Assembly: GCF_004118935.1 (NCBI RefSeq)
Contig: NZ_CP035375.1
Location: 992,001-1,056,000, forward strand
DNA: 64,000 nucleotides
Direction of reading: 5' to 3'
Source of the DNA: Salinibacterium sp. UTAS2018
GTDB taxonomy: Bacteria; Actinomycetota; Actinomycetes; Actinomycetales; Microbacteriaceae
Position 1 is the stretch's first letter. Each line of letters starts with the position of its first letter. The translations under genes and the position numbers were made by a program. This document shows, piece after piece, positions 1 through 64,000 of the stretch. The notes beneath the pieces were generated by a model, which saw only the letters and a program-made list of their open reading frames with translations, ran no database searches and was not told the origin of the DNA.

Positions 1-315
<315 letters not shown>

Positions 316-391
316 TCAAGTCTAAACAGCAGCACTGACTTCTCCGTGTGAACCGAGGGATTCCCTCCTGCCACGTGATGGAAAAAGAGAA

Positions 392-1555
392 CTAAACTCC
401 GGCCGGAACCGCAGAAACCGTGCGGGCAATCGTGCACTGCCCCAGAACACGAGTTCCAACGTAAATCACCGCGGTCTGACCTGGTGAAACCCCAATGAGC
501 GGTTCGTGTGGCGTCACGATCAGTTCGGGGCCCGTGGCATCTCCCACGTTGTCCGCGCCCTCGGTCGCCGAAGCGATGCGAGCTACAGCCGGCATAGGGT
601 CGGAGTGAGCGCGAACCTGCACGTGGCACTCGAAGCTCTCCCCCGGCTCGGAGATGAAACCGGATGCTTGAGGGTCGAGCCCAGCCCACGAAAACTTGGT
701 TCCCGCAACCTGCGAGAGCGCGAGAGCTTCGCGCGGCCCGACAACGACCTCGTTGGTCTTGGGACGAATCTCGAGCACGAAACGCGGCTTGCCGTCATCC
801 GTCGGGTAGCCCACATTGAGGCCCTTGCGCTGACCAATCGTGAAGGCCAAAGCACCCTCATGCTTGCCGAGCACATCTCCGTTGCGGTCAAGAATCTCGC
901 CCTGCTCGGCGCCGACTTTGTCCGCGAGCCAGCCGCGAGTGTTGCCGTCGGGAATAAAGCAAATGTCGTGGGAATCGGGCTTGTTGGCTACCGAGAATCC
1001 GCGCTCAGCAGCTTCGGCGCGAATCTCTGCCTTCGAGGGGGTAGCCCCGAGCGGGAACATGCTGTGCGCCAGCTGCTCCGTCGTCAGCACGCCAAGAACG
1101 TAGGACTGGTCCTTGGCCCAGGCAGCGGCACGGTGCAGTTCGCGGTTACCATTCTCATCTTCGATGATGTTGGCGTAGTGACCGGTGGCGACAGCATCGA
1201 ACCCGAGCGCCACCGCCTTCTCCAGAAGGGCGGCGAACTTGATGCGCTCGTTGCAGCGCATGCAGGGGTTCGGAGTGCGACCGGCCGAGTACTCGGCGAT
1301 AAAGTCATCCACCACGTCAAGTTTGAAACGCTCAGAGAAATCCCACACGTAGTACGGGATCCCAATAATGTTGGCGGCCCGCTGGGCATCCATCGAGTCT
1401 TCAATCGTGCAGCAACCGCGAGCGCCGGTGCGCAGGGTTCCGGGTTGCCGGCTCAGCGCCAAATGCACCCCAACAACCTCGTGCCCAGCCTCAACAGCGC
1501 GCGCGGCCGCCACGGCGGAGTCCACTCCGCCACTCATCGCCGCTAAAATCTTCAT
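392..1555 (-). CDS. mnmA: tRNA-specific 2-thiouridylase MnmA
   Basis: MnmA makes the 2-thio group of wobble uridine-34 in Lys, Glu and Gln tRNAs, using sulfur relayed from a cysteine desulfurase and ATP to adenylate the base. The 387-residue protein opens with the PP-loop SGGVDS (residues 8-13). The two catalytic cysteines are visible as C98 in NPCMRC and C199 in HDICFI, close to positions 102 and 199 of the E. coli enzyme. The ATG is preceded by TACACT and a 6-base spacer with no Shine-Dalgarno, so a leaderless transcript is likely. ligA follows; the cysteine desulfurase gene upstream at 2459-3640 is the natural sulfur donor. Confidence 0.97.
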
Positions 1556-1561
1556 CCGTCC

Positions 1562-1567
1562 AGTGTA
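1562..1567 (-). promoter_or_regulatory. -10 box for leaderless mnmA
   Basis: TACACT lies exactly 6 bases before the mnmA ATG, fitting TAnnnT at the position expected if transcription starts on the start codon. No -35 is obvious. Confidence 0.5.
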
Positions 1568-1651
1568 CGAGACGAGTTGCTGGGCAAGTTCCGGGCGGAA
1601 CGTTCGCGGGCGAGCGCGCCGTGCCGCACTCTACTCATACTGCTCCGCACG

Positions 1652-1906
1652 CTACTGCGGGATGTCAGTGAGAGTTTTCTCGATGCTCGCGAGGCGCTGT
1701 TCCACGACATCCAATCGCTGAAGCAGCGCACGGTTGGTTTCGAGGCTCTGGTCAGCAAGCGCACGATAGTCGCCGCCGGCCTGAGCATCCGCGACGTACT
1801 TCGCTGTTTCTGCCTTCTTGTTGGTGGAGTTATGGATGACGCCCGCAATGATGCCCACGATGGCGACAATGCCGATCCAGAACCAGAGGCTATAAAAGAC
1901 TTCCAT
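1652..1906 (-). CDS. Small single-helix membrane protein with C-terminal coiled coil
   Basis: An 84-residue protein. The chosen ATG (1906) has AAAGGAAA a few bases upstream; an upstream in-frame start would add eight residues with no ribosome site. Residues about 3-22 (FYSLWFWIGIVAIVGIIAGV) form one membrane helix. The rest is charged and predicted helical, ending in heptad-like leucines (LLQRLDVVEQRLASIEKTL), so it is probably a cytoplasmic coiled coil. It lies about 55 bases downstream of an ArsR-like regulator on the same strand, which suggests co-transcription. No named family is recognised. Confidence 0.7.
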   Translation of the reverse strand: MEVFYSLWFWIGIVAIVGIIAGVIHNSTNKKAETAKYVADAQAGGDYRALADQSLETNRALLQRLDVVEQRLASIEKTLTDIPQ

Positions 1907-1961
1907 TATTTTCCTTTGTGAGAGTTGCAACTAGATAATGTTTGGGATGCCGTGGCCGGCT

Positions 1962-2309
1962 TCACGATGCGCCGGCCGCGTCGGCCGCGTCGCCTTCATT
2001 CTCGACCTCGCCGTCCCTCACCGACTGCGCTACCGCGCGGGCAAGCAACGCCGGAGTGACGGTGACGCGAAACGGAACGACCTCGAAGAGCTTGAGTGCT
2101 TTGCCGTCGTCGCTGAGCTCGTGATGCCCGGCGACGAATCCCGCTTCTTCGAGCTTGGCGAGGTGCATATAGAGCAGGGCGCGGGACATTCCGACGCGGC
2201 GGGCCAACTCGCTCACGTGTTGTTGGCCGCTCGATAACTCGGCCAGAATGCGCATGCGCTGCGGGTTCGCCACGGCGGCTAACCACGCTCCAAGCTCTTC
2301 TGAATTCAC
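1962..2309 (-). CDS. ArsR-like winged-helix transcriptional regulator
   Basis: A 115-residue DNA-binding protein. The core ANPQRMRILAEL...QQHVSELARRVGMSRALLYMHLAKLEEAGFV is a textbook ArsR-type winged helix, with the recognition helix around SRALLYMHL. No cysteine metal-binding cluster is visible, so metal sensing is not supported. The GTG at 2309 is chosen because GAAAGGAA precedes it at good spacing; an upstream GTG would add 31 residues with no homology-like content. It sits directly upstream of the small membrane protein gene and probably regulates that pair. Confidence 0.82.
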   Translation of the reverse strand: MNSEELGAWLAAVANPQRMRILAELSSGQQHVSELARRVGMSRALLYMHLAKLEEAGFVAGHHELSDDGKALKLFEVVPFRVTVTPALLARAVAQSVRDGEVENEGDAADAAGAS

Positions 2310-2458
2310 CAGATTCCTTTCACCTGCAATAAAAAACTTACAGGTGCGAAGGTGCTGAGTCAATGGTGTGGCGCGTGAGGACATGCACCGTCGGGCCACC
2401 ACGCCGCCGGCGCCGGCAACGGGGACAGCAACAGCGTCGCTGGAGCCTGGAGCGCCGC

Positions 2459-3640
2459 CTAGCCGCGCCCCAGCACGGTCATCCGGTCAGAGTATCCAGC
2501 GCTACGGGCTTGCTCCACGGCTTTCGGGAGAGCGGCAACGAACTGCTCCACCTCGTCAGTCGTGCTTGACTCCCCCAACGAGATGCGCAGGGCTCCGCGC
2601 GCTGCGGGTTCGTCAAGGCCCATCGCCAGCAAGACGTGGCTCGCTTCGGGCACTCCCGCCTGGCAGGCGGAGCCAGTCGAGACGCTGAAGCCCGCGACAT
2701 CCAGCAAGAACAGCAGAGAGTCGCCCTCGCAACCGGGGAAAGTGAAATGAGCGTTGCCTGGTAAACGATCGCTCGGGTCACCGCGCAACACGGCCTCGGG
2801 AACGGCTGTCTGCACTCCGGCGATGAGCGAATCACGCAGCGTCGTAAGCCTGGTCGCCTGCTCAGCCAAGTCGGCGGTGGCCTCACGTGCCGCCGCGGCA
2901 AAGGCGACCGCGCCGGGCGCGTCCATAGTTCCCGAGCGTGCGCGCTGCTGGCTACCACCGTGAATAAGAGGAGTGACGGATGCCGAGCGCGCAATCACGA
3001 GCGCTCCGACGCCAACCGGACCACCGATCTTGTGAGCCGAGACACTGAGCGCCGCGACACCGGCCGCGTGAAAGTCAATAGGAACGTAGCCGAACGCCGA
3101 CACGGCATCCACATGCACCGGAACGCCGTGGGCCGCCGCAAGCGCGGCAATCTCGGCGACCGGCTGCAGGCTACCCACCTCGTTATTTGCCCACAACATC
3201 GAGACCAGCGCGACATCGTCGGCGAGCGCACTCCGCACATAGTCGACATCGATGCGACCGAGAGTATCGACCGGAATCCAGTCGAGTTCTGCACCTTCGT
3301 GGGCCCGCATCCATTCGACCGCATCGATCGTTGCGTGATGTTCTGCCTGCGCGACGAGCACTCGGCGGCGCTCAACGGCACCCGAGTTTCGCGTCCAGTA
3401 CAACCCTTTAAGGGCAAGATTGATGGCTTCGGTACCGCCCGAAGTAAAAGTGACCTCTACCGAATCTGCGCCAACGCTCGCCGCGACAGTTTCTCGCGCC
3501 TCTTCAAGCATTCGCTTCGCCGCTTGGCCCTGAGAGTGAATCGACGAGGGGTTACCCACCACAGGCAGTGCCGCCGCGAAAGCCTGCACTACCGAAGGGC
3601 GCATAGGCGTTGTGGCCGCGTGGTCGAGATAAATGGTCAC
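2459..3640 (-). CDS. Cysteine desulfurase (NifS/IscS family, class V aminotransferase fold)
   Basis: A PLP enzyme that converts cysteine to alanine and passes the sulfur as a persulfide, here most plausibly to MnmA and Fe-S assembly. Landmarks in the 393-residue product are IYLDHAATTP at the N-terminus, EHHATID, the PLP lysine in SAHKIGG (about K204) and the active-site cysteine in STGSACQAG (about C326), matching IscS geometry. The GTG at 3640 is chosen for the GGAG five bases before it. An in-frame ATG at 3673 would add 11 residues. A 17-codon Cys-rich frame ends in a GTGA overlap with this start (see 3637-3690). Confidence 0.95.
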   Translation of the reverse strand: MTIYLDHAATTPMRPSVVQAFAAALPVVGNPSSIHSQGQAAKRMLEEARETVAASVGADSVEVTFTSGGTEAINLALKGLYWTRNSGAVERRRVLVAQAEHHATIDAVEWMRAHEGAELDWIPVDTLGRIDVDYVRSALADDVALVSMLWANNEVGSLQPVAEIAALAAAHGVPVHVDAVSAFGYVPIDFHAAGVAALSVSAHKIGGPVGVGALVIARSASVTPLIHGGSQQRARSGTMDAPGAVAFAAAAREATADLAEQATRLTTLRDSLIAGVQTAVPEAVLRGDPSDRLPGNAHFTFPGCEGDSLLFLLDVAGFSVSTGSACQAGVPEASHVLLAMGLDEPAARGALRISLGESSTTDEVEQFVAALPKAVEQARSAGYSDRMTVLGRG

Positions 3641-3690
3641 CGTAACTCCGTTACTCCGCCACAGCATCCGCATAAATGGCTGTGTGTCAT
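3637..3690 (-). CDS. Candidate Cys-rich leader peptide of the cysteine desulfurase gene
   Basis: A 17-codon frame, MTHSHLCGCCGGVTELR, with three Cys codons in four (TGC GGA TGC TGT). Its TGA overlaps the GTG start of the cysteine desulfurase (GTGA), and the desulfurase Shine-Dalgarno lies inside its last codons, a layout that permits translational coupling. The sequence before its ATG has only a weak -10 candidate (CGATCT with 6-base spacer), and a better box (TAGAGT, 3692-3697) would start transcription just inside the frame. Its expression is therefore less secure than that of the sister frame at 3704. Confidence 0.45.
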   Translation of the reverse strand: MTHSHLCGCCGGVTELR

Positions 3691-3696
3691 TACTCT
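3691..3696 (+). promoter_or_regulatory. -10 box for the leaderless ybaK leader ORF
   Basis: TACTCT lies 7 bases before the ATG at 3704, fitting TAnnnT for a leaderless start. Any promoter for the divergent desulfurase gene must overlap this same short interval. Confidence 0.5.
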
Positions 3697-3703
3697 AGAT
3701 CGC

Positions 3704-3757
3704 ATGCACTGCTGCTTCGACCCGGCTCCCCCTCGCTCGCGGGCAAACGATCGCTGA
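3704..3757 (+). CDS. Candidate Cys/Pro leader peptide upstream of the Cys-tRNA(Pro) deacylase
   Basis: A 17-codon frame, MHCCFDPAPPRSRANDR, with tandem Cys codons at positions 3-4 and three Pro codons at 7, 9 and 10. It ends TGATG, sharing an A with the ATG of the YbaK-type gene, which has no Shine-Dalgarno of its own and may rely on ribosomes finishing this frame. The downstream enzyme hydrolyses Cys wrongly attached to tRNA-Pro, so Cys and Pro codons are apt sensors. Polycysteine leaderless leader peptides that attenuate cysteine genes are known in mycobacteria; function here is inferred. Confidence 0.55.
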   Translation: MHCCFDPAPPRSRANDR

Positions 3758-4233
3758 TGGCGCTCGGAACCCCAGCCACCGTTGCGCTCGATGCGCTCGG
3801 CATCACCTTCACTGCACACCCCTACGCGCACGACGCCAGCAACCAGGACTATGGCATCGAAGCCGCCACCGTCCTCGGAGTTTCTCCCGAGCAGGTCTTC
3901 AAGACCCTCATGACCGTGGTGGATGACGAGATGATCGTTGCCGTCGTTCCCGTTTCGGGAAAACTCGACCTCAAAGCGCTCGCCTCGACTCTGGGCGGCA
4001 AGAAGGCGACGATGGCCGAGCCCGCGGTTGCACAGCGACGTACCGGTTATGTGCTGGGCGGCATCAGCCCGATTGGGCAAAGGCTCCCCCACCGAACCGT
4101 GATCGATGAGACCGTCGAACTCTTTGAGACCGTGTTCGTGAGCGGCGGCACACGCGGATTCGACATTGAGCTTTCGCCCGCCGACCTTCTTCGCGCTACC
4201 GACGCTCACGTCGGCGCGATTGCTCGCGACTAG
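3757..4233 (+). CDS. ybaK: YbaK/EbsC family Cys-tRNA(Pro)/Cys-tRNA(Cys) deacylase
   Basis: A 158-residue trans-editing enzyme that clears Cys mischarged onto tRNA-Pro by prolyl-tRNA synthetase. The start matches the family's usual opening (MALGTPATVAL). KTLMTVVDDEMIVAVVPVSGKLDLK and the GGISPIGQR motif with the following hydrophobic strand are family landmarks. No ribosome site precedes the ATG; it overlaps the stop of the leader frame at 3704-3757. It diverges from the cysteine desulfurase and converges on the thioredoxin-like gene, with the two stop codons sharing CTAG. Confidence 0.93.
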   Translation: MALGTPATVALDALGITFTAHPYAHDASNQDYGIEAATVLGVSPEQVFKTLMTVVDDEMIVAVVPVSGKLDLKALASTLGGKKATMAEPAVAQRRTGYVLGGISPIGQRLPHRTVIDETVELFETVFVSGGTRGFDIELSPADLLRATDAHVGAIARD

Positions 4234-5186
4234 TAGAGCAGCAATGTGAGTCGGCGACGAGCATCTGCTACGCGAGGATCTTCGGCGCCAGCGATTTCGA
4301 AATAGTCGAGCAAGCGGGTGCGAATAGCGCCTTTGCCATTGGCGTCTGCTGAGGGAAAGAGCTCGAGCAGTCGGTCGAAGGCGTCGCCCAGATGACCACC
4401 AGAGATATCGAGGTCAGCCACGGCGAGCTGAGCCTCGACATCGGCAGGAGCTTGAGCTGCGGCACTGCGCACCGAGTCAGCGGTATGCCCTTCAAGCCGA
4501 GCCAACAGCGAAACCTGAGCGAGCCCGGCGATGGCCTGTTGGTCGCGCGGGTTCTGCGTGATAGCCGTCTTGTAGGCCTCGATCGCCGTAGCGAAGTCGC
4601 CAGCAGAAATCGCGTCGAAAGCTTCTTGGTGCAAGGGAGGTAGCGGCTCTTCGACCGGTTCTACGGCCTCGTCCTCCGCCGTTTCATCGGCCGCAGGCAA
4701 TGTGCCCGTCACCTTGTTTTCGGCAGCGAGCTGCAAAACCTGTTCAAGCACCTCTTTGAGGTCGTTCTCCGGCATGATGCCGCTAAACAACTGCACGGGG
4801 CGCCCGCCGATGACGGCTGCGACAGTCGGCACCTCTTGCACTTGGAACGCTTGCACCAACTGGGGGTTTGCCGTGGCATCCACGGTGACCAAGGCGAACC
4901 GGCCCTTGTACTGGGCGATCGTCGGTTCGAGCGATGCTTCGATTCCTTGGCCAAAGAACTCAACGATGACGGGCACCGTATTGGAGAGTTCAAGAACTTG
5001 GGCAAAGGAGGCATCGTTCGCACTCGTGGCGTAGCCGCTCGGCGCCCGAGACTCGGCAGCAGCATCTGCGGGAGCATCTCCCGCCGGAGCACCCGCCGCC
5101 GAGGCGGGAGTGTTGTGCTGGCGAACGAGCGACGAAAGGTCGACAGCTCCGCGAAGACTAGCGGCGTTCAGGGGGGCGTTTGTCAT
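4230..5186 (-). CDS. Thioredoxin-fold/TPR protein, CnoX/YbbN-like, lacking the redox CXXC
   Basis: A 318-residue cytoplasmic protein. After a disordered Ala/Pro-rich N-terminus (about residues 25-50) comes a thioredoxin fold: VPVIVEFF, then GQGIEAS where CGPC would be, VTVDATANPQLVQAFQVQEVPTVAAV with the cis-Pro, and GRPVQLFSG. An acidic linker leads to TPR-like helices (EAFDAISAGDFATAIEAYKTAITQNP) to the C-terminus. This is the architecture of YbbN/CnoX holdase co-chaperones, and loss of the cysteines rules out disulfide chemistry. Its ATG overlaps the stop of the upstream membrane protein gene by four bases, so the two are translationally coupled. Confidence 0.85.
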   Translation of the reverse strand: MTNAPLNAASLRGAVDLSSLVRQHNTPASAAGAPAGDAPADAAAESRAPSGYATSANDASFAQVLELSNTVPVIVEFFGQGIEASLEPTIAQYKGRFALVTVDATANPQLVQAFQVQEVPTVAAVIGGRPVQLFSGIMPENDLKEVLEQVLQLAAENKVTGTLPAADETAEDEAVEPVEEPLPPLHQEAFDAISAGDFATAIEAYKTAITQNPRDQQAIAGLAQVSLLARLEGHTADSVRSAAAQAPADVEAQLAVADLDISGGHLGDAFDRLLELFPSADANGKGAIRTRLLDYFEIAGAEDPRVADARRRLTLLLY

Positions 5187-6931
5187 TTCAACTCCGATGC
5201 TTCAACGAGTCCTTGGGTGTAGCCGAGCAGAACGATTTTCTCGTCGTTGCCCGCGGCAGGAACATAGAAGAGTAATTGATCACCGTAGGTCGACTTGATG
5301 CCTTCTTCGGTGATCGAGATTCCCGAGAGAGCCTTGGTCTGACCGCTGAAGGTAACGGCAGAGCCTTCTTCCTTCGGAGCAGCGACCTTGGTCTCGTAGA
5401 GATGGACCGCGACGATGGCACCGGCGTCAACCGTGGCCATGGCGATGGGATCCGCAGCGCCTAGTTCGTGGCCATAAGTAAGAGTGGCGGTGCTCGATAG
5501 AGCGGCCTTCTCTTTCTTTTTCACCGCGAGCCCGACGCTCTCGCGCAAGCTGTCACCCTCGACTTGGAAGTCGAGGTAGGAGTCGCTGTCGAGATCCTGC
5601 TCGAGAATTTCGGCATAGTCGAGCGCAACCTCGGTCGGCGATGAGCGCAGCAGGCCGCTGTCGGCCGGCAGACGTGAGGTTCCGACGCTAGCCGCGGCAA
5701 CGTCGGGGAACACAACTGACGGTTCGAGATTGATGGCGTAGCTGACCTTGTAATTGTCGCGCGGCGCTTTTTGCTCGAGGAAGAGTGCGATCGGCGCAAC
5801 CGTGGAATCGGTCTCGTCAAGGATGATCGTGAACACAGTGCGCGGCCACGTGTCGGTTTGCTGAGGGAGAGTGAGCTGCACGGGACCATCCGGGATGGCG
5901 ACGGGCAGAGCAATATCGTCATCGGCTTCACGCATCTTGTAATTCGCGAGCCGATACTCAAGCGCAGCGTCTGAGAAGCGGGTCTCAATAAGGTCGGCGT
6001 CACGTTCGTCATCGGCCTCTTGAGAGACGGCACTGATCTGGGCGACGATCTTCTCGATCTGGCGAACAGCAACCGCGGGCGCCGTAACAGCGGGCGCCTC
6101 GTCTGTGGCAGCAGGGCTTGGCGACGGAACTGTCTGGTCGGCGGCTGAATTAGGCGCGGTCGACGCGGTGCATCCGCTGAGGATTATTGCGCTCACGAGA
6201 ACCGCGGGGATAGCGATCCGCGCGCTTGTGCGGAGCGACGACGCGTCGCTGGCCTGTGAACCACGCTTCGACTGCTTGTAGCGAGCCTTCTTAGGAACCT
6301 TCGGCATCTTCTGCGGCTTGCGGCGCGGGCCGCCAGCGCGGCGCATGTTGTGCACCGCCCACATCAGGAAGATGAGGCCGATGAGTAATACACCGGCACC
6401 GCCCATGATGAGCGTGCCAGCCCAGGGCGTGCTGTTGTCGAGGGGCCACGAAAGCGATACGGCGTTGGGGGCGGGCTCTGTTCCATCTGACGCCAGAATG
6501 AACGACACGTCAGTCGGAATTTTCACGGTGAGCGCCAGCTCGTTCTCGGCCTCGTAGTTCTCTAGCCAGAGGTCTGAGTTGTACGGGTCGGGAACCTCTT
6601 GCTCGGTTCCCGCGATCGTTTCGGTCGTCAGATCGCCCGTCTCGGGGTCGATGGACACCATGTTGTAGCTTGCGTCGCCCACCCAGGCGAGCACGTCGGT
6701 GGAGCGACCGTACGCAGCCACAATCCGGCGGGGGCCTTCAATCCGGATGGTCTGGTTGCCCGAGAACGTGTTGAACGCCTCGCCGCTGATCACGGTGAGT
6801 GGCGCTGTGCCGTCCATCTCCGCGGAGACTGACACCTCATCCGGGGTCGCAAGAATGGTTTGCTGAGCAATGCCGTAGCCGATCATGACGGCTGCGAGCA
6901 TGAAGCTCACTATGGCGAGAACGAATCTCAC
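5183..6931 (-). CDS. Three-helix membrane protein with internal lipobox-like segment
   Basis: A 582-residue protein of no recognised family. The GTG at 6931 is used because AAAGGAGAGATA precedes it. Visible parts: membrane helix about 2-21; an outside domain of about 150 residues; helix about 173-194; a very basic cytoplasmic linker (RRKPQKMPKVPKKARYKQSK); a third helix about 238-254 ending IILSGC, which resembles a lipobox; then a Ser/Pro/Ala-rich stretch and a folded extracellular domain of about 300 residues. It reads like a membrane protein fused to a lipoprotein. It is coupled by a 4-base overlap to the thioredoxin-like gene. Confidence 0.72.
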   Translation of the reverse strand: MRFVLAIVSFMLAAVMIGYGIAQQTILATPDEVSVSAEMDGTAPLTVISGEAFNTFSGNQTIRIEGPRRIVAAYGRSTDVLAWVGDASYNMVSIDPETGDLTTETIAGTEQEVPDPYNSDLWLENYEAENELALTVKIPTDVSFILASDGTEPAPNAVSLSWPLDNSTPWAGTLIMGGAGVLLIGLIFLMWAVHNMRRAGGPRRKPQKMPKVPKKARYKQSKRGSQASDASSLRTSARIAIPAVLVSAIILSGCTASTAPNSAADQTVPSPSPAATDEAPAVTAPAVAVRQIEKIVAQISAVSQEADDERDADLIETRFSDAALEYRLANYKMREADDDIALPVAIPDGPVQLTLPQQTDTWPRTVFTIILDETDSTVAPIALFLEQKAPRDNYKVSYAINLEPSVVFPDVAAASVGTSRLPADSGLLRSSPTEVALDYAEILEQDLDSDSYLDFQVEGDSLRESVGLAVKKKEKAALSSTATLTYGHELGAADPIAMATVDAGAIVAVHLYETKVAAPKEEGSAVTFSGQTKALSGISITEEGIKSTYGDQLLFYVPAAGNDEKIVLLGYTQGLVEASELK

Positions 6932-7088
6932 TATCTCTCCTTTCGTGTTGCCCACGATGACTCACGGAAAGAAAACCCATGCCACGTTGGCAGAACCTCA
7001 GCTGGTCTGGAGGTAGGGGCCCCATCCACTCGGGAAGGCAACATCAAAGACGTTCAAGAATAGCCGATCGTTTCCAGCCCACCTAGTT

Positions 7089-7118
7089 ACTCTTCTGGGA
7101 AGTATCTGGGAGAAGAGT
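7089..7118. repeat. Inverted repeat upstream of the coiled-coil gene
   Basis: ACTCTTCT (7089-7096) and AGAAGAGT (7111-7118) form a perfect 8-base stem with a 14-base loop. It could be a terminator or an operator for the gene starting at 7214. Confidence 0.4.
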
Positions 7119-7153
7119 GAACGCCACGATGCGGGTTCGAAACGAGGATGACA

Positions 7154-7178
7154 GGAGGCCTCCGCGCCCCACTAAACT
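7154..7178 (+). promoter_or_regulatory. Candidate promoter region of the coiled-coil gene
   Basis: TAAACT at 7173-7178 is a good -10 box about 35 bases before the TTG start. The perfect palindrome GGAGGCCTCC (7154-7163) sits just upstream and could be a protein-binding site. No convincing -35 was found. Confidence 0.4.
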
Positions 7179-7213
7179 CAGAGGGTTCATTCCGCAGACA
7201 TCGAGGAGAAATC

Positions 7214-9553
7214 TTGGCCGCGAACGATACCGATTTCGGCACAGAGATGCGCGGTTACAAGAAAGACGACGTCGACAAACTTATCGGCGAACTTCGTCGC
7301 GAACTTGTTGCCGCTAAAGCAGATCGCACGGCCTCGACAAAAGAGGTCAAAAGACTCCTCGCCGTAAACGAAGATCTTCAGGCTGAGCTCGACGAATCGG
7401 GCAGCCCCACCTACAGCGGACTCGGCTCAAAGCTCGAGAGCATGCTTCGTGTTGCCGAAGAGCACTCGACTCAACTCATCAGCCAGGCCGACATTGACGC
7501 TGAGAAGATGCGCAAAGCGGTGCAGGCTGAAACCTCGACTCTTCGCGCAGACACCGCGAGCGAAGCCGAACGCACCTTGGCCGAAGCCCAGCATGAGGCA
7601 GCAGCGCTCGCAAAATCGTCCCGCGCCGAAGCGGACACTCTTGTCGCACGGGCGAGAGACGAAGCGTCTCAGCTCGTGGGTGATGCTTCTCGGGAAGCAG
7701 CAACCATTCGTGGCGCCGTAGCGACCGAAGCAGCGGATGCCCGTACCTCAGCGAAGCGAGAAGCTGCAGCTCTGCGTGCCGAAACAGAACGAGCGATGGC
7801 AGAGCTGCGTGCCAGCACCGCGGCTGAAGTCGCCGAAGCGCGCGAGGCTGCAGAATCTCTCGCCCGGGACGCTGAGCTTGGACGCGCGACGTTCGAGGCT
7901 GAGAACACCAAGCAGCGCGAAGACCTAGAGCGGGACATCGAGCAAGCACGCACCGATCTAGCTCGCGAGATCGACACCGCGCGGGCTGAGCTCGACGCTG
8001 AGACCACCACGGCTCGAGACAAGCTCGCGAACGAGACCAAGGCTGCCCACACGAAACTGGCGAACGAGACCGCTGCCGGTCACGCGAAGCTGGTCAACGA
8101 GACAAACGCCGCCCAAGCGAAACTCAAGGCAGAGCTGGACGCGGGACACGCAGCGCTCGAGGCAGAAGCGGACGCCACTCGCAACGCCGCCGCTACCGAG
8201 GCCGCGACTACGCTGGCCGAGCTCGAAAAAACCGTCACGACCGCACGGGCCGCCCTCGACGCTGAGTTGTCTGAAGCCCGAGACCTGTGGGAGACCGAGG
8301 AACGCGACGCACGCCAGCTGCTCGAACACGACGTCACGAGCACGCGCGCCGCGCTCGACGACGAAGTCACCTCAACAAAGGCTGCTCTCGAACACGAAGT
8401 CACAAGCACCCAAGCCGCTCTTGAGCAAGAAGTATCGACCACCAAGACGGCCCTCGAGCAAGAGGTTAAGGTCACCCAGGCCTCCCTCGAGCAAGAGGTC
8501 ACGACCACTCGGGCCGAACTCAACAACCACGTTGCTACGACGAAGGCCGCACTCGATGACGAGGTCACGTCTACCCACGCCGAGCTCGAGGCGCACGTCA
8601 AGGCCACGCGAAGTGAACTCGCCGCCGACGTTGCTGCCAAGCAAAAGGCGATTGACCGCGAGGTAAATTCCACCAAGAAGGCGCTGGCGAAAGAGGTCTC
8701 CAGTACGCGTGGCGCTCTCGAAAATGACGTCGAGACAACTCGCGCAGGGCTCGAAGATGAAATCGCGACAGCCCGTGCCGCATTCGAACACGAGAGCACA
8801 ACAGCTCGCGCCCAATTCGAAGCGGAGATGAGCACTCGTCGCAACGAGCTCGAGGCAGAAATCGCCTCAGCGACAGCCGCACTCGAAGAAGAAATGGCTC
8901 GCCGCCATGCCGAGTTGGATGCCGCGATCGACAGCAAGCGCACCGAACTTGACAGCGACGTCAGCGAGACCCGTGCGGCACTCGCCCACGATGTGGAGAA
9001 ACAAACTGCTGACCTTGAGCGGGACATCGCTCGTCAGCGCGCTGAGCTAGCGAACGAGGTGGAATCGACTCGAGCAACGATCAAGCATCAGCTCGAGGAG
9101 ACTCGCACGACGATTGAACGCGAAGCAGAAGAAGCGCGTATTTCGCTCGCAAAAGAGCTTGCGGTGCGCCGCGACGATGCCGAGAAGGAATTCTTGGCCC
9201 AGCACAACGAGGCAACCGCACAGACGCACAACTACCTCGAAGAGGCGCAGGCACAGCTGGCCGAAGCTGTGCGCGAGGCGAATGCCAAGCGTCACGAAGC
9301 CGAAGAGCTGACCAAGTCATCGCAGGCGGAGGCGAAGAAGGTTCTCGCTGAGGCCTCGGCGCACGCCGCCGAGGAGTTGTCCGACGCTGAGCAGCGCGCG
9401 AAGGCCATGACCGATGACGCTGAGAAGCGCTCCCGAGAACTCGTCAGCGATGCCGAGGAGCGCCTCACCAAGATCAAGGCCGAGCGCGAGACCGTGGCGG
9501 GATACTTCGAAAACCTTCGTGGAGTTCTCAACCAAGCCGAGGAAGTTAACTAG
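7214..9553 (+). CDS. Long hendecad-repeat coiled-coil protein with DivIVA-like N-terminus
   Basis: A 779-residue, Ala/Glu/Thr/Arg-rich, almost entirely coiled-coil protein, probably cytoskeletal or polar scaffold. The TTG at 7214 follows GAGGAG. Residues about 7-35 (FGTEMRGYKKDDVDKLIGEL) resemble the DivIVA N-terminal membrane-binding segment. From residue 241 to 647 (7934-9154) the chain consists of 37 consecutive 11-residue units of the type EVTSTKAALEH with no insertion. The flanks (about 70-240 and 650-779) are also helical, with a different, heptad-like spacing. The general type recalls the Streptomyces polar scaffolds Scy and FilP. No enzyme motif is present. Confidence 0.82.
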   Translation: MAANDTDFGTEMRGYKKDDVDKLIGELRRELVAAKADRTASTKEVKRLLAVNEDLQAELDESGSPTYSGLGSKLESMLRVAEEHSTQLISQADIDAEKMRKAVQAETSTLRADTASEAERTLAEAQHEAAALAKSSRAEADTLVARARDEASQLVGDASREAATIRGAVATEAADARTSAKREAAALRAETERAMAELRASTAAEVAEAREAAESLARDAELGRATFEAENTKQREDLERDIEQARTDLAREIDTARAELDAETTTARDKLANETKAAHTKLANETAAGHAKLVNETNAAQAKLKAELDAGHAALEAEADATRNAAATEAATTLAELEKTVTTARAALDAELSEARDLWETEERDARQLLEHDVTSTRAALDDEVTSTKAALEHEVTSTQAALEQEVSTTKTALEQEVKVTQASLEQEVTTTRAELNNHVATTKAALDDEVTSTHAELEAHVKATRSELAADVAAKQKAIDREVNSTKKALAKEVSSTRGALENDVETTRAGLEDEIATARAAFEHESTTARAQFEAEMSTRRNELEAEIASATAALEEEMARRHAELDAAIDSKRTELDSDVSETRAALAHDVEKQTADLERDIARQRAELANEVESTRATIKHQLEETRTTIEREAEEARISLAKELAVRRDDAEKEFLAQHNEATAQTHNYLEEAQAQLAEAVREANAKRHEAEELTKSSQAEAKKVLAEASAHAAEELSDAEQRAKAMTDDAEKRSRELVSDAEERLTKIKAERETVAGYFENLRGVLNQAEEVN
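7934..9154 (+). repeat. Array of about 37 in-frame 33-base (11-residue) degenerate repeats
   Basis: The encoded units follow [E/D]-[V/I/T]-x-x-[T/A]-[R/K/Q/H]-x-x-[L/I/F]-x-x, one every 33 bases without a phase break. The best-matching run is near 8330-8600 (EVTSTKAALEH, EVTSTQAALEQ, EVSTTKTALEQ), suggesting recent duplications there. Confidence 0.85.
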
Positions 9554-9584
9554 GAACTGCCCACCCGGCACCTAGAATTACGCT

Positions 9585-9610
9585 CAGCCTGACACGTGGG
9601 TGTCAGGCTG
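9585..9610. terminator. Hairpin terminator between the coiled-coil gene and the AI-2E transporter
   Basis: CAGCCTGACA and TGTCAGGCTG form a perfect 10-base stem with loop CGTGGG. There is no U-tract. The transporter's GGAG ribosome site starts only a few bases after the stem, so the hairpin might also affect its initiation. Confidence 0.65.
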
Positions 9611-9624
9611 AATGGAGCCACGTA

Positions 9625-10686
9625 ATGAAGATCCTCAATCCGTTCCGCCTTGGGTTACTCGGCGGCCTGGGGGTTCTTGTTGCGGTCGGAATCGGCCAAA
9701 CCGTTATTTCGCTCGCGACAATCCTTACCTACGTGGGCGCAGCGCTATTTCTCGCTCTGGGCCTCGATCCTGTTGTCACCTGGCTCGAGACCAAGAAATT
9801 CCCTCGCTGGACTGCCATTCTCACCGTGTTGGTGGGAGTCCTGGGGGTCTTCACTGGCCTCATCTTCGCGATTGTGCCCGTTATCGCCGAGCAGGTTCGC
9901 AACGCGGTGCAAGCCACTCCTCGACTCGTAACTGCTTTCTTTGATGGCACCGTTCGCGAAAGTGTCGAAACGGCACTCCCGTGGCTGCAGGTGCAAGATC
10001 TGGTTGACGGCTTTAACGCGTGGATAGCCGACCTCGATCTCACGACGATCGGCGGTGGCGTCTTCGCTGTCGGCATTGGAATCGCCACGGGCATCACCGG
10101 CGCGATTATCGTGCTGATCCTCACCATCTACTTCGTGTCGTCGCTGAAGAGCATCAAATCAGGCCTGTACCAGTTGGTTCCTGCCACGAAACGCGCGAAG
10201 TTCATCGACCTCTCTGAACAAGTAAGCGCTGCCGTAGGCCGCTACGTTATTGGCCAAGGCTCGTTGGCACTCGTCAACGGTGTGCTCTCGTTCATCGTGC
10301 TGACGCTGATTTTCCCGGCCTTCGGCTTGCCCGTGAAATATTCGGCGCTATTGGCGTTCATCGCCTTTATGGGGTCGCTCATTCCTCTCGTAGGAACGCT
10401 GAGCGGCTCGATCGTCATCACGCTGCTCGTGCTTCTTTTCAACGGCCCCCCGAGCGTCATCGGCGTCGGCATTTACTACCTCATCTACATGCAGGTCGAG
10501 GCGTACGTACTCAATCCGCGCATCATGAACAAGGCCGTGAAAATTCCTGGCGCGCTCGTTGTGATCGCTGCGCTCGCCGGCGGAACGTTGCTGGGTATTT
10601 TGGGTGCGCTCATCGCCATCCCCGTTGCCGCGGCGATCCTGATCGTCGTGCAACAGGTGATCGTGCCGCGTCAAGCAGATCTTTAG
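9625..10686 (+). CDS. AI-2E family transporter (PerM/TqsA-like)
   Basis: A 353-residue polytopic membrane protein with about eight hydrophobic helices. Paired N-terminal helices (GLLGGLGVLVAVGIGQTVISLATIL) precede a soluble segment with amphipathic helices, then a C-terminal bundle with LLAFIAFMGSLIPLVGTLSGSIV and ALVVIAALAGGTLLGILGALIAIPVAA, the PerM signature. Family members export small molecules or act as ion antiporters; the substrate cannot be read from sequence. The ATG has GGAG upstream. Its stop codon overlaps the convergent hydrolase stop. Confidence 0.9.
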   Translation: MKILNPFRLGLLGGLGVLVAVGIGQTVISLATILTYVGAALFLALGLDPVVTWLETKKFPRWTAILTVLVGVLGVFTGLIFAIVPVIAEQVRNAVQATPRLVTAFFDGTVRESVETALPWLQVQDLVDGFNAWIADLDLTTIGGGVFAVGIGIATGITGAIIVLILTIYFVSSLKSIKSGLYQLVPATKRAKFIDLSEQVSAAVGRYVIGQGSLALVNGVLSFIVLTLIFPAFGLPVKYSALLAFIAFMGSLIPLVGTLSGSIVITLLVLLFNGPPSVIGVGIYYLIYMQVEAYVLNPRIMNKAVKIPGALVVIAALAGGTLLGILGALIAIPVAAAILIVVQQVIVPRQADL

Positions 10687-11474
10687 AGAGTGCTCTCCGC
10701 AACGGCGGATGCCTCCGGCGGCCAAGTACGCGGCAGCGGCAGCACAACCGGGTTGAGGCGCGCCACAATCTCCGTCAGCACTCGATAGGTCTGAGACTCC
10801 CCCACCCACAGGTGCTTGCCTCCTTCGACCGCAACGAAGTCGATTTCGGGCACCGATGCGAACCGCTGCGCCGCTTCGTGCGGTCGCAGGTAGTCATCGA
10901 GTTCAGGAATGACAGCGACGAGCCGTCGTTCGTCGCCTGCCCACGCAGAGACGTCCTCCGCCGTGGCGCGGTGAAGCGGCGGGGACAGCAGAATAGCTCC
11001 GGTGATGGGGTGCTGTCGGCCGTACTTGAGAGTGACCTCGGTGCCGAACGACCACCCCAGCAGCCACACGTTGGGCAATCCCCGCTCGCGAACAAAATCC
11101 ATAGCCGCGGCAAGATCGAACTCTTCGAGGGTGCCCTCACCAAACGAGCCTTCAGAGGTGCCTCGCGGTGACGTAACTCCGCGGAAGTTGAAACGAAGCA
11201 CGGCAATATCTGCCAGCGCGGGCAACCGCGCCGCGGCTTTGCGGATGATGTGAGAGTCCATAAACCCACCGGCGGTCGGCAAGGGGTGCAGCGTCACCAG
11301 GGAGGCCGCGACATGACCGGACTCGGGCAGCGACAGTTCTCCCACCAGAGTGAAGCCATCGCTCGTGTGAAGCTCAATGTTCTCGCGCTGCGCCGGCAAC
11401 TCAGTGGCACCGCGAATGGGCTCTGGAGCTGGCTGGGCGGATGCGGCCGAACTGGTTGCCGAATTGTCGCTCAC
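10683..11474 (-). CDS. Alpha/beta hydrolase, dienelactone hydrolase-like
   Basis: A 263-residue soluble enzyme. After a disordered Ala/Pro-rich N-terminus, it shows the early strand LVTLHPLPTAGG, the FNFRG strand, the nucleophile elbow GWSFG (Ser), ILLSPPLHR, a late acid region (IPELDDYLRP) and a C-terminal histidine in GGKHLW. Substrate is unknown; the family hydrolyses esters or related bonds. The start is GTG. It is convergent with the AI-2E transporter gene, the TTA/TAG stops overlapping. Confidence 0.85.
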   Translation of the reverse strand: MSDNSATSSAASAQPAPEPIRGATELPAQRENIELHTSDGFTLVGELSLPESGHVAASLVTLHPLPTAGGFMDSHIIRKAAARLPALADIAVLRFNFRGVTSPRGTSEGSFGEGTLEEFDLAAAMDFVRERGLPNVWLLGWSFGTEVTLKYGRQHPITGAILLSPPLHRATAEDVSAWAGDERRLVAVIPELDDYLRPHEAAQRFASVPEIDFVAVEGGKHLWVGESQTYRVLTEIVARLNPVVLPLPRTWPPEASAVAESTL

Positions 11475-11484
11475 TGGATGGCGC

Positions 11485-11784
11485 TCACAATCTTATTTTC
11501 CAACAATGCTGATGCCAATGGCGTCGCGCTGAGAGGTCGTTTGCCTCTCCCATAATGCCGTCAGCACGCCACGTGACTGTGTGGGCGGTCCCTTGAGAGA
11601 TCGACTGCGAGCATCCGGGACAGGTATAGGTCTTGGCCGCTTTCGAAGGCGACACGGGCTGAACGTTCCACTCGCCATCTCGTTTGAATTCGGTGCGGCG
11701 AGAGCCGAAGATCACCCGACTGAGGTCTGCGCTCTCGTCATCATCGGGGCGACGTCGTCCACGGGGACGATTAGAGCGGGGCAT
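11485..11784 (-). CDS. Small basic protein with Cys/His zinc-binding-like motif
   Basis: A 99-residue protein conserved-looking but of unknown function. The N-terminus is Arg/Asp-rich (RPRGRRRPDDDES). The middle has YTCPGCSQSISQG and the C-terminus RRHWHQHCWK, giving a CxxC plus HxxHC set that could hold one zinc. The ATG has a TAAGCT box 6 bases upstream and no ribosome site, suggesting a leaderless transcript. It ends 10 bases from the hydrolase start, so the two genes probably form one transcript. Confidence 0.75.
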   Translation of the reverse strand: MPRSNRPRGRRRPDDDESADLSRVIFGSRRTEFKRDGEWNVQPVSPSKAAKTYTCPGCSQSISQGTAHTVTWRADGIMGEANDLSARRHWHQHCWKIRL

Positions 11785-11790
11785 GGATCA

Positions 11791-11796
11791 AGCTTA
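11791..11796 (-). promoter_or_regulatory. -10 box for the leaderless small Cys/His protein gene
   Basis: TAAGCT lies 6 bases before the ATG at 11784. Confidence 0.45.
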
Positions 11797-11815
11797 TGCG
11801 GTGAGGCAGGGCCGT

Positions 11816-12472
11816 CTAGTACCAGCCATTGGACTCAGAGTGAGACCATGCGCCGCAGGGAGTGCCATAACGTCCCTCGATGTAGCTAAGCCCCCAGCTG
11901 ATCTGCGTAGCGGGGTTGGTGGCCCAGTCGGCGCCAGCGGACGCCATCTTGTCGCCGGGAAGCGATTGCGGGATACCGTAGGCACCGCTCGAGGAGTTGT
12001 GAGCGTAGACGTTCCACCCAGATTCGCGATTCCACAGGCTGACCAAGCAGTTGTACTCGCCGGAGCCAAGGCCACGCGCCGTCAGCATCGACAACGCAAT
12101 CGACTGCGCCGTGCCCGGGTCAGGTGTGCCAGCGGCAGGGACCGAGGGCGCTGCGGGAGCAGCGGGGACGACCGGCTCAACAATAAGTTCTTTCACTGCA
12201 AGCTTGTCTCGCGACACTTCGTTCACGAAGCCTTCTGCGACGGTCAGCGATTGCACCTCTGCCCGTTCGATGGAGCTCACCGGGGCCTGTGCAGCCGACA
12301 CCGTACTCGCTGGTGTCGGGGCTGCCACCATAAGCGTGGCGATGAAGCCCAAACTGGCGACGGAGGCGAACACGGGGAGGGTCCACGAGACCCGTGTGTG
12401 CCGCCCAGAAAGATCCGCACCCTGGCTACGGGCCTGAGCGCGGATGATTGCGGTTCGCGAATTAATAAACAA
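11816..12472 (-). CDS. Secreted or membrane-anchored lytic transglycosylase-like protein
   Basis: A 218-residue protein with a basic N-terminus, a membrane/signal segment at about residues 32-52 (PVFASVASLGFIATLMVAAP), a Pro/Ala linker around 95-120, and a C-terminal lysozyme-like domain. The latter has CLVSLWNRESGWNVYAHN (catalytic-type Glu in NRESGW), SGAYGIPQSLPG and a final GTPCGAWSHSESNGWY, the pattern of small actinobacterial SLT domains that cut peptidoglycan. Two cysteines probably form a disulfide. The start (TTG 12472) is uncertain. Confidence 0.82.
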   Translation of the reverse strand: MFINSRTAIIRAQARSQGADLSGRHTRVSWTLPVFASVASLGFIATLMVAAPTPASTVSAAQAPVSSIERAEVQSLTVAEGFVNEVSRDKLAVKELIVEPVVPAAPAAPSVPAAGTPDPGTAQSIALSMLTARGLGSGEYNCLVSLWNRESGWNVYAHNSSSGAYGIPQSLPGDKMASAGADWATNPATQISWGLSYIEGRYGTPCGAWSHSESNGWY

Positions 12473-12516
12473 AGTACTAGTGATGCTAGTCGACGGACCT
12501 GAAAAAACGGAGGGAA

Positions 12517-13068
12517 CTACCGAACGGCGAGCATGACGTCGATCACCGAGTCGAGCAGGTAGTCGACTTGCGCTTCGCGATAACCGCCCTTTGCTGTGCG
12601 GAACGCTACTGTGCGCACCCGATCAATCGTCAGTGGTGCGCCGTGCTGGAAATAGTTGGCCAGTTCTTGAGCGAACGCATCGACGTCCTTGACCGCGTAT
12701 CCCATCGTGAATCCGTTCACCTTGGAGAACTTCTTGCCGTCGAGGCGAGCGAGGCGGTTCAAAATCTCTTGCGCCTCAGCGCGAGCGTTGGCGTACCACG
12801 CAGTCTCACCCAGTTCAGCGATCGCACGATCCCGCTCGCGCGCTGCAAAGGCATCTTCAAGCCGCTCCAACGCCGAATCGACGTGAACGGTCGAATAACC
12901 GCCCTTGTGCATCGCGAACGCCAACCTGCGGATGCTGCGCGACGATACTACGGAAGAGTCGCTCCGATCGGCGGTGTAGGCACGACGCGCCTCTTCGAGG
13001 AAGTCCTCGACCTGGTCGACGTTGTACCCCAACTGTGACTTACGGCTGCGGGGAAATGTGGTGCTCAC
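12517..13068 (-). CDS. DivIVA-like repeat protein, cotranscribed with cdsA
   Basis: A 183-residue protein containing the short DivIVA-type motif G-Y-x3-V-D-x3 four times in two alternating forms: LGYNVDQVEDFLEEAR, KGGYSTVHVDSALERLE, MGYAVKDVDAFAQELA and KGGYREAQVDYLLDSV. The protein thus looks like two tandem copies of a two-motif unit. It has no long coiled coil and may bind curved membrane or division-site proteins. The GTG at 13068 is chosen for its place 15 bases after the cdsA stop and because homology-like sequence begins there. Confidence 0.8.
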   Translation of the reverse strand: MSTTFPRSRKSQLGYNVDQVEDFLEEARRAYTADRSDSSVVSSRSIRRLAFAMHKGGYSTVHVDSALERLEDAFAARERDRAIAELGETAWYANARAEAQEILNRLARLDGKKFSKVNGFTMGYAVKDVDAFAQELANYFQHGAPLTIDRVRTVAFRTAKGGYREAQVDYLLDSVIDVMLAVR

Positions 13069-13082
13069 GGTTCTATTCTGCC

Positions 13083-13961
13083 TTACGCAAAGATGAGAAA
13101 CAGCGCGTAGCCGGCTGCAGCCGACAAAAGTGACGAATCTACGCGGTCCAAGAAGCCGCCGTGACCGGGCAACCACGTGCTGATGTCTTTGATCCCGAGG
13201 TCTCGCTTGATGAGTGATTCTGCAAGGTCACCCATCGTTGCCGTGCCGAGAATGACGAGTCCAAAGATCAGCCCCACCCACCACGGTTGATCGATCATGA
13301 AGAGAGCGAGAAGCACACCAGCGGTGACCGCGGCAGCCGCGGCACCGGCAAAGCCTTCCCACGTCTTGTTTGGACTGATCGTGGGAGCCATCGGATGCTT
13401 GCCGAACGATAGCCCGCTGGCATACGCCCCGATATCGCTGACGACCACAACAATCAACATGGCGAGGGTCCACCACTGGCCGCCGTCTTCTGACGTGAGG
13501 ATGACCGTAAAGCTAGCGAGGAACGCGACGTACAACATCACGAAGACCCCAGCACCGAGGTCGCGCATGATCGAACGCACCGAACCACGATGGCTCGGCA
13601 TGACGACCACTTCAACCAATCGCCACACCCACATGAAGGCGATTCCCGCCAGCGTGATGTACCACTGACCTTCTGCGTGCCAGTAGAACGACGCGGGTAC
13701 CACTGCGACGGCGGCGATGACCGCCCCAACGCGGGGAATCTTCAGCCCCGAAAAGCGAAGTGCACTTGCGAGCTCGAACGCGGTGAACGCGACGAGCACC
13801 CCGGCAAAGAGCATGAATAGCTCTTTGACGAAAATCAGGCTGAACAACAACGAAAGACCCAACGCCAGACCCACGACAATTGCCATCGCCAAAGGTCGCC
13901 CGGTGCGGGCGTTGATCTTGTCGTTTGTTGCTCGAACCTGAGCTTCGAATTCAGAAACCAT
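13083..13961 (-). CDS. cdsA: Phosphatidate cytidylyltransferase CdsA
   Basis: It makes CDP-diacylglycerol from CTP and phosphatidic acid, the precursor of phosphatidylglycerol, cardiolipin and phosphatidylinositol. The 292-residue protein has about eight membrane helices and the C-terminal CDP-DAG synthase signature SPNKTWEGFAG ... KRDLGIKDISTWLPGHGGFLDRVDS with its catalytic aspartates. The ATG shares an A with the frr stop (TAATG), so the two are coupled. This follows the common actinobacterial order rpsB-tsf-pyrH-frr-cdsA. Confidence 0.96.
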   Translation of the reverse strand: MVSEFEAQVRATNDKINARTGRPLAMAIVVGLALGLSLLFSLIFVKELFMLFAGVLVAFTAFELASALRFSGLKIPRVGAVIAAVAVVPASFYWHAEGQWYITLAGIAFMWVWRLVEVVVMPSHRGSVRSIMRDLGAGVFVMLYVAFLASFTVILTSEDGGQWWTLAMLIVVVVSDIGAYASGLSFGKHPMAPTISPNKTWEGFAGAAAAAVTAGVLLALFMIDQPWWVGLIFGLVILGTATMGDLAESLIKRDLGIKDISTWLPGHGGFLDRVDSSLLSAAAGYALFLIFA

Positions 13962-14512
13962 TAGACCTCGAGCAGCTCAGTTTCTTTACGCTTGAGAGCA
14001 TCGTCAATCGCGTCGACATGAGCTTTCGTACTCGCTTCGAGTTCTTTCTCTGCACGAGCGATCTCGTCTTCGCCAACCTCGGTCAGCGCGTCAAGGTCGT
14101 CCTTAGCCTTACGGCGAATGTTGCGCAGCGCGACGCGGGCCTGCTCAGCCTTTTCGCGAACTACCTTGACGAAGTCTTTACGACGTTCTTCAGTAAGTTC
14201 AGGAAGAGTGGCACGGATGACACTGCCGTCGTTGCCGACGCTGGCACCGATGTGGTGCGCCCCCGCAATGGCCTTTTCAATGTCTTTGAGAGCTGACTTG
14301 TCGAACGGTGTGATGAGCAGAGTACGAGCCTCCTGGTTCACCATCGAAGCCAGTTGTTGCAACGGGGTCGGTGTTCCGTAGTAGTCCACTAGGACCTTCT
14401 GGAACAGGGCCGGGTTCGCGCGGCCGGTACGGACCGTGCTGAAGTCTTCTTTGGCAGCATCCACTGCCTTGTTCATCTTTTCGCTAGCCTCGGCTAGAAC
14501 ATCACTGATCAC
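13961..14512 (-). CDS. frr: Ribosome recycling factor
   Basis: A 183-residue RRF that, with EF-G, splits post-termination ribosomes. It has the full family pattern: an N-terminal helix with [20 protein letters not shown], then [14 protein letters not shown], and the C-terminal helices [31 protein letters not shown]. It starts with GTG preceded by GAGGAG. It lies 108 bases downstream of pyrH and overlaps cdsA by one base. Confidence 0.98.
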
Positions 14513-14619
14513 AGGGCACTCCTCTTGGTCTCACCCGAGTTTAGCCTGAGGTCGTTGGAACAACCGTGGCGCGGCACTCGGAAATCATCTGGCTTAGGGG
14601 GTTTTCGAATAGCAGAACG

Positions 14620-15333
14620 CTATCCGTGCACGCGGGTGCCGATCTGCTCGCCCACGATGGCGCGAGTTAGGTTTCCGGCGGGCTCCATGCCGAACACGAG
14701 CATGGGCATCGAATTGTCCATGCACAGGCTGAAGGCGGTGGAGTCAACAACCTTGAGGCCCTGAACGAGAGCGTCTTGGAAGCTAATGGAATCGAGCTTG
14801 CGGGCATCCGGGTTGCTGCGAGGGTCAGCGTCGTAAACGCCATCCACACCATTTTTAGCAACGAGCACTTCTTCAGCGCCGATTTCGAGGGCACGCTGAG
14901 CGGCCACGGTGTCGGTTGAGAAGTACGGCAGGCCAGCGCCCGCACCGAAAATCACGACGCGACCCTTCTCAAGGTGACGCTCTGCACGCAATGGAATGTA
15001 GGGCTCTGCAACCTGAGTCATGGCAATAGCTGACTGCACCCGCGTTGCCACACCGGCCTGTTCCAAGAAATCCTGAAGGGCGAGGGCATTCATCACAGTG
15101 CCCAGCATTCCCATGTAGTCAGCGCGACCACGGTCCATGCCGCGTTGGCTCAGTTCCGCTCCGCGGAAGAAGTTGCCACCACCGACGACAATTGCGATTT
15201 CCACGTCAGTGGATGCCGCCGCAATTTCTTTGGCGAGAGCCGAGACAACATCCGGGTTCACACCCAGCTGACCACCACCGAACGCTTCTCCCGATAGTTT
15301 CAGCAGCACTCGGCGTTTGCGTTGAGTTGTCAT
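14620..15333 (-). CDS. pyrH: Uridylate kinase (UMP kinase)
   Basis: A 237-residue amino-acid-kinase-fold enzyme phosphorylating UMP to UDP. Landmarks are [11 protein letters not shown] at the N-terminus, [27 protein letters not shown], and [43 protein letters not shown]. Length and motifs are standard. GGAAAG precedes the ATG. It lies between tsf and frr on the same strand. Confidence 0.98.
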
Positions 15334-15453
15334 CGTCTTCTTTCCGTGTTGATGTTCATATACAGGTTATTGCGTTGTGGCGCCTTCAGCATGGGCGCAC
15401 AGCAGATTCGCCGCAAGCCGCATTCTGTCGCCACCGGTGGTGCGCGCACAATA

Positions 15454-15483
15454 AAGGCCCGAGGCAATAGAGCCTCGGGCCTT
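15454..15483 (-). terminator. Rho-independent terminator after tsf
   Basis: AAGGCCCGAGGC and GCCTCGGGCCTT form a perfect 12-base stem with a 6-base loop. On the minus strand it is followed by TTATTG, a short U-rich tail. It lies just past the tsf stop and separates rpsB-tsf from pyrH. Confidence 0.85.
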
Positions 15484-15497
15484 CATCACACTGAGTG

Positions 15498-16325
15498 TTA
15501 GGCGCCTACCTTGAAGCGAGCAAAACCGGTAATGGTAATGCCTGCATCAGCGGCGACCTTAGCGATCGATACCTTGTTGTCGCGAGCGTAGTCCTGGTCA
15601 AGCAGCGATACCTGCTTGAAGAATGCGCCGAGACGACCTTCAACGATCTTGGGAAGAGCAGCATCAGGCTTGCCCTCTCCGCGACTGATTTCCTCTACGA
15701 TACGACGCTCGTTCTCGACATCATCTGCCGGAACGTCTTCGCGCGAGAGGTAGGAGGGAGCAGCGAACGAAATGTGCTGAGCGATTCCGCGAGCGGTCTC
15801 TGCATCGTCACCCGTGTACGCGAGTACAACGCCAACCTGCGGAGGCAGGTCCTTGTTGGTGCGGTGCATGTAAACCTCGAACGAGTCGCCCTCGAGCTTC
15901 GTCAAGCGACGTAGCTCGAACTTCTCACCGAGGATCGCTGCTTCGTCGTTGATGAGGTCTGCGACCGTAGCCGATCCCGCAGGTGCTGCGAGGCCCTCTT
16001 CTACGGTCGAAGCACCAGCGGCCGAAACTGCTTCTGCAACGGCTTCGCCGAGAGCAACGAACTTGTCACCCTTCGCAACGAAGTCGGTCTCGCAGGCGAG
16101 CTCGATGATGGTCGTTGCTGAACCAGTGGTCTTCGCGGCGATGAGGCCTTCGCTGGTGGAGCGGTCTGAACGCTTGGCGTTGCTCTTGGCACCGCGCAGA
16201 CGAAGAAGCTCGGTGGCCTTATCGAGGTCACCGCCTGCCTCAACGAGAGCGTTCTTAGTTTCAACCATGCCGGTGCCGAGGCGCTCGCGCAGGGTCTTGA
16301 GGTCTTCGAGGCTAAAGTCTGCCAT
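15498..16325 (-). CDS. tsf: Elongation factor Ts
   Basis: EF-Ts recharges EF-Tu by releasing GDP. The 275-residue protein begins with the UBA-like LKTLRERLGTGMVETKNALVEAGGDLDKATELLR, contains the family signature ELACETDFVAKGDKF, and ends with a coiled C-terminal domain (LLDQDYARDNKVSIAKVA). It lies 12 bases after rpsB and shares its promoter. Confidence 0.98.
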   Translation of the reverse strand: MADFSLEDLKTLRERLGTGMVETKNALVEAGGDLDKATELLRLRGAKSNAKRSDRSTSEGLIAAKTTGSATTIIELACETDFVAKGDKFVALGEAVAEAVSAAGASTVEEGLAAPAGSATVADLINDEAAILGEKFELRRLTKLEGDSFEVYMHRTNKDLPPQVGVVLAYTGDDAETARGIAQHISFAAPSYLSREDVPADDVENERRIVEEISRGEGKPDAALPKIVEGRLGAFFKQVSLLDQDYARDNKVSIAKVAADAGITITGFARFKVGA

Positions 16326-16337
16326 TGATTCGAATCC

Positions 16338-17255
16338 TTACTTCTTGTCGTCAGCTGCGTCTGCAGCCTTCGCGGGGGTCTTCTCTGCGGCGGGCTTCGC
16401 AGCAGCGTCGTCAGCCTTAGCTTCCTCTGCCTTGGGCTCTTCAGCCTTAGCTTCCTCAGCCTTGGGCTCTTCAGTCTTCGCTGCAGCAGCATCTGCGTCA
16501 GCCTGGCCGAGAAGCTCAGCTTCCCACGCAGCCATGGGCTCTACTTCTTTGCCCTCTTCTGGCTTCTGGTGACGCTGGATAAGGCCCTCAGCGGCAGCGT
16601 CAGCAACGATGCGCGTAAGGAGACCAACCGAGCGGATGGCGTCGTCGTTACCCGGGATCGGGTACGCAACGTCGTCGGGGTCGCAGTTGGTGTCGAGGAT
16701 AGCGATAACCGGGATACCAAGCTTGTGAGCCTCGTCAATGGCGAGGTGCTCCTTCTTGGTGTCGACGATCCAGATGGCCGAAGGGGTCTTCGTGAGGTTA
16801 CGGATACCACCGAGGCTCTTCTGCAGCTTCACAAGCTCGCGCTTCTGAATGAGCAGTTCCTTCTTGGTGAAACCACGAGTGGTGTCATCGAAGTCAACTT
16901 CTTCGAGTTCCTTCATGCGTGCAAGACGCTTGGAAACCGTCTGGAAGTTGGTGAGGAGTCCACCGAGCCAGCGCTGGTTGACGTAGGGCTGGCCTACGCG
17001 CAGTGCCTGCTCAGCGATGGAACCCTGTGCCTGCTTCTTGGTACCCACGAAGAGGATGGTTCCGCCATGAGCGACGGTCTCTTTGACGTAGTCGTAAACT
17101 GCGTCGATGTGACCCAGCGACTGCTGAAGGTCAATGATGTGGCTGCCCGAGCGCTCGGTCAGAATGAAGCGCTTCATTTTCGGGTTCCAACGACGAGTCT
17201 GGTGTCCGAAGTGTACGCCGCTGTCAAGCAGCTCGCGGATGGTTACGACGGCCAT
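16338..17255 (-). CDS. rpsB: 30S ribosomal protein S2 with long Ala/Glu/Lys tail
   Basis: A 305-residue S2. The globular part ([31 protein letters not shown] ... [23 protein letters not shown]) is standard. The last ~65 residues are a low-complexity tail with [10 protein letters not shown] repeats, typical of some Actinobacteria. The ATG at 17255 is chosen for AAAAGGAGAA just upstream; the earlier in-frame start lacks support. The transcript has a leader of about 215 bases from the -10 at 17477, and tsf follows. Confidence 0.97.
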
Positions 17256-17448
17256 GGCCGTTCTCCTTTTCTGGCTCACTGGCGCGCATGGCGGCAATGG
17301 CCTTCTCAGTTAATACTCGCTACCGGTTGGCGCGAATCCTGGTGCCCGGGCATACCTCCGCCCCGATCGCAGTGCTGCACGAAAGGGGACTGAGTGGAGA
17401 TAGCGGCCGTATGTTGCGGTAGTTGTACTGCAACGGGGCACGCGTAGT

Positions 17449-17482
17449 CACCGCGAATACACGCGGTGCTGCCAAAATCATA
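17449..17482 (-). promoter_or_regulatory. rpsB promoter -10 and leader hairpin
   Basis: TATGAT (17477-17482) is a good -10 for rpsB-tsf. The -35 is weak. Just after the expected start, CACCGCG and CGCGGTG (17449-17455 / 17462-17468) form a perfect 7-base hairpin in the leader. The rest of the 17256-17575 gap shows no gene; the leader length suggests possible autoregulation by S2. Confidence 0.45.
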
Positions 17483-17575
17483 CCATCGCTCCCCCACAAC
17501 AACGTCACGGGACGCCGTTTTCCCCGGAAGCGTTTTTCAACGCAGGCTCGCTAACCAACTGTCGAGACTGGGTGG

Positions 17576-18067
17576 ATGATTCGAGCCCCGTTCAGCGTCA
17601 TTCTCGCGTTCCTCATCGCCGCGTCGACGGGCAGTAGCCCAGTCGTTAGCGCGGAGTCGGTCTGGAGTTGGCCCGTCGAGGCACCGCATCCGATCATCCG
17701 CCCCTATATTGCACCTGAAACGCCCTATTCAGCGGGACACCGTGGAATCGATATCGGCGCGGGAGCGTCAATCGAGGTGCGTGCGCCGGCTGCGGGCGTG
17801 GTGCACTTCGCCGGCACGGTTGTTGATCGCCCGGTGCTGTCGATTAAGCATCCGGGCGGGCTCATCACGAGCTACGAGCCTGTCACTAGCGCGCTGGCCC
17901 GAGGTGACCCCGTGACGCAGGGTCAGGTCGTCGGAGAGCTGCAGCCCGGACACTGCTCGGTCGCATGCCTGCACTTCGGCGTACGACTCGATGGCGAGTA
18001 CGTGTCACCACTTAACTATCTCGGAGCCATTCCGCGCGCAATTCTATTGCCGACGAGAAAGCCCTAG
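17576..18067 (+). CDS. Secreted M23-family peptidase-like protein (possibly degenerate)
   Basis: A 163-residue protein with an N-terminal signal peptide (PFSVILAFLIAASTGSS) and a LytM/M23 domain. The zinc motif GHRGIDIG is intact. The second motif is CLHFGVR where active enzymes have HxHFEVR, so the first histidine is Cys and only the second remains; zinc chemistry may be weakened or lost, leaving a binding or activator role. It is divergent from rpsB, a common actinobacterial arrangement. Confidence 0.88.
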   Translation: MIRAPFSVILAFLIAASTGSSPVVSAESVWSWPVEAPHPIIRPYIAPETPYSAGHRGIDIGAGASIEVRAPAAGVVHFAGTVVDRPVLSIKHPGGLITSYEPVTSALARGDPVTQGQVVGELQPGHCSVACLHFGVRLDGEYVSPLNYLGAIPRAILLPTRKP

Positions 18068-18105
18068 CCGGGTTCGAGCGCGAGGCGCCGGAACCCGACT
18101 AGGGC
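18061..18105. terminator. Bidirectional terminator between the M23 and MMPL genes
   Basis: GCCCTAGCCGGGTTC and GAACCCGACTAGGGC form a 15-base stem with one mismatch and a 15-base loop. It includes the M23 stop codon, followed by GAGTTTTCC on the plus strand, and lies between two convergent genes. Confidence 0.8.
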
Positions 18106-18131
18106 GAGTTTTCCGTGATGAGAAGGGAGCC

Positions 18132-20300
18132 TTAGCGGTCGACCTTGTGCGTCGGAGCAGCATCGCCCTCGGCGTGCTTCGGAGCATGCTCCGTGGTGTG
18201 CGCCGGAGCATGGGCGCGAACGTGCTCACCCGATCCCTTCGGAGTACGCACTTCAGCACCCACCGAAATGACGCGGCTCGGCCACCAGAACTTCTCCCCC
18301 AACATGAACGCGAGCGAAGGAACGATCACGGTACGCACGAGGAGGGTGTCGAGCAGCACACCGATGCAGACAATAATTCCGATCTGCGTGAGCGTGATGA
18401 GTGGCAGCACTCCGAGCACTGCGAAGACCGCGGCAAGCAAAATACCGGCGCTTGTGATGACGCCACCCGTCGAAGAGAGTGCCCGAATCATGCCCTGGCG
18501 GGTGCCGTGGGTGACCGCCTCTTCTCGAGCTCGAGTGACCAGGAAGATGTTGTAATCAACGCCGAGGGCCACCAAGAACAGGAAGCTGAAGAGCACCACA
18601 TTCGTATCAATCGCCGGGAAGTCGAAGACCGATTGGAAAAGCAACCAGCTGGCACCGAGGCTCGCGAAGAACGACGCCACAACCGTGAGCAGCAGCAGGA
18701 TAGGGGCAACCAGCGAGCGCAGCAGGAGGACCAGCACGATGAACACCAAGCCAAGGATGAGCGGGATCACGAGGTCTTGATCCGACTGCTGAGCGCGCTC
18801 AACGTCGAGAGCCTGCGCATCCAAGCCACCGACGAGCGCATCGGCACCGTCGATGGTCGAGAGTTCGGCACGGAGAGCCTCGATAGCGGCGAACGAGCCT
18901 TCTGTTTCGGCAGCGTCATCCAACACCACGCTGATCTGCGTGATGGTGGAGGTGCTTTCGCCGATGCGAACAGCGTCAACGCCGTCGACACTTTCGGCGG
19001 CTTGAGCTGCTTCTTCGGTGTAATCGGAATTCACGATGACCGAAGCAGGCGAACCGCTGCCGGCCGGGAACGCATCCGCAATCAGTTCCTGACCCTGGAC
19101 TGCCTCAGGAACTTGCGTGAAGCTCTCGGTCTGCGAGAGCCCAATCTTGATCTGCGGCACACCTAGCGAGAGCGCTCCGAGCACGATCGCGCCGAGAATT
19201 GCGACAACGACAGGCTTCTTGGAAACGAGAACGCCGAGCTTGTGCCAGACACCACGCTCTGCACTGCCTTCGGTGCCGAATTTGGGGATGTAAGGCCAGA
19301 AAAGACCACGGCCGAAGAGTACGAGAGCGGCAGGCAACACAACGAGTGCGAAGATCATCGCGATCACAACACCCGTGGCACACGCGATACCGAGGGCACG
19401 GTTGCCCTGCAGCTCGGCGAACACAAGCGTGAGGAGTGCCAGCACGACGGTGCTACCGCTGGCGATGATGGCGGGGCCCGCACCGCGCAAGGCACGAGAC
19501 ATGGCTTCACGGCGATCCTCGACGAGCCGCAATTCGTCGCGGTAACGCGCAATCAACAGGAGCGCGTAGTTAGTACCGGCACCGAAAACGAGCACGGAGA
19601 GGATTCCGGTGACGGAAGCATCCAACTGGATGCCGGCAAGAGTGGCAACGCGAGCGGCAACGATGCCTGCGAGACCGTCAGCAGTACCCACGACAATGAG
19701 CGGCACGAGCCACAACCACGGGCTGCGGTAAGTAACGAGCAACAGCACGGCGACCACAATGACCGTCGTGAGGAGGAGAGTGAAATCGGCGCCTTCGAAG
19801 ACTGCCGCGATGTCGACAGCGAATCCTTCAGGGCCACTCAACAGCGCCGAAAGGCCGTCGGGGAGGTCAGCGTTGGCTTCGGTGCGAATCTCGTCAGCAC
19901 GTTCCGCTTGCTCGCCCGCTTCAGAGAGCTTGTCGAGCGGAACCGTGACGAGGGCCGTTGTTCCGTCGTCGGAGAACGAGGCCGGCGGCACAAATCCCTC
20001 GGCGGAGAGGTCACTCAGCGACGCCGTGGCGTCGGTGATCGCCGCCACGTCGTCGTCGGTGAGGTCCCCGTCGTCGCGGGTGTAGACAAGTAGAGCGACG
20101 GTGGAATCAGCGCCGGGCAGATCCTCGGCGGCAGCAGCCGCTTGAGCAGATTCGGCAGAATCGGGCAGGCCGATGCCGGGCAGCGCGCCCTCCTCATTGC
20201 CGGAGCCGGCAGCAAAGATCGCACCAGCGGCGAGGAATGCAGCGACCAACACAATCCACGAAGTCTTTCGGGCGGTGATGAACGTCCTGAGGCGAGACAT
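18132..20300 (-). CDS. MMPL/RND-family exporter
   Basis: A 722-residue membrane transporter with duplicated halves. Each half has one N-terminal helix, a large outside loop and a bundle of five or six helices (ATGVVIAMIFALVVLPAALVLF; FLFLVALGVDYNIFLVTRAREE). The GxDY(N)xFL motif of MMPL proton-relay helices is present in the second half and GAGTNYALLLIARYRDE in the first. Substrate is probably a lipid or drug. The ATG at 20300 has AGAAGGAGAG upstream. A MarR regulator diverges from it and probably represses it. Confidence 0.93.
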   Translation of the reverse strand: MSRLRTFITARKTSWIVLVAAFLAAGAIFAAGSGNEEGALPGIGLPDSAESAQAAAAAEDLPGADSTVALLVYTRDDGDLTDDDVAAITDATASLSDLSAEGFVPPASFSDDGTTALVTVPLDKLSEAGEQAERADEIRTEANADLPDGLSALLSGPEGFAVDIAAVFEGADFTLLLTTVIVVAVLLLVTYRSPWLWLVPLIVVGTADGLAGIVAARVATLAGIQLDASVTGILSVLVFGAGTNYALLLIARYRDELRLVEDRREAMSRALRGAGPAIIASGSTVVLALLTLVFAELQGNRALGIACATGVVIAMIFALVVLPAALVLFGRGLFWPYIPKFGTEGSAERGVWHKLGVLVSKKPVVVAILGAIVLGALSLGVPQIKIGLSQTESFTQVPEAVQGQELIADAFPAGSGSPASVIVNSDYTEEAAQAAESVDGVDAVRIGESTSTITQISVVLDDAAETEGSFAAIEALRAELSTIDGADALVGGLDAQALDVERAQQSDQDLVIPLILGLVFIVLVLLLRSLVAPILLLLTVVASFFASLGASWLLFQSVFDFPAIDTNVVLFSFLFLVALGVDYNIFLVTRAREEAVTHGTRQGMIRALSSTGGVITSAGILLAAVFAVLGVLPLITLTQIGIIVCIGVLLDTLLVRTVIVPSLAFMLGEKFWWPSRVISVGAEVRTPKGSGEHVRAHAPAHTTEHAPKHAEGDAAPTHKVDR

Positions 20301-20331
20301 CGCTCTCCTTCTGAAGCAAAGTACTTCGATC

Positions 20332-20351
20332 AACTAGATATTAGACAAGTT
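20332..20351. promoter_or_regulatory. Candidate MarR operator
   Basis: AACTAG and CAAGTT (5 of 6 paired) flank an AT-rich 8-base core, in the 78-base gap between the divergent MMPL and MarR genes. It overlaps the expected -35 of the MarR promoter, so binding would allow autorepression and MMPL repression. Confidence 0.5.
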
Positions 20352-20364
20352 AGAAACATACCGG

Positions 20365-20370
20365 TAAAGT
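20365..20370 (+). promoter_or_regulatory. -10 box for the leaderless MarR gene
   Basis: TAAAGT lies 7 bases before the ATG at 20378, with no Shine-Dalgarno. Confidence 0.5.
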
Positions 20371-20377
20371 TTTCTCC

Positions 20378-20956
20378 ATGCAACACAACGAATTCGCTCT
20401 GGAGCGCCCCCAAGCACGCCGCCCCACCCAGCTGCTGCGGGACATTCTCGACATCAGCGAAGAGTTCGAGGAACACGTCGGGCGAACGCTCTCCGTCAAC
20501 GCGACGGACCTTGAGGCGATGGAACACTTGATCATGAGCGGCCCGTTGCCTCCTACCGAGCTTTCGCGCCGCCTGAACATTTCAACGCCCGCCGTCACTG
20601 CCTCGATCGACCGTCTGATCACCGTCGGTCATGTCACTCGCGAACAGCATCCGACTGATCGGCGCAGCGTGGTCGTCGTGCCTAATCCTCAATCTGTAGC
20701 CACCGCCATGGCCACCCTGATGCCCATGATCATGGGCATTGATCGCGTACTCGACAACTTCGACGCGTCTGAAAAAGAGGTAATCGAGCGCTATCTCGAC
20801 CAAGTTGTGACGATTTATCGCGAGCAACTGCCCGAGCCCGCGGATATTCCCGCACCAAAGCCAGCCGTTGCCCCGCCGAAGATTGACCCGCCAGGACCGC
20901 GCCGTTCATCGTGGAAGCCTGAGACTCAGGTCGGGCCGACGATCTTTAGCAGTTAG
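20378..20956 (+). CDS. MarR-family transcriptional regulator
   Basis: A 192-residue winged-helix repressor: ATDLEAMEHLIMSGPLPPTELSRRLNISTPAVTASIDRLITVGHVTREQHPTDRRSVVVV covers the HTH and the beta wing with the DxR motif. The C-terminus carries a Pro/Lys-rich extension of about 35 residues beyond the usual MarR length. It diverges from the MMPL exporter, a common repressor-pump pairing. It appears leaderless. Confidence 0.92.
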   Translation: MQHNEFALERPQARRPTQLLRDILDISEEFEEHVGRTLSVNATDLEAMEHLIMSGPLPPTELSRRLNISTPAVTASIDRLITVGHVTREQHPTDRRSVVVVPNPQSVATAMATLMPMIMGIDRVLDNFDASEKEVIERYLDQVVTIYREQLPEPADIPAPKPAVAPPKIDPPGPRRSSWKPETQVGPTIFSS

Positions 20957-20980
20957 AGCTTCCTCAACAGCGAGCACGCC

Positions 20981-21016
20981 GGGTACAACGGGTTCGCCGG
21001 GTTCGCCGGGTTCGCC
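20981..21016. repeat. Short 9-base tandem repeat downstream of xerC
   Basis: Three exact copies of GGGTTCGCC (20990-21016), preceded by one degenerate copy GGGTACAAC (20981-20989). It lies in the 108-base gap between the convergent MarR and xerC genes. Confidence 0.8.
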
Positions 21017-21064
21017 GAAGGCGTTGTCTTCGCACACTCCCGTGCGCTCGACGCGCTGAGGGCA

Positions 21065-21967
21065 TCATGCTCGCGGATGGGCCATCCGATAACTATCGCG
21101 TAGCCGCTCAGTGGAGACGTGCGTGTACAGCTGAGTTGTGCCGAGACTCGCATGCCCGAGAAGCTCTTGCACCGCGCGCAAGTCGGCTCCCCCATCAAGC
21201 AGATGAGTGGCCGCGGTGTGTCGTAACGTGTGCGGCCCTGAACCTCCCGAACCCGGAACATCGGCCAGTAAGTGCGCAATAACCTCATAGACGGCACGCG
21301 CACTCACGCGTTTGCCCCGAGCGCCCACGAAGAGGGGCGCTGCTCCCCCGGTCTCCGTCGTCAGCTGCCCCCGGCCGCGGGTGAGGTAATCGCTGAGCGC
21401 CCGCTGGGCGGGGATGCCGAACGGAACGACACGCTCCTTCGCTCCCTTACCCATCACCCGCACCGTCAGTCGCGAATCATCGACATCGTTGGCGCTCAAG
21501 CCCACGAGTTCGCTCACCCGCAGAGCAGAGGCATACAAGAGTTCGACGATAGCCCGATCCCGCAACGCAACCGGATCGGACGAGGAAGCTTTCGCCTCAA
21601 CACTCTGCAACATCTCGGCCATTTGGTCGCGATTGAGAACGCGCGGCAAGTGACGCTCAGCTTTGGGCGCTTTGAGCCGAGCCGCGGCATCCACTTCGGT
21701 GTGGTGGTTAGCGGTCAGCCAAGCGCTGAAAGCTCGGGCTGCTGCCGCTCGGCGAGCAAGCGTCGCCTTAGCGAGCCCGTCTTGCGACGATTGCCAGAGC
21801 CACTCACGCAGTAGTTCTAGATCGAGGTCGACTGGTTCGGTAGCCGAGCGCTCGGCAGCGAAGCCGACAAGAGTGGTGAGATCGGAACGATAGGACCGGA
21901 TGGTGTGCACGCTAAAACCGCGGTCTGCCGAAAGGTACTCGACAAACACCTCCACTAGCCGGTTCAT
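21065..21967 (-). CDS. xerC: Tyrosine recombinase XerC-like
   Basis: A site-specific recombinase that resolves chromosome dimers at dif with XerD. The 300-residue protein has an N-terminal SAM-like core-binding domain ([23 protein letters not shown]) and a catalytic domain. The R-K-HxxR-H-Y set shows as ASALRVSEL, the lysine region [27 protein letters not shown] and [16 protein letters not shown]. The ATG at 21967 gives the usual length; an ATG at 21991 would add eight residues. In many relatives xerC follows dprA; here about 5 kb of other genes lie between them. Confidence 0.92.
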
Positions 21968-22017
21968 GTTCACGTGTCTATCGTGCGGCATGCTGCGGAC
22001 ATTCGCGCACGACGCGA

Positions 22018-22023
22018 TAGCGT
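22018..22023 (+). promoter_or_regulatory. -10 box for the leaderless SDR gene
   Basis: TAGCGT lies 6 bases before the ATG at 22030. Confidence 0.5.
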
Positions 22024-22029
22024 TTCGGG

Positions 22030-22839
22030 ATGACCACTCCAGCTTCACCGCAGCACGTCGGCACCGCTCTCGTGACGGGAGCGACCTCGGGACTCGGCGC
22101 AGAATTTGCCCGCCAACTCGCCTCGGCCGGCCACGACCTCGTCCTGGTAGCACGCGATCGCGCCCGTCTGGAGAGCGTGGCAGAGTCGCTGCGAGCCGCC
22201 TTCGGCATCGACGTCGAGGTGCTCGGCGCCGACCTCACCAACCCGGAGCAGCGAACGACCGTCGAGGAACGACTTGCCACGATCGAGCATCCGGTCAGCT
22301 ACCTCGTGAACAACGCGGGTTATGGCCTTGCGCAGGAATTCGAGAGCAACTCCGTCGATGACGAGGAACGGATGCTCGAGATCTTGGCCACCGTACCCCT
22401 GCGCCTCAGCCATGCCGCGCTCGGCGGCATGCTCGTGCGCGGCTCAGGCACCATTCTTACCGTCGCGAGTATTGCGGGAGGCGCCCCGCTCGGTCTGTAC
22501 GCAGCCGCTAAGACTTGGCCGTTGAGCTTCAGCCGCTGGGCCAATGCGCAGTACCGCCACCGCGGCGTCACCTTTAGCGCGGTGGCTCCCGGTTTTGTGC
22601 GCACCGAATTTCACGCCCGCCTCGGTATCGAGCGCTCCGCCATGGCACCGAAGTGGATGTGGCTCAACGCGGATTTCGTAGTTCGCACTTCGTTGCGCGA
22701 CGCCGCGCGCGGTCGCGGGCTCTCGGTTCCGAGCATCCGCTACAAGTTGGTGTGGGCGCTCATGAAGGTGGCACAGCCGGTCATTCTGCTGGCTGTAGCG
22801 CGATCGAGCCGCGCAACCTCTGCGAAGACGGGGCGCTAG
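22030..22839 (+). CDS. Short-chain dehydrogenase/reductase
   Basis: A 269-residue NAD(P)-dependent oxidoreductase of unknown substrate. It has the nucleotide-binding TGATSGLG, the NNAGYG strand, the catalytic Ser in VASIAGG and YAAAK (Tyr/Lys). The Arg-rich strand VARDRARLE after beta-2 favours NADPH. The start has no Shine-Dalgarno but a TAGCGT box 6 bases away. It diverges from xerC. Confidence 0.93.
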
Positions 22840-22850
22840 GCACTGCGCCC
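22831..22850 (+). terminator. Possible terminator at the SDR gene end
   Basis: GGGCGC and GCGCCC pair perfectly around the stop codon with an 8-base loop. No U-tract. Confidence 0.4.
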
Positions 22851-22890
22851 GCACGCTGACTGCCCGGTGGCGGTCGGCCAGAGCTGAAAT

Positions 22891-23763
22891 CTAGCGGATC
22901 GGGAACCCGCGCGCCTCGACCTCGTCCTTGAGCTGATCACGCAGCGCAGCCGACGGACCGGTCACTCCATCCGGCTTGCTCGTGCGACGCGCGGTGTGCT
23001 CCGCCCACCCATATTCGGCATCCGGAATTTGAGAAGCTCCATTGGTAACCTGACGGCCGGCGTAGAGGCCGTTGGCGATCATCACCTCGTCATATTCCCG
23101 CACGTGCTCTTCGACATCTGCACCGGAGTACTGCTCGCGGTGCACGACGGCCTCGCTCGCCAAGCGTGGTTTGACGCCCCGCCGGACGCCCTCTTCGGGG
23201 TAGCCAATCGTGAGCCCTGCCACCGCAAAAACACCCTGTGGCAGCCCCAGCTCAGCAGCGATCGCGCTCGGGCTATTTCGCACCGAACCGATTGGCACAG
23301 CGCCGAGCCCCAAGGACTCGGCAGCGACGAGCGCGTTTTGGAGCGCCAGCGTTGCATCGATCGACGCCGTCAAGAACATCTCCAGGTTGCCCGCCCCGAA
23401 AGTGCGCCCCTGGCGCTCGGCCAAATAGTGGAACCGCGACACGTCTGCGCAAAAGAGGAGCATGACGGGTGCCTCGGCGACGTAGCGCTGGTCACCGACA
23501 AGGTGAGCCAAGCGTGCACGACGCTCGGCATCCTCAACGACGACGATGCTGAACGCTTGAAGGTTCGAGGATGTCGGGGCGCTGCGAGCGGAGACAAGTA
23601 TGGCTTCGAGCACTCCAGCTGGAAGCGGAGTCTTTTCGAAACTGCGAATCGATTCGTGGCTCGTCAAAACTCGAATAGTATCCGTGACAAACTCAGGCGC
23701 AATTTCGCGCTGCTCTTGTTCGATTCGAGTGGTCGGTGAAGTGTGTGTCGAGCCCAAAGTCAT
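22891..23763 (-). CDS. NfsA-like FMN nitroreductase / oxygen-insensitive NADPH reductase
   Basis: A 290-residue flavoprotein: LTSHESIRSFEKTPLP and ARSAPTSSNLQAFSIVVVED bind FMN phosphate, and the AESLGLGAVPIGSVRN and AVAGLTIGYPEEG segments are typical of the NfsA/FRP group. The C-terminal extension (residues about 230-290) also fits that group. Such enzymes reduce nitro compounds, quinones or FMN. It has a NAnnnT-like AATCAT six bases before the ATG and no ribosome site. Confidence 0.88.
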   Translation of the reverse strand: MTLGSTHTSPTTRIEQEQREIAPEFVTDTIRVLTSHESIRSFEKTPLPAGVLEAILVSARSAPTSSNLQAFSIVVVEDAERRARLAHLVGDQRYVAEAPVMLLFCADVSRFHYLAERQGRTFGAGNLEMFLTASIDATLALQNALVAAESLGLGAVPIGSVRNSPSAIAAELGLPQGVFAVAGLTIGYPEEGVRRGVKPRLASEAVVHREQYSGADVEEHVREYDEVMIANGLYAGRQVTNGASQIPDAEYGWAEHTARRTSKPDGVTGPSAALRDQLKDEVEARGFPIR

Positions 23764-23871
23764 GGATTCATGATTTCACGCTCGACTGGGCGCGTGATGC
23801 ACACAGCATCGCTGCGGCATTGAGCGCCGCTGTCTGAACGCCCCGACAACTTCGGCGGGCACAACAGCGCG

Positions 23872-24801
23872 CTAGTCGGACGCAGCAACCTCGGCGGCAT
23901 TGAAGGTCGAGTTCTTGGCAGAGAACGTTTCGAGGCGTTGTTGCGGTGTCATTGCTTCGATCTGAGCCCACGCATCAGCGGAGTGCCCGGTGATCTCGGC
24001 CGTATCGCCGACCGGGATGATCGAGTGCACAGTCTGCTTCTCGTAGACGTGCACCACGTTCACGGCCTGGCCGTAGTCGACGCCCGAGAGCAGTCGGTCT
24101 TCGGCGCTCAAGTCGAGCGTGTAGCAGGTTGCCGATGCGACAGAGACGGGGATGCCCGCAAACGTCGAGTGGGTCGAATAGTGCAGGTGGCCCGCAAGAA
24201 TCGCCCGCACATCGCTGCCCTCGAGAACTTCAGCCAGCCGTTCCTGTCGCTGCAACTCGAGCATGCCCATCGCTTCAAGCATGGGGGTAGGGATCGGCGG
24301 ATGATGCACGGCGAGCAGTGTGCCGTGCGGTGCGGGGGTAGCTAGTTCGTTGCGCAGCCACTCCAACTGTGCGTCGCTAATGTCACCGTGGTGATAACCG
24401 GGCACCGTGGTGTCGAACGAGATGATGCGCAACCCGTCGATCAGGTACACCCGGTCTTGCGGAGCATCCGACTCGTCATCGAAAAGAAGTTTGGAGTACT
24501 GGTTGCGCTCATCGTGGTTACCCATGACCCAAATGATTTCGGCGTTCATACGCTTAGCCGCGGGCTCGACGATTTCGCGAAGGCGCACGTAAGCGTCGGG
24601 CTCCCCCAGGTCGGCGAGATCACCGGTGAAGACGATGGCTTGCGGGTGAGCCGTTGATCGTTCGAGTTGGGCCAGCGCCTGTTCGAGATGTTCGATCGTA
24701 TTGACCGCCCCGTAGAGCGATCGCCCGCCCGCCAGCAAGTGGGTATCGCTGACATGGGCGATGACGTGGCTGGGAGCAGGGTACTGGCCGAGTTGAATCA
24801 C
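23872..24801 (-). CDS. CpdA-like class III cyclic-nucleotide phosphodiesterase (metallophosphoesterase)
   Basis: A 309-residue enzyme with the complete calcineurin-like metal set: HVSDTHL, TGDLADLGEP, VMGNHDER, AVHHPPIPT and GHLHYSTHS. These match class III phosphodiesterases such as CpdA or mycobacterial Rv0805, which cleave cAMP and other phosphodiesters; the natural substrate is not readable. GTG start with TAGGCT six bases upstream and no Shine-Dalgarno, so probably leaderless. Confidence 0.9.
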   Translation of the reverse strand: MIQLGQYPAPSHVIAHVSDTHLLAGGRSLYGAVNTIEHLEQALAQLERSTAHPQAIVFTGDLADLGEPDAYVRLREIVEPAAKRMNAEIIWVMGNHDERNQYSKLLFDDESDAPQDRVYLIDGLRIISFDTTVPGYHHGDISDAQLEWLRNELATPAPHGTLLAVHHPPIPTPMLEAMGMLELQRQERLAEVLEGSDVRAILAGHLHYSTHSTFAGIPVSVASATCYTLDLSAEDRLLSGVDYGQAVNVVHVYEKQTVHSIIPVGDTAEITGHSADAWAQIEAMTPQQRLETFSAKNSTFNAAEVAASD

Positions 24802-24807
24802 ACGCCC

Positions 24808-24813
24808 AGCCTA
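24808..24813 (-). promoter_or_regulatory. -10 box for the leaderless phosphodiesterase gene
   Basis: TAGGCT lies 6 bases before the GTG at 24801. Confidence 0.5.
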
Positions 24814-24890
24814 GGCCTGCCGAGTGTCATTCAATAGAGCGCTCGCGAGGCACAGCGAAAGGCTGCGTGCTAGAACTGCGCTCATTAACG

Positions 24891-24931
24891 CAGGATGCCC
24901 GCCGCCACGACAGTGGTCAACGGGCATCCTG
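24891..24931 (-). terminator. Terminator after the symporter gene
   Basis: CAGGATGCCCG and CGGGCATCCTG form a perfect 11-base stem with a 19-base loop, about 40 bases past the symporter stop and before the phosphodiesterase promoter. Confidence 0.7.
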
Positions 24932-24972
24932 AGGCTGCTGTCACGAGCTCGTCGCTCGCGACAGGACGCGGA

Positions 24973-26493
24973 TTAGTCCTTCTTGTCGAAGACGGGCAGC
25001 GTTACCGTTCCGGTGCGAACGCCTTCAACAGCCGAGTCGAACTCGGTCACGATGTTGTCGCTGTGTTTGAAGGTGAACAAGCTCACGACGATCGCAATCA
25101 CAAGGTTCAGAATGAAGCCAGGCACGATTTCGTACATGACGCCGGAGAGCGCATCGCTGTTGCCCCAGATGACGACGGTGACAGCACCGGCGATCATTCC
25201 GGCAATCGCACCCGGCGCGGTCAGCTTGCGCCAGAACAGCGACAGCAGAACGATCGGACCGAACGCTGCACCGAAGCCGGCCCACGCGTAGCCGACGAGG
25301 TCGAGAACGGATGCTTGCGGGTCGAGCGCAATGATGATTGCGACCACCGAGACGACGAGTACACCGAGACGGCCCAAGATGACCTGCGCCTTGGGGGTAG
25401 CTTCCTTCTTCGCAATGATCTTGAAGAGGTCTTCGACGAGAGCCGACGACGACACGATCAGCTGCGAGGAGATCGTGCTCATGACAGCGGCAAGCACTGC
25501 CGCGAGAACGAAACCAGCGATCAGCGGGTGGAAGAAGATCTGCGACAGCTCAAGGAAGACCTTCTCGGGGTCATCCAAGGTGAGGTTCGGGTTCTGCTGG
25601 AAGTACGCGATACCGATGAGGGCGGAGGCCAGCGCACCGAGAACCGAGATGATCATCCAACTGATGCCGATGCGGCGACCGGCTACAGCATCCCCGGGGG
25701 AACGCAGCGCCATGAAACGAACCAGGATGTGCGGCTGACCGAAGTAACCGAGGCCCCAGGCTGCTGCGGAAATAGCCGCGATGGCTGAACCGCCGAAGAG
25801 GTTGAGCATGTCGACTTCTTCGGTGCTGACGGCCCGGATCGATTCCATGGCGCCGTCGATGCCACCGACCTGCGAGATGCCGATGATCGGCACGAAGATC
25901 AACGCGAGGAAGATCATGATGCCCTGAACGACGTCGGTATACGTTGCCCCGATGAAGCCGCCGAAGAGGGTGTAGAGCACGGTGACGCCACCGACGAGCA
26001 GCATTCCGAGGAGGTACTCGGAGTCAAAGGCACTCTCGAAGAACTTGCCACCGGCGACCATGCCGGACGATACGTGGAACGTGAAGAAGACGAGGATGAT
26101 GATGCCGGCGGTGATGCGCAGAATGTGCGTCTTGTCGCGGAGGCGGTTCTCAAAGAAGCTGGGAACGGTGATCGAGTTCTTGGAAACCTCGGTGTAGGCG
26201 CGAAGACGCGGTGCTACAAACTTCCAGTTAAGCCAAGCACCGATCGTCAGACCGATGGCGATCCACGCTTCGACGAGACCGCCGACGTAAAAGGCACCGG
26301 GTAGCCCGAGGAGCAGCCAACCGGACATGTCGGAGGCACCGGCGCTGAGCGCTGCCACCCCGGGGCTGAGCTTGCGACCAGCAAGCATGTAGTCGTCGAG
26401 GTCGGTAGTGCGTTTGTAGGCCCACCAGCCGATCCCGAGCATTGCGGCCATGTAAATGACCATCGCAATAATTTGGAAGGTTAGATCGTTCAA
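24973..26493 (-). CDS. putP: Sodium/proline symporter PutP (SSS family)
   Basis: A 506-residue membrane protein with about 13 helices. Family landmarks: MLAGRKLSPGVAALSAGASDMSGWLLLGLPG, the sodium-binding helix with GFIGATYTDVVQGIMIF, AAWGLGYFGQPHILVRFMA, and the ISSQLIVSSSALVEDL segment. PutP imports proline with sodium. The TTG at 26493 follows AAAGG at proper spacing; an ATG seven codons upstream (26514) is the alternative. It stands alone between two intergenic regions. Confidence 0.93.
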   Translation of the reverse strand: MNDLTFQIIAMVIYMAAMLGIGWWAYKRTTDLDDYMLAGRKLSPGVAALSAGASDMSGWLLLGLPGAFYVGGLVEAWIAIGLTIGAWLNWKFVAPRLRAYTEVSKNSITVPSFFENRLRDKTHILRITAGIIILVFFTFHVSSGMVAGGKFFESAFDSEYLLGMLLVGGVTVLYTLFGGFIGATYTDVVQGIMIFLALIFVPIIGISQVGGIDGAMESIRAVSTEEVDMLNLFGGSAIAAISAAAWGLGYFGQPHILVRFMALRSPGDAVAGRRIGISWMIISVLGALASALIGIAYFQQNPNLTLDDPEKVFLELSQIFFHPLIAGFVLAAVLAAVMSTISSQLIVSSSALVEDLFKIIAKKEATPKAQVILGRLGVLVVSVVAIIIALDPQASVLDLVGYAWAGFGAAFGPIVLLSLFWRKLTAPGAIAGMIAGAVTVVIWGNSDALSGVMYEIVPGFILNLVIAIVVSLFTFKHSDNIVTEFDSAVEGVRTGTVTLPVFDKKD

Positions 26494-26514
26494 GGTGTCG
26501 CCTTTCTCATGCAT

Positions 26515-26839
26515 GTGCGTGGGTTAAGCCTGTCTACCCTTGCAGAGATAAGGATTAGTAACAATCTCAATCGGCGTGCATAAAAGGTAAGAGTTTCTAA
26601 TGGTTGCGCGTAGATAGACACGAATCACGCACTTTGGCGAAGTTTGCACAGGAGTTTTGCGTCTGGCCGTGATTGGCCACAACTTTCAACAGCGCGCTCC
26701 CGTGCTCTCTTGAGCAACAGATTCGTTGCGCCTCACCAAATCGGCTCGTCTACTCAGTCCACTCGGACACGGACACGAATCTGAGGCAGGCGGAAACTTT
26801 CAACAATCGGGAATCGGCCTCACGCATCAACGGAGTGGA
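26515..26839. other. Intergenic region between putP and dprA, no gene seen
   Basis: This 325-base, comparatively AT-rich gap holds the putP promoter on the minus strand; a TTGAGA -35-like element is visible but no convincing -10 at proper spacing. It also holds a short palindrome TGGCC-N6-GGCCA. No RNA fold or reading frame with gene-like features was found. Confidence 0.5.
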
Positions 26840-28108
26840 TCAACTAGCGGCACGCTTCCAACCGCGCTCGGTTTCGGTGACGCGACCGTCGAGTTCGAGG
26901 AGGCCTAGCTGAGCTCGAACCGTAGAGATCGCGAGGCCACTGCGTGCGGCGAGGTCGTCGGTGGTGCGGGCGCTGCGAGCGCTGAGGGCGTCGAGAAGGC
27001 GAATGGTTTCAGTATTGCGCTGGCTGCCAACATCCGGCGCCTCGCTCGTTGCCGTGACGACCTTTGTGACATCCACGACCTCGTCGACGGTGAGCAGTGC
27101 TTGCTCGATCGGCGCTAGCTCGGCCATCTGGTCGGGGTTGGTGACACACACGGCGTCATAGTCATGGATAAGTCGGTGACAGCCCGCGGAGGCTGCGCTC
27201 GTGACCGGCCCAGGCACTGCACCGAGCGGACGACCTAGCGTTGCTGCGTGGCCAGCCGTATTGAGGGAGCCGGATCGCCAGCCCGCTTCAAGCACTACCG
27301 TCGCCATGCTCGCTGCGGCTATGAGCCTGTTGCGCTGCAGAAACCTCCATTTGGTAGGTGGCGACCCGCACGGGAGCTCGGAGATTACGACGCCGTGTTC
27401 CACGATGCGACCGAGGAGAGCGTCATGGCCGCTCGGGTAGAAGCGATCTACTCCCCCGGCGAGAAACGCGACGGTGAGGCCCTGACTGGCGAGAGCCGCG
27501 CGGTGAGCCATGCCGTCGATGCCGTAGGCGGCGCCCGACACGATCGTGTACCCACGATCGACAAGGCCAGCGGATGCTTCCATGGTGATGTGTTCGCCGT
27601 AGCCGGTTGCTGCGCGGGCTCCGACGAGGGCGATGCCGCGTTCGATTCCGGCGAGGGCTTCGTCGGTTCCGCGAACCCAGAGCGCAGAGGGTGCGTGCCA
27701 GTCGAGATCATTGAGCCGGGATGGCCACAGGGTGTCGGCGGGCGTGAGCAGGCGCGCGCCGAACCGGGCAGCCTGACGCAGAGCGATGAGAGCTGTGTTC
27801 GATTTGAGCCGTGGCATCCACCGGTCAAGCGCTTGGGCCATATCGTTGTCGGCCACGACCTCACCGTCGCCAGCAAGCGCGGCGGCAAACCGCTCTGGAT
27901 CCCAATGCTCAACAACAGCGGTAAGAGCGCGAACGGCCCCTAGCTGCTGGATGGCGCGACCGGCAAGACGATCACCAGGCTCGGCGAGGCCGCTCCACGT
28001 TGCGCGAGCGAATCGCTCCTCGATCGCATCACGATTGAGGTCATTGCCGCCCCCGACACTGACGGCCTTTACGAGGGTGGCGACTTCTGATTCTTTGAGT
28101 CCGAACAT
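26840..28108 (-). CDS. dprA: DNA processing protein DprA
   Basis: DprA loads RecA on incoming single-stranded DNA during natural transformation. The 422-residue protein has an N-terminal SAM-like extension, then the Rossmann-like core: GARAATGYGEH, SGAAYGIDGMAHRAAL, GGVDRFYPSGHDAL, SELPCGSPPTKWRFLQRNRLIAA. A C-terminal winged helix (TTDDLAARSGLAISTVRAQLGLLELDGRV) follows. ATG 28108 or GTG 28114 may start it; the comM stop lies between them, so the two genes are coupled. Confidence 0.95.
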   Translation of the reverse strand: MFGLKESEVATLVKAVSVGGGNDLNRDAIEERFARATWSGLAEPGDRLAGRAIQQLGAVRALTAVVEHWDPERFAAALAGDGEVVADNDMAQALDRWMPRLKSNTALIALRQAARFGARLLTPADTLWPSRLNDLDWHAPSALWVRGTDEALAGIERGIALVGARAATGYGEHITMEASAGLVDRGYTIVSGAAYGIDGMAHRAALASQGLTVAFLAGGVDRFYPSGHDALLGRIVEHGVVISELPCGSPPTKWRFLQRNRLIAAASMATVVLEAGWRSGSLNTAGHAATLGRPLGAVPGPVTSAASAGCHRLIHDYDAVCVTNPDQMAELAPIEQALLTVDEVVDVTKVVTATSEAPDVGSQRNTETIRLLDALSARSARTTDDLAARSGLAISTVRAQLGLLELDGRVTETERGWKRAAS

Positions 28109-28110
28109 GG

Positions 28111-29643
28111 TCACTGGGACATGGCCTTTCTGAGGTAGAGCGCTTGCCCGACGTGGGTATCGTCGGGACGGGAATCGTCGGCTAAGTCGGCGAGAGACCA
28201 CGCGACGCGGAGCACGCGGTCGTAGCCGCGCATCGTGATGCCGCCGCGCTCGAGTGCACGGTCGAGTCCGGCAGTGACCTTCGGCGCGAGGCGCAGTTCG
28301 GTGCCGCGCAAGTACGAGCCCGGCACGTGCGAGTTGAGTCGCCACGGCGTGGTCTCTAGTCGAGCCGCCGAGCGCTGCCGAGCCGCTGTGACGCGGGCTC
28401 GGGCATCCGCTGTCGAGAGAGACGGTTGCTCCCCCGCTAGCCGCAGTTGGGCGCTCGTGATGCGCTCAACCCGGAACTGGATATCGATGCGATCGAGGAG
28501 CGGCCCGGAGAGACGGGCAAGATACCGCCGCCGACTGTTCGGCGGGCACGTGCATTCGCTGTCGCGCGCACCCCACTGCCCGCACGGGCACGGGTTCGCC
28601 GCCATCACTAGCTGAAACCGTCCCGGAAAGTGAGCAATCGCATTGGCCCGATGGATGCTGATGACTCCAGATTCGAGAGGTTGCCGAAGTGCATCCAGAG
28701 CTGCCGGTGCAAACTCGGGTGCTTCGTCGAGAAAGAGCACTCCGTCGGAGGCCCGGGCGGCAGCACCCGGACGTATCTGGGAGCTGCCACCTCCCACGAG
28801 CGCCGCGGCCGTCGCCGTATGGTGAGGCGCTTCGAGGGGTGGACGTGTCGTGAGACTGCTGCCGACCGGGAGTCCGGCGAGCGAACGAATGGAGGACACC
28901 TCGAGGGCCGCCTGCGGATCGAGATCGGGTAAAAGCCCGGGCAGCCTCGCGGCGAGCATCGTTTTGCCGGCTCCGGGCGGGCCCAGCAGGAAGACATGAT
29001 GGCCGCCCGCTGCTGCGACCAGCATCGCGTCAATCGCGTCGCTGCCGCCGATCATGTCGGAGAGGTCGCCGACGTTATCGAGCGTGACCTCGGGAGCAGC
29101 CCTCGTTATTACTTCGACGGGTTCAGGCTCGAATTCTCCGCCATGCCAGATCGCGGCATCCCGCAGCGAAGGAACGGCGATCACTCGCATGTCGGGTACG
29201 AGGGATGCCTCATCGGCATTGCCGCTCGGCACCATCACAGTCGTGAACCCTGCCCGCGACGCGGCGAGCACCGCAGGCAGCACCCCGTTTACCGGACGAA
29301 GCCGCCCATCGAGACCAAGCTCACCGATGTGAAGCACACGGTCGATAGACTCCGCCGAAATCGTGCCGGCGGCAGCGAGGGCCGCGACCGCGATACCGAG
29401 GTCAAAACCTGAGCCGTGCTTCGGCAGAGCGGCAGGCGATAGGTTGACGGTGATCTTACGGTTCGGCAGCCCGCATCCGGAGTTCGTTGCCGCCGCCCGC
29501 ACCCGATCTTTCGCCTCACCAAGCGCGGTGTCGGGCAAGCCGATGAGCACGAATCCCGGGAGGTTGTTGGAGAGGTCTGCCTCAATCTCCACAATCGCGC
29601 CTTCGAGGCCCAGAAGGGAGACAGCGTAGGTTCTGCCGATCAC
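28111..29643 (-). CDS. comM: YifB/ComM family Mg-chelatase-like AAA+ helicase
   Basis: A 510-residue protein. The N-terminal ChlI-like domain (RVRAAATNSGCGLPNRKITVNLSPA) precedes an AAA+ core with Walker A GPPGAGKTMLAARLP and Walker B LFLDEAPEF, a Cys-rich CPCGQWGARDSECTCPPN segment and a C-terminal helical domain. ComM is a branch-migration helicase that aids recombination of transformed DNA. It overlaps yraN by four bases and dprA by about four. Confidence 0.94.
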   Translation of the reverse strand: MIGRTYAVSLLGLEGAIVEIEADLSNNLPGFVLIGLPDTALGEAKDRVRAAATNSGCGLPNRKITVNLSPAALPKHGSGFDLGIAVAALAAAGTISAESIDRVLHIGELGLDGRLRPVNGVLPAVLAASRAGFTTVMVPSGNADEASLVPDMRVIAVPSLRDAAIWHGGEFEPEPVEVITRAAPEVTLDNVGDLSDMIGGSDAIDAMLVAAAGGHHVFLLGPPGAGKTMLAARLPGLLPDLDPQAALEVSSIRSLAGLPVGSSLTTRPPLEAPHHTATAAALVGGGSSQIRPGAAARASDGVLFLDEAPEFAPAALDALRQPLESGVISIHRANAIAHFPGRFQLVMAANPCPCGQWGARDSECTCPPNSRRRYLARLSGPLLDRIDIQFRVERITSAQLRLAGEQPSLSTADARARVTAARQRSAARLETTPWRLNSHVPGSYLRGTELRLAPKVTAGLDRALERGGITMRGYDRVLRVAWSLADLADDSRPDDTHVGQALYLRKAMSQ

Positions 29644-29996
29644 GAGATGCGCTTCAAGTGCTCGATCTCGATTTCGCCACGTGAGGGCACGATCACGGCA
29701 ATCGCATCAATGCGAACAGTCGCTCCCGAACCCGGATGGTCGTCACACCACGCCGCGGCGAGTCGCCGAAGTCGTGCAAGTTTCGTGGCCGTGATCGACT
29801 CGAACGGATGCCCAAACAACACACTCGAGCGAGTCTTGACCTCGACGAAGACGAGCTCGTCACGCTCACGCGCCACAATGTCGAGCTCCCCTTGCGAACA
29901 CCGCCAATTGCGGTCGAGGATCTCAAGCCCTGCACTAGTCAGGTGGTCGGTCGCGAGCTGTTCGCCACGTGCGCCAAGTTCATCTTTTGCTGCCAT
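29640..29996 (-). CDS. YraN family (UPF0102) endonuclease-like protein
   Basis: A 118-residue protein with the predicted Holliday-junction/restriction-endonuclease-like fold: ARGEQLATDHLTSAGLEILDRNWRCSQGELDIVARERDELVFVEVKTRSS, giving the E-(x)n-D-(x)n-ExK catalytic layout. Biochemical role is unproven in most species. It is first of the yraN-comM-dprA operon. Confidence 0.92.
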   Translation of the reverse strand: MAAKDELGARGEQLATDHLTSAGLEILDRNWRCSQGELDIVARERDELVFVEVKTRSSVLFGHPFESITATKLARLRRLAAAWCDDHPGSGATVRIDAIAVIVPSRGEIEIEHLKRIS

Positions 29997-30124
29997 GGCT
30001 CAAGCGTCGCGTCTCGGGGCAACCGGCGACGAGACTGGGCACGTTGTGGGCGAAGACTCCCCGACGCGCCCCGGTGGGGAGGACTAGTTATTCAGCCAGA
30101 AAACTACTCGGAAAGACGAGCTGC

Positions 30125-30631
30125 TTAGTCACCCGAACTCGCCGCTTCGAACGCTGAGACGCTGAACCGAGCACCGTCGTCGACGGTCACCCTCAGCGTC
30201 AAGCTCGAGAGGTCGCCCTTAAGCGACGAAGTGAGATAGGTCGATGCCGGCGTTCCTCGTTCACTCGCGCAGTTACTAGCCCAGGTTCTATCCAGAACGG
30301 TGTCGCCCGATACTATCGCCACCTCATACGGGGTATTCCTATCGCACCCAATCGCGAGAAAGAGCTGGTCGACCGCGTCGCCTAGCGGAGGCAACAAGTA
30401 TTCCTGTGCGCCCGCATCCACGTGCTCGAAGAGAATCGAATAGGCAGAATCGGAGTTCAGAAGGCTGGAGTCAGTGCTGAGGAGCGGCATCTCCCAGCTG
30501 TTCCCCTCCGTCGCGACGTCAGATTCCCCCGACGACCACGAAGAATCAGATGCTTGTGGCCCGGCCGGCACACAACCGGCAAGCCCGAGCACAACCGCGA
30601 CACCGACTAGAGAGAATCCACCACTACGCAT
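30125..30631 (-). CDS. Putative lipoprotein
   Basis: A 168-residue secreted protein with a signal peptide and lipobox (VVLGLAGC, Cys20) followed by a Ser-rich linker. Two further cysteines (around AIGCDRN and ASNCASERG) probably form a disulfide. The rest has no recognised domain, only beta-rich hydrophobic stretches (LTLRVTVDDGARFSVSAF). It sits with LysE and the oxidase between yraN and DUF2469. Confidence 0.75.
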   Translation of the reverse strand: MRSGGFSLVGVAVVLGLAGCVPAGPQASDSSWSSGESDVATEGNSWEMPLLSTDSSLLNSDSAYSILFEHVDAGAQEYLLPPLGDAVDQLFLAIGCDRNTPYEVAIVSGDTVLDRTWASNCASERGTPASTYLTSSLKGDLSSLTLRVTVDDGARFSVSAFEAASSGD

Positions 30632-30730
30632 AGTTGATTTCTAACACTCAGCCGAGCAGCCACCTAGTAAATCTAATGAATCGTCATGAAACCGTTTTCA
30701 GGTGCTCCGGCCACAAGGCACAGGGCACGA

Positions 30731-31351
30731 CTACTCGAACAACCCGGCGATCAAACTCGCCGCCAGCACCACCATGATGATCGCAATCACAATGTCGAGC
30801 ACCCGCCACGCCATCGGCTTAGCGAAGAGTGGTCGCAGATAGCGGCTGCCATAGCCGATCGCCGTGAACCAGATCACGCTGCCGAGGCACGCTCCGAGCG
30901 CGAACCACCAGCGGTCATCGCCGTAGGTTCCACCGATGGAACCGAGCAGCAGCACGGTATCGATATACACGTGCGGGTTGAGCCAAGTGAGCGCAAACGC
31001 CGTCGAGAAGGCGGCCGCGAGCGTCATCCCCTTGCCGCCGGTCGACGCCGTGAGGGCTTGCGGACGCATGGCGCGGCGCAGCGATAGGAAGGCGTACACG
31101 AGCAAGAAGAGGGCGCCACCGACCCGCGCGATCACGAGCAGCCACCCTGCTTGCTCGATGAGCGCGCCGAGGCCAGCAACACCGGCGGTGATCAGCACGA
31201 TGTCAGAGAGCATGCAGACGAGCACTACCGCAGTGACATGTTCCCGCCGCAGTCCTTGACGCAGCACGAACGCGTTTTGCGCGCCGATCGCAATTATCAG
31301 CGAAAGCCCAAAGCCGAGCCCGGCGATGACGACGGCGATGATCGGGGGCAT
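30731..31351 (-). CDS. LysE/ArgO family amino-acid exporter
   Basis: A 206-residue, six-helix membrane protein with GLGFGLSLIIAIGAQNAFVLRQGLRREH, TAGVAGLGALIEQAGWLLVIARVGGALFLLVYA and LTWLNPHVYIDTVLLLGSIG, the last being the LysE-family motif. It exports basic amino acids such as arginine or lysine in relatives. It has TAGAGT six bases before the ATG and no Shine-Dalgarno, suggesting leaderless expression; it is divergent from the FAD oxidase with 28 bases between start codons. Confidence 0.92.
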   Translation of the reverse strand: MPPIIAVVIAGLGFGLSLIIAIGAQNAFVLRQGLRREHVTAVVLVCMLSDIVLITAGVAGLGALIEQAGWLLVIARVGGALFLLVYAFLSLRRAMRPQALTASTGGKGMTLAAAFSTAFALTWLNPHVYIDTVLLLGSIGGTYGDDRWWFALGACLGSVIWFTAIGYGSRYLRPLFAKPMAWRVLDIVIAIIMVVLAASLIAGLFE

Positions 31352-31357
31352 GAGATG

Positions 31358-31363
31358 ACTCTA
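31358..31363 (-). promoter_or_regulatory. -10 box for the leaderless lysE-family gene
   Basis: TAGAGT lies 6 bases before the ATG at 31351. Confidence 0.5.
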
Positions 31364-31367
31364 GGGG

Positions 31368-31373
31368 CAGAAT
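31368..31373 (+). promoter_or_regulatory. -10 box for the leaderless FAD oxidase gene
   Basis: CAGAAT lies 6 bases before the ATG at 31380, four bases from the opposing TAGAGT box; the two promoters must interlock. Confidence 0.4.
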
Positions 31374-31379
31374 GGGTGC

Positions 31380-34349
31380 ATGCCGTCCACGCCACCGTCG
31401 GAACACCGTGACCTCGTTCACGCGCTGAGTTCTGCGGTGCGCGGCGAGGTCGATGACTCCACGCGCCGCCGTGCCGAATACTCCAGCGATGCCTCGAACT
31501 ATCGGGTCGTGCCGCAGGTTGTGGTTTTCCCGCGCGACACCGACGACGTGCTCGCGGCGCTGGCCATCAGCCGCGATTCCGGCACTCCCCTCACGTCTCG
31601 CGGCGGCGGCACATCCGTTGCCGGCAACGCCATCGGCTCCGGCATCGTGCTCGACTTTTCTCGCCATCTCAACCGCGTCATCGACATTGACCCGGATGCC
31701 CGCACCGCCCGCGTGCAGCCCGGCACCGTCTTGGGCACCCTCCAAGCCGCCGCGCAACCACACGGTCTGCGCTTCGGCCCCGACCCCTCCACGTGGTCGC
31801 GCTGCACCGTCGGAGGCATGATCGGCAACAACGCGTGCGGCGCCCACTCACTACAGTTCGGGCGCACCGCCGACAACGTGAAGAGCCTCGATGTTGTCGA
31901 TGGCCGCGGTCGACGCTTCACGGCGGCGAACGACCCGAGCGTCATCAACGGCCTCCCCGCCCTCGTCAGCAGCAACCTCGCGACGATCCGCACCGAGCTC
32001 GGGCGCTTCGGCCGTCAGGTGTCGGGCTACAGTCTCGAACATCTGCTGCCCGAGCACGGACACAACCTAGCCCGCAGTCTCGTGGGCACCGAAGGCAGCC
32101 TCGTGACGGTGCTCGAAGCGACCGTCGACCTCGTTGCCGAAGCCCAGCATCCACTGCTCGTCGCCCTGGGCTATCCAGACATGGCCACCGCGGCCGACGC
32201 TGTGCCCGCCCTGCTCGCCCACCGCCCTAGCGCGATCGAGGGCCTCGATGCCCGCATCGTGGATGCCGTGAGCCGCACCCGCGGAGCCCGCGCCGTTGCC
32301 GCCCTGCCCGCAGGCGCGGGCTGGCTGCTCGTCGAGATCACGGGTGACGACCCCGCCGAGACTCTCCAGCGCGCGAACCGTCTTGCCGCCGATGCTGCGG
32401 CCATCGAGTCGCGCGTCATCATCGATGCGGCGGCCGCGAAGCAACTGTGGCGCATCCGTGAAGATGGCGCCGGACTGGCCGGGCGCACGGCATCCGGAAA
32501 GCAGGCGTGGCCCGGTTTCGAAGACGCCGCTGTGCCACCCGAACGCCTGGGCGCCTACCTGCGCGACTTCGATGCTCTGCTGGCCGACTACAACATTGAG
32601 GGGATGCCGTACGGCCATTTCGGCGACGGTTGCGTTCATGTGCGGCTCGATATTCCGCTCGCGACGGATGGTGCATTTTTGCGAGCCTTCGTGGATGACG
32701 CCGCCACCCTCGTCGCGTGCCATGGCGGCTCGCTGTCGGGCGAACACGGCGATGGTCGGGCGCGCAGTGAGTTGCTGCCGCGCATGTATTCGCCCGCGGC
32801 CATCGAGCTCTTCGGGCAGTTCAAACGCCTCTTCGACCCAAACAATCTGCTGAACCCGGGCATCGTCGTTGACCCGGCCCCGGTCGACGCTGCTCTGCGC
32901 CGGCCGGCCGCGCTCCCGCTGATCAAGGTCAACGGTTTTGCGTTCAGTGACGACGATGGCGATCTCACCACGGCCAGCCACCGCTGCGTCGGAGTCGGCA
33001 AGTGTCGCGCCGACAACGCGGCCAGCCACGGGGTCATGTGCCCGTCATACTTGGCGACCGGCGACGAAAAAGATTCCACTCGCGGTCGCGCGCGCGTGCT
33101 GCAAGAAATGGCCAACGGCACCCTCGTCACCGGCGGCGTGAATTCCCCCGAAGTCCACGACGCGCTCGACCTCTGCCTCTCCTGCAAAGCGTGCGCGAGC
33201 GACTGTCCCGCCGGCGTCGACATGGCTACCCTCAAGGCCGAAGTGCTGCACCGCCGCTACGAGGGCAAGCTCCGCCCGCGCAGCCATTACCTCCTCGGCC
33301 AGCTTCCGCGGTGGGCACGACTCGTGTCGCCAATCGCCCCGCTCGCCAACGCCCTGCTACGCGTACCGCTCGTGCGACGCCTCACTCTGTGGGCCGGAGG
33401 AATGGATGCTCGGCGCACGTTCCCCGCCTTCGCTCGTCACCCCTTCCGTTCGAGCTCCGAGGCTCGAGCCCTGCGCGCTGCGCCGCCAGTCGCGGCAACC
33501 AGCGCTGGACGGGCAACCTCCGCCGCCGCCACCCCAATAGCATCCGCCGACCGCGCAGACAACACTCCCGTCGGCCAGTACCGCGACAACCGCAGCGACG
33601 CTGACCGCAACGCCACACCACGCCCCCAAGTCCTCCTCTGGGCCGACTCGTTCACCGACAACTTCTCGCCGGACATTGCTCGCGCCACGATCCGCGTGCT
33701 GGATGCGGCCGGCTACGAGATCCTGCTTCCGGAACGCGATGTGTGTTGCGGCCTCACCTGGATCACCACCGGGCAGTTGGCGGGCGCGCGCCAGAAGCTC
33801 ACCGACCTAGTCAGCGAGTTCTCCGGCTATGTCGACCGCGGCATCCCGGTCATCGGCATCGAGCCTTCGTGCACGGCCGTGCTGCGCTCCGATCTGACCG
33901 AGCTTCTGCCCGACGACCTCGCGGCGGCAGCAGTCGCCCGGTCAACTTTCACGCTCTCGGAGCTGCTCACCGCGCCGGCACCGCTGGGGCCAGCCAACTG
34001 GCAACCGCCTGCCCTCAGCAACCAGACCTTTGTTGTGCAGCCGCACTGCCACCAGCACGCGGTGATGGGCTTCGACGCCGACCGCGCGCTGCTCGCTGCC
34101 ACGGGAGCCACCGTTACCGAGATCAGCGGATGCTGCGGGCTGGCCGGAAACTTCGGCATGGAGAAGGGCCACTACGACGTTTCTGTCGCAGTCGCCGAAA
34201 ACGGCATCCTGCCTGCCCTGCGTGAAGCGACATCCGACAGCACTCTGATCGCCGACGGCTTCTCGTGCCGCACCCAGGCATCACAACTCGCGAATACCGA
34301 GGGCAAGCACCTCGCGGAAGTTCTCGCCGCCGCGCTTCCCGAGCGCTAA
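31380..34349 (+). CDS. FAD-linked oxidase / Fe-S oxidoreductase fusion (D-lactate or glycolate dehydrogenase type)
   Basis: A 989-residue protein joining what are separate GlcD and GlcF subunits elsewhere. The FAD_binding_4 domain at about 45-180 has SRGGGTSVAGNA and GGMIGNNACGAHSLQFG. The FAD-oxidase C-terminal domain lies at about 220-500 (GHFGDGCVHVRLD, GEHGDGRAR). Fe-S cysteines appear at about 536 (CVGVGKC ... CPSY) and 599 (CLSCKACASDCP). After a low-complexity linker at about 697-750, two CCG motifs (about 789 and 918) bind a further cluster. It oxidises a 2-hydroxy acid and passes electrons to quinone; the substrate is unproven. Confidence 0.92.
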   Translation: MPSTPPSEHRDLVHALSSAVRGEVDDSTRRRAEYSSDASNYRVVPQVVVFPRDTDDVLAALAISRDSGTPLTSRGGGTSVAGNAIGSGIVLDFSRHLNRVIDIDPDARTARVQPGTVLGTLQAAAQPHGLRFGPDPSTWSRCTVGGMIGNNACGAHSLQFGRTADNVKSLDVVDGRGRRFTAANDPSVINGLPALVSSNLATIRTELGRFGRQVSGYSLEHLLPEHGHNLARSLVGTEGSLVTVLEATVDLVAEAQHPLLVALGYPDMATAADAVPALLAHRPSAIEGLDARIVDAVSRTRGARAVAALPAGAGWLLVEITGDDPAETLQRANRLAADAAAIESRVIIDAAAAKQLWRIREDGAGLAGRTASGKQAWPGFEDAAVPPERLGAYLRDFDALLADYNIEGMPYGHFGDGCVHVRLDIPLATDGAFLRAFVDDAATLVACHGGSLSGEHGDGRARSELLPRMYSPAAIELFGQFKRLFDPNNLLNPGIVVDPAPVDAALRRPAALPLIKVNGFAFSDDDGDLTTASHRCVGVGKCRADNAASHGVMCPSYLATGDEKDSTRGRARVLQEMANGTLVTGGVNSPEVHDALDLCLSCKACASDCPAGVDMATLKAEVLHRRYEGKLRPRSHYLLGQLPRWARLVSPIAPLANALLRVPLVRRLTLWAGGMDARRTFPAFARHPFRSSSEARALRAAPPVAATSAGRATSAAATPIASADRADNTPVGQYRDNRSDADRNATPRPQVLLWADSFTDNFSPDIARATIRVLDAAGYEILLPERDVCCGLTWITTGQLAGARQKLTDLVSEFSGYVDRGIPVIGIEPSCTAVLRSDLTELLPDDLAAAAVARSTFTLSELLTAPAPLGPANWQPPALSNQTFVVQPHCHQHAVMGFDADRALLAATGATVTEISGCCGLAGNFGMEKGHYDVSVAVAENGILPALREATSDSTLIADGFSCRTQASQLANTEGKHLAEVLAAALPER

Positions 34350-34428
34350 GCGGCCCGTCCGCACTCAGCCTGTACAGCGCCATACCGCGCCGCGACAAAG
34401 CGGCAGAACGACAGAGCGGCAGAACCGG

Positions 34429-34752
34429 CTACTCGTCGAGCGCGAGTTCCTTCGGCAGTTCGAGGTCTTTGGCGCTGAGCTCTTCGATGTTGACGTCTTT
34501 GAACGTGAGCACGCGCACACTCTTCACGAAGCGGTCGGAACGGTACACGTCCCACACCCACACGTCGGTCATCGAGAGCTCGAAATAGAAGTCGTGCTCG
34601 GTATCGCGGCGCACCAAATCGACCTCGTTGGCGAGGTAAAATCGTCGTTCCGTTTCGATCACAAAGCGGAATTGGCTCACTACATCGCGGTATTCGCGGT
34701 ACAGCGCAAGCTCGACCTCGCGGTCATAGTCTTCAAACTCGTCTTCATCCAT
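34429..34752 (-). CDS. DUF2469 family protein
   Basis: A 107-residue acidic protein beginning MDEDEFEDYDREVELALYREYRDVVSQF and containing DFYFELSMTDVWVWDVYRSDRFVKSVRV, the conserved core of this actinobacterial family. Function is unknown. ATG 34752 is chosen to match the family start; TACAAT lies 9 bases before it, near-leaderless. It follows rnhB in the conserved rplS-lepB-rnhB-DUF2469 order. Confidence 0.88.
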   Translation of the reverse strand: MDEDEFEDYDREVELALYREYRDVVSQFRFVIETERRFYLANEVDLVRRDTEHDFYFELSMTDVWVWDVYRSDRFVKSVRVLTFKDVNIEELSAKDLELPKELALDE

Positions 34753-34761
34753 GCTGCCCTC

Positions 34762-34767
34762 ATTGTA
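34762..34767 (-). promoter_or_regulatory. Possible -10 box before DUF2469
   Basis: TACAAT lies 9 bases before the ATG, inside the 3' end of rnhB; transcription from it would give a leader of only a few bases. Confidence 0.35.
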
Positions 34768-34774
34768 GGCCGCA

Positions 34775-35410
34775 CTACCGCAACCATGTGTGCCGATGAA
34801 GTTCAGTGGCGCCGAGACTGCGCACAGCCTCAAAATGCGCCGCCGAACCGTACCCCTTGTTGCTCGGCCAGCCGTAGCCGGGGTATTCGTTATCGGCCTC
34901 GATCATGAGGTTGTCGCGGTGCACTTTTGCCACCACGGATGCCGCAGCGACCGAGACGCAGTCGCGGTCTGCTTTTACCCGGGTGTGCACTCGCGGCGCG
35001 ACCGTGAGGGCGCTGCTGAGCCAGTCGGTGCTGCCGTCCAACAGCACCACGCTCGACATCACGTCGAGACCCGCTTCGTGGAGTTGGATGAGCGCGCGCT
35101 TGCCGGCCAGCCCCAAGGCGGCCGTAATGCCGATCGCATCAATCTCGGTGGCATCCGCGTAGCCAACTGCCGACAGAGGCGCCCATTCGAGAGTGAGCGG
35201 TTCAAGAAGCTCGCGCCGCTTTTGGCTCAGCATTTTTGAATCGCGCAACCCTGCAGGCCAAGCGCCATGCGCGCGAGTGATCGCCGTCATACCGACACCG
35301 ACCGGGCCCGCGATTGCCCCGCGACCAACTTCGTCACAGCCGATGACGGCACGCGCACCGGCGCGAAAGAGTTCGACCTCGACATCGCTGTTCGGGTCTG
35401 ACACAGCCAC
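34775..35410 (-). CDS. rnhB: Ribonuclease HII
   Basis: RNase HII removes ribonucleotides from DNA and RNA primers. The 211-residue protein has the motif GCDEVGRGAIAGPVGVG with catalytic D-E, LRDSKMLSQKRR, VLLDGS (Asp) and SVAAASVVAKVHRDNLM (Asp). It starts close to lepB (3 bases after its stop). Confidence 0.97.
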   Translation of the reverse strand: MAVSDPNSDVEVELFRAGARAVIGCDEVGRGAIAGPVGVGMTAITRAHGAWPAGLRDSKMLSQKRRELLEPLTLEWAPLSAVGYADATEIDAIGITAALGLAGKRALIQLHEAGLDVMSSVVLLDGSTDWLSSALTVAPRVHTRVKADRDCVSVAAASVVAKVHRDNLMIEADNEYPGYGWPSNKGYGSAAHFEAVRSLGATELHRHTWLR

Positions 35411-35413
35411 GAT

Positions 35414-36169
35414 CTACTCGGTGCTCTGCGTTACCCGCTGAAACGTCGTCGGGTAGTTGTCGATCATGCTCCATCGATCCGTCGGCCAGCTGATGAGGAA
35501 GGCACGCCCCACGACAGAGTCGATCTTCACGAAACCACCGGTGGGGTCGTCTTTGTGGAACGCGGAGTCGGCAGAGTTGTAACGGTTGTCGCCCATAACC
35601 CAGATGGAGTCGTCGGGCACCGTGACAGAGAAGTCTTCTTGAGTTGCTTTGGTGACGGCATCCGGAAGCTTGATGTACGGCTCTTCAAGAGGGATGCCAT
35701 TGACAATGAGCTGACCGAATTCGTTGCAGCATTCCACGGTGTCGCCAGGGAGCCCAATGACGCGCTTGATGAGGTGATTGCTGCTGTCGGGGGCACTCAG
35801 CCCGACGAACGCGAGCACGCCGTCAACAGCGCCCACGAACCAGTTCTCGGGTTCACTCGAAATTGCAGGCAACCAGCCACCGGGATCTGTGAACACCACG
35901 ACATCGCCGTGCTCGATCGGGAAGAGCGAGGGCTCGAGCTGGTTCACCAGGATGCGGTCATCGACCTGCAGGGTGTTTTCCATCGACGACGACGGAATGT
36001 AGAACGACCGCACGAGGTACGTCTTGATCACGAAGGAGATCAGAATTGCAGCCACAAAGATGATCAGGAGATCACGGAGGAACAGCTTCCAGCCGCCCGC
36101 TTTCTTGGCGGAACGATGGCTATTGCTGCGGCTGCCATCCAGCGCATCGTCAACAGTATTGTGTGTCAT
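35414..36169 (-). CDS. lepB: Signal peptidase I
   Basis: A 251-residue membrane protease that removes Sec/Tat signal peptides. After a cytoplasmic N-terminus, one helix (LFLRDLLIIFVAAILISFVI) anchors it. Boxes B-E follow: SSSMENTLQVDDRILVNQL (nucleophile Ser), HLIKRVIGLPGDTVE (Lys general base), and VMGDNRYNSADS. Downstream of rplS with a terminator between; rnhB follows. Confidence 0.96.
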   Translation of the reverse strand: MTHNTVDDALDGSRSNSHRSAKKAGGWKLFLRDLLIIFVAAILISFVIKTYLVRSFYIPSSSMENTLQVDDRILVNQLEPSLFPIEHGDVVVFTDPGGWLPAISSEPENWFVGAVDGVLAFVGLSAPDSSNHLIKRVIGLPGDTVECCNEFGQLIVNGIPLEEPYIKLPDAVTKATQEDFSVTVPDDSIWVMGDNRYNSADSAFHKDDPTGGFVKIDSVVGRAFLISWPTDRWSMIDNYPTTFQRVTQSTE

Positions 36170-36180
36170 TAAACCCCAAA

Positions 36181-36209
36181 GCTCCCAGCAAGCATAAGCC
36201 GCTGGGAGC
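36181..36209 (-). terminator. Terminator after rplS
   Basis: GCTCCCAGC and GCTGGGAGC form a perfect 9-base stem with an 11-base loop, followed on the minus strand by TTTGGGG. It lies between rplS and lepB. Confidence 0.7.
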
Positions 36210-36234
36210 CATTGGTTTGTGAATTACGCGAGTG

Positions 36235-36582
36235 TTAGTTGTCGCGCTTCTCTTTGATCTTCGCCTTCTTACCGCGCAGGTCGCGCAGGTAGTACAGCTT
36301 GGCGCGGCGAACGAGTCCACGCGAAACAACCTCAATGTGGTCGATTACCGGCGAGTGAACCGGGAAGGTACGCTCTACGCCGACCTGGAAGCTGACCTTA
36401 CGAACAGTGAAGGTCTCGCGAACGCCGTGGCCCGAACGACCGATTACAACGCCCTGGAACACCTGAATACGCGAGCGCGTACCTTCGATGATGTTGACGT
36501 GAACCTTGACGTTATCGCCGGCACGGAAATCAGGAATGTTGTCTTTGAGAGACGCCTTGTCGACGCCATCGAGGATATGCAT
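36235..36582 (-). CDS. rplS: 50S ribosomal protein L19
   Basis: A 115-residue L19: [49 protein letters not shown] ... [19 protein letters not shown] ... [19 protein letters not shown]. The ATG at 36582 gives the family's usual length; the upstream in-frame codon lacks homology-like sequence. Confidence 0.97.
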
Positions 36583-36712
36583 TAGTAATCGCTCTCTGCG
36601 CCCGCCATGAGTCGAACGCACTTAGTTAGATAAGAAAAGTTGTGCTTCAAGCGGTTACGACGCCCTCATGGCAGAGTCGTGCGCGAGCACAATCGACAAT
36701 TCTGCCACACAT

Positions 36713-37198
36713 TCAGTCGAAAGTGCGATTCTCTTCTGCTTCGAGGATGATGACCCGACCGTTGTCAAGGTTCTCCCCGGGCCGCGATGGGCGTTGGGCG
36801 TCGCGCTCGAAGCCCTCCACGAGGCTCGTGAAGCGATTGCGGGTCTCGGTCACTAGCTGCCAGAGTGCGATCCAGAACGCAGCAATAGCGACGATCACGA
36901 TGAGCGCGGCCGGGAATGGGGCATCCACAAAGCCGTAAATGATGATGGCTGCATGCCACACCGCGAGCACCCCGGCATCGATCCACGAAACTCGTTTCGA
37001 ATCACGCACACTCTTGCGGGCGACCGTGAGCCCCGCGATGGCGAGAAGGGCGAAAGCCAAGATCGGGCACAGGATGAGGAACAGCACAAAATCCCAGCCG
37101 ACGCTCGAACCATAGATGCCGCGGGCAATCAATACCCACAGCGGCAACAGGATTACCGCGATGAACTGCCAGTAGTAGAACGCGCGCCTAATCATCAT
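36713..37198 (-). CDS. Four-helix membrane protein of unknown function
   Basis: A 161-residue protein with hydrophobic helices around AFYYWQFIAVILLPLWVLIAR, WDFVLFLILCPILAFALLAIAGL, AGVLAVWHAAIIIYGFV and AALIVIVAIAAFWIALWQLV, then a charged cytoplasmic tail (NRFTSLVEGFERDAQRPSR). No family recognised. ATG 37198 has TACCCT seven bases upstream, suggesting leaderless; it diverges from the TetR-map pair. Confidence 0.75.
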   Translation of the reverse strand: MMIRRAFYYWQFIAVILLPLWVLIARGIYGSSVGWDFVLFLILCPILAFALLAIAGLTVARKSVRDSKRVSWIDAGVLAVWHAAIIIYGFVDAPFPAALIVIVAIAAFWIALWQLVTETRNRFTSLVEGFERDAQRPSRPGENLDNGRVIILEAEENRTFD

Positions 37199-37205
37199 GG
37201 TTCTC

Positions 37206-37211
37206 AGGGTA
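37206..37211 (-). promoter_or_regulatory. -10 box for the leaderless membrane protein gene
   Basis: TACCCT lies 7 bases before the ATG at 37198. Confidence 0.45.
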
Positions 37212-37267
37212 TCTTCGTTGTGATCAGGAATGCTGAGAAGCATCAGACCGAAAGACCAGGTATCCCC

Positions 37268-37894
37268 GTGCCCAACCCCGCGAACGTTCGCACCGAACCA
37301 GTGCAGCAGCGGAGTGCAGAACGAATCAGCGTGCTTCTCGACGCCGCTGCCGTGCTACTCGACGAAGTCGGTATCGACGCGCTCACAACCAGCGATGTAT
37401 CGAAGCGGGCGCAGTCGTCTGTCGGCGTCATCTACCGCTACTTCCCCAACATCCAGTCCCTGCTTCGCGGTCTTGCCGAGCGCAACTTCGACAAGTACCG
37501 CGCTGGGCTCTCGGCCACGCTCAATAAGCGCGCCACCAGCGCGCTTGACGCCCTCAATATTGCGATCGACGTTTATATTGAGCTCTGCCGCACCGAACCC
37601 GGTTTTCGGGTGCTGTCATTCGGCAACATCATCGACCGCCGTTTCAACGTCGACCGCAAGAGCAACAACACCGCGCTGGCCGAGATCTTGACCGACCTTC
37701 TGGTGACCACCTACGAGGTCCCCGCGACGGATGCTCTCGCTTTCGATATCGAAGTGACGGTGGAAATCGCCGATTCACTCCTCGAGCGTGCATTCTTGTA
37801 TGACCCGCGCGGTGAAGAACCCTTCATCATTAAACTTCGAGAGTTCATTGCGCAACTTTTGGCACCGCATACGAAAGAGGCAGTTACCCCATGA
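37268..37894 (+). CDS. TetR-family transcriptional regulator coupled to map
   Basis: A 208-residue regulator with the TetR HTH near the N-terminus (ISVLLDAAAVLLDEVGIDALTTSDVSKRAQSSVGVIYRYFPNIQSLLRGLAE). The C-terminal ligand domain is helical and not diagnostic. The GTG at 37268 is chosen by length; the ribosome site is weak. Its stop overlaps the map ATG by four bases (ATGA), an unusual link between a TetR factor and methionine aminopeptidase. Confidence 0.87.
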   Translation: MPNPANVRTEPVQQRSAERISVLLDAAAVLLDEVGIDALTTSDVSKRAQSSVGVIYRYFPNIQSLLRGLAERNFDKYRAGLSATLNKRATSALDALNIAIDVYIELCRTEPGFRVLSFGNIIDRRFNVDRKSNNTALAEILTDLLVTTYEVPATDALAFDIEVTVEIADSLLERAFLYDPRGEEPFIIKLREFIAQLLAPHTKEAVTP

Positions 37895-38658
37895 TCGAGT
37901 TGAGAAGCCCCGCCGAAATCAATGAGATGAAGGCCGCGGGCGAGTTCGTGGCCAGCGTACTGACCGCCACCCAAGCGGCCACCAAGGTGGGTACTAACCT
38001 GCTCGAGATCGATGCCTTGGCCCACAGCATGATCCGCGAACGTGGCGCCGAGAGCTGCTACATCGACTACCACCCCTCGTTCGGCGCTTCGCCGTTCGGC
38101 AAGGTCATCTGCACTTCGGTTAACGACGCCGCCCTGCACGGGCTCCCCCACGACTACACGCTGAAGGATGGCGACCTCGTGAGCCTCGACTTCGCGGTAG
38201 CGGTTGACGGTTGGGTCGCTGACTCGGCCATCACTTTCGCCGTGGGCACTCCCCGTGACGAAGACCTCAAGCTCATGGATGCCACCTCGCGCGCGCTCGA
38301 CGCCGGCATCGCCGCCGCCATTGTTGGCAACCGCATCGGTGCCATCTCGGCCGCGATCGGAGACGTCGCCTATGGCGCTGGCTACGAAGTGAATCTCGAC
38401 TTCGGTGGTCACGGTGTTGGCCGCGAAATGCACGGCGACCCGCACATCCCGAACGACGGCAAGGCACGCCGCGGCATGCCGCTGAAACCCGGTCTCGTGT
38501 TCGCGATCGAGCCTTGGCTCATGATCGGCACCGACGACATCTACACGGATGACGACGGCTGGACTCTGCGCAGTGTTGACGGCTCTCGTGCCGCCCACTT
38601 TGAGCACACCGTCGCGGTTACCGCCGACGGCCCGCTCATCCTCACCGCGCGCAAGTAG
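37891..38658 (+). CDS. map: Type I methionine aminopeptidase
   Basis: A 255-residue enzyme removing initiator Met. The pita-bread metal set is present: SLDFAVAVDGWVADSAITF (two Asp), GHGVGREMHGDPHIPN (His), VFAIEPW (Glu) and HFEHTVAV (Glu). It is translated from a four-base overlap with the TetR gene. The operon adk/map seen in many bacteria is not present here, so this may be a second copy of Map. Confidence 0.95.
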   Translation: MIELRSPAEINEMKAAGEFVASVLTATQAATKVGTNLLEIDALAHSMIRERGAESCYIDYHPSFGASPFGKVICTSVNDAALHGLPHDYTLKDGDLVSLDFAVAVDGWVADSAITFAVGTPRDEDLKLMDATSRALDAGIAAAIVGNRIGAISAAIGDVAYGAGYEVNLDFGGHGVGREMHGDPHIPNDGKARRGMPLKPGLVFAIEPWLMIGTDDIYTDDDGWTLRSVDGSRAAHFEHTVAVTADGPLILTARK

Positions 38659-38684
38659 GCATCCTCAGACGCGCGTCGGCCCCG

Positions 38685-39293
38685 CTAGTTCTGAGCGCCG
38701 GCGCGAACTTCGAGCTGGATCGGCGGCACTGTTGCCGTGTAATCCCAGCTGCCTTCGCTGTTGGTCCCCGCCTGCGGGATCGCAAACAACACGTCATAGG
38801 TAGTGGTGTCGGTGCAGCCAGTGGAGTCGGGGTGCGTTTCATGACCCACGCGAAGACTGCCGGGCTGCGGGAGCACCCAAACGGCGATGAGTTCGCACGA
38901 CTGCACCTCAGTCGTGACGACCATATCGGCACCGCCGAGAGTGGCCGCTAAGTCTCCACGTGCCTGAGCTACGTCGTCGTCGCTAGCATCGGTGAGCACC
39001 TCCACGGAGGGCCAGGCATCTACCGAGACCGCTGACTGTGTGTAACCGCTCGGCAGCGGGTACGCGGCCAGATCGGCGAAGGTAACGTCGTCAACGGTCA
39101 TCCGTCGCGTCGTCAGGGTTGAATCGCTTGACTCCCCCGCACCGCCCTCAGAACTCGAGGTGGATGCGGGCCCCGGCGTCGGAGAGTCAGCCGACGAGTC
39201 GACTTCTTCGGTCGCTGTCGCGGTGCACCCGGCGAGCAGGGCAACGGCAGCAATCGCGGCGAAGAAGGAACCGCGCGTCGATCGGAAAGTCAT
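38685..39293 (-). CDS. Putative lipoprotein
   Basis: A 202-residue secreted protein with signal peptide and lipobox (VALLAGC) followed by a Ser/Thr/Pro-rich spacer (about residues 25-60). Further on are three cysteines (VQSCEL, STGCTDT) likely disulfide-bonded. No recognised domain. It faces map convergently. Confidence 0.75.
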   Translation of the reverse strand: MTFRSTRGSFFAAIAAVALLAGCTATATEEVDSSADSPTPGPASTSSSEGGAGESSDSTLTTRRMTVDDVTFADLAAYPLPSGYTQSAVSVDAWPSVEVLTDASDDDVAQARGDLAATLGGADMVVTTEVQSCELIAVWVLPQPGSLRVGHETHPDSTGCTDTTTYDVLFAIPQAGTNSEGSWDYTATVPPIQLEVRAGAQN

Positions 39294-39336
39294 GGCTCCA
39301 TGCTTTCACACGCACCCCAACGGGGTGAAAGTTGTA

Positions 39337-40023
39337 CTACTCGCCGTCGGGCAGAAGATCGGGGCGCACCCGACGAGTGCGCTCAAGTTGCTGCTCGTGG
39401 CGCCAATCGGCAATGGCCTTGTGGTTACCGCTCAGCAGCACGGCCGGCACGGAACGCTCACGCCACGTCGACGGCTTCGTGTAGCTCGGGTATTCGAGGA
39501 GGCCATTTTCGTGGCTCTCTTCGGTGAGACTTTCGGGATTTCCGACAACACCGGGCACAAGGCGACCGATTGCTTCGATCATGGCCATCGTGGCGACTTC
39601 GCCACCGTTGAGCACGTAGTCGCCCAGACTAATCTCGCGAACACGAACCGTGGCTGCGGCGTAGTCAATGACGCGCTGATCGATACCTTCGTAGCGGCCG
39701 CACGTAAAGACGAGATGCTTCTCCTGCGCCAACTCGCGGGCTGCTGCCTGCGTGAAAGGAACCCCGGCAGGCGTGGGAACGATGACAACCGTTTCGGGCG
39801 TGAGGGTGGCATCCAGCGCTTCTCCCCACGGCTCGGGGCGCATGACCATGCCCGCGCCTCCGCCGTACGGAGTGTCGTCGACCGTGCGGTGACGATCGTG
39901 CGTGTAGTCGCGCAGATCGTGCACGCCGAGCTCGATGATTCCACGCTCACGCGCTTTACCGAGGAGGGAGATATCAAGCACCCCGAAGAAATCCGGGAAG
40001 ATCGTCAGAATGTCGATGCGCAC
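39337..40023 (-). CDS. trmD: tRNA (guanine-37-N1)-methyltransferase
   Basis: A 228-residue SPOUT methyltransferase making m1G37 to prevent frameshifting. Motifs: [13 protein letters not shown], the knot segment [44 protein letters not shown], and [22 protein letters not shown]. Last gene of the rpsP-khpA-rimM-trmD operon. Confidence 0.98.
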
Positions 40024-40039
40024 TCGTCGACCCTTACTG

Positions 40040-40684
40040 TTAGTCGGATTCGGTGGAGTCAGTTACGTCAGCGTCGGCGGGCTCACTGGGAGCCGAACCA
40101 GCGGCCGGGGTCTCGTCAACCGAAGCGTCATCGGCGATCTCCTCAAAGAGGCCGGGCGGAGGTGTAACAACCATCTCGCCTGCGTCGATATCGACGCTAG
40201 CCACAATCGACTTCACGAACGGCACCAAGACATCGCCGTTCTCGGTCGTAACCGTCAGCAAATCTTGCGCGGGGAAATGATCAACCTGCGCGAGCGTACC
40301 GACTTGCTTGCCGTCACGGATGACTTTGAGCCCGATGAGCTGGTGGTTGAACCACGCATCATCTTCTGGTGCCTCGTTGGGATCGTGATCGATCCAGAGA
40401 ATAGCCTTCACAAGCTTTTCTGCAGCGCTGCGGTCGGGAATTCCTTTGAAGAACGCCACCGGCTGCGCGTTAAACCACTTGAGCTCGATGAGCTCAAGTG
40501 TCTTTCCATGCCACGGAGAACTCGTGGGCACTTGGAGAGAAAACACGGCGCCCGGAACGAAACGACGTTCCGGGGCATCCGTGTACATCTCAACCTTGAT
40601 CGCTCCCTTAAGCCCGTGAGCTTTCGTCAAGCGCCCCACTCGCAGCTGTGTGCGACCTTCGCGGGGAATCTTTGTTTCGCTCAC
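40040..40684 (-). CDS. rimM: Ribosome maturation factor RimM
   Basis: A 214-residue 16S processing factor. The N-terminal RimM domain ([31 protein letters not shown]) and PRC-barrel ([33 protein letters not shown]) are clear. The last ~40 residues are acidic and low-complexity ([25 protein letters not shown]), as in some Actinobacteria. Confidence 0.97.
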
Positions 40685-40687
40685 TGG

Positions 40688-40924
40688 CTAGAAGTCAGTG
40701 TCGACGACGTCGACGCGCACCTTGCGACCATCGGCCAATGCCGTGATCAGCGTGCGCAGAGCTTTCGCGGTGCGACCAGAGCGACCGATAACACGGCCGA
40801 GATCCTCTGGGTGCACGCGAACCTCGAGGAGGTCACCGCGCTGCGTGTTCTTCGCAACGACCTGGACCTCGTCGGGGTGGTCAACGATTCCCTTGACGAG
40901 ATGTTCTAAAGCGGGAGCGAGCAA
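40688..40924 (-). CDS. khpA: KhpA, single KH-domain RNA-binding protein
   Basis: A 78-residue KH protein with the RNA-binding GxxG as VIGRSGRTAKALRTLI. KhpA with KhpB binds many small RNAs and mRNAs. It lies between rpsP and rimM, three bases from each, a conserved position in Gram-positive bacteria. Confidence 0.95.
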   Translation of the reverse strand: MLAPALEHLVKGIVDHPDEVQVVAKNTQRGDLLEVRVHPEDLGRVIGRSGRTAKALRTLITALADGRKVRVDVVDTDF

Positions 40925-40927
40925 TTG

Positions 40928-41377
40928 CTAGGCCTTGTCTGCGTCGGCGGCAGGTGCTTCAGCAGCAGCCTCGTCAGCGACAGGCGCTTCAGCGGCAGGT
41001 GCTTCTTCAGCCTTAGGCTCAGCCTTCTCAACCTTCGGCTTGAGAACAGGCTTCTTCTTTTCGTCAGCCTGGAACTCAGCCTTGGCTTCCTTCACCTTGA
41101 CGGTGCTTACAGCGCTCTTGTCACCCTTGAACTGGCCCCAGTCGCCGGTCAGCTTGAGGATTGCCTCAACCTGCGGGCTAGGCTGCGCGCCAACGCTCAA
41201 CCAGTACTGTGCACGCTCGGACTCGACCTCGATGAACGAGGGCTCCTCGGTGGGGTGGTACTTTCCGATTTCTTCGATGACACGACCATCGCGCTTCTTG
41301 CGCGAGTCGGCAACGACGATGCGGTAGTAGGGTGCACGGATCTTGCCCATGCGCTTCAAACGAATCTTTACAGCCAC
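40928..41377 (-). CDS. rpsP: 30S ribosomal protein S16 with acidic tail
   Basis: A 149-residue S16. The core [42 protein letters not shown] is standard; after about residue 95 comes a Lys/Ala/Glu-rich tail ([35 protein letters not shown]) resembling that of S2 in this window. It heads the rpsP-khpA-rimM-trmD operon. Confidence 0.97.
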
Positions 41378-41572
41378 AATTCTCCTGATTTAAATGTTTA
41401 TTGGTGGCGAACCGCTAGCCGTGAGCGTGGGGGCACACTCGGCAGAAAAGCTCTAGTGGATTCCATCCGGGCCTGATTAGAGGGTCGGGCTACGGAGGAC
41501 TCAACCGCCTATTCTGCCAGAGTTTTGCCCGCTTGGGGAACCGATCGCCAATAAAGCCCCGAAGAGGTGCCG

Positions 41573-42355
41573 TTATCCGTTCTGCGCGTCTCGCCAGGCG
41601 AGCCACTGCTTCGTCGCCGTGAGGTCGTATTCGGGGCCAGAAACGCCCAAAGTGAAGAGCGTGATGCCCTGCTCACGCATGCTGTCAGCATCTTCAACGC
41701 TCTTGTTGCGCAGTTCGTTAGAGATCTCGATCTCATTGATGTTGCGGCCGACCGCGTCACAGTGGCCGGCGAGAACATCGAGCTTATGAACGAGTTCATC
41801 ACCGGTCGCGAAGCTGTGCCAAATATCGGCGTGCTTGGCTACGAGCTTGAGGGTTTTCTTCTCTCCGCCACCACCGATCAATACCGGAATCTTGCGCGTC
41901 GGTGCAGGGTTGAGCTTGGCCCAGCGCGACTCAATGCGAGGCAAAGCTTCGGCGAGAGCATCCAACCGTGACCCAGCGGTGCCGAACTCGTAGCCGTACT
42001 CCTGGTAGTCGCGCTCAAACCAACCCGAGCCAGTACCGAAGATGAAACGGCCGTCACTGATGTGATCGAGGGTGCGGGCCATATCAGCCTGCAGGTCGGG
42101 ATTGCGGTAGCTGTTGCAGTTCACGAGGGTGCCGAATTCGACACGGCTCGTCATCTCGGCCCAGGACGCAAGTTCTGTCCATGCTTCAAAGTGGAGCCCG
42201 TCTGGCTCGCCAGACAGCGGAAAGAAGTGATCCCAGTTGAACAGAATGTCAACGCCCAGCTGCTCGAGCTCTTTTACGCGATCGCGAATAAGCGAATATT
42301 CAGCGTGCTGGGGTTGAAGTTGAACGGCAATACGAACGGGGCGGCTCTGTGTCAT
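41573..42355 (-). CDS. LLM-class F420-type flavin/deazaflavin oxidoreductase
   Basis: A 260-residue luciferase-like monooxygenase fold: MTQSRPVRIAVQLQPQHAEYSLIRDRVKELEQLGVDILFNWDHFFP, SGRFIFGTGSGWFERDYQEYGYEF and IPVLIGGGGEKKTLKLVAKHADIWH, the last being a cofactor-phosphate loop typical of F420-dependent members. Substrate unknown. The ATG has TATTGT six bases upstream; GGAG also precedes it, so it may be leaderless or SD-driven. Confidence 0.9.
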   Translation of the reverse strand: MTQSRPVRIAVQLQPQHAEYSLIRDRVKELEQLGVDILFNWDHFFPLSGEPDGLHFEAWTELASWAEMTSRVEFGTLVNCNSYRNPDLQADMARTLDHISDGRFIFGTGSGWFERDYQEYGYEFGTAGSRLDALAEALPRIESRWAKLNPAPTRKIPVLIGGGGEKKTLKLVAKHADIWHSFATGDELVHKLDVLAGHCDAVGRNINEIEISNELRNKSVEDADSMREQGITLFTLGVSGPEYDLTATKQWLAWRDAQNG

Positions 42356-42361
42356 AGCTCC

Positions 42362-42367
42362 ACAATA
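42362..42367 (-). promoter_or_regulatory. -10 box for the LLM oxidoreductase gene
   Basis: TATTGT lies 6 bases before the ATG at 42355. Confidence 0.45.
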
Positions 42368-42443
42368 TCCCTAGCGGGAGGCACAGCGAAGAGCGCGCTC
42401 GTGCGCACAGACTCCGGTGTGATCGTTCGGCAACTCGCCCGCA

Positions 42444-44006
42444 CTAGCGGCCGAGGAACTTCTGCAAACTCTCGAGCTCTTCTGGCGACGGGCCACCAGC
42501 GGCAGGCTTCGAGCCGCCGAGACCGAAGCCTGAACCAGACGGAGCTGAAGGAGCGACCACGCCCTCGGCACGGGCGGCATCCTCCGCCGCACGCTTGGCC
42601 GGGTTGCCCGACTTTGAGCCCTTCTTCTTCTGATTCTTCTTCGCGGACTTTCCACCGTGACCACCGGGAATCGGCCCCATACCCGGAATCTGCGGCATAC
42701 CGCCCTTGGCGACAGTTTTCATCATCTTGGACGCCTGCTCGAACCGGTTCACGAGAGCATTAACCTCGGTGACCGTCGTTCCCGAACCGCGGGCGATACG
42801 CACACGACGAGATCCGTTGAGGAGCTTCGGCATCGTACGTTCTTGCTTGGTCATCGACTGAATGATGGCCTCGGTGCGCGTGATCTCTGACTCATCGAAG
42901 TTGTCGAGCTGCTCGCGCATGCCCTTGGCACCGGGGAGCATACCCAGCATGCCCTTGATCGACCCCATGTTCTTGAGTTGCTGCATCTGCTGCAAGAAGT
43001 CATCGAGCGTGAAGCTGTCGGTGGCGAACTTTTCCGCGACCTTGCGGGTCTCTTCTTCGTCGAACGTTTTTTGGGCCTGCTCGATGAGGGTGAGGATGTC
43101 ACCCAGGTCGAGGATGCGGCTGGCCATGCGGTCGGGGTGGAATGGCTCGAAGTCATCGAGACCCTCACCCGTGGAAGCGAACATGATCGGGCGCCCGGTG
43201 ATGGACGCGACAGACAGTGCTGCACCACCGCGAGCATCGCCATCGAGCTTCGAGAGCACGACACCGGTGAAGTCGACGCCCTCTTGGAAGGCACGAGCGG
43301 TCGTAACAGCGTCTTGACCGATCATGGCGTCAATAACGAAAAGAACTTCGTCAGGATCAACAGCCTTGCGGATGTTGGCGGCCTGCTTCATGAGCTCGGC
43401 ATCCACACCGAGACGACCAGCGGTGTCAATGATGACCACATCGTGCTGCTTGTCTTTGGCGTACTTCATGGCCTGCTTGGAGACCTTGACCGGGTCTCCC
43501 TTGCCATTGCCGGGCTCAGGAGCGAAGACCGCAGCACCAGCCTGCTCAGCGACAACCTGAAGCTGAGTGACTGCGTTGGGGCGCTGAAGGTCGGCAGCTA
43601 CCAGCAGCGGCGTGTGGCCATCAGCGGCGAGCCACTTGGCAAGCTTTCCCGCGAGCGTCGTCTTACCGGCACCCTGAAGTCCCGCGAGCATGATGACCGT
43701 CGGCGGGTTTTTCGCGAACTGGATGCGGCGAGCTTCGCCACCCAGAATCGTGACGAGTTCGTCGTTGACGATCTGCACGACCTGCTGAGCGGGGTTCAGC
43801 GCACCCGAAACCTCGTGACCGAGAGCGCGTTCGCGCACGCGCCCGGTGAACGCTTTAACAACCTCGAGCGCAACGTCAGCATCGAGCAAAGCGCGGCGAA
43901 TCTCACGAACGGTGCCATCGACATCCGCTTCGCTGAGCTTGCCCTTGCCGCGCAGGTTCTTAAAGGTATCCGCGAGGCGGTCGGTGAGATTTCCAAAAGT
44001 GGCCAT
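42444..44006 (-). CDS. ffh: Signal recognition particle GTPase Ffh
   Basis: A 520-residue SRP54 homologue. N-domain at about 1-90; G-domain with GLQGAGKTTLAGKLAKWL, DTAGRLGVDAEL and KLDGDARGG; C-terminal Met-rich M-domain with IPGMGPIPGG. It delivers nascent membrane proteins to the translocon with FtsY. TAAACT lies nine bases before the ATG, giving at most a very short leader. Confidence 0.97.
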   Translation of the reverse strand: MATFGNLTDRLADTFKNLRGKGKLSEADVDGTVREIRRALLDADVALEVVKAFTGRVRERALGHEVSGALNPAQQVVQIVNDELVTILGGEARRIQFAKNPPTVIMLAGLQGAGKTTLAGKLAKWLAADGHTPLLVAADLQRPNAVTQLQVVAEQAGAAVFAPEPGNGKGDPVKVSKQAMKYAKDKQHDVVIIDTAGRLGVDAELMKQAANIRKAVDPDEVLFVIDAMIGQDAVTTARAFQEGVDFTGVVLSKLDGDARGGAALSVASITGRPIMFASTGEGLDDFEPFHPDRMASRILDLGDILTLIEQAQKTFDEEETRKVAEKFATDSFTLDDFLQQMQQLKNMGSIKGMLGMLPGAKGMREQLDNFDESEITRTEAIIQSMTKQERTMPKLLNGSRRVRIARGSGTTVTEVNALVNRFEQASKMMKTVAKGGMPQIPGMGPIPGGHGGKSAKKNQKKKGSKSGNPAKRAAEDAARAEGVVAPSAPSGSGFGLGGSKPAAGGPSPEELESLQKFLGR

Positions 44007-44241
44007 GATGCCACCAGTTTATCCGGCGAGGAGCGATCCATGAACCCCGGCGGTAAAGGTGGAACCTGGTCGCCTGTCGGCGTTTTCAGCCGTTACCTAG
44101 TTTATTTGCGGCAAGGTCACAGCGCGCAGGGGTTGACATCGGCCCGAAGTGGGGGGTGCTCTGTGCTTGCATGGCATCCATTTTTGGAGCCATACTCACA
44201 ATGTCGTTGCCAATGGGTACTGATACCCCGCACGATTTTTC

Positions 44242-44253
44242 CCACAATTGTGG
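44242..44253. promoter_or_regulatory. Palindrome upstream of the membrane protein gene
   Basis: CCACAATTGTGG, a perfect 12-base palindrome about 40 bases before the ATG at 44292, in the ~285-base gap after ffh. Possible operator. Confidence 0.35.
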
Positions 44254-44291
44254 ACAACCAACTCACAGCAAATCCTCGGAGGCTGCACCGC

Positions 44292-45095
44292 ATGACTACG
44301 CCCGAAACAAATCCCGAAACGACACCAGAGACACCTGCCGCGCCTACTGCGCCTGCCGCACCCGCCGCCAAGAAGGCGCGCAACACTTTGGGATTGGTTG
44401 CACTCGGTCTTGCCGTTTTCGGCGCGCTTCTCGCCGTAATCCCGGCGACCAACGGTTTTTCGTGGGTCATCCTTCTCGGTGCGTTTATCGTGTCGATCGT
44501 CGCGCTGACCCGCAAGGGCCAGGGCAAGGGAATGGCTCTCGTCGCACTGATCGTTAGCTTCCTCTTCTGGATCATCTCGATCTTCGTCGGAATCGCCGTT
44601 GTTGCCACCGCAGTCAGCGAAAGCATCGATGATGCTCCCTCAATCTCCGCACCGAGCACGTCGGACGAAGACACCGATGAAGCTCCCGCTGAAACGGATG
44701 CGATTGCTGGCGTGGGTGACACGGTGACGACTGACGACGGTGCAGAAATCACGCTTCTGAGCGTCACACTCGACGCAACTCCTCCCGATGACTACCTCAT
44801 TTCGGAAGTTCGCGGAACGCTCGTGGCCGTCAGCATGTCGATGACCAACGGCACCAACGAAGCAATCTCTATCTCGGAAAGCTCCGTAGCCGGCTTCATT
44901 GGAGATGCCGAATATGAAGCGGCTGTTGTTTACGGTACCGAAAGCAACGAGTGGTACGTCTACGAAGAGATCAACCCTGGACTTGAAGCCAACTTCACCG
45001 CATACATCGATGTTCCCGCCGACACAGAACTCGATCTGGTCTCTTTCAAGACAGACCTCTTCTTCGGCGACGCGGTCACGTTCGTCGCAAAGTAG
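44292..45095 (+). CDS. Membrane protein with extracellular Ig-like domain (DUF4190/DUF4352-like)
   Basis: A 267-residue protein. A Thr/Pro/Ala-rich N-terminus (about 1-28) precedes three helices (LGLVALGLAVFGALLAVIPA, FSWVILLGAFIVSIVALT, GMALVALIVSFLFWIISIFVGIAVV), then an acidic linker and an outside domain (VTTDDGAEITLLSVTLDATPPDDYLISEVRGTLVAVSMSMTNGT) of the DUF4352 type. GGAGG lies upstream of the ATG. Function unknown. Confidence 0.82.
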   Translation: MTTPETNPETTPETPAAPTAPAAPAAKKARNTLGLVALGLAVFGALLAVIPATNGFSWVILLGAFIVSIVALTRKGQGKGMALVALIVSFLFWIISIFVGIAVVATAVSESIDDAPSISAPSTSDEDTDEAPAETDAIAGVGDTVTTDDGAEITLLSVTLDATPPDDYLISEVRGTLVAVSMSMTNGTNEAISISESSVAGFIGDAEYEAAVVYGTESNEWYVYEEINPGLEANFTAYIDVPADTELDLVSFKTDLFFGDAVTFVAK

Positions 45096-45114
45096 AAACT
45101 AACGACGGAACACC

Positions 45115-45153
45115 TGGCGTGGGGCTGTGCAGTCAATGCACGGGCCCACGCCA
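45115..45153 (+). terminator. Terminator after the DUF4352-like gene
   Basis: TGGCGTGGG.GC.GTGCA and TGCAC.GGCCCACGCCA form a long, slightly imperfect stem with a 5-base loop, followed by TTTCG. Confidence 0.7.
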
Positions 45154-45221
45154 TTTCGCTGTGGGGGTCACGCGCAGCCCTCACCGCGAAGCGACTCCAC
45201 AACGCCGACAGGGGCTCGGAG

Positions 45222-45227
45222 TAGGCT
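45222..45227 (+). promoter_or_regulatory. -10 box for the leaderless LLM gene
   Basis: TAGGCT lies 6 bases before the GTG at 45234. Confidence 0.5.
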
Positions 45228-45233
45228 GAGAAC

Positions 45234-46115
45234 GTGAGACACGGAATCGTCATACTGCCCCAACAGCCGTGGGCTGAAGCCCAACATCGCTGGATTCAAG
45301 CCGAAGAAATGGGCTTCGATCACGCGTGGATTTACGACCACCTGTCGTGGCGTTCCCTCGCCGATGAGCAGTGGTACGCCACCCTCCCCACTCTCACGGC
45401 AGCCGCGAGCGTCACGAACCGCATCGGGCTCGGCACCTTTGTGGCCTCGCCCAACTACCGGCATCCGGTTCCCTTTGCCAAAGAACTCGCGACGCTCGAC
45501 GACGTGAGCGCTGGCCGTTTTCTGCTCGGCGTCGGTTCGGGCGGCACCGGTTTTGACGCTACCGTGCTCGGCCAGAACGAGCTCACGCCTCGCGAGCGCC
45601 ATGCTCGCTTTGAGGAGTTCGTGCGCGGGCTCGACGAGCTGCTGCGCTTCGAAGACCCCGGTAGTGGCGGCATCAGCTTTAGCGGTGACTGGTTCACGGC
45701 CGTCAATGCTCGGATGGTCGGTGCCCCCGCCCAGCGACCGCGCATGCCGTTCGTGGTCGCCGCCGAAGGCCCTCGCGGTCTACGCCTCACCGCCGAACTG
45801 GCCGACGGCTGGCTCACTCTCGGCCGTACCGCCGACACACTCGACGAGTGGTGGCAGGTTGTCGCCGACACCTCCGCGCGGATGGATGAGGCCCTCGAAA
45901 AGGCGGGCCGAGCATCCGACAGCCTCGATCGTTATCTCAATCTGGATGGCGCACCCCAGTTCAGTGTAGAAAGCGTCGACACGTGGGAAGACGCCGTCGG
46001 TCGCGCCGACGCGCTCGGCTTCACCGACGTGATCGGGCACTGGCCCCGCGCCGACGGCATCTACGCCGGCAACGAAAGCGTCATGGTCGAGATCGCCTCG
46101 CGCTTCTCGCACTAA
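45234..46115 (+). CDS. LLM-class flavin/F420 oxidoreductase
   Basis: A 293-residue TIM-barrel oxidoreductase of the luciferase-like family: MRHGIVILPQQPWAEAQHRWIQAEEMGFDHAWIYDHLSWR, TNRIGLGTFVASPNYRHPVPFAKELATLDDVSAGRFLLGVGSGGTGFDA, and RMPFVVAAEGPRGLRLTAELADGWLTLG. The GTG start has a TAGGCT box six bases upstream and no Shine-Dalgarno. Confidence 0.9.
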   Translation: MRHGIVILPQQPWAEAQHRWIQAEEMGFDHAWIYDHLSWRSLADEQWYATLPTLTAAASVTNRIGLGTFVASPNYRHPVPFAKELATLDDVSAGRFLLGVGSGGTGFDATVLGQNELTPRERHARFEEFVRGLDELLRFEDPGSGGISFSGDWFTAVNARMVGAPAQRPRMPFVVAAEGPRGLRLTAELADGWLTLGRTADTLDEWWQVVADTSARMDEALEKAGRASDSLDRYLNLDGAPQFSVESVDTWEDAVGRADALGFTDVIGHWPRADGIYAGNESVMVEIASRFSH

Positions 46116-46159
46116 CGGCTCCTCTCGACAGTTGCGTCTCGCTGCGGCAGCTCTCGCGC

Positions 46160-46165
46160 TAACTT
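46160..46165 (+). promoter_or_regulatory. -10 box for the leaderless carbonic anhydrase gene
   Basis: TAACTT lies 6 bases before the ATG at 46172. Confidence 0.5.
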
Positions 46166-46171
46166 AGAGGC

Positions 46172-46693
46172 ATGACTGCTCTTATCGTGACTCTCGCCGG
46201 ACACACGCCCCAGATTGCCGCCAGCGCTTTCGTGGCGCCCAACGCCACTCTCATCGGTCGAGTCACGCTCGCCGAAGGCGTCGGCATCTTCTATGGCGCA
46301 GTGCTGCGCGGTGACACCGACGCGATCACCATCGGTGAGGGGTCGAATCTGCAAGACAACGTCTCGGTGCACTGCGATGAGGGCATCCCCACAACCGTTG
46401 GTTCAGGAGTGAGTGTCGGACACGGCGCTGTGCTGCACGGCTGCACCGTCGAAGACGACTGCCTCATCGGCATGAGCGCGACCGTGCTCAATGGTGCTGT
46501 GATCGGAACCGGATCCCTCGTTGCTGCGGGCGCCGTCGTGCTCGAAGGCACCATCATTCCGCCCGGCTCGCTCGTGGCCGGAGTGCCCGCCAAGGTTCGT
46601 CGCGAACTCAGCGATGAAGAAAGAGCCGGCGTTCGCGAGAACGCGGCGCACTACCTCGAGCTGTCTGCCGCGCACAAGGCCGCCAACAACTAG
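46172..46693 (+). CDS. Gamma carbonic anhydrase-like hexapeptide-repeat protein
   Basis: A 173-residue left-handed beta-helix protein. Repeats include NATLIGRVTLAEGVGIFYGAVLRGD, SNLQDNVSVHCDEG (one zinc His), VSVGHGAVLHGCTVEDDCLIGM (two more His) and IPPGSLVAGVPAKVRREL. Whether it hydrates CO2 or only shares the fold cannot be told. It appears leaderless. Confidence 0.93.
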   Translation: MTALIVTLAGHTPQIAASAFVAPNATLIGRVTLAEGVGIFYGAVLRGDTDAITIGEGSNLQDNVSVHCDEGIPTTVGSGVSVGHGAVLHGCTVEDDCLIGMSATVLNGAVIGTGSLVAAGAVVLEGTIIPPGSLVAGVPAKVRRELSDEERAGVRENAAHYLELSAAHKAANN

Positions 46694-46695
46694 TC

Positions 46696-46725
46696 CGCTG
46701 GCTTCTGGCCCGTCAGCGACCAGCG
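46696..46725. terminator. Possible shared terminator between carbonic anhydrase and ftsY
   Basis: CGCTGG and CCAGCG form a 6-base stem with an 18-base loop, extended by flanking GC, in the 46-base gap between the two convergent genes. Confidence 0.35.
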
Positions 46726-46739
46726 CGGCATTGCTGTTG

Positions 46740-47609
46740 TTAGCCGACCAGACCCTGCACGTACACGTGCGGGGTGAAACCGGTGAGATCGTTGATGCCC
46801 TCGCCCTGGCCGACGAGCTTGATCGGGATGCCCGTGCGCTCCTGAACCGCGAGCACAAAACCGCCCTTCGCTGAGCCATCGAGCTTGGTGATGACAAGCC
46901 CGGTTACCCCAGCGTGCTTGATGAACGCTTCTGCCTGAGCGACACCGTTCTGGCCGGTAGTGGCATCGAGAACGAGCAGCACCTCGGCAATCTCGGTCTG
47001 CTTTTCGACAACGCGACGGATCTTTCCTAGTTCATCCATCAGGCCGCTTTTGGTCTGCAAGCGACCTGCAGTATCGATGATGGCGATGTCGATGCCTTCG
47101 CGCTGAGCGCGCTCCACGGTCTGGAATGCGACGGATGCCGGATCCTGGCCCTGCTGCTGAGGACGCACGATCGATGCTCCCCCGCGCTCAGCCCACGTCG
47201 CCAGCTGCTCAACAGCAGCGGCGCGGAACGTGTCTGCTGCACCCACGACTACCGAGCGGCCGTGGCCGACGAGAAACTTCGTGAACTTGCCGATCGTGGT
47301 GGTCTTTCCGACGCCATTGACACCGACGACCAGCACGACCGCGGGGCGGGCGCTGAGAGTGAGCGTCGGGTCGAGGCGGGCGAGACGTTCCTCGAGAGTT
47401 TCGCGCAGCATCCGTTTCAAGTCGGCGGGGTCGTCGGTGCGATACTTCGCCACGCTGGCGCGCAACTCATCGATGACGGACTCGGTGATGTCGGGGCCAA
47501 AGTCGGCCGAGATCATTGCGTCTTCGAGATCGTTCCACGTTTCGGCGTCGATCGTGTCGCGCGCGAACATAGATTTGAGTGCGCCCGAAAGCGACCAGGA
47601 TGCTGCCAT
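46740..47609 (-). CDS. ftsY: SRP receptor FtsY
   Basis: A 289-residue GTPase, the short form without a long acidic A-domain. N-domain precedes VVLVVGVNGVGKTTTIGKFTKFL, DTAGRLQTKSGLMDEL, TKLDGSAKGGFVLAV and the C-terminal DLTGFTPHVYVQGLVG. With Ffh it docks ribosomes to the membrane. TAACCT six bases before the ATG suggests a leaderless transcript. It lies near smc on the same strand. Confidence 0.97.
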   Translation of the reverse strand: MAASWSLSGALKSMFARDTIDAETWNDLEDAMISADFGPDITESVIDELRASVAKYRTDDPADLKRMLRETLEERLARLDPTLTLSARPAVVLVVGVNGVGKTTTIGKFTKFLVGHGRSVVVGAADTFRAAAVEQLATWAERGGASIVRPQQQGQDPASVAFQTVERAQREGIDIAIIDTAGRLQTKSGLMDELGKIRRVVEKQTEIAEVLLVLDATTGQNGVAQAEAFIKHAGVTGLVITKLDGSAKGGFVLAVQERTGIPIKLVGQGEGINDLTGFTPHVYVQGLVG

Positions 47610-47615
47610 GACTAC

Positions 47616-47621
47616 AGGTTA
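47616..47621 (-). promoter_or_regulatory. -10 box for leaderless ftsY
   Basis: TAACCT lies 6 bases before the ATG at 47609. Confidence 0.5.
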
Positions 47622-47652
47622 AGGCAGGTGCATGCTGCTTCCCTAACCGCGC

Positions 47653-47658
47653 TAGGGT
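47653..47658 (+). promoter_or_regulatory. -10 box for the leaderless histidine phosphatase gene
   Basis: TAGGGT lies 6 bases before the ATG at 47665. Confidence 0.5.
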
Positions 47659-47664
47659 TTTTGA

Positions 47665-48228
47665 ATGCTCTCACTGATTCGTCACGGCCAAACTAACTGG
47701 AACGCTGAAGGCCGCATGCAAGGCTCTAGCGACATCCCCCTCAACGACATTGGTCGCCAGCAGGCGCGGGAAGCGGTGGAAGTACTGCGCGGCACTGACT
47801 GGGACGTCATCGTCAGTTCGCCTCTGCAGCGCGCCCGTGAAACAGCCCAGATCATCGCGGATGGCCTCGGTCTGGAGCTCGGCCGCAGTTACGACCTCCT
47901 CATCGAACGCAACTATGGCGAAGGCGAAGGCCTCACCAAGGTGGAGATCGACGCACGCTGGCCCAACAATCCGGTGTATCCCGGACTCGAATCCCTCCAT
48001 AATGTCGTGGAGCGCGGAATCGAAGCTCTCAACAAGGTCACGCACGACTACCCCAACAAAAAGGTCATCATCGTGTGCCACGGCACGATCATTCGCTACA
48101 CACTCTCGGAACTGGCAGGCCGAGACTTCGACCAGATCATCAACGGCTCGGTCTCGACCGTGGAAAAGCTGCACAGCGGCTGGTGCGTACACACCGTCAA
48201 CGGCGAACCGCTCAAGCGCATCGACTAA
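47665..48228 (+). CDS. Histidine phosphatase family protein (phosphoglycerate mutase-like)
   Basis: A 187-residue enzyme with the catalytic LIRHGQTNWN at the N-terminus, SSPLQRARETAQIIA, and VCHGTIIRY supplying the second His. Cofactor-independent-type phosphatases and true mutases share these; substrate unknown. Leaderless-type start. Its stop overlaps the smc stop (CTAA). Confidence 0.93.
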   Translation: MLSLIRHGQTNWNAEGRMQGSSDIPLNDIGRQQAREAVEVLRGTDWDVIVSSPLQRARETAQIIADGLGLELGRSYDLLIERNYGEGEGLTKVEIDARWPNNPVYPGLESLHNVVERGIEALNKVTHDYPNKKVIIVCHGTIIRYTLSELAGRDFDQIINGSVSTVEKLHSGWCVHTVNGEPLKRID

Positions 48229-51200
48229 CTCGCGTCGGCCGCGGCGGACTCTTTGGCGACGCGCTGGCCCACCACGGCGCTGATGCCGTCGGCGCGCATG
48301 CTGACGCCGTAGAGAGCATCCGCAATTTCCATGGTGCGCTTTTGGTGTGTGATGACGATGAGTTGACTCGTTTGGCGCAGGTCTTCGAAGATCGCGAGCA
48401 GGCGACCGAGGTTGGCATCGTCGAGCGCGGCCTCGACCTCATCCATGATGTAGAACGGGCTCGGGCGTGCCTTGAAGATGGCGATCAGCAGCGCGACGGC
48501 GGCGAGTGATCGCTCACCACCGCTCAGCAGTGACAGCCGTTCGATCTTCTTGCCGGCGGGCTTCACCGTGACGTCGATGCCGGTCGTGAGCAGGTCATCC
48601 GGGTTAGTCAAGAAGATGCTGCCGGTGCCGCCCGGGAACAGCACGGGGAAAACCTCGTTGAACGCGTTCTTGGTGTCCTCGAAGGCACTAGCAAAGATCG
48701 TCTGCATCTTGCCATCGAGTTCTTCGATAATCGTCAGCAGGTCCTTGCGGGTGTTCGTGAGGTCGGTGAGTTGCTCGGTCAAGAACTTGTGACGTTGCTC
48801 GAGCGCATCGAACTCTTCGAGGGCGAGCGGGTTCACGCGTCCGAGACGCGCGAGTTTACGCTCGGCCTTCTGCAGGCGAACCTGTTGCTCGGCGCGGACG
48901 AAGGGGCGACCGGATGCCGCGGGTTCGGCATTCCTGTCGGCGCCTGAGTCGGAGGCGCTTTCGTCGGCGTCGCGGCTCGGTTCGGCCGAAGGTTCCGCGT
49001 GGTTTCCGTTCTCGTCGTGGTCGCTCACGCGGTCGTCAGGAACGAGCACCTCGGGGCCATATTCCGCCACGAGTACATCTTCGACGAGGCCAAGTTCTTC
49101 GCCCGAACGCTCGAGGAGGCTTGAGAGGTGCAGCTTCTTTTCGTAGATCTGCATCTCGAGGCCGTGAACGCTGTCGCTGACGGCCGAAAGCCGTTCACGC
49201 AGCGCTGATTCTTCGCGGCGCAGCGCGGAAAGTTCTTGGTTCTGGGCCGAGCGTTCGGCTTCCTTCGAGGCGAGCGAGACGCGCGCTTCGGACAGCGATC
49301 GATCAACGGAGTCGAGCACCGCCGGCAGCATCTCAACGACCTTTGTGGCGGATGCCATCTGTCGTTGACGAATCACGGCCAGTCGAGCTTGCTCTTGCGC
49401 TGCTTCGCGCTCGCGCACAAGCTGGGCGGCGAGTTGTTCGGCGCGTGCACGCTCGGCGCGCACCCGCTCGCGGATGGTCTCCATCTGGATGCGCAGTTCG
49501 ACTTCGTGAGCCCGGGCGGCATCCACTTCGGCCAGCATCGGCTCGCGTTCGGAGACATCGAGCATCGGCCGCGGTGCTGCTTGGTACTTGTCGGCGGCAG
49601 TCTGGGCGCGCGCGACTTCGGTGGTGGTCTCGGCGACGGCTTCTTCGGCAACGTCGACGGCACGGGCCAGACGGTCGCACTCGGCTTGGGCTGCTTCGGC
49701 CTGGATGCGGTGGCGGCCGAGTAACTCCGATTGCGCGGCAAGTTGGGCGTCATATTCGCGCAGAGCCACGAGGGCGGCTTCGGCATCGGCCTTGGCTGAG
49801 GTTAGTTCGCGACGCTTCTCGTCGAGCTCGAAACTCGTGCGTTCGATCTGAGTGGTGACGACTCCGAGTTTGTCGGCGGCGGCATCCCGCTCGGCAACGA
49901 GTTCGAGGCGCGAACGCTTGGCGCCCGAACCACCGCGCAGCACGAACTGGGTGAGCACGTCGCCGTCGCGCGTCACGAACGTGAGGTCAGCGGCGTTGGC
50001 GAGCGAACCGTAAGCGGCGCGAGCAGCCTCGAGATCGTCGGCGATGAGCACATGGGTGAGCAGGCCGTGAACACCGTCGGGGGCAGTGACCACGTCGGTG
50101 GCGGGCACGGTGCCGGCCGCCGTTCCGAGCGCAACGGTCTGCTTCGCGGCGTTGGCCACAACCACTTCGACGCGACCGAAATCGCGCGCAGCAGACTCGG
50201 CCAGCGCATCGATGGCTGAATCGCGGTCATCGGCGAGCACAGCATCCGCGAGCGAGCCGAGAGCGGCAGCGATCGCCGCTTCGTAGCCGGGAGTGATCTT
50301 GACGTGCTCCGCTACGAGACCGCGGATGCCCGAGAGCTTGGCGGCGACGAGGGCGCTCGAGCCGTCTTTCTGATCGACAGCGAGTGATAGCGCCGAGTTG
50401 CGGGCGGCGAGAGCATCGCGCTCACGTTCGGAGACGTGGACGGCGTCGCGCAGGGTCTCTATCTCCGCTTGAACGCTAGCAACTTTGGCTTCGGCGGCTT
50501 CGTAGGCGGTATCGAGCGAACCATCGCTTTCAATTGTCGAGTTGCTCGCCTCGGCTTCGAGCGCTTCAAACTCGGCCTGCGCTGCTTCGCGACGCGCGTG
50601 AGCTTCGGCGAGCGCCTGCTGCTGACGAACGAGCTCACCCTGCGCTGCTGTGAGAGTGGAGGTGGCAACTTCGACGCGAGCGGTGAGCCCGGCGCTCTCC
50701 AGCTCGTGACGGGAAACAAGCGCACTCTGCGCGGCGATTTCCTCATCGAGCGAGTCGAGCGCGGCCTTCGCCGTGGCCGTTGCCGCAGCGGCTGCAGCGA
50801 CTGCCTTTTCGGCATCCGCAACACCGGTCGCGAGTTCGTCGGCACCGGCCTTCACTTCATCGACGAGAGTCTGGCTGACGCTGTTGTTCGAGACGGGCGC
50901 ATCGCTCTGCTGACCGAGCAACGAAAGGCGTTGGTTAGCCAAGTTGTAGAGGCTGCGCAGGCGTTCTTGCACCGATTGGAGGCCAAATACGATGCTGCGG
51001 GCTTCGTCGACATCGTCGCCGACCTGCGCCTGCTCAAGACGGGCTTCGCGCAATTTGTTCTGGTCGAGTTGCTCCTGCAGCACGATGCGCTGCGTCTTGC
51101 GTTCGCTTTCGCTACGGCTGAAATCGTTGATACTCGAGCGCAGTTCGACGACCTCGTCGGCGAGGAGGCGGGCGCGGGCATCCCGAACGATCGAGGCAAT

Positions 51201-51851
51201 TGAGGCCGCCTCTTTGGCAATCTCGGCCTGCTGGCCAAGCGGCTTGAGCTGCCGACGAATCTCCCCCGCCAGGTCAGAGAGGCGGGTGAGGTTTGCCTGC
51301 ATCGCGTCGAGCTTGCGCAGCGTCTTCTCTTTGCGACGACGGTGCTTGAGGATGCCGGCCGCTTCTTCGATGAAGCCGCGACGGTCTTCGGGGCTGGCGT
51401 GCAACACCGCATCGAGTTGACCCTGGCCAACGATGACGTGCATTTCGCGGCCGAGGCCGGAGTCGCTGAGGAGCTCTTGAACGTCCAGCAGGCGGCACGA
51501 GGTGCCGTTGATCGCGTATTCGCTGCCGCCGTTGCGGAACAGGGTGCGGCTGATGGTGACTTCGCTGTATTCGATCGGCAGCGCGCCATCCGCGTTATCG
51601 ATCGTGAGAATGACCTCGGCGCGACCCAGCGGACCCTTCGTAGCGGTTCCGGCAAAGATGACGTCTTCCATCTTGCCGCCGCGCAACGTTTTGGCACCCT
51701 GCTCGCCCATGACCCAGGCCAGAGCATCCACCACATTCGACTTGCCCGAACCATTGGGGCCGACGACACACGTCACACCCTGTTCGAACGCAAAAGTGGT
51801 GGGCTGCGCGAACGACTTGAACCCTTTGAGGGTCAAACTCTTGAGGTACAC
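48225..51851 (-). CDS. smc: Chromosome segregation protein SMC
   Basis: A 1208-residue SMC ATPase that compacts and segregates the chromosome with ScpA/ScpB. N-terminal head: CVVGPNGSGKSNVVDALAWVMGEQ (Walker A). Long coiled coils flank a hinge at about 490-640. The C-terminal head has the ABC signature LSGGERSLAAVALLIAI, Walker B FYIMDEVEAALD and the D-loop. Near residue 980-1010 lies an acidic low-complexity insertion (DDRVSDHDENGNHAEP...). The start is GTG. Confidence 0.98.
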   Translation of the reverse strand: MYLKSLTLKGFKSFAQPTTFAFEQGVTCVVGPNGSGKSNVVDALAWVMGEQGAKTLRGGKMEDVIFAGTATKGPLGRAEVILTIDNADGALPIEYSEVTISRTLFRNGGSEYAINGTSCRLLDVQELLSDSGLGREMHVIVGQGQLDAVLHASPEDRRGFIEEAAGILKHRRRKEKTLRKLDAMQANLTRLSDLAGEIRRQLKPLGQQAEIAKEAASIASIVRDARARLLADEVVELRSSINDFSRSESERKTQRIVLQEQLDQNKLREARLEQAQVGDDVDEARSIVFGLQSVQERLRSLYNLANQRLSLLGQQSDAPVSNNSVSQTLVDEVKAGADELATGVADAEKAVAAAAAATATAKAALDSLDEEIAAQSALVSRHELESAGLTARVEVATSTLTAAQGELVRQQQALAEAHARREAAQAEFEALEAEASNSTIESDGSLDTAYEAAEAKVASVQAEIETLRDAVHVSERERDALAARNSALSLAVDQKDGSSALVAAKLSGIRGLVAEHVKITPGYEAAIAAALGSLADAVLADDRDSAIDALAESAARDFGRVEVVVANAAKQTVALGTAAGTVPATDVVTAPDGVHGLLTHVLIADDLEAARAAYGSLANAADLTFVTRDGDVLTQFVLRGGSGAKRSRLELVAERDAAADKLGVVTTQIERTSFELDEKRRELTSAKADAEAALVALREYDAQLAAQSELLGRHRIQAEAAQAECDRLARAVDVAEEAVAETTTEVARAQTAADKYQAAPRPMLDVSEREPMLAEVDAARAHEVELRIQMETIRERVRAERARAEQLAAQLVREREAAQEQARLAVIRQRQMASATKVVEMLPAVLDSVDRSLSEARVSLASKEAERSAQNQELSALRREESALRERLSAVSDSVHGLEMQIYEKKLHLSSLLERSGEELGLVEDVLVAEYGPEVLVPDDRVSDHDENGNHAEPSAEPSRDADESASDSGADRNAEPAASGRPFVRAEQQVRLQKAERKLARLGRVNPLALEEFDALEQRHKFLTEQLTDLTNTRKDLLTIIEELDGKMQTIFASAFEDTKNAFNEVFPVLFPGGTGSIFLTNPDDLLTTGIDVTVKPAGKKIERLSLLSGGERSLAAVALLIAIFKARPSPFYIMDEVEAALDDANLGRLLAIFEDLRQTSQLIVITHQKRTMEIADALYGVSMRADGISAVVGQRVAKESAAADAS

Positions 51852-52058
51852 GTCACCGCCCGGTCGTTGCTGGTCTCAGCCTTGGTCATTTCTCCGACCA
51901 CGTTGCTGGCCAGAACCTTGCTATACGGTACCGGATGCGCGGGGTTCCGCGGTTCTGCCGCGCAGAACGAGTCCCCTGAGCCTCTAGCGTGCTGTGAGCT
52001 CGCGGCGTAGTCTGGTCGGCTACCTCCGTAGCGCTTACCCCCGCAGATTGGTGCGCTC

Positions 52059-53129
52059 ATGTCAGAGATTGAGATCACGACCCTCGAGATTCCTCTCGCG
52101 CTCTCTGCCGAGGGGTCGGATGACTTCACCGCGGCGACCGTGCTGCGGAATGAGACCGACGAAGTGCTGCTGCACTACCCCGAACTGGCCTTCGACCCGG
52201 CTGTCTCGCTGGTGAGCCAGCAACCGAGCGCATTCGAGGAGCGGCGGATGCTCGTCGCCCGCGATCAGGAACGCATCGTGGGCCGCGGCGACTACAGCAC
52301 CACCGTCGGCGAAGATGCCGATACCGCGTGGATCGAAGCGTACGTGCATCCGGATTATCGGCGTCGCTGCATTGGGGCCCGGCTTCTCGCTGAGCTCGAG
52401 ACCGTTGCTCGGGATGCCGGCAAACGCAAAGTCCACGTGTATGTCTCGAGCCTGCCCAGCGAGGGCGCGCGCCTCGACTCCCCCACGGGCTTTGGCGCGG
52501 TGCCCCGCGACGGCGCCGGAACGCAGTTTCTCCTCGCGCAGCAGTACAGCTTCGAGCAGGTCGAACGGGTGAGCCGGCTCCCCCTCCCTATCGCCGGCCT
52601 GCACTCCCTTGTCGACGACGCCATCAAGCGCTGCAGTCGCGACTATGCCGTGCACGAGTGGGTGGGGCTGTGCCCGAAGCAGTGGCGAGACGACCTCGCG
52701 CTTCTCTACACGCGGATGAGTACGGACGAACCCAGCGCGGGGCTTGAGCCTCCCGAAGACGTGTGGACTGCAGCACGAGTAGTCGATCACGACGAACGGG
52801 AATTGGCGAGCGGGGTGACGACCGTCTACGCGGCGATCGAGCACGTCGCGTCGGGAGACTTGGTGGCGTACACCGCGCTCACCGTGCCTGTGCAAGCCGA
52901 GCGTGCGGTGCTCCAAGACAACACGATCGTTCTCAGCGAACATCGCGGCCACCGCCTTGGCAACCTGCTCAAGGTGTTGAACCTCGCGCACCTCGAACGA
53001 GTCGCGCCCGGGCATCCGTCGGTCATCACCTACAACGCTGAGGAAAACCGTCACATGCTCTCGGTCAACGAGGCCGTGGGCTTCGTGCCTATCGGATACG
53101 AGGGCGCCTGGAAGAAAGAGTTGCGCTAG
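52059..53129 (+). CDS. Tandem-GNAT acetyltransferase
   Basis: A 356-residue protein with two GNAT domains. The first has the acetyl-CoA loop region in WIEAYVHPDYRRRCIGARLLAELETVARDAG; the second VLSEHRGHRLGNLLKVLNLAHLE with a more degenerate loop. Such duplicated GNAT proteins include mycothiol synthase, but no specific mark for it was seen. It sits between smc and the chorismate mutase gene, interrupting the usual smc-mutM order. Confidence 0.87.
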   Translation: MSEIEITTLEIPLALSAEGSDDFTAATVLRNETDEVLLHYPELAFDPAVSLVSQQPSAFEERRMLVARDQERIVGRGDYSTTVGEDADTAWIEAYVHPDYRRRCIGARLLAELETVARDAGKRKVHVYVSSLPSEGARLDSPTGFGAVPRDGAGTQFLLAQQYSFEQVERVSRLPLPIAGLHSLVDDAIKRCSRDYAVHEWVGLCPKQWRDDLALLYTRMSTDEPSAGLEPPEDVWTAARVVDHDERELASGVTTVYAAIEHVASGDLVAYTALTVPVQAERAVLQDNTIVLSEHRGHRLGNLLKVLNLAHLERVAPGHPSVITYNAEENRHMLSVNEAVGFVPIGYEGAWKKELR

Positions 53130-53132
53130 CCG

Positions 53133-53429
53133 TCAGCCTCGATGGTGCTCAAGCTCCAGCGCAATAAACGAAGCGATGAGTGCGCGATAGGTCTTCTCGA
53201 CGACATCGGGCGACGCCCCCGCTTCATCGGCTAAGGCGCGCACCTTCGTGATGACCTGCTCGACGCGCTGTGGAGCACGGACCGCCTGTTCATCTGATTT
53301 CAACGAGCCGGCAGCGATCACACGCTTCTGGCGTTCCGCAATTAATGACACGATCTGACGATCAAGCGTGTCAATCTGAGCCCTGATCTCAGCGAGCGTA
53401 GTTGTCGAGTTCACGGCACCGGATTCCAT
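53133..53429 (-). CDS. AroQ-class chorismate mutase
   Basis: A 98-residue all-helical chorismate mutase (chorismate to prephenate; Phe/Tyr synthesis). Recognised from LAEIRAQIDTLDRQIVSLIAERQKRVIAAGSLK and VEQVITKVRALADEAGASPDVVEKTYRALIASFIALE. TACAGT six bases before the ATG suggests leaderless transcription. It lies just upstream of the convergent GNAT gene. Confidence 0.92.
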   Translation of the reverse strand: MESGAVNSTTTLAEIRAQIDTLDRQIVSLIAERQKRVIAAGSLKSDEQAVRAPQRVEQVITKVRALADEAGASPDVVEKTYRALIASFIALELEHHRG

Positions 53430-53435
53430 AGTTCA

Positions 53436-53441
53436 ACTGTA
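53436..53441 (-). promoter_or_regulatory. -10 box for the leaderless chorismate mutase gene
   Basis: TACAGT lies 6 bases before the ATG at 53429. Confidence 0.5.
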
Positions 53442-53459
53442 GAGCTCCGCGAACTACCC

Positions 53460-54356
53460 TCACCGAACGCGCTGGCAGAACTTGCAGAGGTGCGAGCCGC
53501 GGTTCATGAAGCTCTCGCGCACGACTTCGCGACCGCAGCGCGGGCACGCCCGCCCCTGCTGGCCGTAGACATTGAGCGAGTGGGCGAAGTAGCCTGACTC
53601 ACCGTTCACGTTGAGGTACTGGGTGTCGAAGCTCGTGCCGCCCTCGGCAAGGGCCTTGGTGAACACCGCCCGCACTTCGGCAAGCAACTGAACGGCTTTA
53701 GCTCGACTGAGCGTTTCGGTGGGCTGGTTGTAGTGCACGCGCGCCGCCCAGAGCGCTTCGTCGACATAGATATTGCCGATTCCGCTGATCAGGGTCTGGT
53801 CGAGCAGCGCCCGCTTCACCGTCGTGCGCTTCGCCTTCAACGACCGCAAGAACTTCGCGTCGTCAAAGAACGGGTCGAGGGGGTCACGCGCGATGTGCGC
53901 CACTTGGCTTGGCACCGCGAACGCGGGCTGATCGCCGGTGGGCAGCATGCTGTCGATCGCCATCGAGCCGAAAATGCGCTGGTCGACAAAGTTGAGTCGC
54001 AAAGCGCCGTGGTCAGGATGATCGAGTTCGATCCGGATGCGCGTGAGCCGGTCATCCGTGCTCCGATCGCGCAGAAGCACCTGCCCACTCATGCCGAGAT
54101 GCGTGACGAGCGCCTCACCGTGCGCCGCAGCACTGTCAGCCGCGTCGCTGTCGGCGAGAGGAAGCCACATGAACTTGCCCCGACGCTGAGGCGTCAAGAA
54201 GGTGCGGCCAGTCAGTCGGTCGATAAAGTCTTCGCTCGGCCCCTCATGGCGACGCAGCGAGCGCTCGTCGAAGATGGTGACGGATGCCGCCGTCGCGCCG
54301 GTGACGGCCGGTTCAAGCCCCGCGCGCACCACTTCGACTTCGGGAAGTTCGGGCAC
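53460..54356 (-). CDS. mutM: Formamidopyrimidine-DNA glycosylase
   Basis: MutM excises 8-oxoguanine. The 298-residue protein starts with MPELPEVEVVRAGLEP (catalytic Pro/Glu), has the H2TH region LISGIGNIYVDEALWAARVHYNQP, and ends with a zinc finger CPRC ... CKFC. It is part of the yceD-rpmF-rnc-mutM operon. Confidence 0.97.
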   Translation of the reverse strand: MPELPEVEVVRAGLEPAVTGATAASVTIFDERSLRRHEGPSEDFIDRLTGRTFLTPQRRGKFMWLPLADSDAADSAAAHGEALVTHLGMSGQVLLRDRSTDDRLTRIRIELDHPDHGALRLNFVDQRIFGSMAIDSMLPTGDQPAFAVPSQVAHIARDPLDPFFDDAKFLRSLKAKRTTVKRALLDQTLISGIGNIYVDEALWAARVHYNQPTETLSRAKAVQLLAEVRAVFTKALAEGGTSFDTQYLNVNGESGYFAHSLNVYGQQGRACPRCGREVVRESFMNRGSHLCKFCQRVR

Positions 54357-54361
54357 GCCGG

Positions 54362-55063
54362 TTACTTCACTGCGGCTTGGAGGATGGTCCAGGCTTCGAG
54401 CGCGGCACCCATCTCGGCGTGCTTTTTACTGGAGCCGATGCCCGACGCGATTACTTCGTCCTCGAGGCACACTTCCGCATGAAAGCGCTTTGAATGATCG
54501 GGGCCGCTGTCTTGAATGCGGTATTCCGGAGCCCCACGCCCGAGCTGGGCGGCGAGCTCTTGAAGGCTCGTCTTAGGATCCATCGCTGCACCGAACCGCT
54601 CGGGGTCGGCGAGCAGCGGTGCGACGAGGCGGAGGACGAGCGCTGTGGCTTGGTCCCCGCCGAGGTCGATATAGGCAGCACCGATGATCGCCTCAACGGT
54701 GTCAGCCAAAATGGACGGCTTTTCACGGCCGCCCGTTTGCTCTTCTCCCTTGCCCAAGCGAATGAACGCGCCAAGACCGATCAGGCGCGCAATTTCAGCA
54801 AGAGCTACGGAGGAAACGAGACTAGCCCGACGCTTGGCAAGGTCTCCCTCGTCAAGCTCCGGGTTATCGCGATACAGCTTGACCGTTACTGCCTGGCCAA
54901 GAATTGAGTCACCAAGAAATTCGAGCCGCTCGTTATGCGCGATTCCGCCGTTTTCGTACGCGAAAGAACGGTGTGTCAACGCAAGCGTGAGCAACTCGGG
55001 ATCAATACTGACCCCGAGCACAGCGGAGAGCTCAGCAGGTGAGCTGGAGCCCGTTATCGCCAT
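54362..55063 (-). CDS. rnc: Ribonuclease III
   Basis: A 233-residue double-stranded RNA endonuclease. The signature HNERLEFLGDSILGQAV has Ser where Ala or Val is usual; catalytic Asp and Glu residues are intact (DTVEAIIGAAYIDLGG). A C-terminal dsRNA-binding domain follows (SLQELAAQLGRGAPEYRIQDSGPDHSKRFHAEV). It lies between rpmF and mutM. Confidence 0.97.
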   Translation of the reverse strand: MAITGSSSPAELSAVLGVSIDPELLTLALTHRSFAYENGGIAHNERLEFLGDSILGQAVTVKLYRDNPELDEGDLAKRRASLVSSVALAEIARLIGLGAFIRLGKGEEQTGGREKPSILADTVEAIIGAAYIDLGGDQATALVLRLVAPLLADPERFGAAMDPKTSLQELAAQLGRGAPEYRIQDSGPDHSKRFHAEVCLEDEVIASGIGSSKKHAEMGAALEAWTILQAAVK

Positions 55064-55088
55064 TTCGACTCGAGTATGTGGGGACTAG

Positions 55089-55292
55089 TTAAACGTCAGC
55101 GACCTTGCGGCCCTTGTACTCCATGTACAGGGGGGTGCCGGCGGAGTCTTCGACTACCTTGGCGCGGTGCGGGAGGCTGTAAACGGTCTTGCCGTTTTCG
55201 ATGGTCTTAACGAGAGCGGTAGGGGTTGCCTTCCACTGGGCGCGGCGCATGCGGGTGCTGGCCCGCGACATTTTGCGCTTCGGTACTGCCAT
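55089..55292 (-). CDS. rpmF: 50S ribosomal protein L32
   Basis: A 67-residue L32 starting [20 protein letters not shown]. The zinc-binding cysteines of some L32 forms are absent, so this is the Cys-less, zinc-independent type. It follows yceD by two bases. Confidence 0.96.
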
Positions 55293-55294
55293 GA

Positions 55295-55882
55295 CTAACT
55301 CTTTTCTTCTTGGGTCTCAGGGAAATCGTTCGTGTCGTTCAAGTCGTGGTCGTGCGAGTCTTGCGTGAAATCTTGGAGGCCGGCCAACGCTGCCCAGCGG
55401 GCATCGATGGGCGCTTCGTGTTCGTGTCCTGGATTATCGAGCAACCGAACCCCACACTCAGGGCACAGGCCAAGACAATCTTTTTGACAGACCGGTTGGA
55501 ACGGAAGTGACAACACTACCGAATCCCGCACTACAGGTTCTAGATCGACATACTCGTCGATCACCGTGTAGTCGAAAGCTTCGTCCTCAGAATACGCGAA
55601 AAGTTCTTGAAACTCGACTCGAACAGGCAGCGTCACGTCAATCAGGCAACGAACGCACTCTGCTTGAGCTTTTCCCGAGACAACGGCATCCACGAGAACG
55701 CCATCATGAAGTGATTCATAACGGCCCTTAATGGACAGTTTCGCGCCCTTGGGAACCTCAACAACGGTGGTACCGAAGGTTTCGGGTACGACGATCTGGA
55801 GCGAGTGCTCTCTCATCTCACCGGGACGGTGCATGAGATCGCGCACCAACACGGCATACGGACTCTCGTTGATTCTAGACAC
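55295..55882 (-). CDS. yceD: YceD/DUF177 family protein
   Basis: A 195-residue protein linked to 23S rRNA/L32 in other bacteria. Conserved features: [27 protein letters not shown] near the start, [12 protein letters not shown], and the C-terminal [13 protein letters not shown]. The GTG at 55882 is chosen because TAGAAT lies 8 bases upstream (near-leaderless) and the family pattern begins there. First gene of the operon with rpmF, rnc and mutM. Confidence 0.93.
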
Positions 55883-55890
55883 GATCGTCA

Positions 55891-55896
55891 ATTCTA
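55891..55896 (-). promoter_or_regulatory. -10 box of the yceD-rpmF-rnc-mutM operon
   Basis: TAGAAT lies 8 bases before the GTG at 55882. Confidence 0.45.
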
Positions 55897-56146
55897 CCCC
55901 CGCAACGGCCTCGCTGTCGCCCCCGGTCAGTGATCGTTCAGGCTTACGACCCACGGATGAGCGGCGACGGCGGTGCGGGTCGGTGTAGGCACGAGCATCC
56001 GCCCCTCTCTAGACTGGTACAACAGACCCGTGCGCTTGGTATGGCGTGGTTGGTTTGCCCAGGATTGGGCTTCCGGTCTTCTTGAAACACTTTTCCGTTT
56101 TCGTGGCGCATCTCCGCGCCCACTTCGCCGTTTCTCGAAAGGCCTC

Positions 56147-57178
56147 ATGTCTGTTCTTACCCGCTCTCTTTTTGCTGCCCGCCCCAGCGCTCACCGCACG
56201 AGCCGCCGTCACACCGTCGTTCGTGGTGCCGCTCTTCTCGCGGTGTCGGCTCTCGCCCTCAGCGGCTGTGCCACCGCGACGCCGGAGACCACCGCCTCCC
56301 CCGACGCCGCCGCGCAGAGCGTTGACCTCAGCAATTGCGGTTTCGACGTGAGCTTTGACTCCGCCCCCGAGCGCGTCATCACGATCAAGTCATCGACCAC
56401 CGAAATGCTGCTGGCACTCGGTTTGGGCGACCGCATCATCGGAACCGCTTTTCAGGACGGCCCCGTTCCCGAGCAGTGGGCATCCGAGGCCGCTGATCTG
56501 ACCTCGATCGCTGAGAAAGTGCCCAGCGAAGAAGCAGTGCTTGACCTTGAGCCTGACCTTGTCTTCGCGGGGTGGGAGTCGACATTCAGCGCAGACGGAG
56601 CCGGCGAGCGCGCTGACCTCACCGCTCTAGGCATTAACACCTTCGTCGCCCCCTCGGCCTGCCAGAGTGCAGAACAGCCCGCTCAGCTCAGCTTCGATGA
56701 TGTCTTCGGAGACATCGAAACTGTGGCGTCGATCTTCCGGGTGGATGCCTCTGAAATCGTCGCAGAGCAGCGTGCGCAGTTGGACGCCATCGAGGCCAAC
56801 GGCGACTCCCGCACCGCGCTGTGGTTCTCCTCAGGTTCTGACACACCGTATGTCGGCGCTGGCATCGGAGCTCCGCAACTACTACTCGACACCGTGGGCC
56901 TCACCAACATCGCCGGCGACATCGACTCGACGTGGGCGCCCTTCAACTGGGAAGCCGTCGTTGACGCCGACCCCGACTTCATCGTGCTCGTGGATGCCGC
57001 GTGGAACTCCGCCGACAAGAAGATTGAAGTTCTCGAGGCCAACCCCGCAACCGCTAACCTCAGTGCTGTGAAAGCTGGCCGTTACCTCGTAGTGCCGTTC
57101 GCGGCGAGCGAGGCTGGCGTGCGCAGCGTCGAAGCCGCCGAGAGCTTGTCGGCCCAGATTGCGGAGCTTGATGGCTAA
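56147..57178 (+). CDS. Periplasmic-type binding lipoprotein of a proposed F420-0 (or corrinoid/siderophore) ABC importer
   Basis: A 343-residue substrate-binding lipoprotein: signal peptide with lipobox LALSGCATA, then a TroA/BtuF-like fold (ERVITIKSSTTEMLLALGLGDRIIGTAFQDG, LDLEPDLVFAGWES, VDADPDFIVLVDAAW). Two cysteines (LSNCGF, PSACQS) may pair. The ATG at 56147 has AAAGG upstream. Together with the next two genes it matches the actinobacterial transporter set proposed to handle F420-0; vitamin B12 or siderophore uptake cannot be excluded. Confidence 0.88.
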   Translation: MSVLTRSLFAARPSAHRTSRRHTVVRGAALLAVSALALSGCATATPETTASPDAAAQSVDLSNCGFDVSFDSAPERVITIKSSTTEMLLALGLGDRIIGTAFQDGPVPEQWASEAADLTSIAEKVPSEEAVLDLEPDLVFAGWESTFSADGAGERADLTALGINTFVAPSACQSAEQPAQLSFDDVFGDIETVASIFRVDASEIVAEQRAQLDAIEANGDSRTALWFSSGSDTPYVGAGIGAPQLLLDTVGLTNIAGDIDSTWAPFNWEAVVDADPDFIVLVDAAWNSADKKIEVLEANPATANLSAVKAGRYLVVPFAASEAGVRSVEAAESLSAQIAELDG

Positions 57179-58181
57179 GGTTTCCCCGCTAACTTTCGGC
57201 GCCGCCCTCGTGATCGCACTACTGGTGTCGATCACGGTGGCGGTGACGATCGGGCCTGCCGACATCCGCTTCGATGAAGTGTGGCGGTCGATTGGTAGTC
57301 ACCTCGGTATTGGGGTGAGCCCGCTGAGCGAGCTTCGCGACGGCATTGTGTGGCAGCTGCGCTTGCCACGCGTGCTGACCGCCGCGGCGGTGGGCGCGGG
57401 GCTCGCGTTGAGCGGAGCCGTGATGCAGGCGATTACGCGCAACCCGCTCGCTGACCCCTATCTGTTGGGGTTGTCGTCAGGAGCCGCGCTCGGCGCCGTG
57501 TCAGTGTTGCTCTTAGGCGCTGCTGTGTTGCTTCCTCTCGCCGCCTTCGTCGGAGCGTTGCTCGCTCTCACCCTGACGTTGCTGCTCGCGGGGTCGCTGG
57601 GAGCGATCACGCCCTCGCGCACCGTCTTGGCAGGTATCGCCGTCTCGGCACTCGCCTCGGCCATCACGAGCTTTGTCATCTTCTGGAGCGTCACCGGCGA
57701 CTCTTACCGCGAAGTGCTCTCGTGGCTGCTGGGCTCGCTCAGCGGAGCACGCTGGCCCGCCGTCGGCATCACCATGGTTGCCATCATCGTGATCGGGATC
57801 CCCGTGATGCTCACGGGACGACTTCTCGACTCCTTTGCCTTTGGCGACGTGCAGGCAGCGTCGCTTGGCGTGAACGTCAGCGCCACCCGCTGGGGACTGC
57901 TGGCGGCATCCGCTCTCGTCACGGGGGCCATGGTGTCGGTGAGCGGCTCGATTGGCTTTGTGGGGCTGATATTGCCGCATGCCGTGCGGCTGCTCGTGGG
58001 ACCAGGCCATCGCGCCCTGCTCCCCCTCAGCGCCCTCCTCGGTGCTGTCTTTCTCGTGTGGGCTGACACTCTTGCCCGCACCCTCTTTGATCCTCGCGAG
58101 ATTCCCGTGGGCATCGTCACCGCGATGATCGGAGCGCCCATCTTTGCGTTCCTGCTCACCCGGCGAAAGAGTTCCACATGA
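57171..58181 (+). CDS. BtuC/FecCD-type ABC permease, F420-0-type system
   Basis: A 336-residue membrane protein with about ten helices and the family signature GAVMQAITRNPLADPYLLGLSSGAALGAV near helix 2, plus SGSIGFVGLILPHAVRLLVGPGHR. The ATG at 57171 lies inside the end of the binding-protein gene (8-base overlap) and has GGAG upstream. It overlaps the ATPase gene by four bases. Confidence 0.94.
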   Translation: MAKVSPLTFGAALVIALLVSITVAVTIGPADIRFDEVWRSIGSHLGIGVSPLSELRDGIVWQLRLPRVLTAAAVGAGLALSGAVMQAITRNPLADPYLLGLSSGAALGAVSVLLLGAAVLLPLAAFVGALLALTLTLLLAGSLGAITPSRTVLAGIAVSALASAITSFVIFWSVTGDSYREVLSWLLGSLSGARWPAVGITMVAIIVIGIPVMLTGRLLDSFAFGDVQAASLGVNVSATRWGLLAASALVTGAMVSVSGSIGFVGLILPHAVRLLVGPGHRALLPLSALLGAVFLVWADTLARTLFDPREIPVGIVTAMIGAPIFAFLLTRRKSST

Positions 58182-59011
58182 ACGAGACGAGCGGTAGCGA
58201 GCACGGCACCACGGGTGGCGCCACGAGCGGCACCGAGAGCGGCCTCGTCGCGGAACGCATCAGCGTCACCACCGACGGCACCCTGCTCATCGATAACGTC
58301 GACTGCACGGTCGCGCGCGGCTCGCTCAGCGCGCTCGTGGGCCCCAACGGTGCGGGAAAGTCGACGTTACTGCGCGCTCTCACCGGGGTGCACGCTCCAG
58401 CATCGGGCAGCGTCACCTTCGGCGGCCATGATCTGCTCGGGATGCCGCGCCGCCACCGCGCCCGCCTCGCCGCGTTCGTGGAGCAAGACGCCACCACCGA
58501 CACGTCCCTCACTGTGGGAATGGTTGTGGCGCTCGGTCGCCTTCCGCACCAATCACTGTGGGAGGCCGACTCCCCCGAATCCGCCGCCATCATTGCGGCG
58601 AGCCTCGAGACTGTAGAAATGACCGCGTTCCGCGAGCGCGAGTTTCAGAGCCTCTCCGGTGGCGAAAAGCAGCGCGTGATGCTGGCCCGGGCACTCGCCC
58701 AGCAGCCGCAGCTGCTCACCCTCGACGAACCCACCAACCACCTCGACATCGCCGCTCAGCTCGCGGTGCTCGAACTACTCTCGAGCCTGCGCAACACTGG
58801 CGTAACCGTTCTGGCGGCCCTGCACGATCTCTCCCTCGCGGCGAGCTATTGCGACCACGTGATCGTGATCTCCCACGGTCGCGTCGTGGCGGCGGGCGCG
58901 ACCGAAACCGTACTGACCGAACAGCTGATTGCTGACGTCTACGGCGTGACGGCATCCATCTTGCGCAATCCGATCACGGGTAAGCCCGTGATCGGCTTCA
59001 GCCCGGCGTAA
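58178..59011 (+). CDS. ABC transporter ATPase, F420-0-type system
   Basis: A 277-residue ATPase of the BtuD/FecE type: Walker A GPNGAGKSTLLRAL, Q-loop EQDATTDTSLTVGMVV, signature LSGGEKQRVMLARAL and Walker B LLTLDEPTNHLD, then a His switch (ALHDLSLA). Starts in a four-base overlap with the permease. A strong hairpin lies in its last codons (58971-58994). Confidence 0.94.
   Translation: MNETSGSEHGTTGGATSGTESGLVAERISVTTDGTLLIDNVDCTVARGSLSALVGPNGAGKSTLLRALTGVHAPASGSVTFGGHDLLGMPRRHRARLAAFVEQDATTDTSLTVGMVVALGRLPHQSLWEADSPESAAIIAASLETVEMTAFREREFQSLSGGEKQRVMLARALAQQPQLLTLDEPTNHLDIAAQLAVLELLSSLRNTGVTVLAALHDLSLAASYCDHVIVISHGRVVAAGATETVLTEQLIADVYGVTASILRNPITGKPVIGFSPA
58971..58994 (+). terminator. Hairpin inside the 3' end of the ABC ATPase gene
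   Basis: CGATCACGGG and CCCGTGATCG form a perfect 10-base stem with a 4-base loop, 18 bases before the stop codon. No U-tract. It may act as terminator or protect the 3' end against readthrough into the convergent operon. Confidence 0.5.
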
Positions 59012-59021
59012 CCGCGTCGGG

Positions 59022-61331
59022 CTACTTCTCGACCGCGGCTGGGTTGCGGTCGAATGCCGTGCGCGGGGCGAGTACCGCGACGATCCGGGCCTTCGACCCC
59101 ACGGATGACCGTAGCGCGACGATCACACTCGACACTGCTTCTCGTCGCACCGCTCGCTGGCGCGGGCTGAACGCCGAGGCTTCCACGGCAGCAAGCACCT
59201 CCGCGAGCGCCGACGACGCTGGTCGCGGCGATTCAACCGAGGGCGCTGTCGATGGGGCCGAGCTTGTGGAGGATCCAGACACCGCCCCAGCTCTCGCAGC
59301 GACAGTCGCCATGCCGAGCTGCGTCGCTATCTGGTCGTGTTGTTGGCGCGGAGTCGCCGTCGTGGTGACGACGATTCCGAGATCGGCGGCGCTATCGCAA
59401 ATTTCACGCCAAGCCTGCGCAACGTCGCCGCGAGCGACAGCCCGCAGCCGCAGCGCTCGGCGACTGACGCGGACGAGCGCAGGAACGGCTAGCAGCAGCG
59501 GGATGACGAGCAGCAACCACCACCAGGGCGAGAGCTGGCTCTGCCCCGAAACCGGCACGTCGGCGATCTCGTCACGCGGCACATCGGGGCGCGCTCCCGG
59601 GGTGGCGCTCGACGTCGGCGTCGCGGTGGGTTCGGGCTTCGACTCATCGATATCGGGAGTACTGGGGTCATCGTTCACGCTCTGCGCAAACCGAGGCGTG
59701 CTCCCTACCGAAACAGTGGGTTCGAAACGAATCCATCCGACAGTCGGAAAGTAGAGCTCGGGCCACGAATGCAGGTTGTCGGTGGTGACCGAAAAGCTGA
59801 CTTCATCGGTTTCGGAGTCCACTTGTCGCTGCCCCGGAGTGAAGCCGACAACGACGCGAGCGGGAATGTCGAGGCTGCGGGCCATCGCCGCCATCGCCGA
59901 AGCAAAGTGCACGCAATAGCCACTCTGAGCAGCCAAGAATTCGCCGAGCACTTCTGCCCCCGAACCGTCGTAGTTCTCGGCGACGGGGGCCTCCTCCGAG
60001 TACACGAAGTCCCCGTTGCGAAAGAACGACTGCAGCGCCAGGGCCTGATCGAACCGTGTTGCTTCGCTTCCGGCCACCTGCTGAGCGGTTTCACTCACCA
60101 CGGCCGGCAAACTTTCGGGCAGCGCCAAGTACTTCTCAAAACCGCTCTGCAGTTCGACCGGTGCGGCCTCAAGCTGTTCGATCGTGGGAGCGGGAGTGAT
60201 GAACGACACCTCGTAGCTTTGATTTTTCGAGTTCGCGGATGACGATGCGACAGTAAGAGCCTCCGCGTCCCACGTCCACCCGCGCCCCGCATCCGCAATG
60301 CTCGTCGCGGCATACGGCACCGGCAGCAGCTTTCCGCGAAGCTGTTGAATCTGAATCTGCACGGCTTTGGGGATGCGAGGGATCTCGGCCGAGAGACCCG
60401 GCGCAGCCCCGAACTCGTCGACGGTGTTGGCGTCGTCAATCTCGTTCTCGGAAGGACTCCAGGTCTCGTCACTGAACTCATCGAGCGCGGCCACCCGCAG
60501 GTATTCCTCTCCCGTGTCAGACCAGTAGGTCAGTGCTGGGAGCGGTGAATCGCGGCGTAAGTCGTCGCTGAGGCTCAGGATGGGGTTCACCCCCGTGCCG
60601 ATGATTCCCGGTGCGCTCGTCGCGGGCTCTGCCGGTGTGACGCTCGGGAGCAGCACAGGTACAACAAGCGCCACCGCGAGAGCCACCGCCACCGCCGGCC
60701 ACGCGGAGCGAACCGTCGTATGTTCGCCCGCGACGAGAAGGATGCCGACATAGGCCAGCGCCGTAACCGCGAAACCAAGCGCATCGTGCAATTCGCTTCG
60801 CACAAACGCTGGAACCGCCAGCAGGACGAGGAGCGGGATCGCCGTGAAAGCGGGCTTACGCAGCACGAATGCGATGACATCCATCGCGACGGAAAGAGCG
60901 ACGGCACCGACGCAGATCAGGAACACAATGCCGGCGTCGGCATCCGCGGGGAATCGCTGACCCTCCATTGAGTCTTGGCCCTCGGTCACCAGTCGCGCGA
61001 AACGTTCCGCTGTTCCGACGAGGGGTACGATTCCCCAGAACGCGGTGTTGGCGGCGAAGAGAACAGTGAGCGCCAACCCACCCGCGACGGCACCGATGAG
61101 GGAGCCGATCCAGGCTCGGGAGATGAGCGTGTGCGCGACCGCGGCGGCAGAGAGAACGACGAGAACTACCGCGAGGTACGGAAACCACCAGGCGCCTTCA
61201 GTAAGCACTTCGCCGAGGCTGCTCGCCCCGACGCCCAGGGCGAGAGCAAGGGTGCCGCTGAGCGACCACACCCGCACTCGTTGCTCGTGAGCGCGCACGC
61301 TGCGCGCTCGACTCGCGTCAGTTGTCGTCAC
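59022..61331 (-). CDS. Transglutaminase-like membrane protein (DUF3488/TgpA type)
   Basis: A 769-residue protein with N-terminal helices, then an outside domain holding a transglutaminase fold: SGYCVHFASAMAAMARSLDIPARVVVGFTPG (Cys nucleophile), LHSWPELYFPTVGWIRFEPT (His, Asp). A further helix (WWWLLLVIPLLLAVPALV) and a cytoplasmic C-terminal domain follow. Function unknown in most species. It overlaps the DUF58 gene by 14 bases. Confidence 0.92.
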   Translation of the reverse strand: MTTTDASRARSVRAHEQRVRVWSLSGTLALALGVGASSLGEVLTEGAWWFPYLAVVLVVLSAAAVAHTLISRAWIGSLIGAVAGGLALTVLFAANTAFWGIVPLVGTAERFARLVTEGQDSMEGQRFPADADAGIVFLICVGAVALSVAMDVIAFVLRKPAFTAIPLLVLLAVPAFVRSELHDALGFAVTALAYVGILLVAGEHTTVRSAWPAVAVALAVALVVPVLLPSVTPAEPATSAPGIIGTGVNPILSLSDDLRRDSPLPALTYWSDTGEEYLRVAALDEFSDETWSPSENEIDDANTVDEFGAAPGLSAEIPRIPKAVQIQIQQLRGKLLPVPYAATSIADAGRGWTWDAEALTVASSSANSKNQSYEVSFITPAPTIEQLEAAPVELQSGFEKYLALPESLPAVVSETAQQVAGSEATRFDQALALQSFFRNGDFVYSEEAPVAENYDGSGAEVLGEFLAAQSGYCVHFASAMAAMARSLDIPARVVVGFTPGQRQVDSETDEVSFSVTTDNLHSWPELYFPTVGWIRFEPTVSVGSTPRFAQSVNDDPSTPDIDESKPEPTATPTSSATPGARPDVPRDEIADVPVSGQSQLSPWWWLLLVIPLLLAVPALVRVSRRALRLRAVARGDVAQAWREICDSAADLGIVVTTTATPRQQHDQIATQLGMATVAARAGAVSGSSTSSAPSTAPSVESPRPASSALAEVLAAVEASAFSPRQRAVRREAVSSVIVALRSSVGSKARIVAVLAPRTAFDRNPAAVEK

Positions 61332-62688
61332 GGTGTGCCTGCGACTCGGCTACGAATAGCTCCCACGCGTCACTGATGCCATCGAACGAGTGCACCGAGA
61401 TCACCTTCCAGCCGGCGTCGCGCAGCTCGTCGCTGGCAGACTGCCGCGCCGGGCCCCTCGCGTGAGCGAAGTAGCCAAAACTTGACGACGATTCCACGAC
61501 GAACACCACAGCCAGCACCCCGGGGAGAGCCTGCTGCGCCAAGTACGCGATGGTCTCGGGCTCGGGATGAGCGACGAGCGCCACCACTGGCCCACCCGCG
61601 CTCGTGCTCGCTACGGGTGCGCCCCACCATCCCGGCGCAGTGTCAACCGGCCCGAACGTCGCAAGGCGGGTCAAGAACTCTTGTTCTTCCGACGCGCGAC
61701 GGTGCACAATCGATGCCTCCGCTAGTTGTGTCGGGCCTGTCTCGAGGATCTCAACCAAGAAGCCTTCGCGCTTCAACTGCACGGCAGCAGACGCGAGCAT
61801 GCTGACTACCCACTCGAAGCGGGGGCTGCGCGTGGCCGCCGCGACGGATCCGGCTGGCTGGCGGCCGGACTCGGCGTGGCTCGCATCCGGATAACCGTTC
61901 GACCTTGTATCCACGATGATGCGTGCCTCGGGATAACTGTGCTGTTCCTCTTGGCGCACCATCAGACTGCCATGGCGGGCGGATGCTCGCCAGTGCACCC
62001 GGCGCATCGCATCTCCGCGGCGATATTCGCGTGTCATCGCGTCGTCGTCGTCGCCTGCCGAGCGACGTTGGAGCACTCGGGCCTCGCCGTCGCCCGACTG
62101 AGCGAGCAACGCCGAATGAGACAGCGCGACCACTCGCGGCGTAACAGTGAGCTCCGTAACGCTGCCCACACTCCAGCTACCGAGCGCAAGCGCGAGCGGG
62201 TCGGCGCTCTGCAACAGAAGCGGGCCAATTTCGAATACGCCTCGGGCCGCCGGGGTGAGAGAGTACGTCAGTTGGGCCGCGCTGCGGCGGTTGAGCCCAC
62301 CCATCCGAGCCGACAGCGGAGGCAGCCAACCGCTCGCCGTCGCCCACGGACGCCACGGTAGACCATCGGCCCAGTGCATTCCTCGAAGACTGGTGCGCGC
62401 GAGGTTATCGACGCGCAGCGTGACGACGCTGGTGGTCCCTGCCTCCACGATTGGAGAAGCGAAACGCCGACTCACGGCCAGCGATGAGCCGCGCGAACGC
62501 ACGAGAACCACCGCCATCAACGGCAGCGCGAGCGCAAAACATCCCGCATATAACAAAATCGGCATACCCGCCACATAGCCGCCCACGATCGCGAGATTAC
62601 CGAGCACCACGAACGTACTTCCACGCGCGGTAAGTCGCACCACCTTCAGCGCAAGCGAGAGGGCTCGAAACGGTCGCAGGCGAGGCAT
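61318..62688 (-). CDS. DUF58 domain protein
   Basis: A 456-residue protein with two N-terminal membrane helices and a vWA-like DUF58 core marked by REYRRGDAMRRVHWRASARHGSLMVRQEE. DUF58 proteins are usually encoded with MoxR ATPases, as here, and are thought to be MoxR partners. Confidence 0.93.
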   Translation of the reverse strand: MPRLRPFRALSLALKVVRLTARGSTFVVLGNLAIVGGYVAGMPILLYAGCFALALPLMAVVLVRSRGSSLAVSRRFASPIVEAGTTSVVTLRVDNLARTSLRGMHWADGLPWRPWATASGWLPPLSARMGGLNRRSAAQLTYSLTPAARGVFEIGPLLLQSADPLALALGSWSVGSVTELTVTPRVVALSHSALLAQSGDGEARVLQRRSAGDDDDAMTREYRRGDAMRRVHWRASARHGSLMVRQEEQHSYPEARIIVDTRSNGYPDASHAESGRQPAGSVAAATRSPRFEWVVSMLASAAVQLKREGFLVEILETGPTQLAEASIVHRRASEEQEFLTRLATFGPVDTAPGWWGAPVASTSAGGPVVALVAHPEPETIAYLAQQALPGVLAVVFVVESSSSFGYFAHARGPARQSASDELRDAGWKVISVHSFDGISDAWELFVAESQAHRDDN

Positions 62689-62703
62689 CGGCGTCGACGT
62701 CGA

Positions 62704-63699
62704 CTAGGACGCCGCGGAGGCCAGAGGAACCGGCGTCTCCGCGACGATACGTTCGATGACATCAGCGATCGAATGTCCCGTCAGCACAGTGGATGCCTGC
62801 GAGGAATGCCGCGCAGGAATCATTCGGTGAGCCAGCACCGTCACGGCAAGCGCATCGATGTCATCGGGCAAGACGAAGTCACGGCCGTCGATCGCCGCCC
62901 GAGCCTTTGCCGCCCGGACGAGATGCAGCGTCGCCCGCGGGCTCGCCCCCAACCGCACCTCGGGATCACGACGGGTCGCCTGGGCAATCGCCACGGCATA
63001 TTCCTCGACCGCTGTGCTCACGTAGACGCGTCGCACCGTCGCGATGAGTTCGCGTAACTGCTCGACGGAGACCACTGCCTCAAGCGCGTCGAGCGGGCTC
63101 GTGAGCTCGCGCGAGCGCAGCATCTCCAGCTCGGCAGCGGCATCCGGATACCCCATGGAGATGCGAGCCATGAAACGGTCGCGCTGAGCTTCGGGCAGCG
63201 GGTAAGTGCCCTCCATCTCGATCGGGTTCTGAGTCGCGACCACAATGAACGGTGCCTCGAGATCGTACGTGGTGCCGTCGACGGTCACGCTAGATTCGGC
63301 CATGCACTCGAGCAGGGCCGACTGCGTCTTGGGGCTCGCGCGATTGATCTCGTCACCGATCAGAATGTTCGCGAAAACGGGCCCCTTCTTGAAGTCGAAT
63401 TCGCGCGTGTTCTGGTTGTACACAGAAACGCCGGTGATATCGGCCGGCAGCAGATCGGGGGTGAATTGCACGCGGGACACAGTGCTGTCGACCGTGCGAG
63501 CCAGCGCGCGCGCCAACATGGTTTTGCCGACGCCAGGAACGTCTTCGATGAGCAGGTGTCCCTCGGCAAGCAGTACCGTCAGCGCCAGTCGCACCGCCTC
63601 ATCCTTGCCATCGATCACAGTCGAGACGCTGCGAATAATGGCATGACAGTGATCGTGAAACACGTCGGCGGGCATCACGCTGGAGCTAGGGTCATCCAT
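62704..63699 (-). CDS. MoxR-family AAA+ ATPase
   Basis: A 331-residue ATPase: EDVPGVGKTMLARALA (Walker A), LIGDEINRASPKTQSALLECM (Walker B and sensor region) and ATQNPIEMEGTYPLPEAQRDRFMARI. MoxR proteins act as chaperone-like activators of metalloenzymes or cell-surface systems. ATG 63699 is chosen; ATG 63675 is possible. First gene of the MoxR-DUF58-transglutaminase operon. Confidence 0.95.
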   Translation of the reverse strand: MDDPSSSVMPADVFHDHCHAIIRSVSTVIDGKDEAVRLALTVLLAEGHLLIEDVPGVGKTMLARALARTVDSTVSRVQFTPDLLPADITGVSVYNQNTREFDFKKGPVFANILIGDEINRASPKTQSALLECMAESSVTVDGTTYDLEAPFIVVATQNPIEMEGTYPLPEAQRDRFMARISMGYPDAAAELEMLRSRELTSPLDALEAVVSVEQLRELIATVRRVYVSTAVEEYAVAIAQATRRDPEVRLGASPRATLHLVRAAKARAAIDGRDFVLPDDIDALAVTVLAHRMIPARHSSQASTVLTGHSIADVIERIVAETPVPLASAAS

Positions 63700-63856
63700 G
63701 GATTGAGTCTTACACCCGTCTACCACTAGGGCAATTGTTTGCGGTCGCGGAGGCGTTCTTCGAGAGCGTGGATCGCGGATTGGCGTTCGAAATACGCGCA
63801 CGAAATGAAGAGCCCCATCCGATTATCGTAGAGGCAAAATCACCGACAGTCGAGCA

Positions 63857-64000
63857 TTATTCCTCTTTGAGGGCGCTCTCGTCATGCGCTTCATCGAAGC
63901 CCGCCATCCAGGCCTCTTTCGTGCCGAGGCTGAACATGTCTTCGGGGCCGCTGCGCACGAGCGAACGGGCGCCAGGAGCATCGAGATCAGCAACGTGACT
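63857..64000 (-). CDS. C-terminal end of an unrecognised protein
   Basis: An in-frame stretch of 47 codons runs off the window edge, ending TAA: ...RSLVRSGPEDMFSLGTKEAWMAGFDEAHDESALKEE. Its codon use and acidic C-terminus look genuine. Function not recognised. The 157 bases between it and the MoxR gene show no gene. Confidence 0.6.
   Translation of the reverse strand, partial: SHVADLDAPGARSLVRSGPEDMFSLGTKEAWMAGFDEAHDESALKEE

Follow-up and report, generated by a model that had tools for sequence, protein, structure and literature searches.

The 17-codon open reading frame that overlaps the start of ybaK in the window (the whole 64-kb stretch of Salinibacterium sp. UTAS2018 DNA analysed here) is probably a remnant of glgX, the gene of a glycogen debranching enzyme, which would have shrunk to its present length and may deliver ribosomes to ybaK. 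The firm anchors of a glgX origin are the start codon with its promoter, the place of the frame and the absence of the gene. Our results show that the genomes carrying the leader have, in syntenic position, the start codon of glgX with its promoter and lack glgX itself, and it is from this shared promoter and ATG, the synteny and the missing GlgX that we infer the descent. The ancestral order would have been nifS and glgX in divergent orientation followed by ybaK, with glgX as the leaderless first gene. The glycogen genes would then have been lost in a single clade of the genus, where glgX would have been reduced to 17 codons, a shrunken gene that would retain its promoter and start codon and end in a stop overlapping the ybaK start. 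The most likely function of such a frame would be leaderless ribosome loading followed by reinitiation at ybaK.

The leader frame and its conservation

Table 1. Positions of the leader, its promoter box and the neighbouring genes in the window.
Feature	Position	Strand	Remark
nifS/IscS-like cysteine desulfurase, divergent neighbour	2459..3640	-	start put at about 3640 by homology
-10-like box TACTCT	3691..3696	+	counterpart box serves glgX in relatives
Leader ORF, 17 codons, MHCCFDPAPPRSRANDR, TGA stop included	3704..3757	+	presumed glgX remnant
Leader nt 13-18 (codons 5-6, Phe-Asp, TTCGAC)	3716..3721	+	near-invariant
Stop-start overlap TGATG	3755..3759	+	conserved; leader stop is TGA 3755-3757
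ybaK, Cys-tRNA(Pro) deacylase family	3757..4233	+	TIGR00011

A preliminary description of this DNA had reported a TACTCT box, a 7-base spacer, an ATG, 17 codons and a TGATG junction onto ybaK, and all of these were found in place (Table 1), with the spacer at 3697-3703 before the ATG at 3704 and one A shared by the leader TGA and the ybaK ATG at 3757. By itself this anatomy is not beyond chance, and it is conservation that lifts it. Scanned mechanically on both strands, the 64-kb window yields three arrangements of a TANNNT box, a mini-ORF and an overlap, this leader included; the other two lie at 14955 and 63726, both on the minus strand. No sigma-70-type promoter was found between 3550 and 3900 in a scan that required both hexamers, so the motif support for the promoter is confined to the -10-like box. 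TACTCT and a spacing of 7 nt precede the ATG in 11/11 leaders, which makes it a candidate leaderless start; judging from these letters, transcription may begin at 3704 and translation of the leader would probably be initiated in leaderless fashion at its ATG.

The ATG, the promoter stretch, the length of 17 codons and the stop-start overlap are retained in all 11 members of the genus that have this locus. The leader stop varies among them (TGA in 6, TAA in 4 and TAG in 1, the last paired with a GTG start of ybaK), and the mean pairwise identity over the 11 genomes falls from 0.905 (promoter stretch) to 0.817 (leader nt 1-18) and 0.490 (leader nt 19-51) and stands at 0.723 for the first 90 nt of ybaK. 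Internal stops occur in the leader frame in 0/11 and in the other two frames in 4/11 and 2/11, and the lack of internal stops in the leader frame is not significant in a neutral simulation (P = 0.39). When neutral change was simulated at the rate seen in the distal leader, the junction was retained in all 11 genomes with a probability of about 0.0003, which rose to 0.010 at half that rate and 0.043 at 0.3 of it, and positions -2 and -1 of ybaK might be constrained for reasons other than coupling. The arrangement suggests that the leader is translationally coupled to ybaK.

These figures bear on the idea that the frame is a pure scar, either untranslated or free of any role, whose promoter and start were kept as the same DNA also serves nifS and whose overlap was inherited. 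Such an account would fit a promoter stretch that is common to the divergent nifS and inner codons whose identity is down to 0.49, but we regard it as unlikely, given that the overlap survives in 11/11 even though the leader stop takes all three forms and the ybaK start is once GTG, that the neutral probability of this is so low (about 0.0003) and that leader nt 13-18 are conserved.

Invariant columns take up 5 of the 6 positions in leader nt 13-18 vs 3 of the 33 in nt 19-51 (p = 5e-4), and codons 5-6 read Phe-Asp in 11/11, with His at codon 2 in 9/11 and variable codons 3-4. This near-invariance is not accounted for by ribosome delivery alone. The conserved stretch that takes in the promoter and extends to nt 19 could instead be mainly an operator for some regulator of nifS and ybaK, and the GTGTCATTACTCTAGAT and TTCGA blocks are indeed near-invariant; however, outside the clade the block CAYTACTCTAGAWCGC stands at glgX starts, as expected of a promoter, the TTCGA block is absent at the same distance, and no candidate regulator came to light, all of which renders the operator quite improbable.

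We considered whether the MHxxFD start of the peptide identifies a family of leaders and discarded it as non-specific, since its pattern ATGMAYNNNYNNTTYGAY turns up in 20/27 genomes of the genus, with 4 occurrences in the genome that holds the window. The full leader pattern was found in 1 of 21 genomes in a sample of one per genus, namely in the window's own genome. A string with an MHVRFD-type start, ATGCACGTACGCTTCGAT, lies at 52332-52349 of the window on the minus strand; elsewhere it is identical in G010 and identical or nearly so in G011 and G012, at another place.

Probable descent from glgX and the glycogen genes

The promoter and ATG were searched for as the pattern CATTACTCTAGATNGCATG, with one mismatch allowed, in 398 sampled genomes of the family, and the reversed pattern served as a control. 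The pattern was found in 26 of the 398 genomes and the reversed control had no match. Eight of the carriers are leader genomes; in each of the other carriers this ATG opens glgX, and nifS diverges from it (18/18). Among 20 loci retrieved from relatives, nifS and glgX were present in all 20 and ybaK was downstream in 18, at distances from the glgX stop of -14 to +43 nt (13 loci), 300 nt (2 loci) or 1.4-4.3 kb (3 loci). A TANNNT box with a spacing of 7 nt precedes the glgX start in 20/20, a count that holds partly by construction, as the starts were picked by a rule of TANNNT plus 6-8 nt. Within the genus ybaK was detected in 26/27 genomes; the upstream DNA was examined for all 26 genes, 11 of which have the context seen in the window, and the 15 genomes that have ybaK but no leader all carry glgX upstream of ybaK, within about 4.3 kb.

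GlgX above the cut-off was found in 0/11 leader genomes (G000, G001, G005, G006, G010-G014, G023 and G025) vs 16/16 other genomes of the genus, and the counts were the same for GlgB and for GlgC at E <= 1e-50; the joint lack of these three points to a loss of glycogen metabolism in the leader clade. Weak matches to the GlgX model below the cut-off (E 2e-5 to 3e-4) were present in 9/11 leader genomes and were taken as other alpha-amylase-type proteins. In a YbaK tree of 29 rows, in which the root is not fixed, the leader genomes all lie to one side of a branch supported at 97/98. Three of these genomes correspond by their coordinates to records of Salinibacterium sp. SWN167, Salinibacterium sp. 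NG253 and marine actinobacterium PHSC20C1.

The inner codons of the leader may descend from glgX as well. The likeness of the leader to the N-terminus of GlgX was equalled by 20 of 500 column permutations, and when glgX windows were ranked from the top the first window had a median rank of 21% and the last one of 40%. The best-matching region lay at about codons 307-327 in 17/20 glgX genes, and a post hoc test of this region with 8 of the 11 leaders and 5 of the 20 genes gave 0/100 permutations. For 8 of the 11 leaders, all 20 GlgX proteins scored 150-193 and none of 48 control ORFs, on average shorter, exceeded 146, and the FRFDLA motif region lay inside 19 of the 20 best GlgX windows, again post hoc. 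Since the 20 GlgX proteins are homologues, this likeness to an internal motif counts as about one observation. That the inner codons resemble the internal FRFDLA region more than the GlgX N-terminus is suggestive only, being a post hoc result from one gene family.

Within 3684-3704, TACTCTA gives a TANNNT box in either direction (TACTCT on one strand, TAGAGT on the other), and a single box may thus be shared by two divergent promoters. In two relatives, G021 and G004, a nifS GTG is found 7-8 nt from TAGAGT, which suggests that nifS and glgX are both leaderless there. In the leader clade the nifS start (3638-3672, minus strand) is farther from the box and a GGAG stands 5 nt before its GTG; nifS therefore seems to have moved from leaderless to Shine-Dalgarno-led initiation.

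Cysteine and proline codons ahead of ybaK

The gene downstream of the leader had been described as YbaK-type and as lacking a Shine-Dalgarno sequence; our analysis agrees on the first point and finds no clear Shine-Dalgarno sequence in the window. Its product scored 172.7 bits against TIGR00011, above the cut-off of 153.25, which places it in the family, and the best anti-Shine-Dalgarno pairing at its start was -2.3 kcal/mol vs a shuffle mean of -4.2. Across the 11 leader loci these energies ranged from -1.3 to -6.8, and a GGAG or AGGAG is visible within the leader in L006, L007, L008 and L012. A conserved ybaK Shine-Dalgarno sequence within the leader was rejected, as the energies in the 11 loci were not consistently better than those of shuffles, and an N-terminal extension of YbaK across the leader region was rejected for the stops that the ybaK frame has in 2/11 (L011 and L014).

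The preliminary description also proposed that ribosomes slowed at the Cys-Cys and P-x-PP codons could sense Cys or Pro charging and thereby alter ybaK expression, in the manner of the mycobacterial polycysteine leaderless attenuators reportedly described by Canestrari et al. in 2020. The likeness lies in adjacent Cys codons within a short frame of leaderless type that precedes a cysteine-linked gene: the peptide in the window contains CC and PAPP, CC does occur in the window's own species, and ybaK acts on Cys-tRNA(Pro). Of this interpretation the mini-ORF, the leaderless-type promoter and the overlap with ybaK held in 11/11, but the sensing of charging found no support. The alignment of the 11 genus members bore out the conservation of the ATG and of the TGATG-type junction and not that of the CC codons; unlike in the polycysteine attenuators, the Cys cluster is not conserved, with CC at codons 3-4 in 4/11, a single Cys (SC or PC) in 2/11 and no Cys in 5/11 (SR, PR twice, LR and QH), and these codons differ even among close relatives. 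P-x-PP is confined to the window's leader among the 11. A search of 3550-3900 found no terminator-like site, Rfam had no match at E values up to 0.1 across 3600-4300, and the folds of three transcript segments were slightly weaker than those of shuffles (z +0.99, +1.44 and +1.46), for which reasons an attenuator or riboswitch was rejected. An origin in glgX likewise sets the leader apart from those attenuators, and the loss of glgX, a gene without a link to cysteine, explains the leader. A sensor of Cys or Pro charging is therefore very improbable here, though it might still apply in the window's own species, and the codons of a single genome are insufficient to call an attenuator.

Proposed ribosome delivery and known coupled leaders

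In some Actinobacteria small leader frames coupled to a gene are a common feature, and they are frequently taken to be sensors. If the leader serves ribosome delivery, a ribosome would bind directly at the AUG that forms the 5' end, translate the leader through its 17 codons to the stop and then start again at the ybaK AUG that overlaps this stop; the sequence of the peptide would for the most part not matter, and the Cys and Pro codons of the window would be drift. Delivery is the simplest reading, since leaderless initiation and coupling at overlapping codons are both established in the accessible parts of two sources (PMC4633059, PMC6728339).

In the accessible part of Shell et al. 2015 (PMC4633059), ribosome delivery by mycobacterial coupled leaderless small ORFs is, according to the authors, independent of the peptide sequence, and one published example retains its start and coupling with a peptide that is not conserved. 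As in that part of the study, the stop overlaps the downstream start (here in 11/11), and the coupling is retained while the peptide diverges (identity of 0.49 over nt 19-51), codons 5-6 being the exception. The present leaders differ in belonging to another actinobacterial family, in having an origin traced to the loss of a leaderless gene and in an overlap of one base (TGATG, TAATG and TAGTG, thus TRRTG), as opposed to the RTGA tetramer given there. Termination-reinitiation at overlapping genes, with a Shine-Dalgarno sequence that is dispensable for some gene pairs, is described in the accessible part of Huber et al. 2019 (PMC6728339); our locus resembles those pairs in its overlapping stop and start, but its upstream partner is a 17-codon frame and not a protein gene. 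A literature search, mostly without subscription papers, found no ybaK leader and no leader that arose by gene loss. What is known, as far as the accessible part of PMC4633059 extends, is the class of coupled leaderless small ORFs, and the present case is a variant with a TRRTG overlap and an origin traced to gene loss.

A plausible route to such a leader emerges when relatives that have the upstream gene are set beside those that lack it, namely a gene loss which spares the parts that feed ribosomes onward. We can only tentatively generalize that a leaderless operon which loses its first gene can be left with a minimal peptide for ribosome delivery, made up of the old start and a stop-start junction, and that such scars, as opposed to evolved regulators, may account for some of the coupled leaderless small ORFs of Actinobacteria that are poorly conserved. 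The genus offers a natural series for testing what the leader does, with ybaK coupled after glgX, apart from glgX or after the mini-ORF. In the three genomes where ybaK stands apart from glgX (G003, G004 and G009; 1.4-4.3 kb) there is no T at position -2 of ybaK, and the gene (L020, L021 and L024) has a TANNNT box of its own 6 nt before the ATG, so that ybaK may itself be leaderless there.
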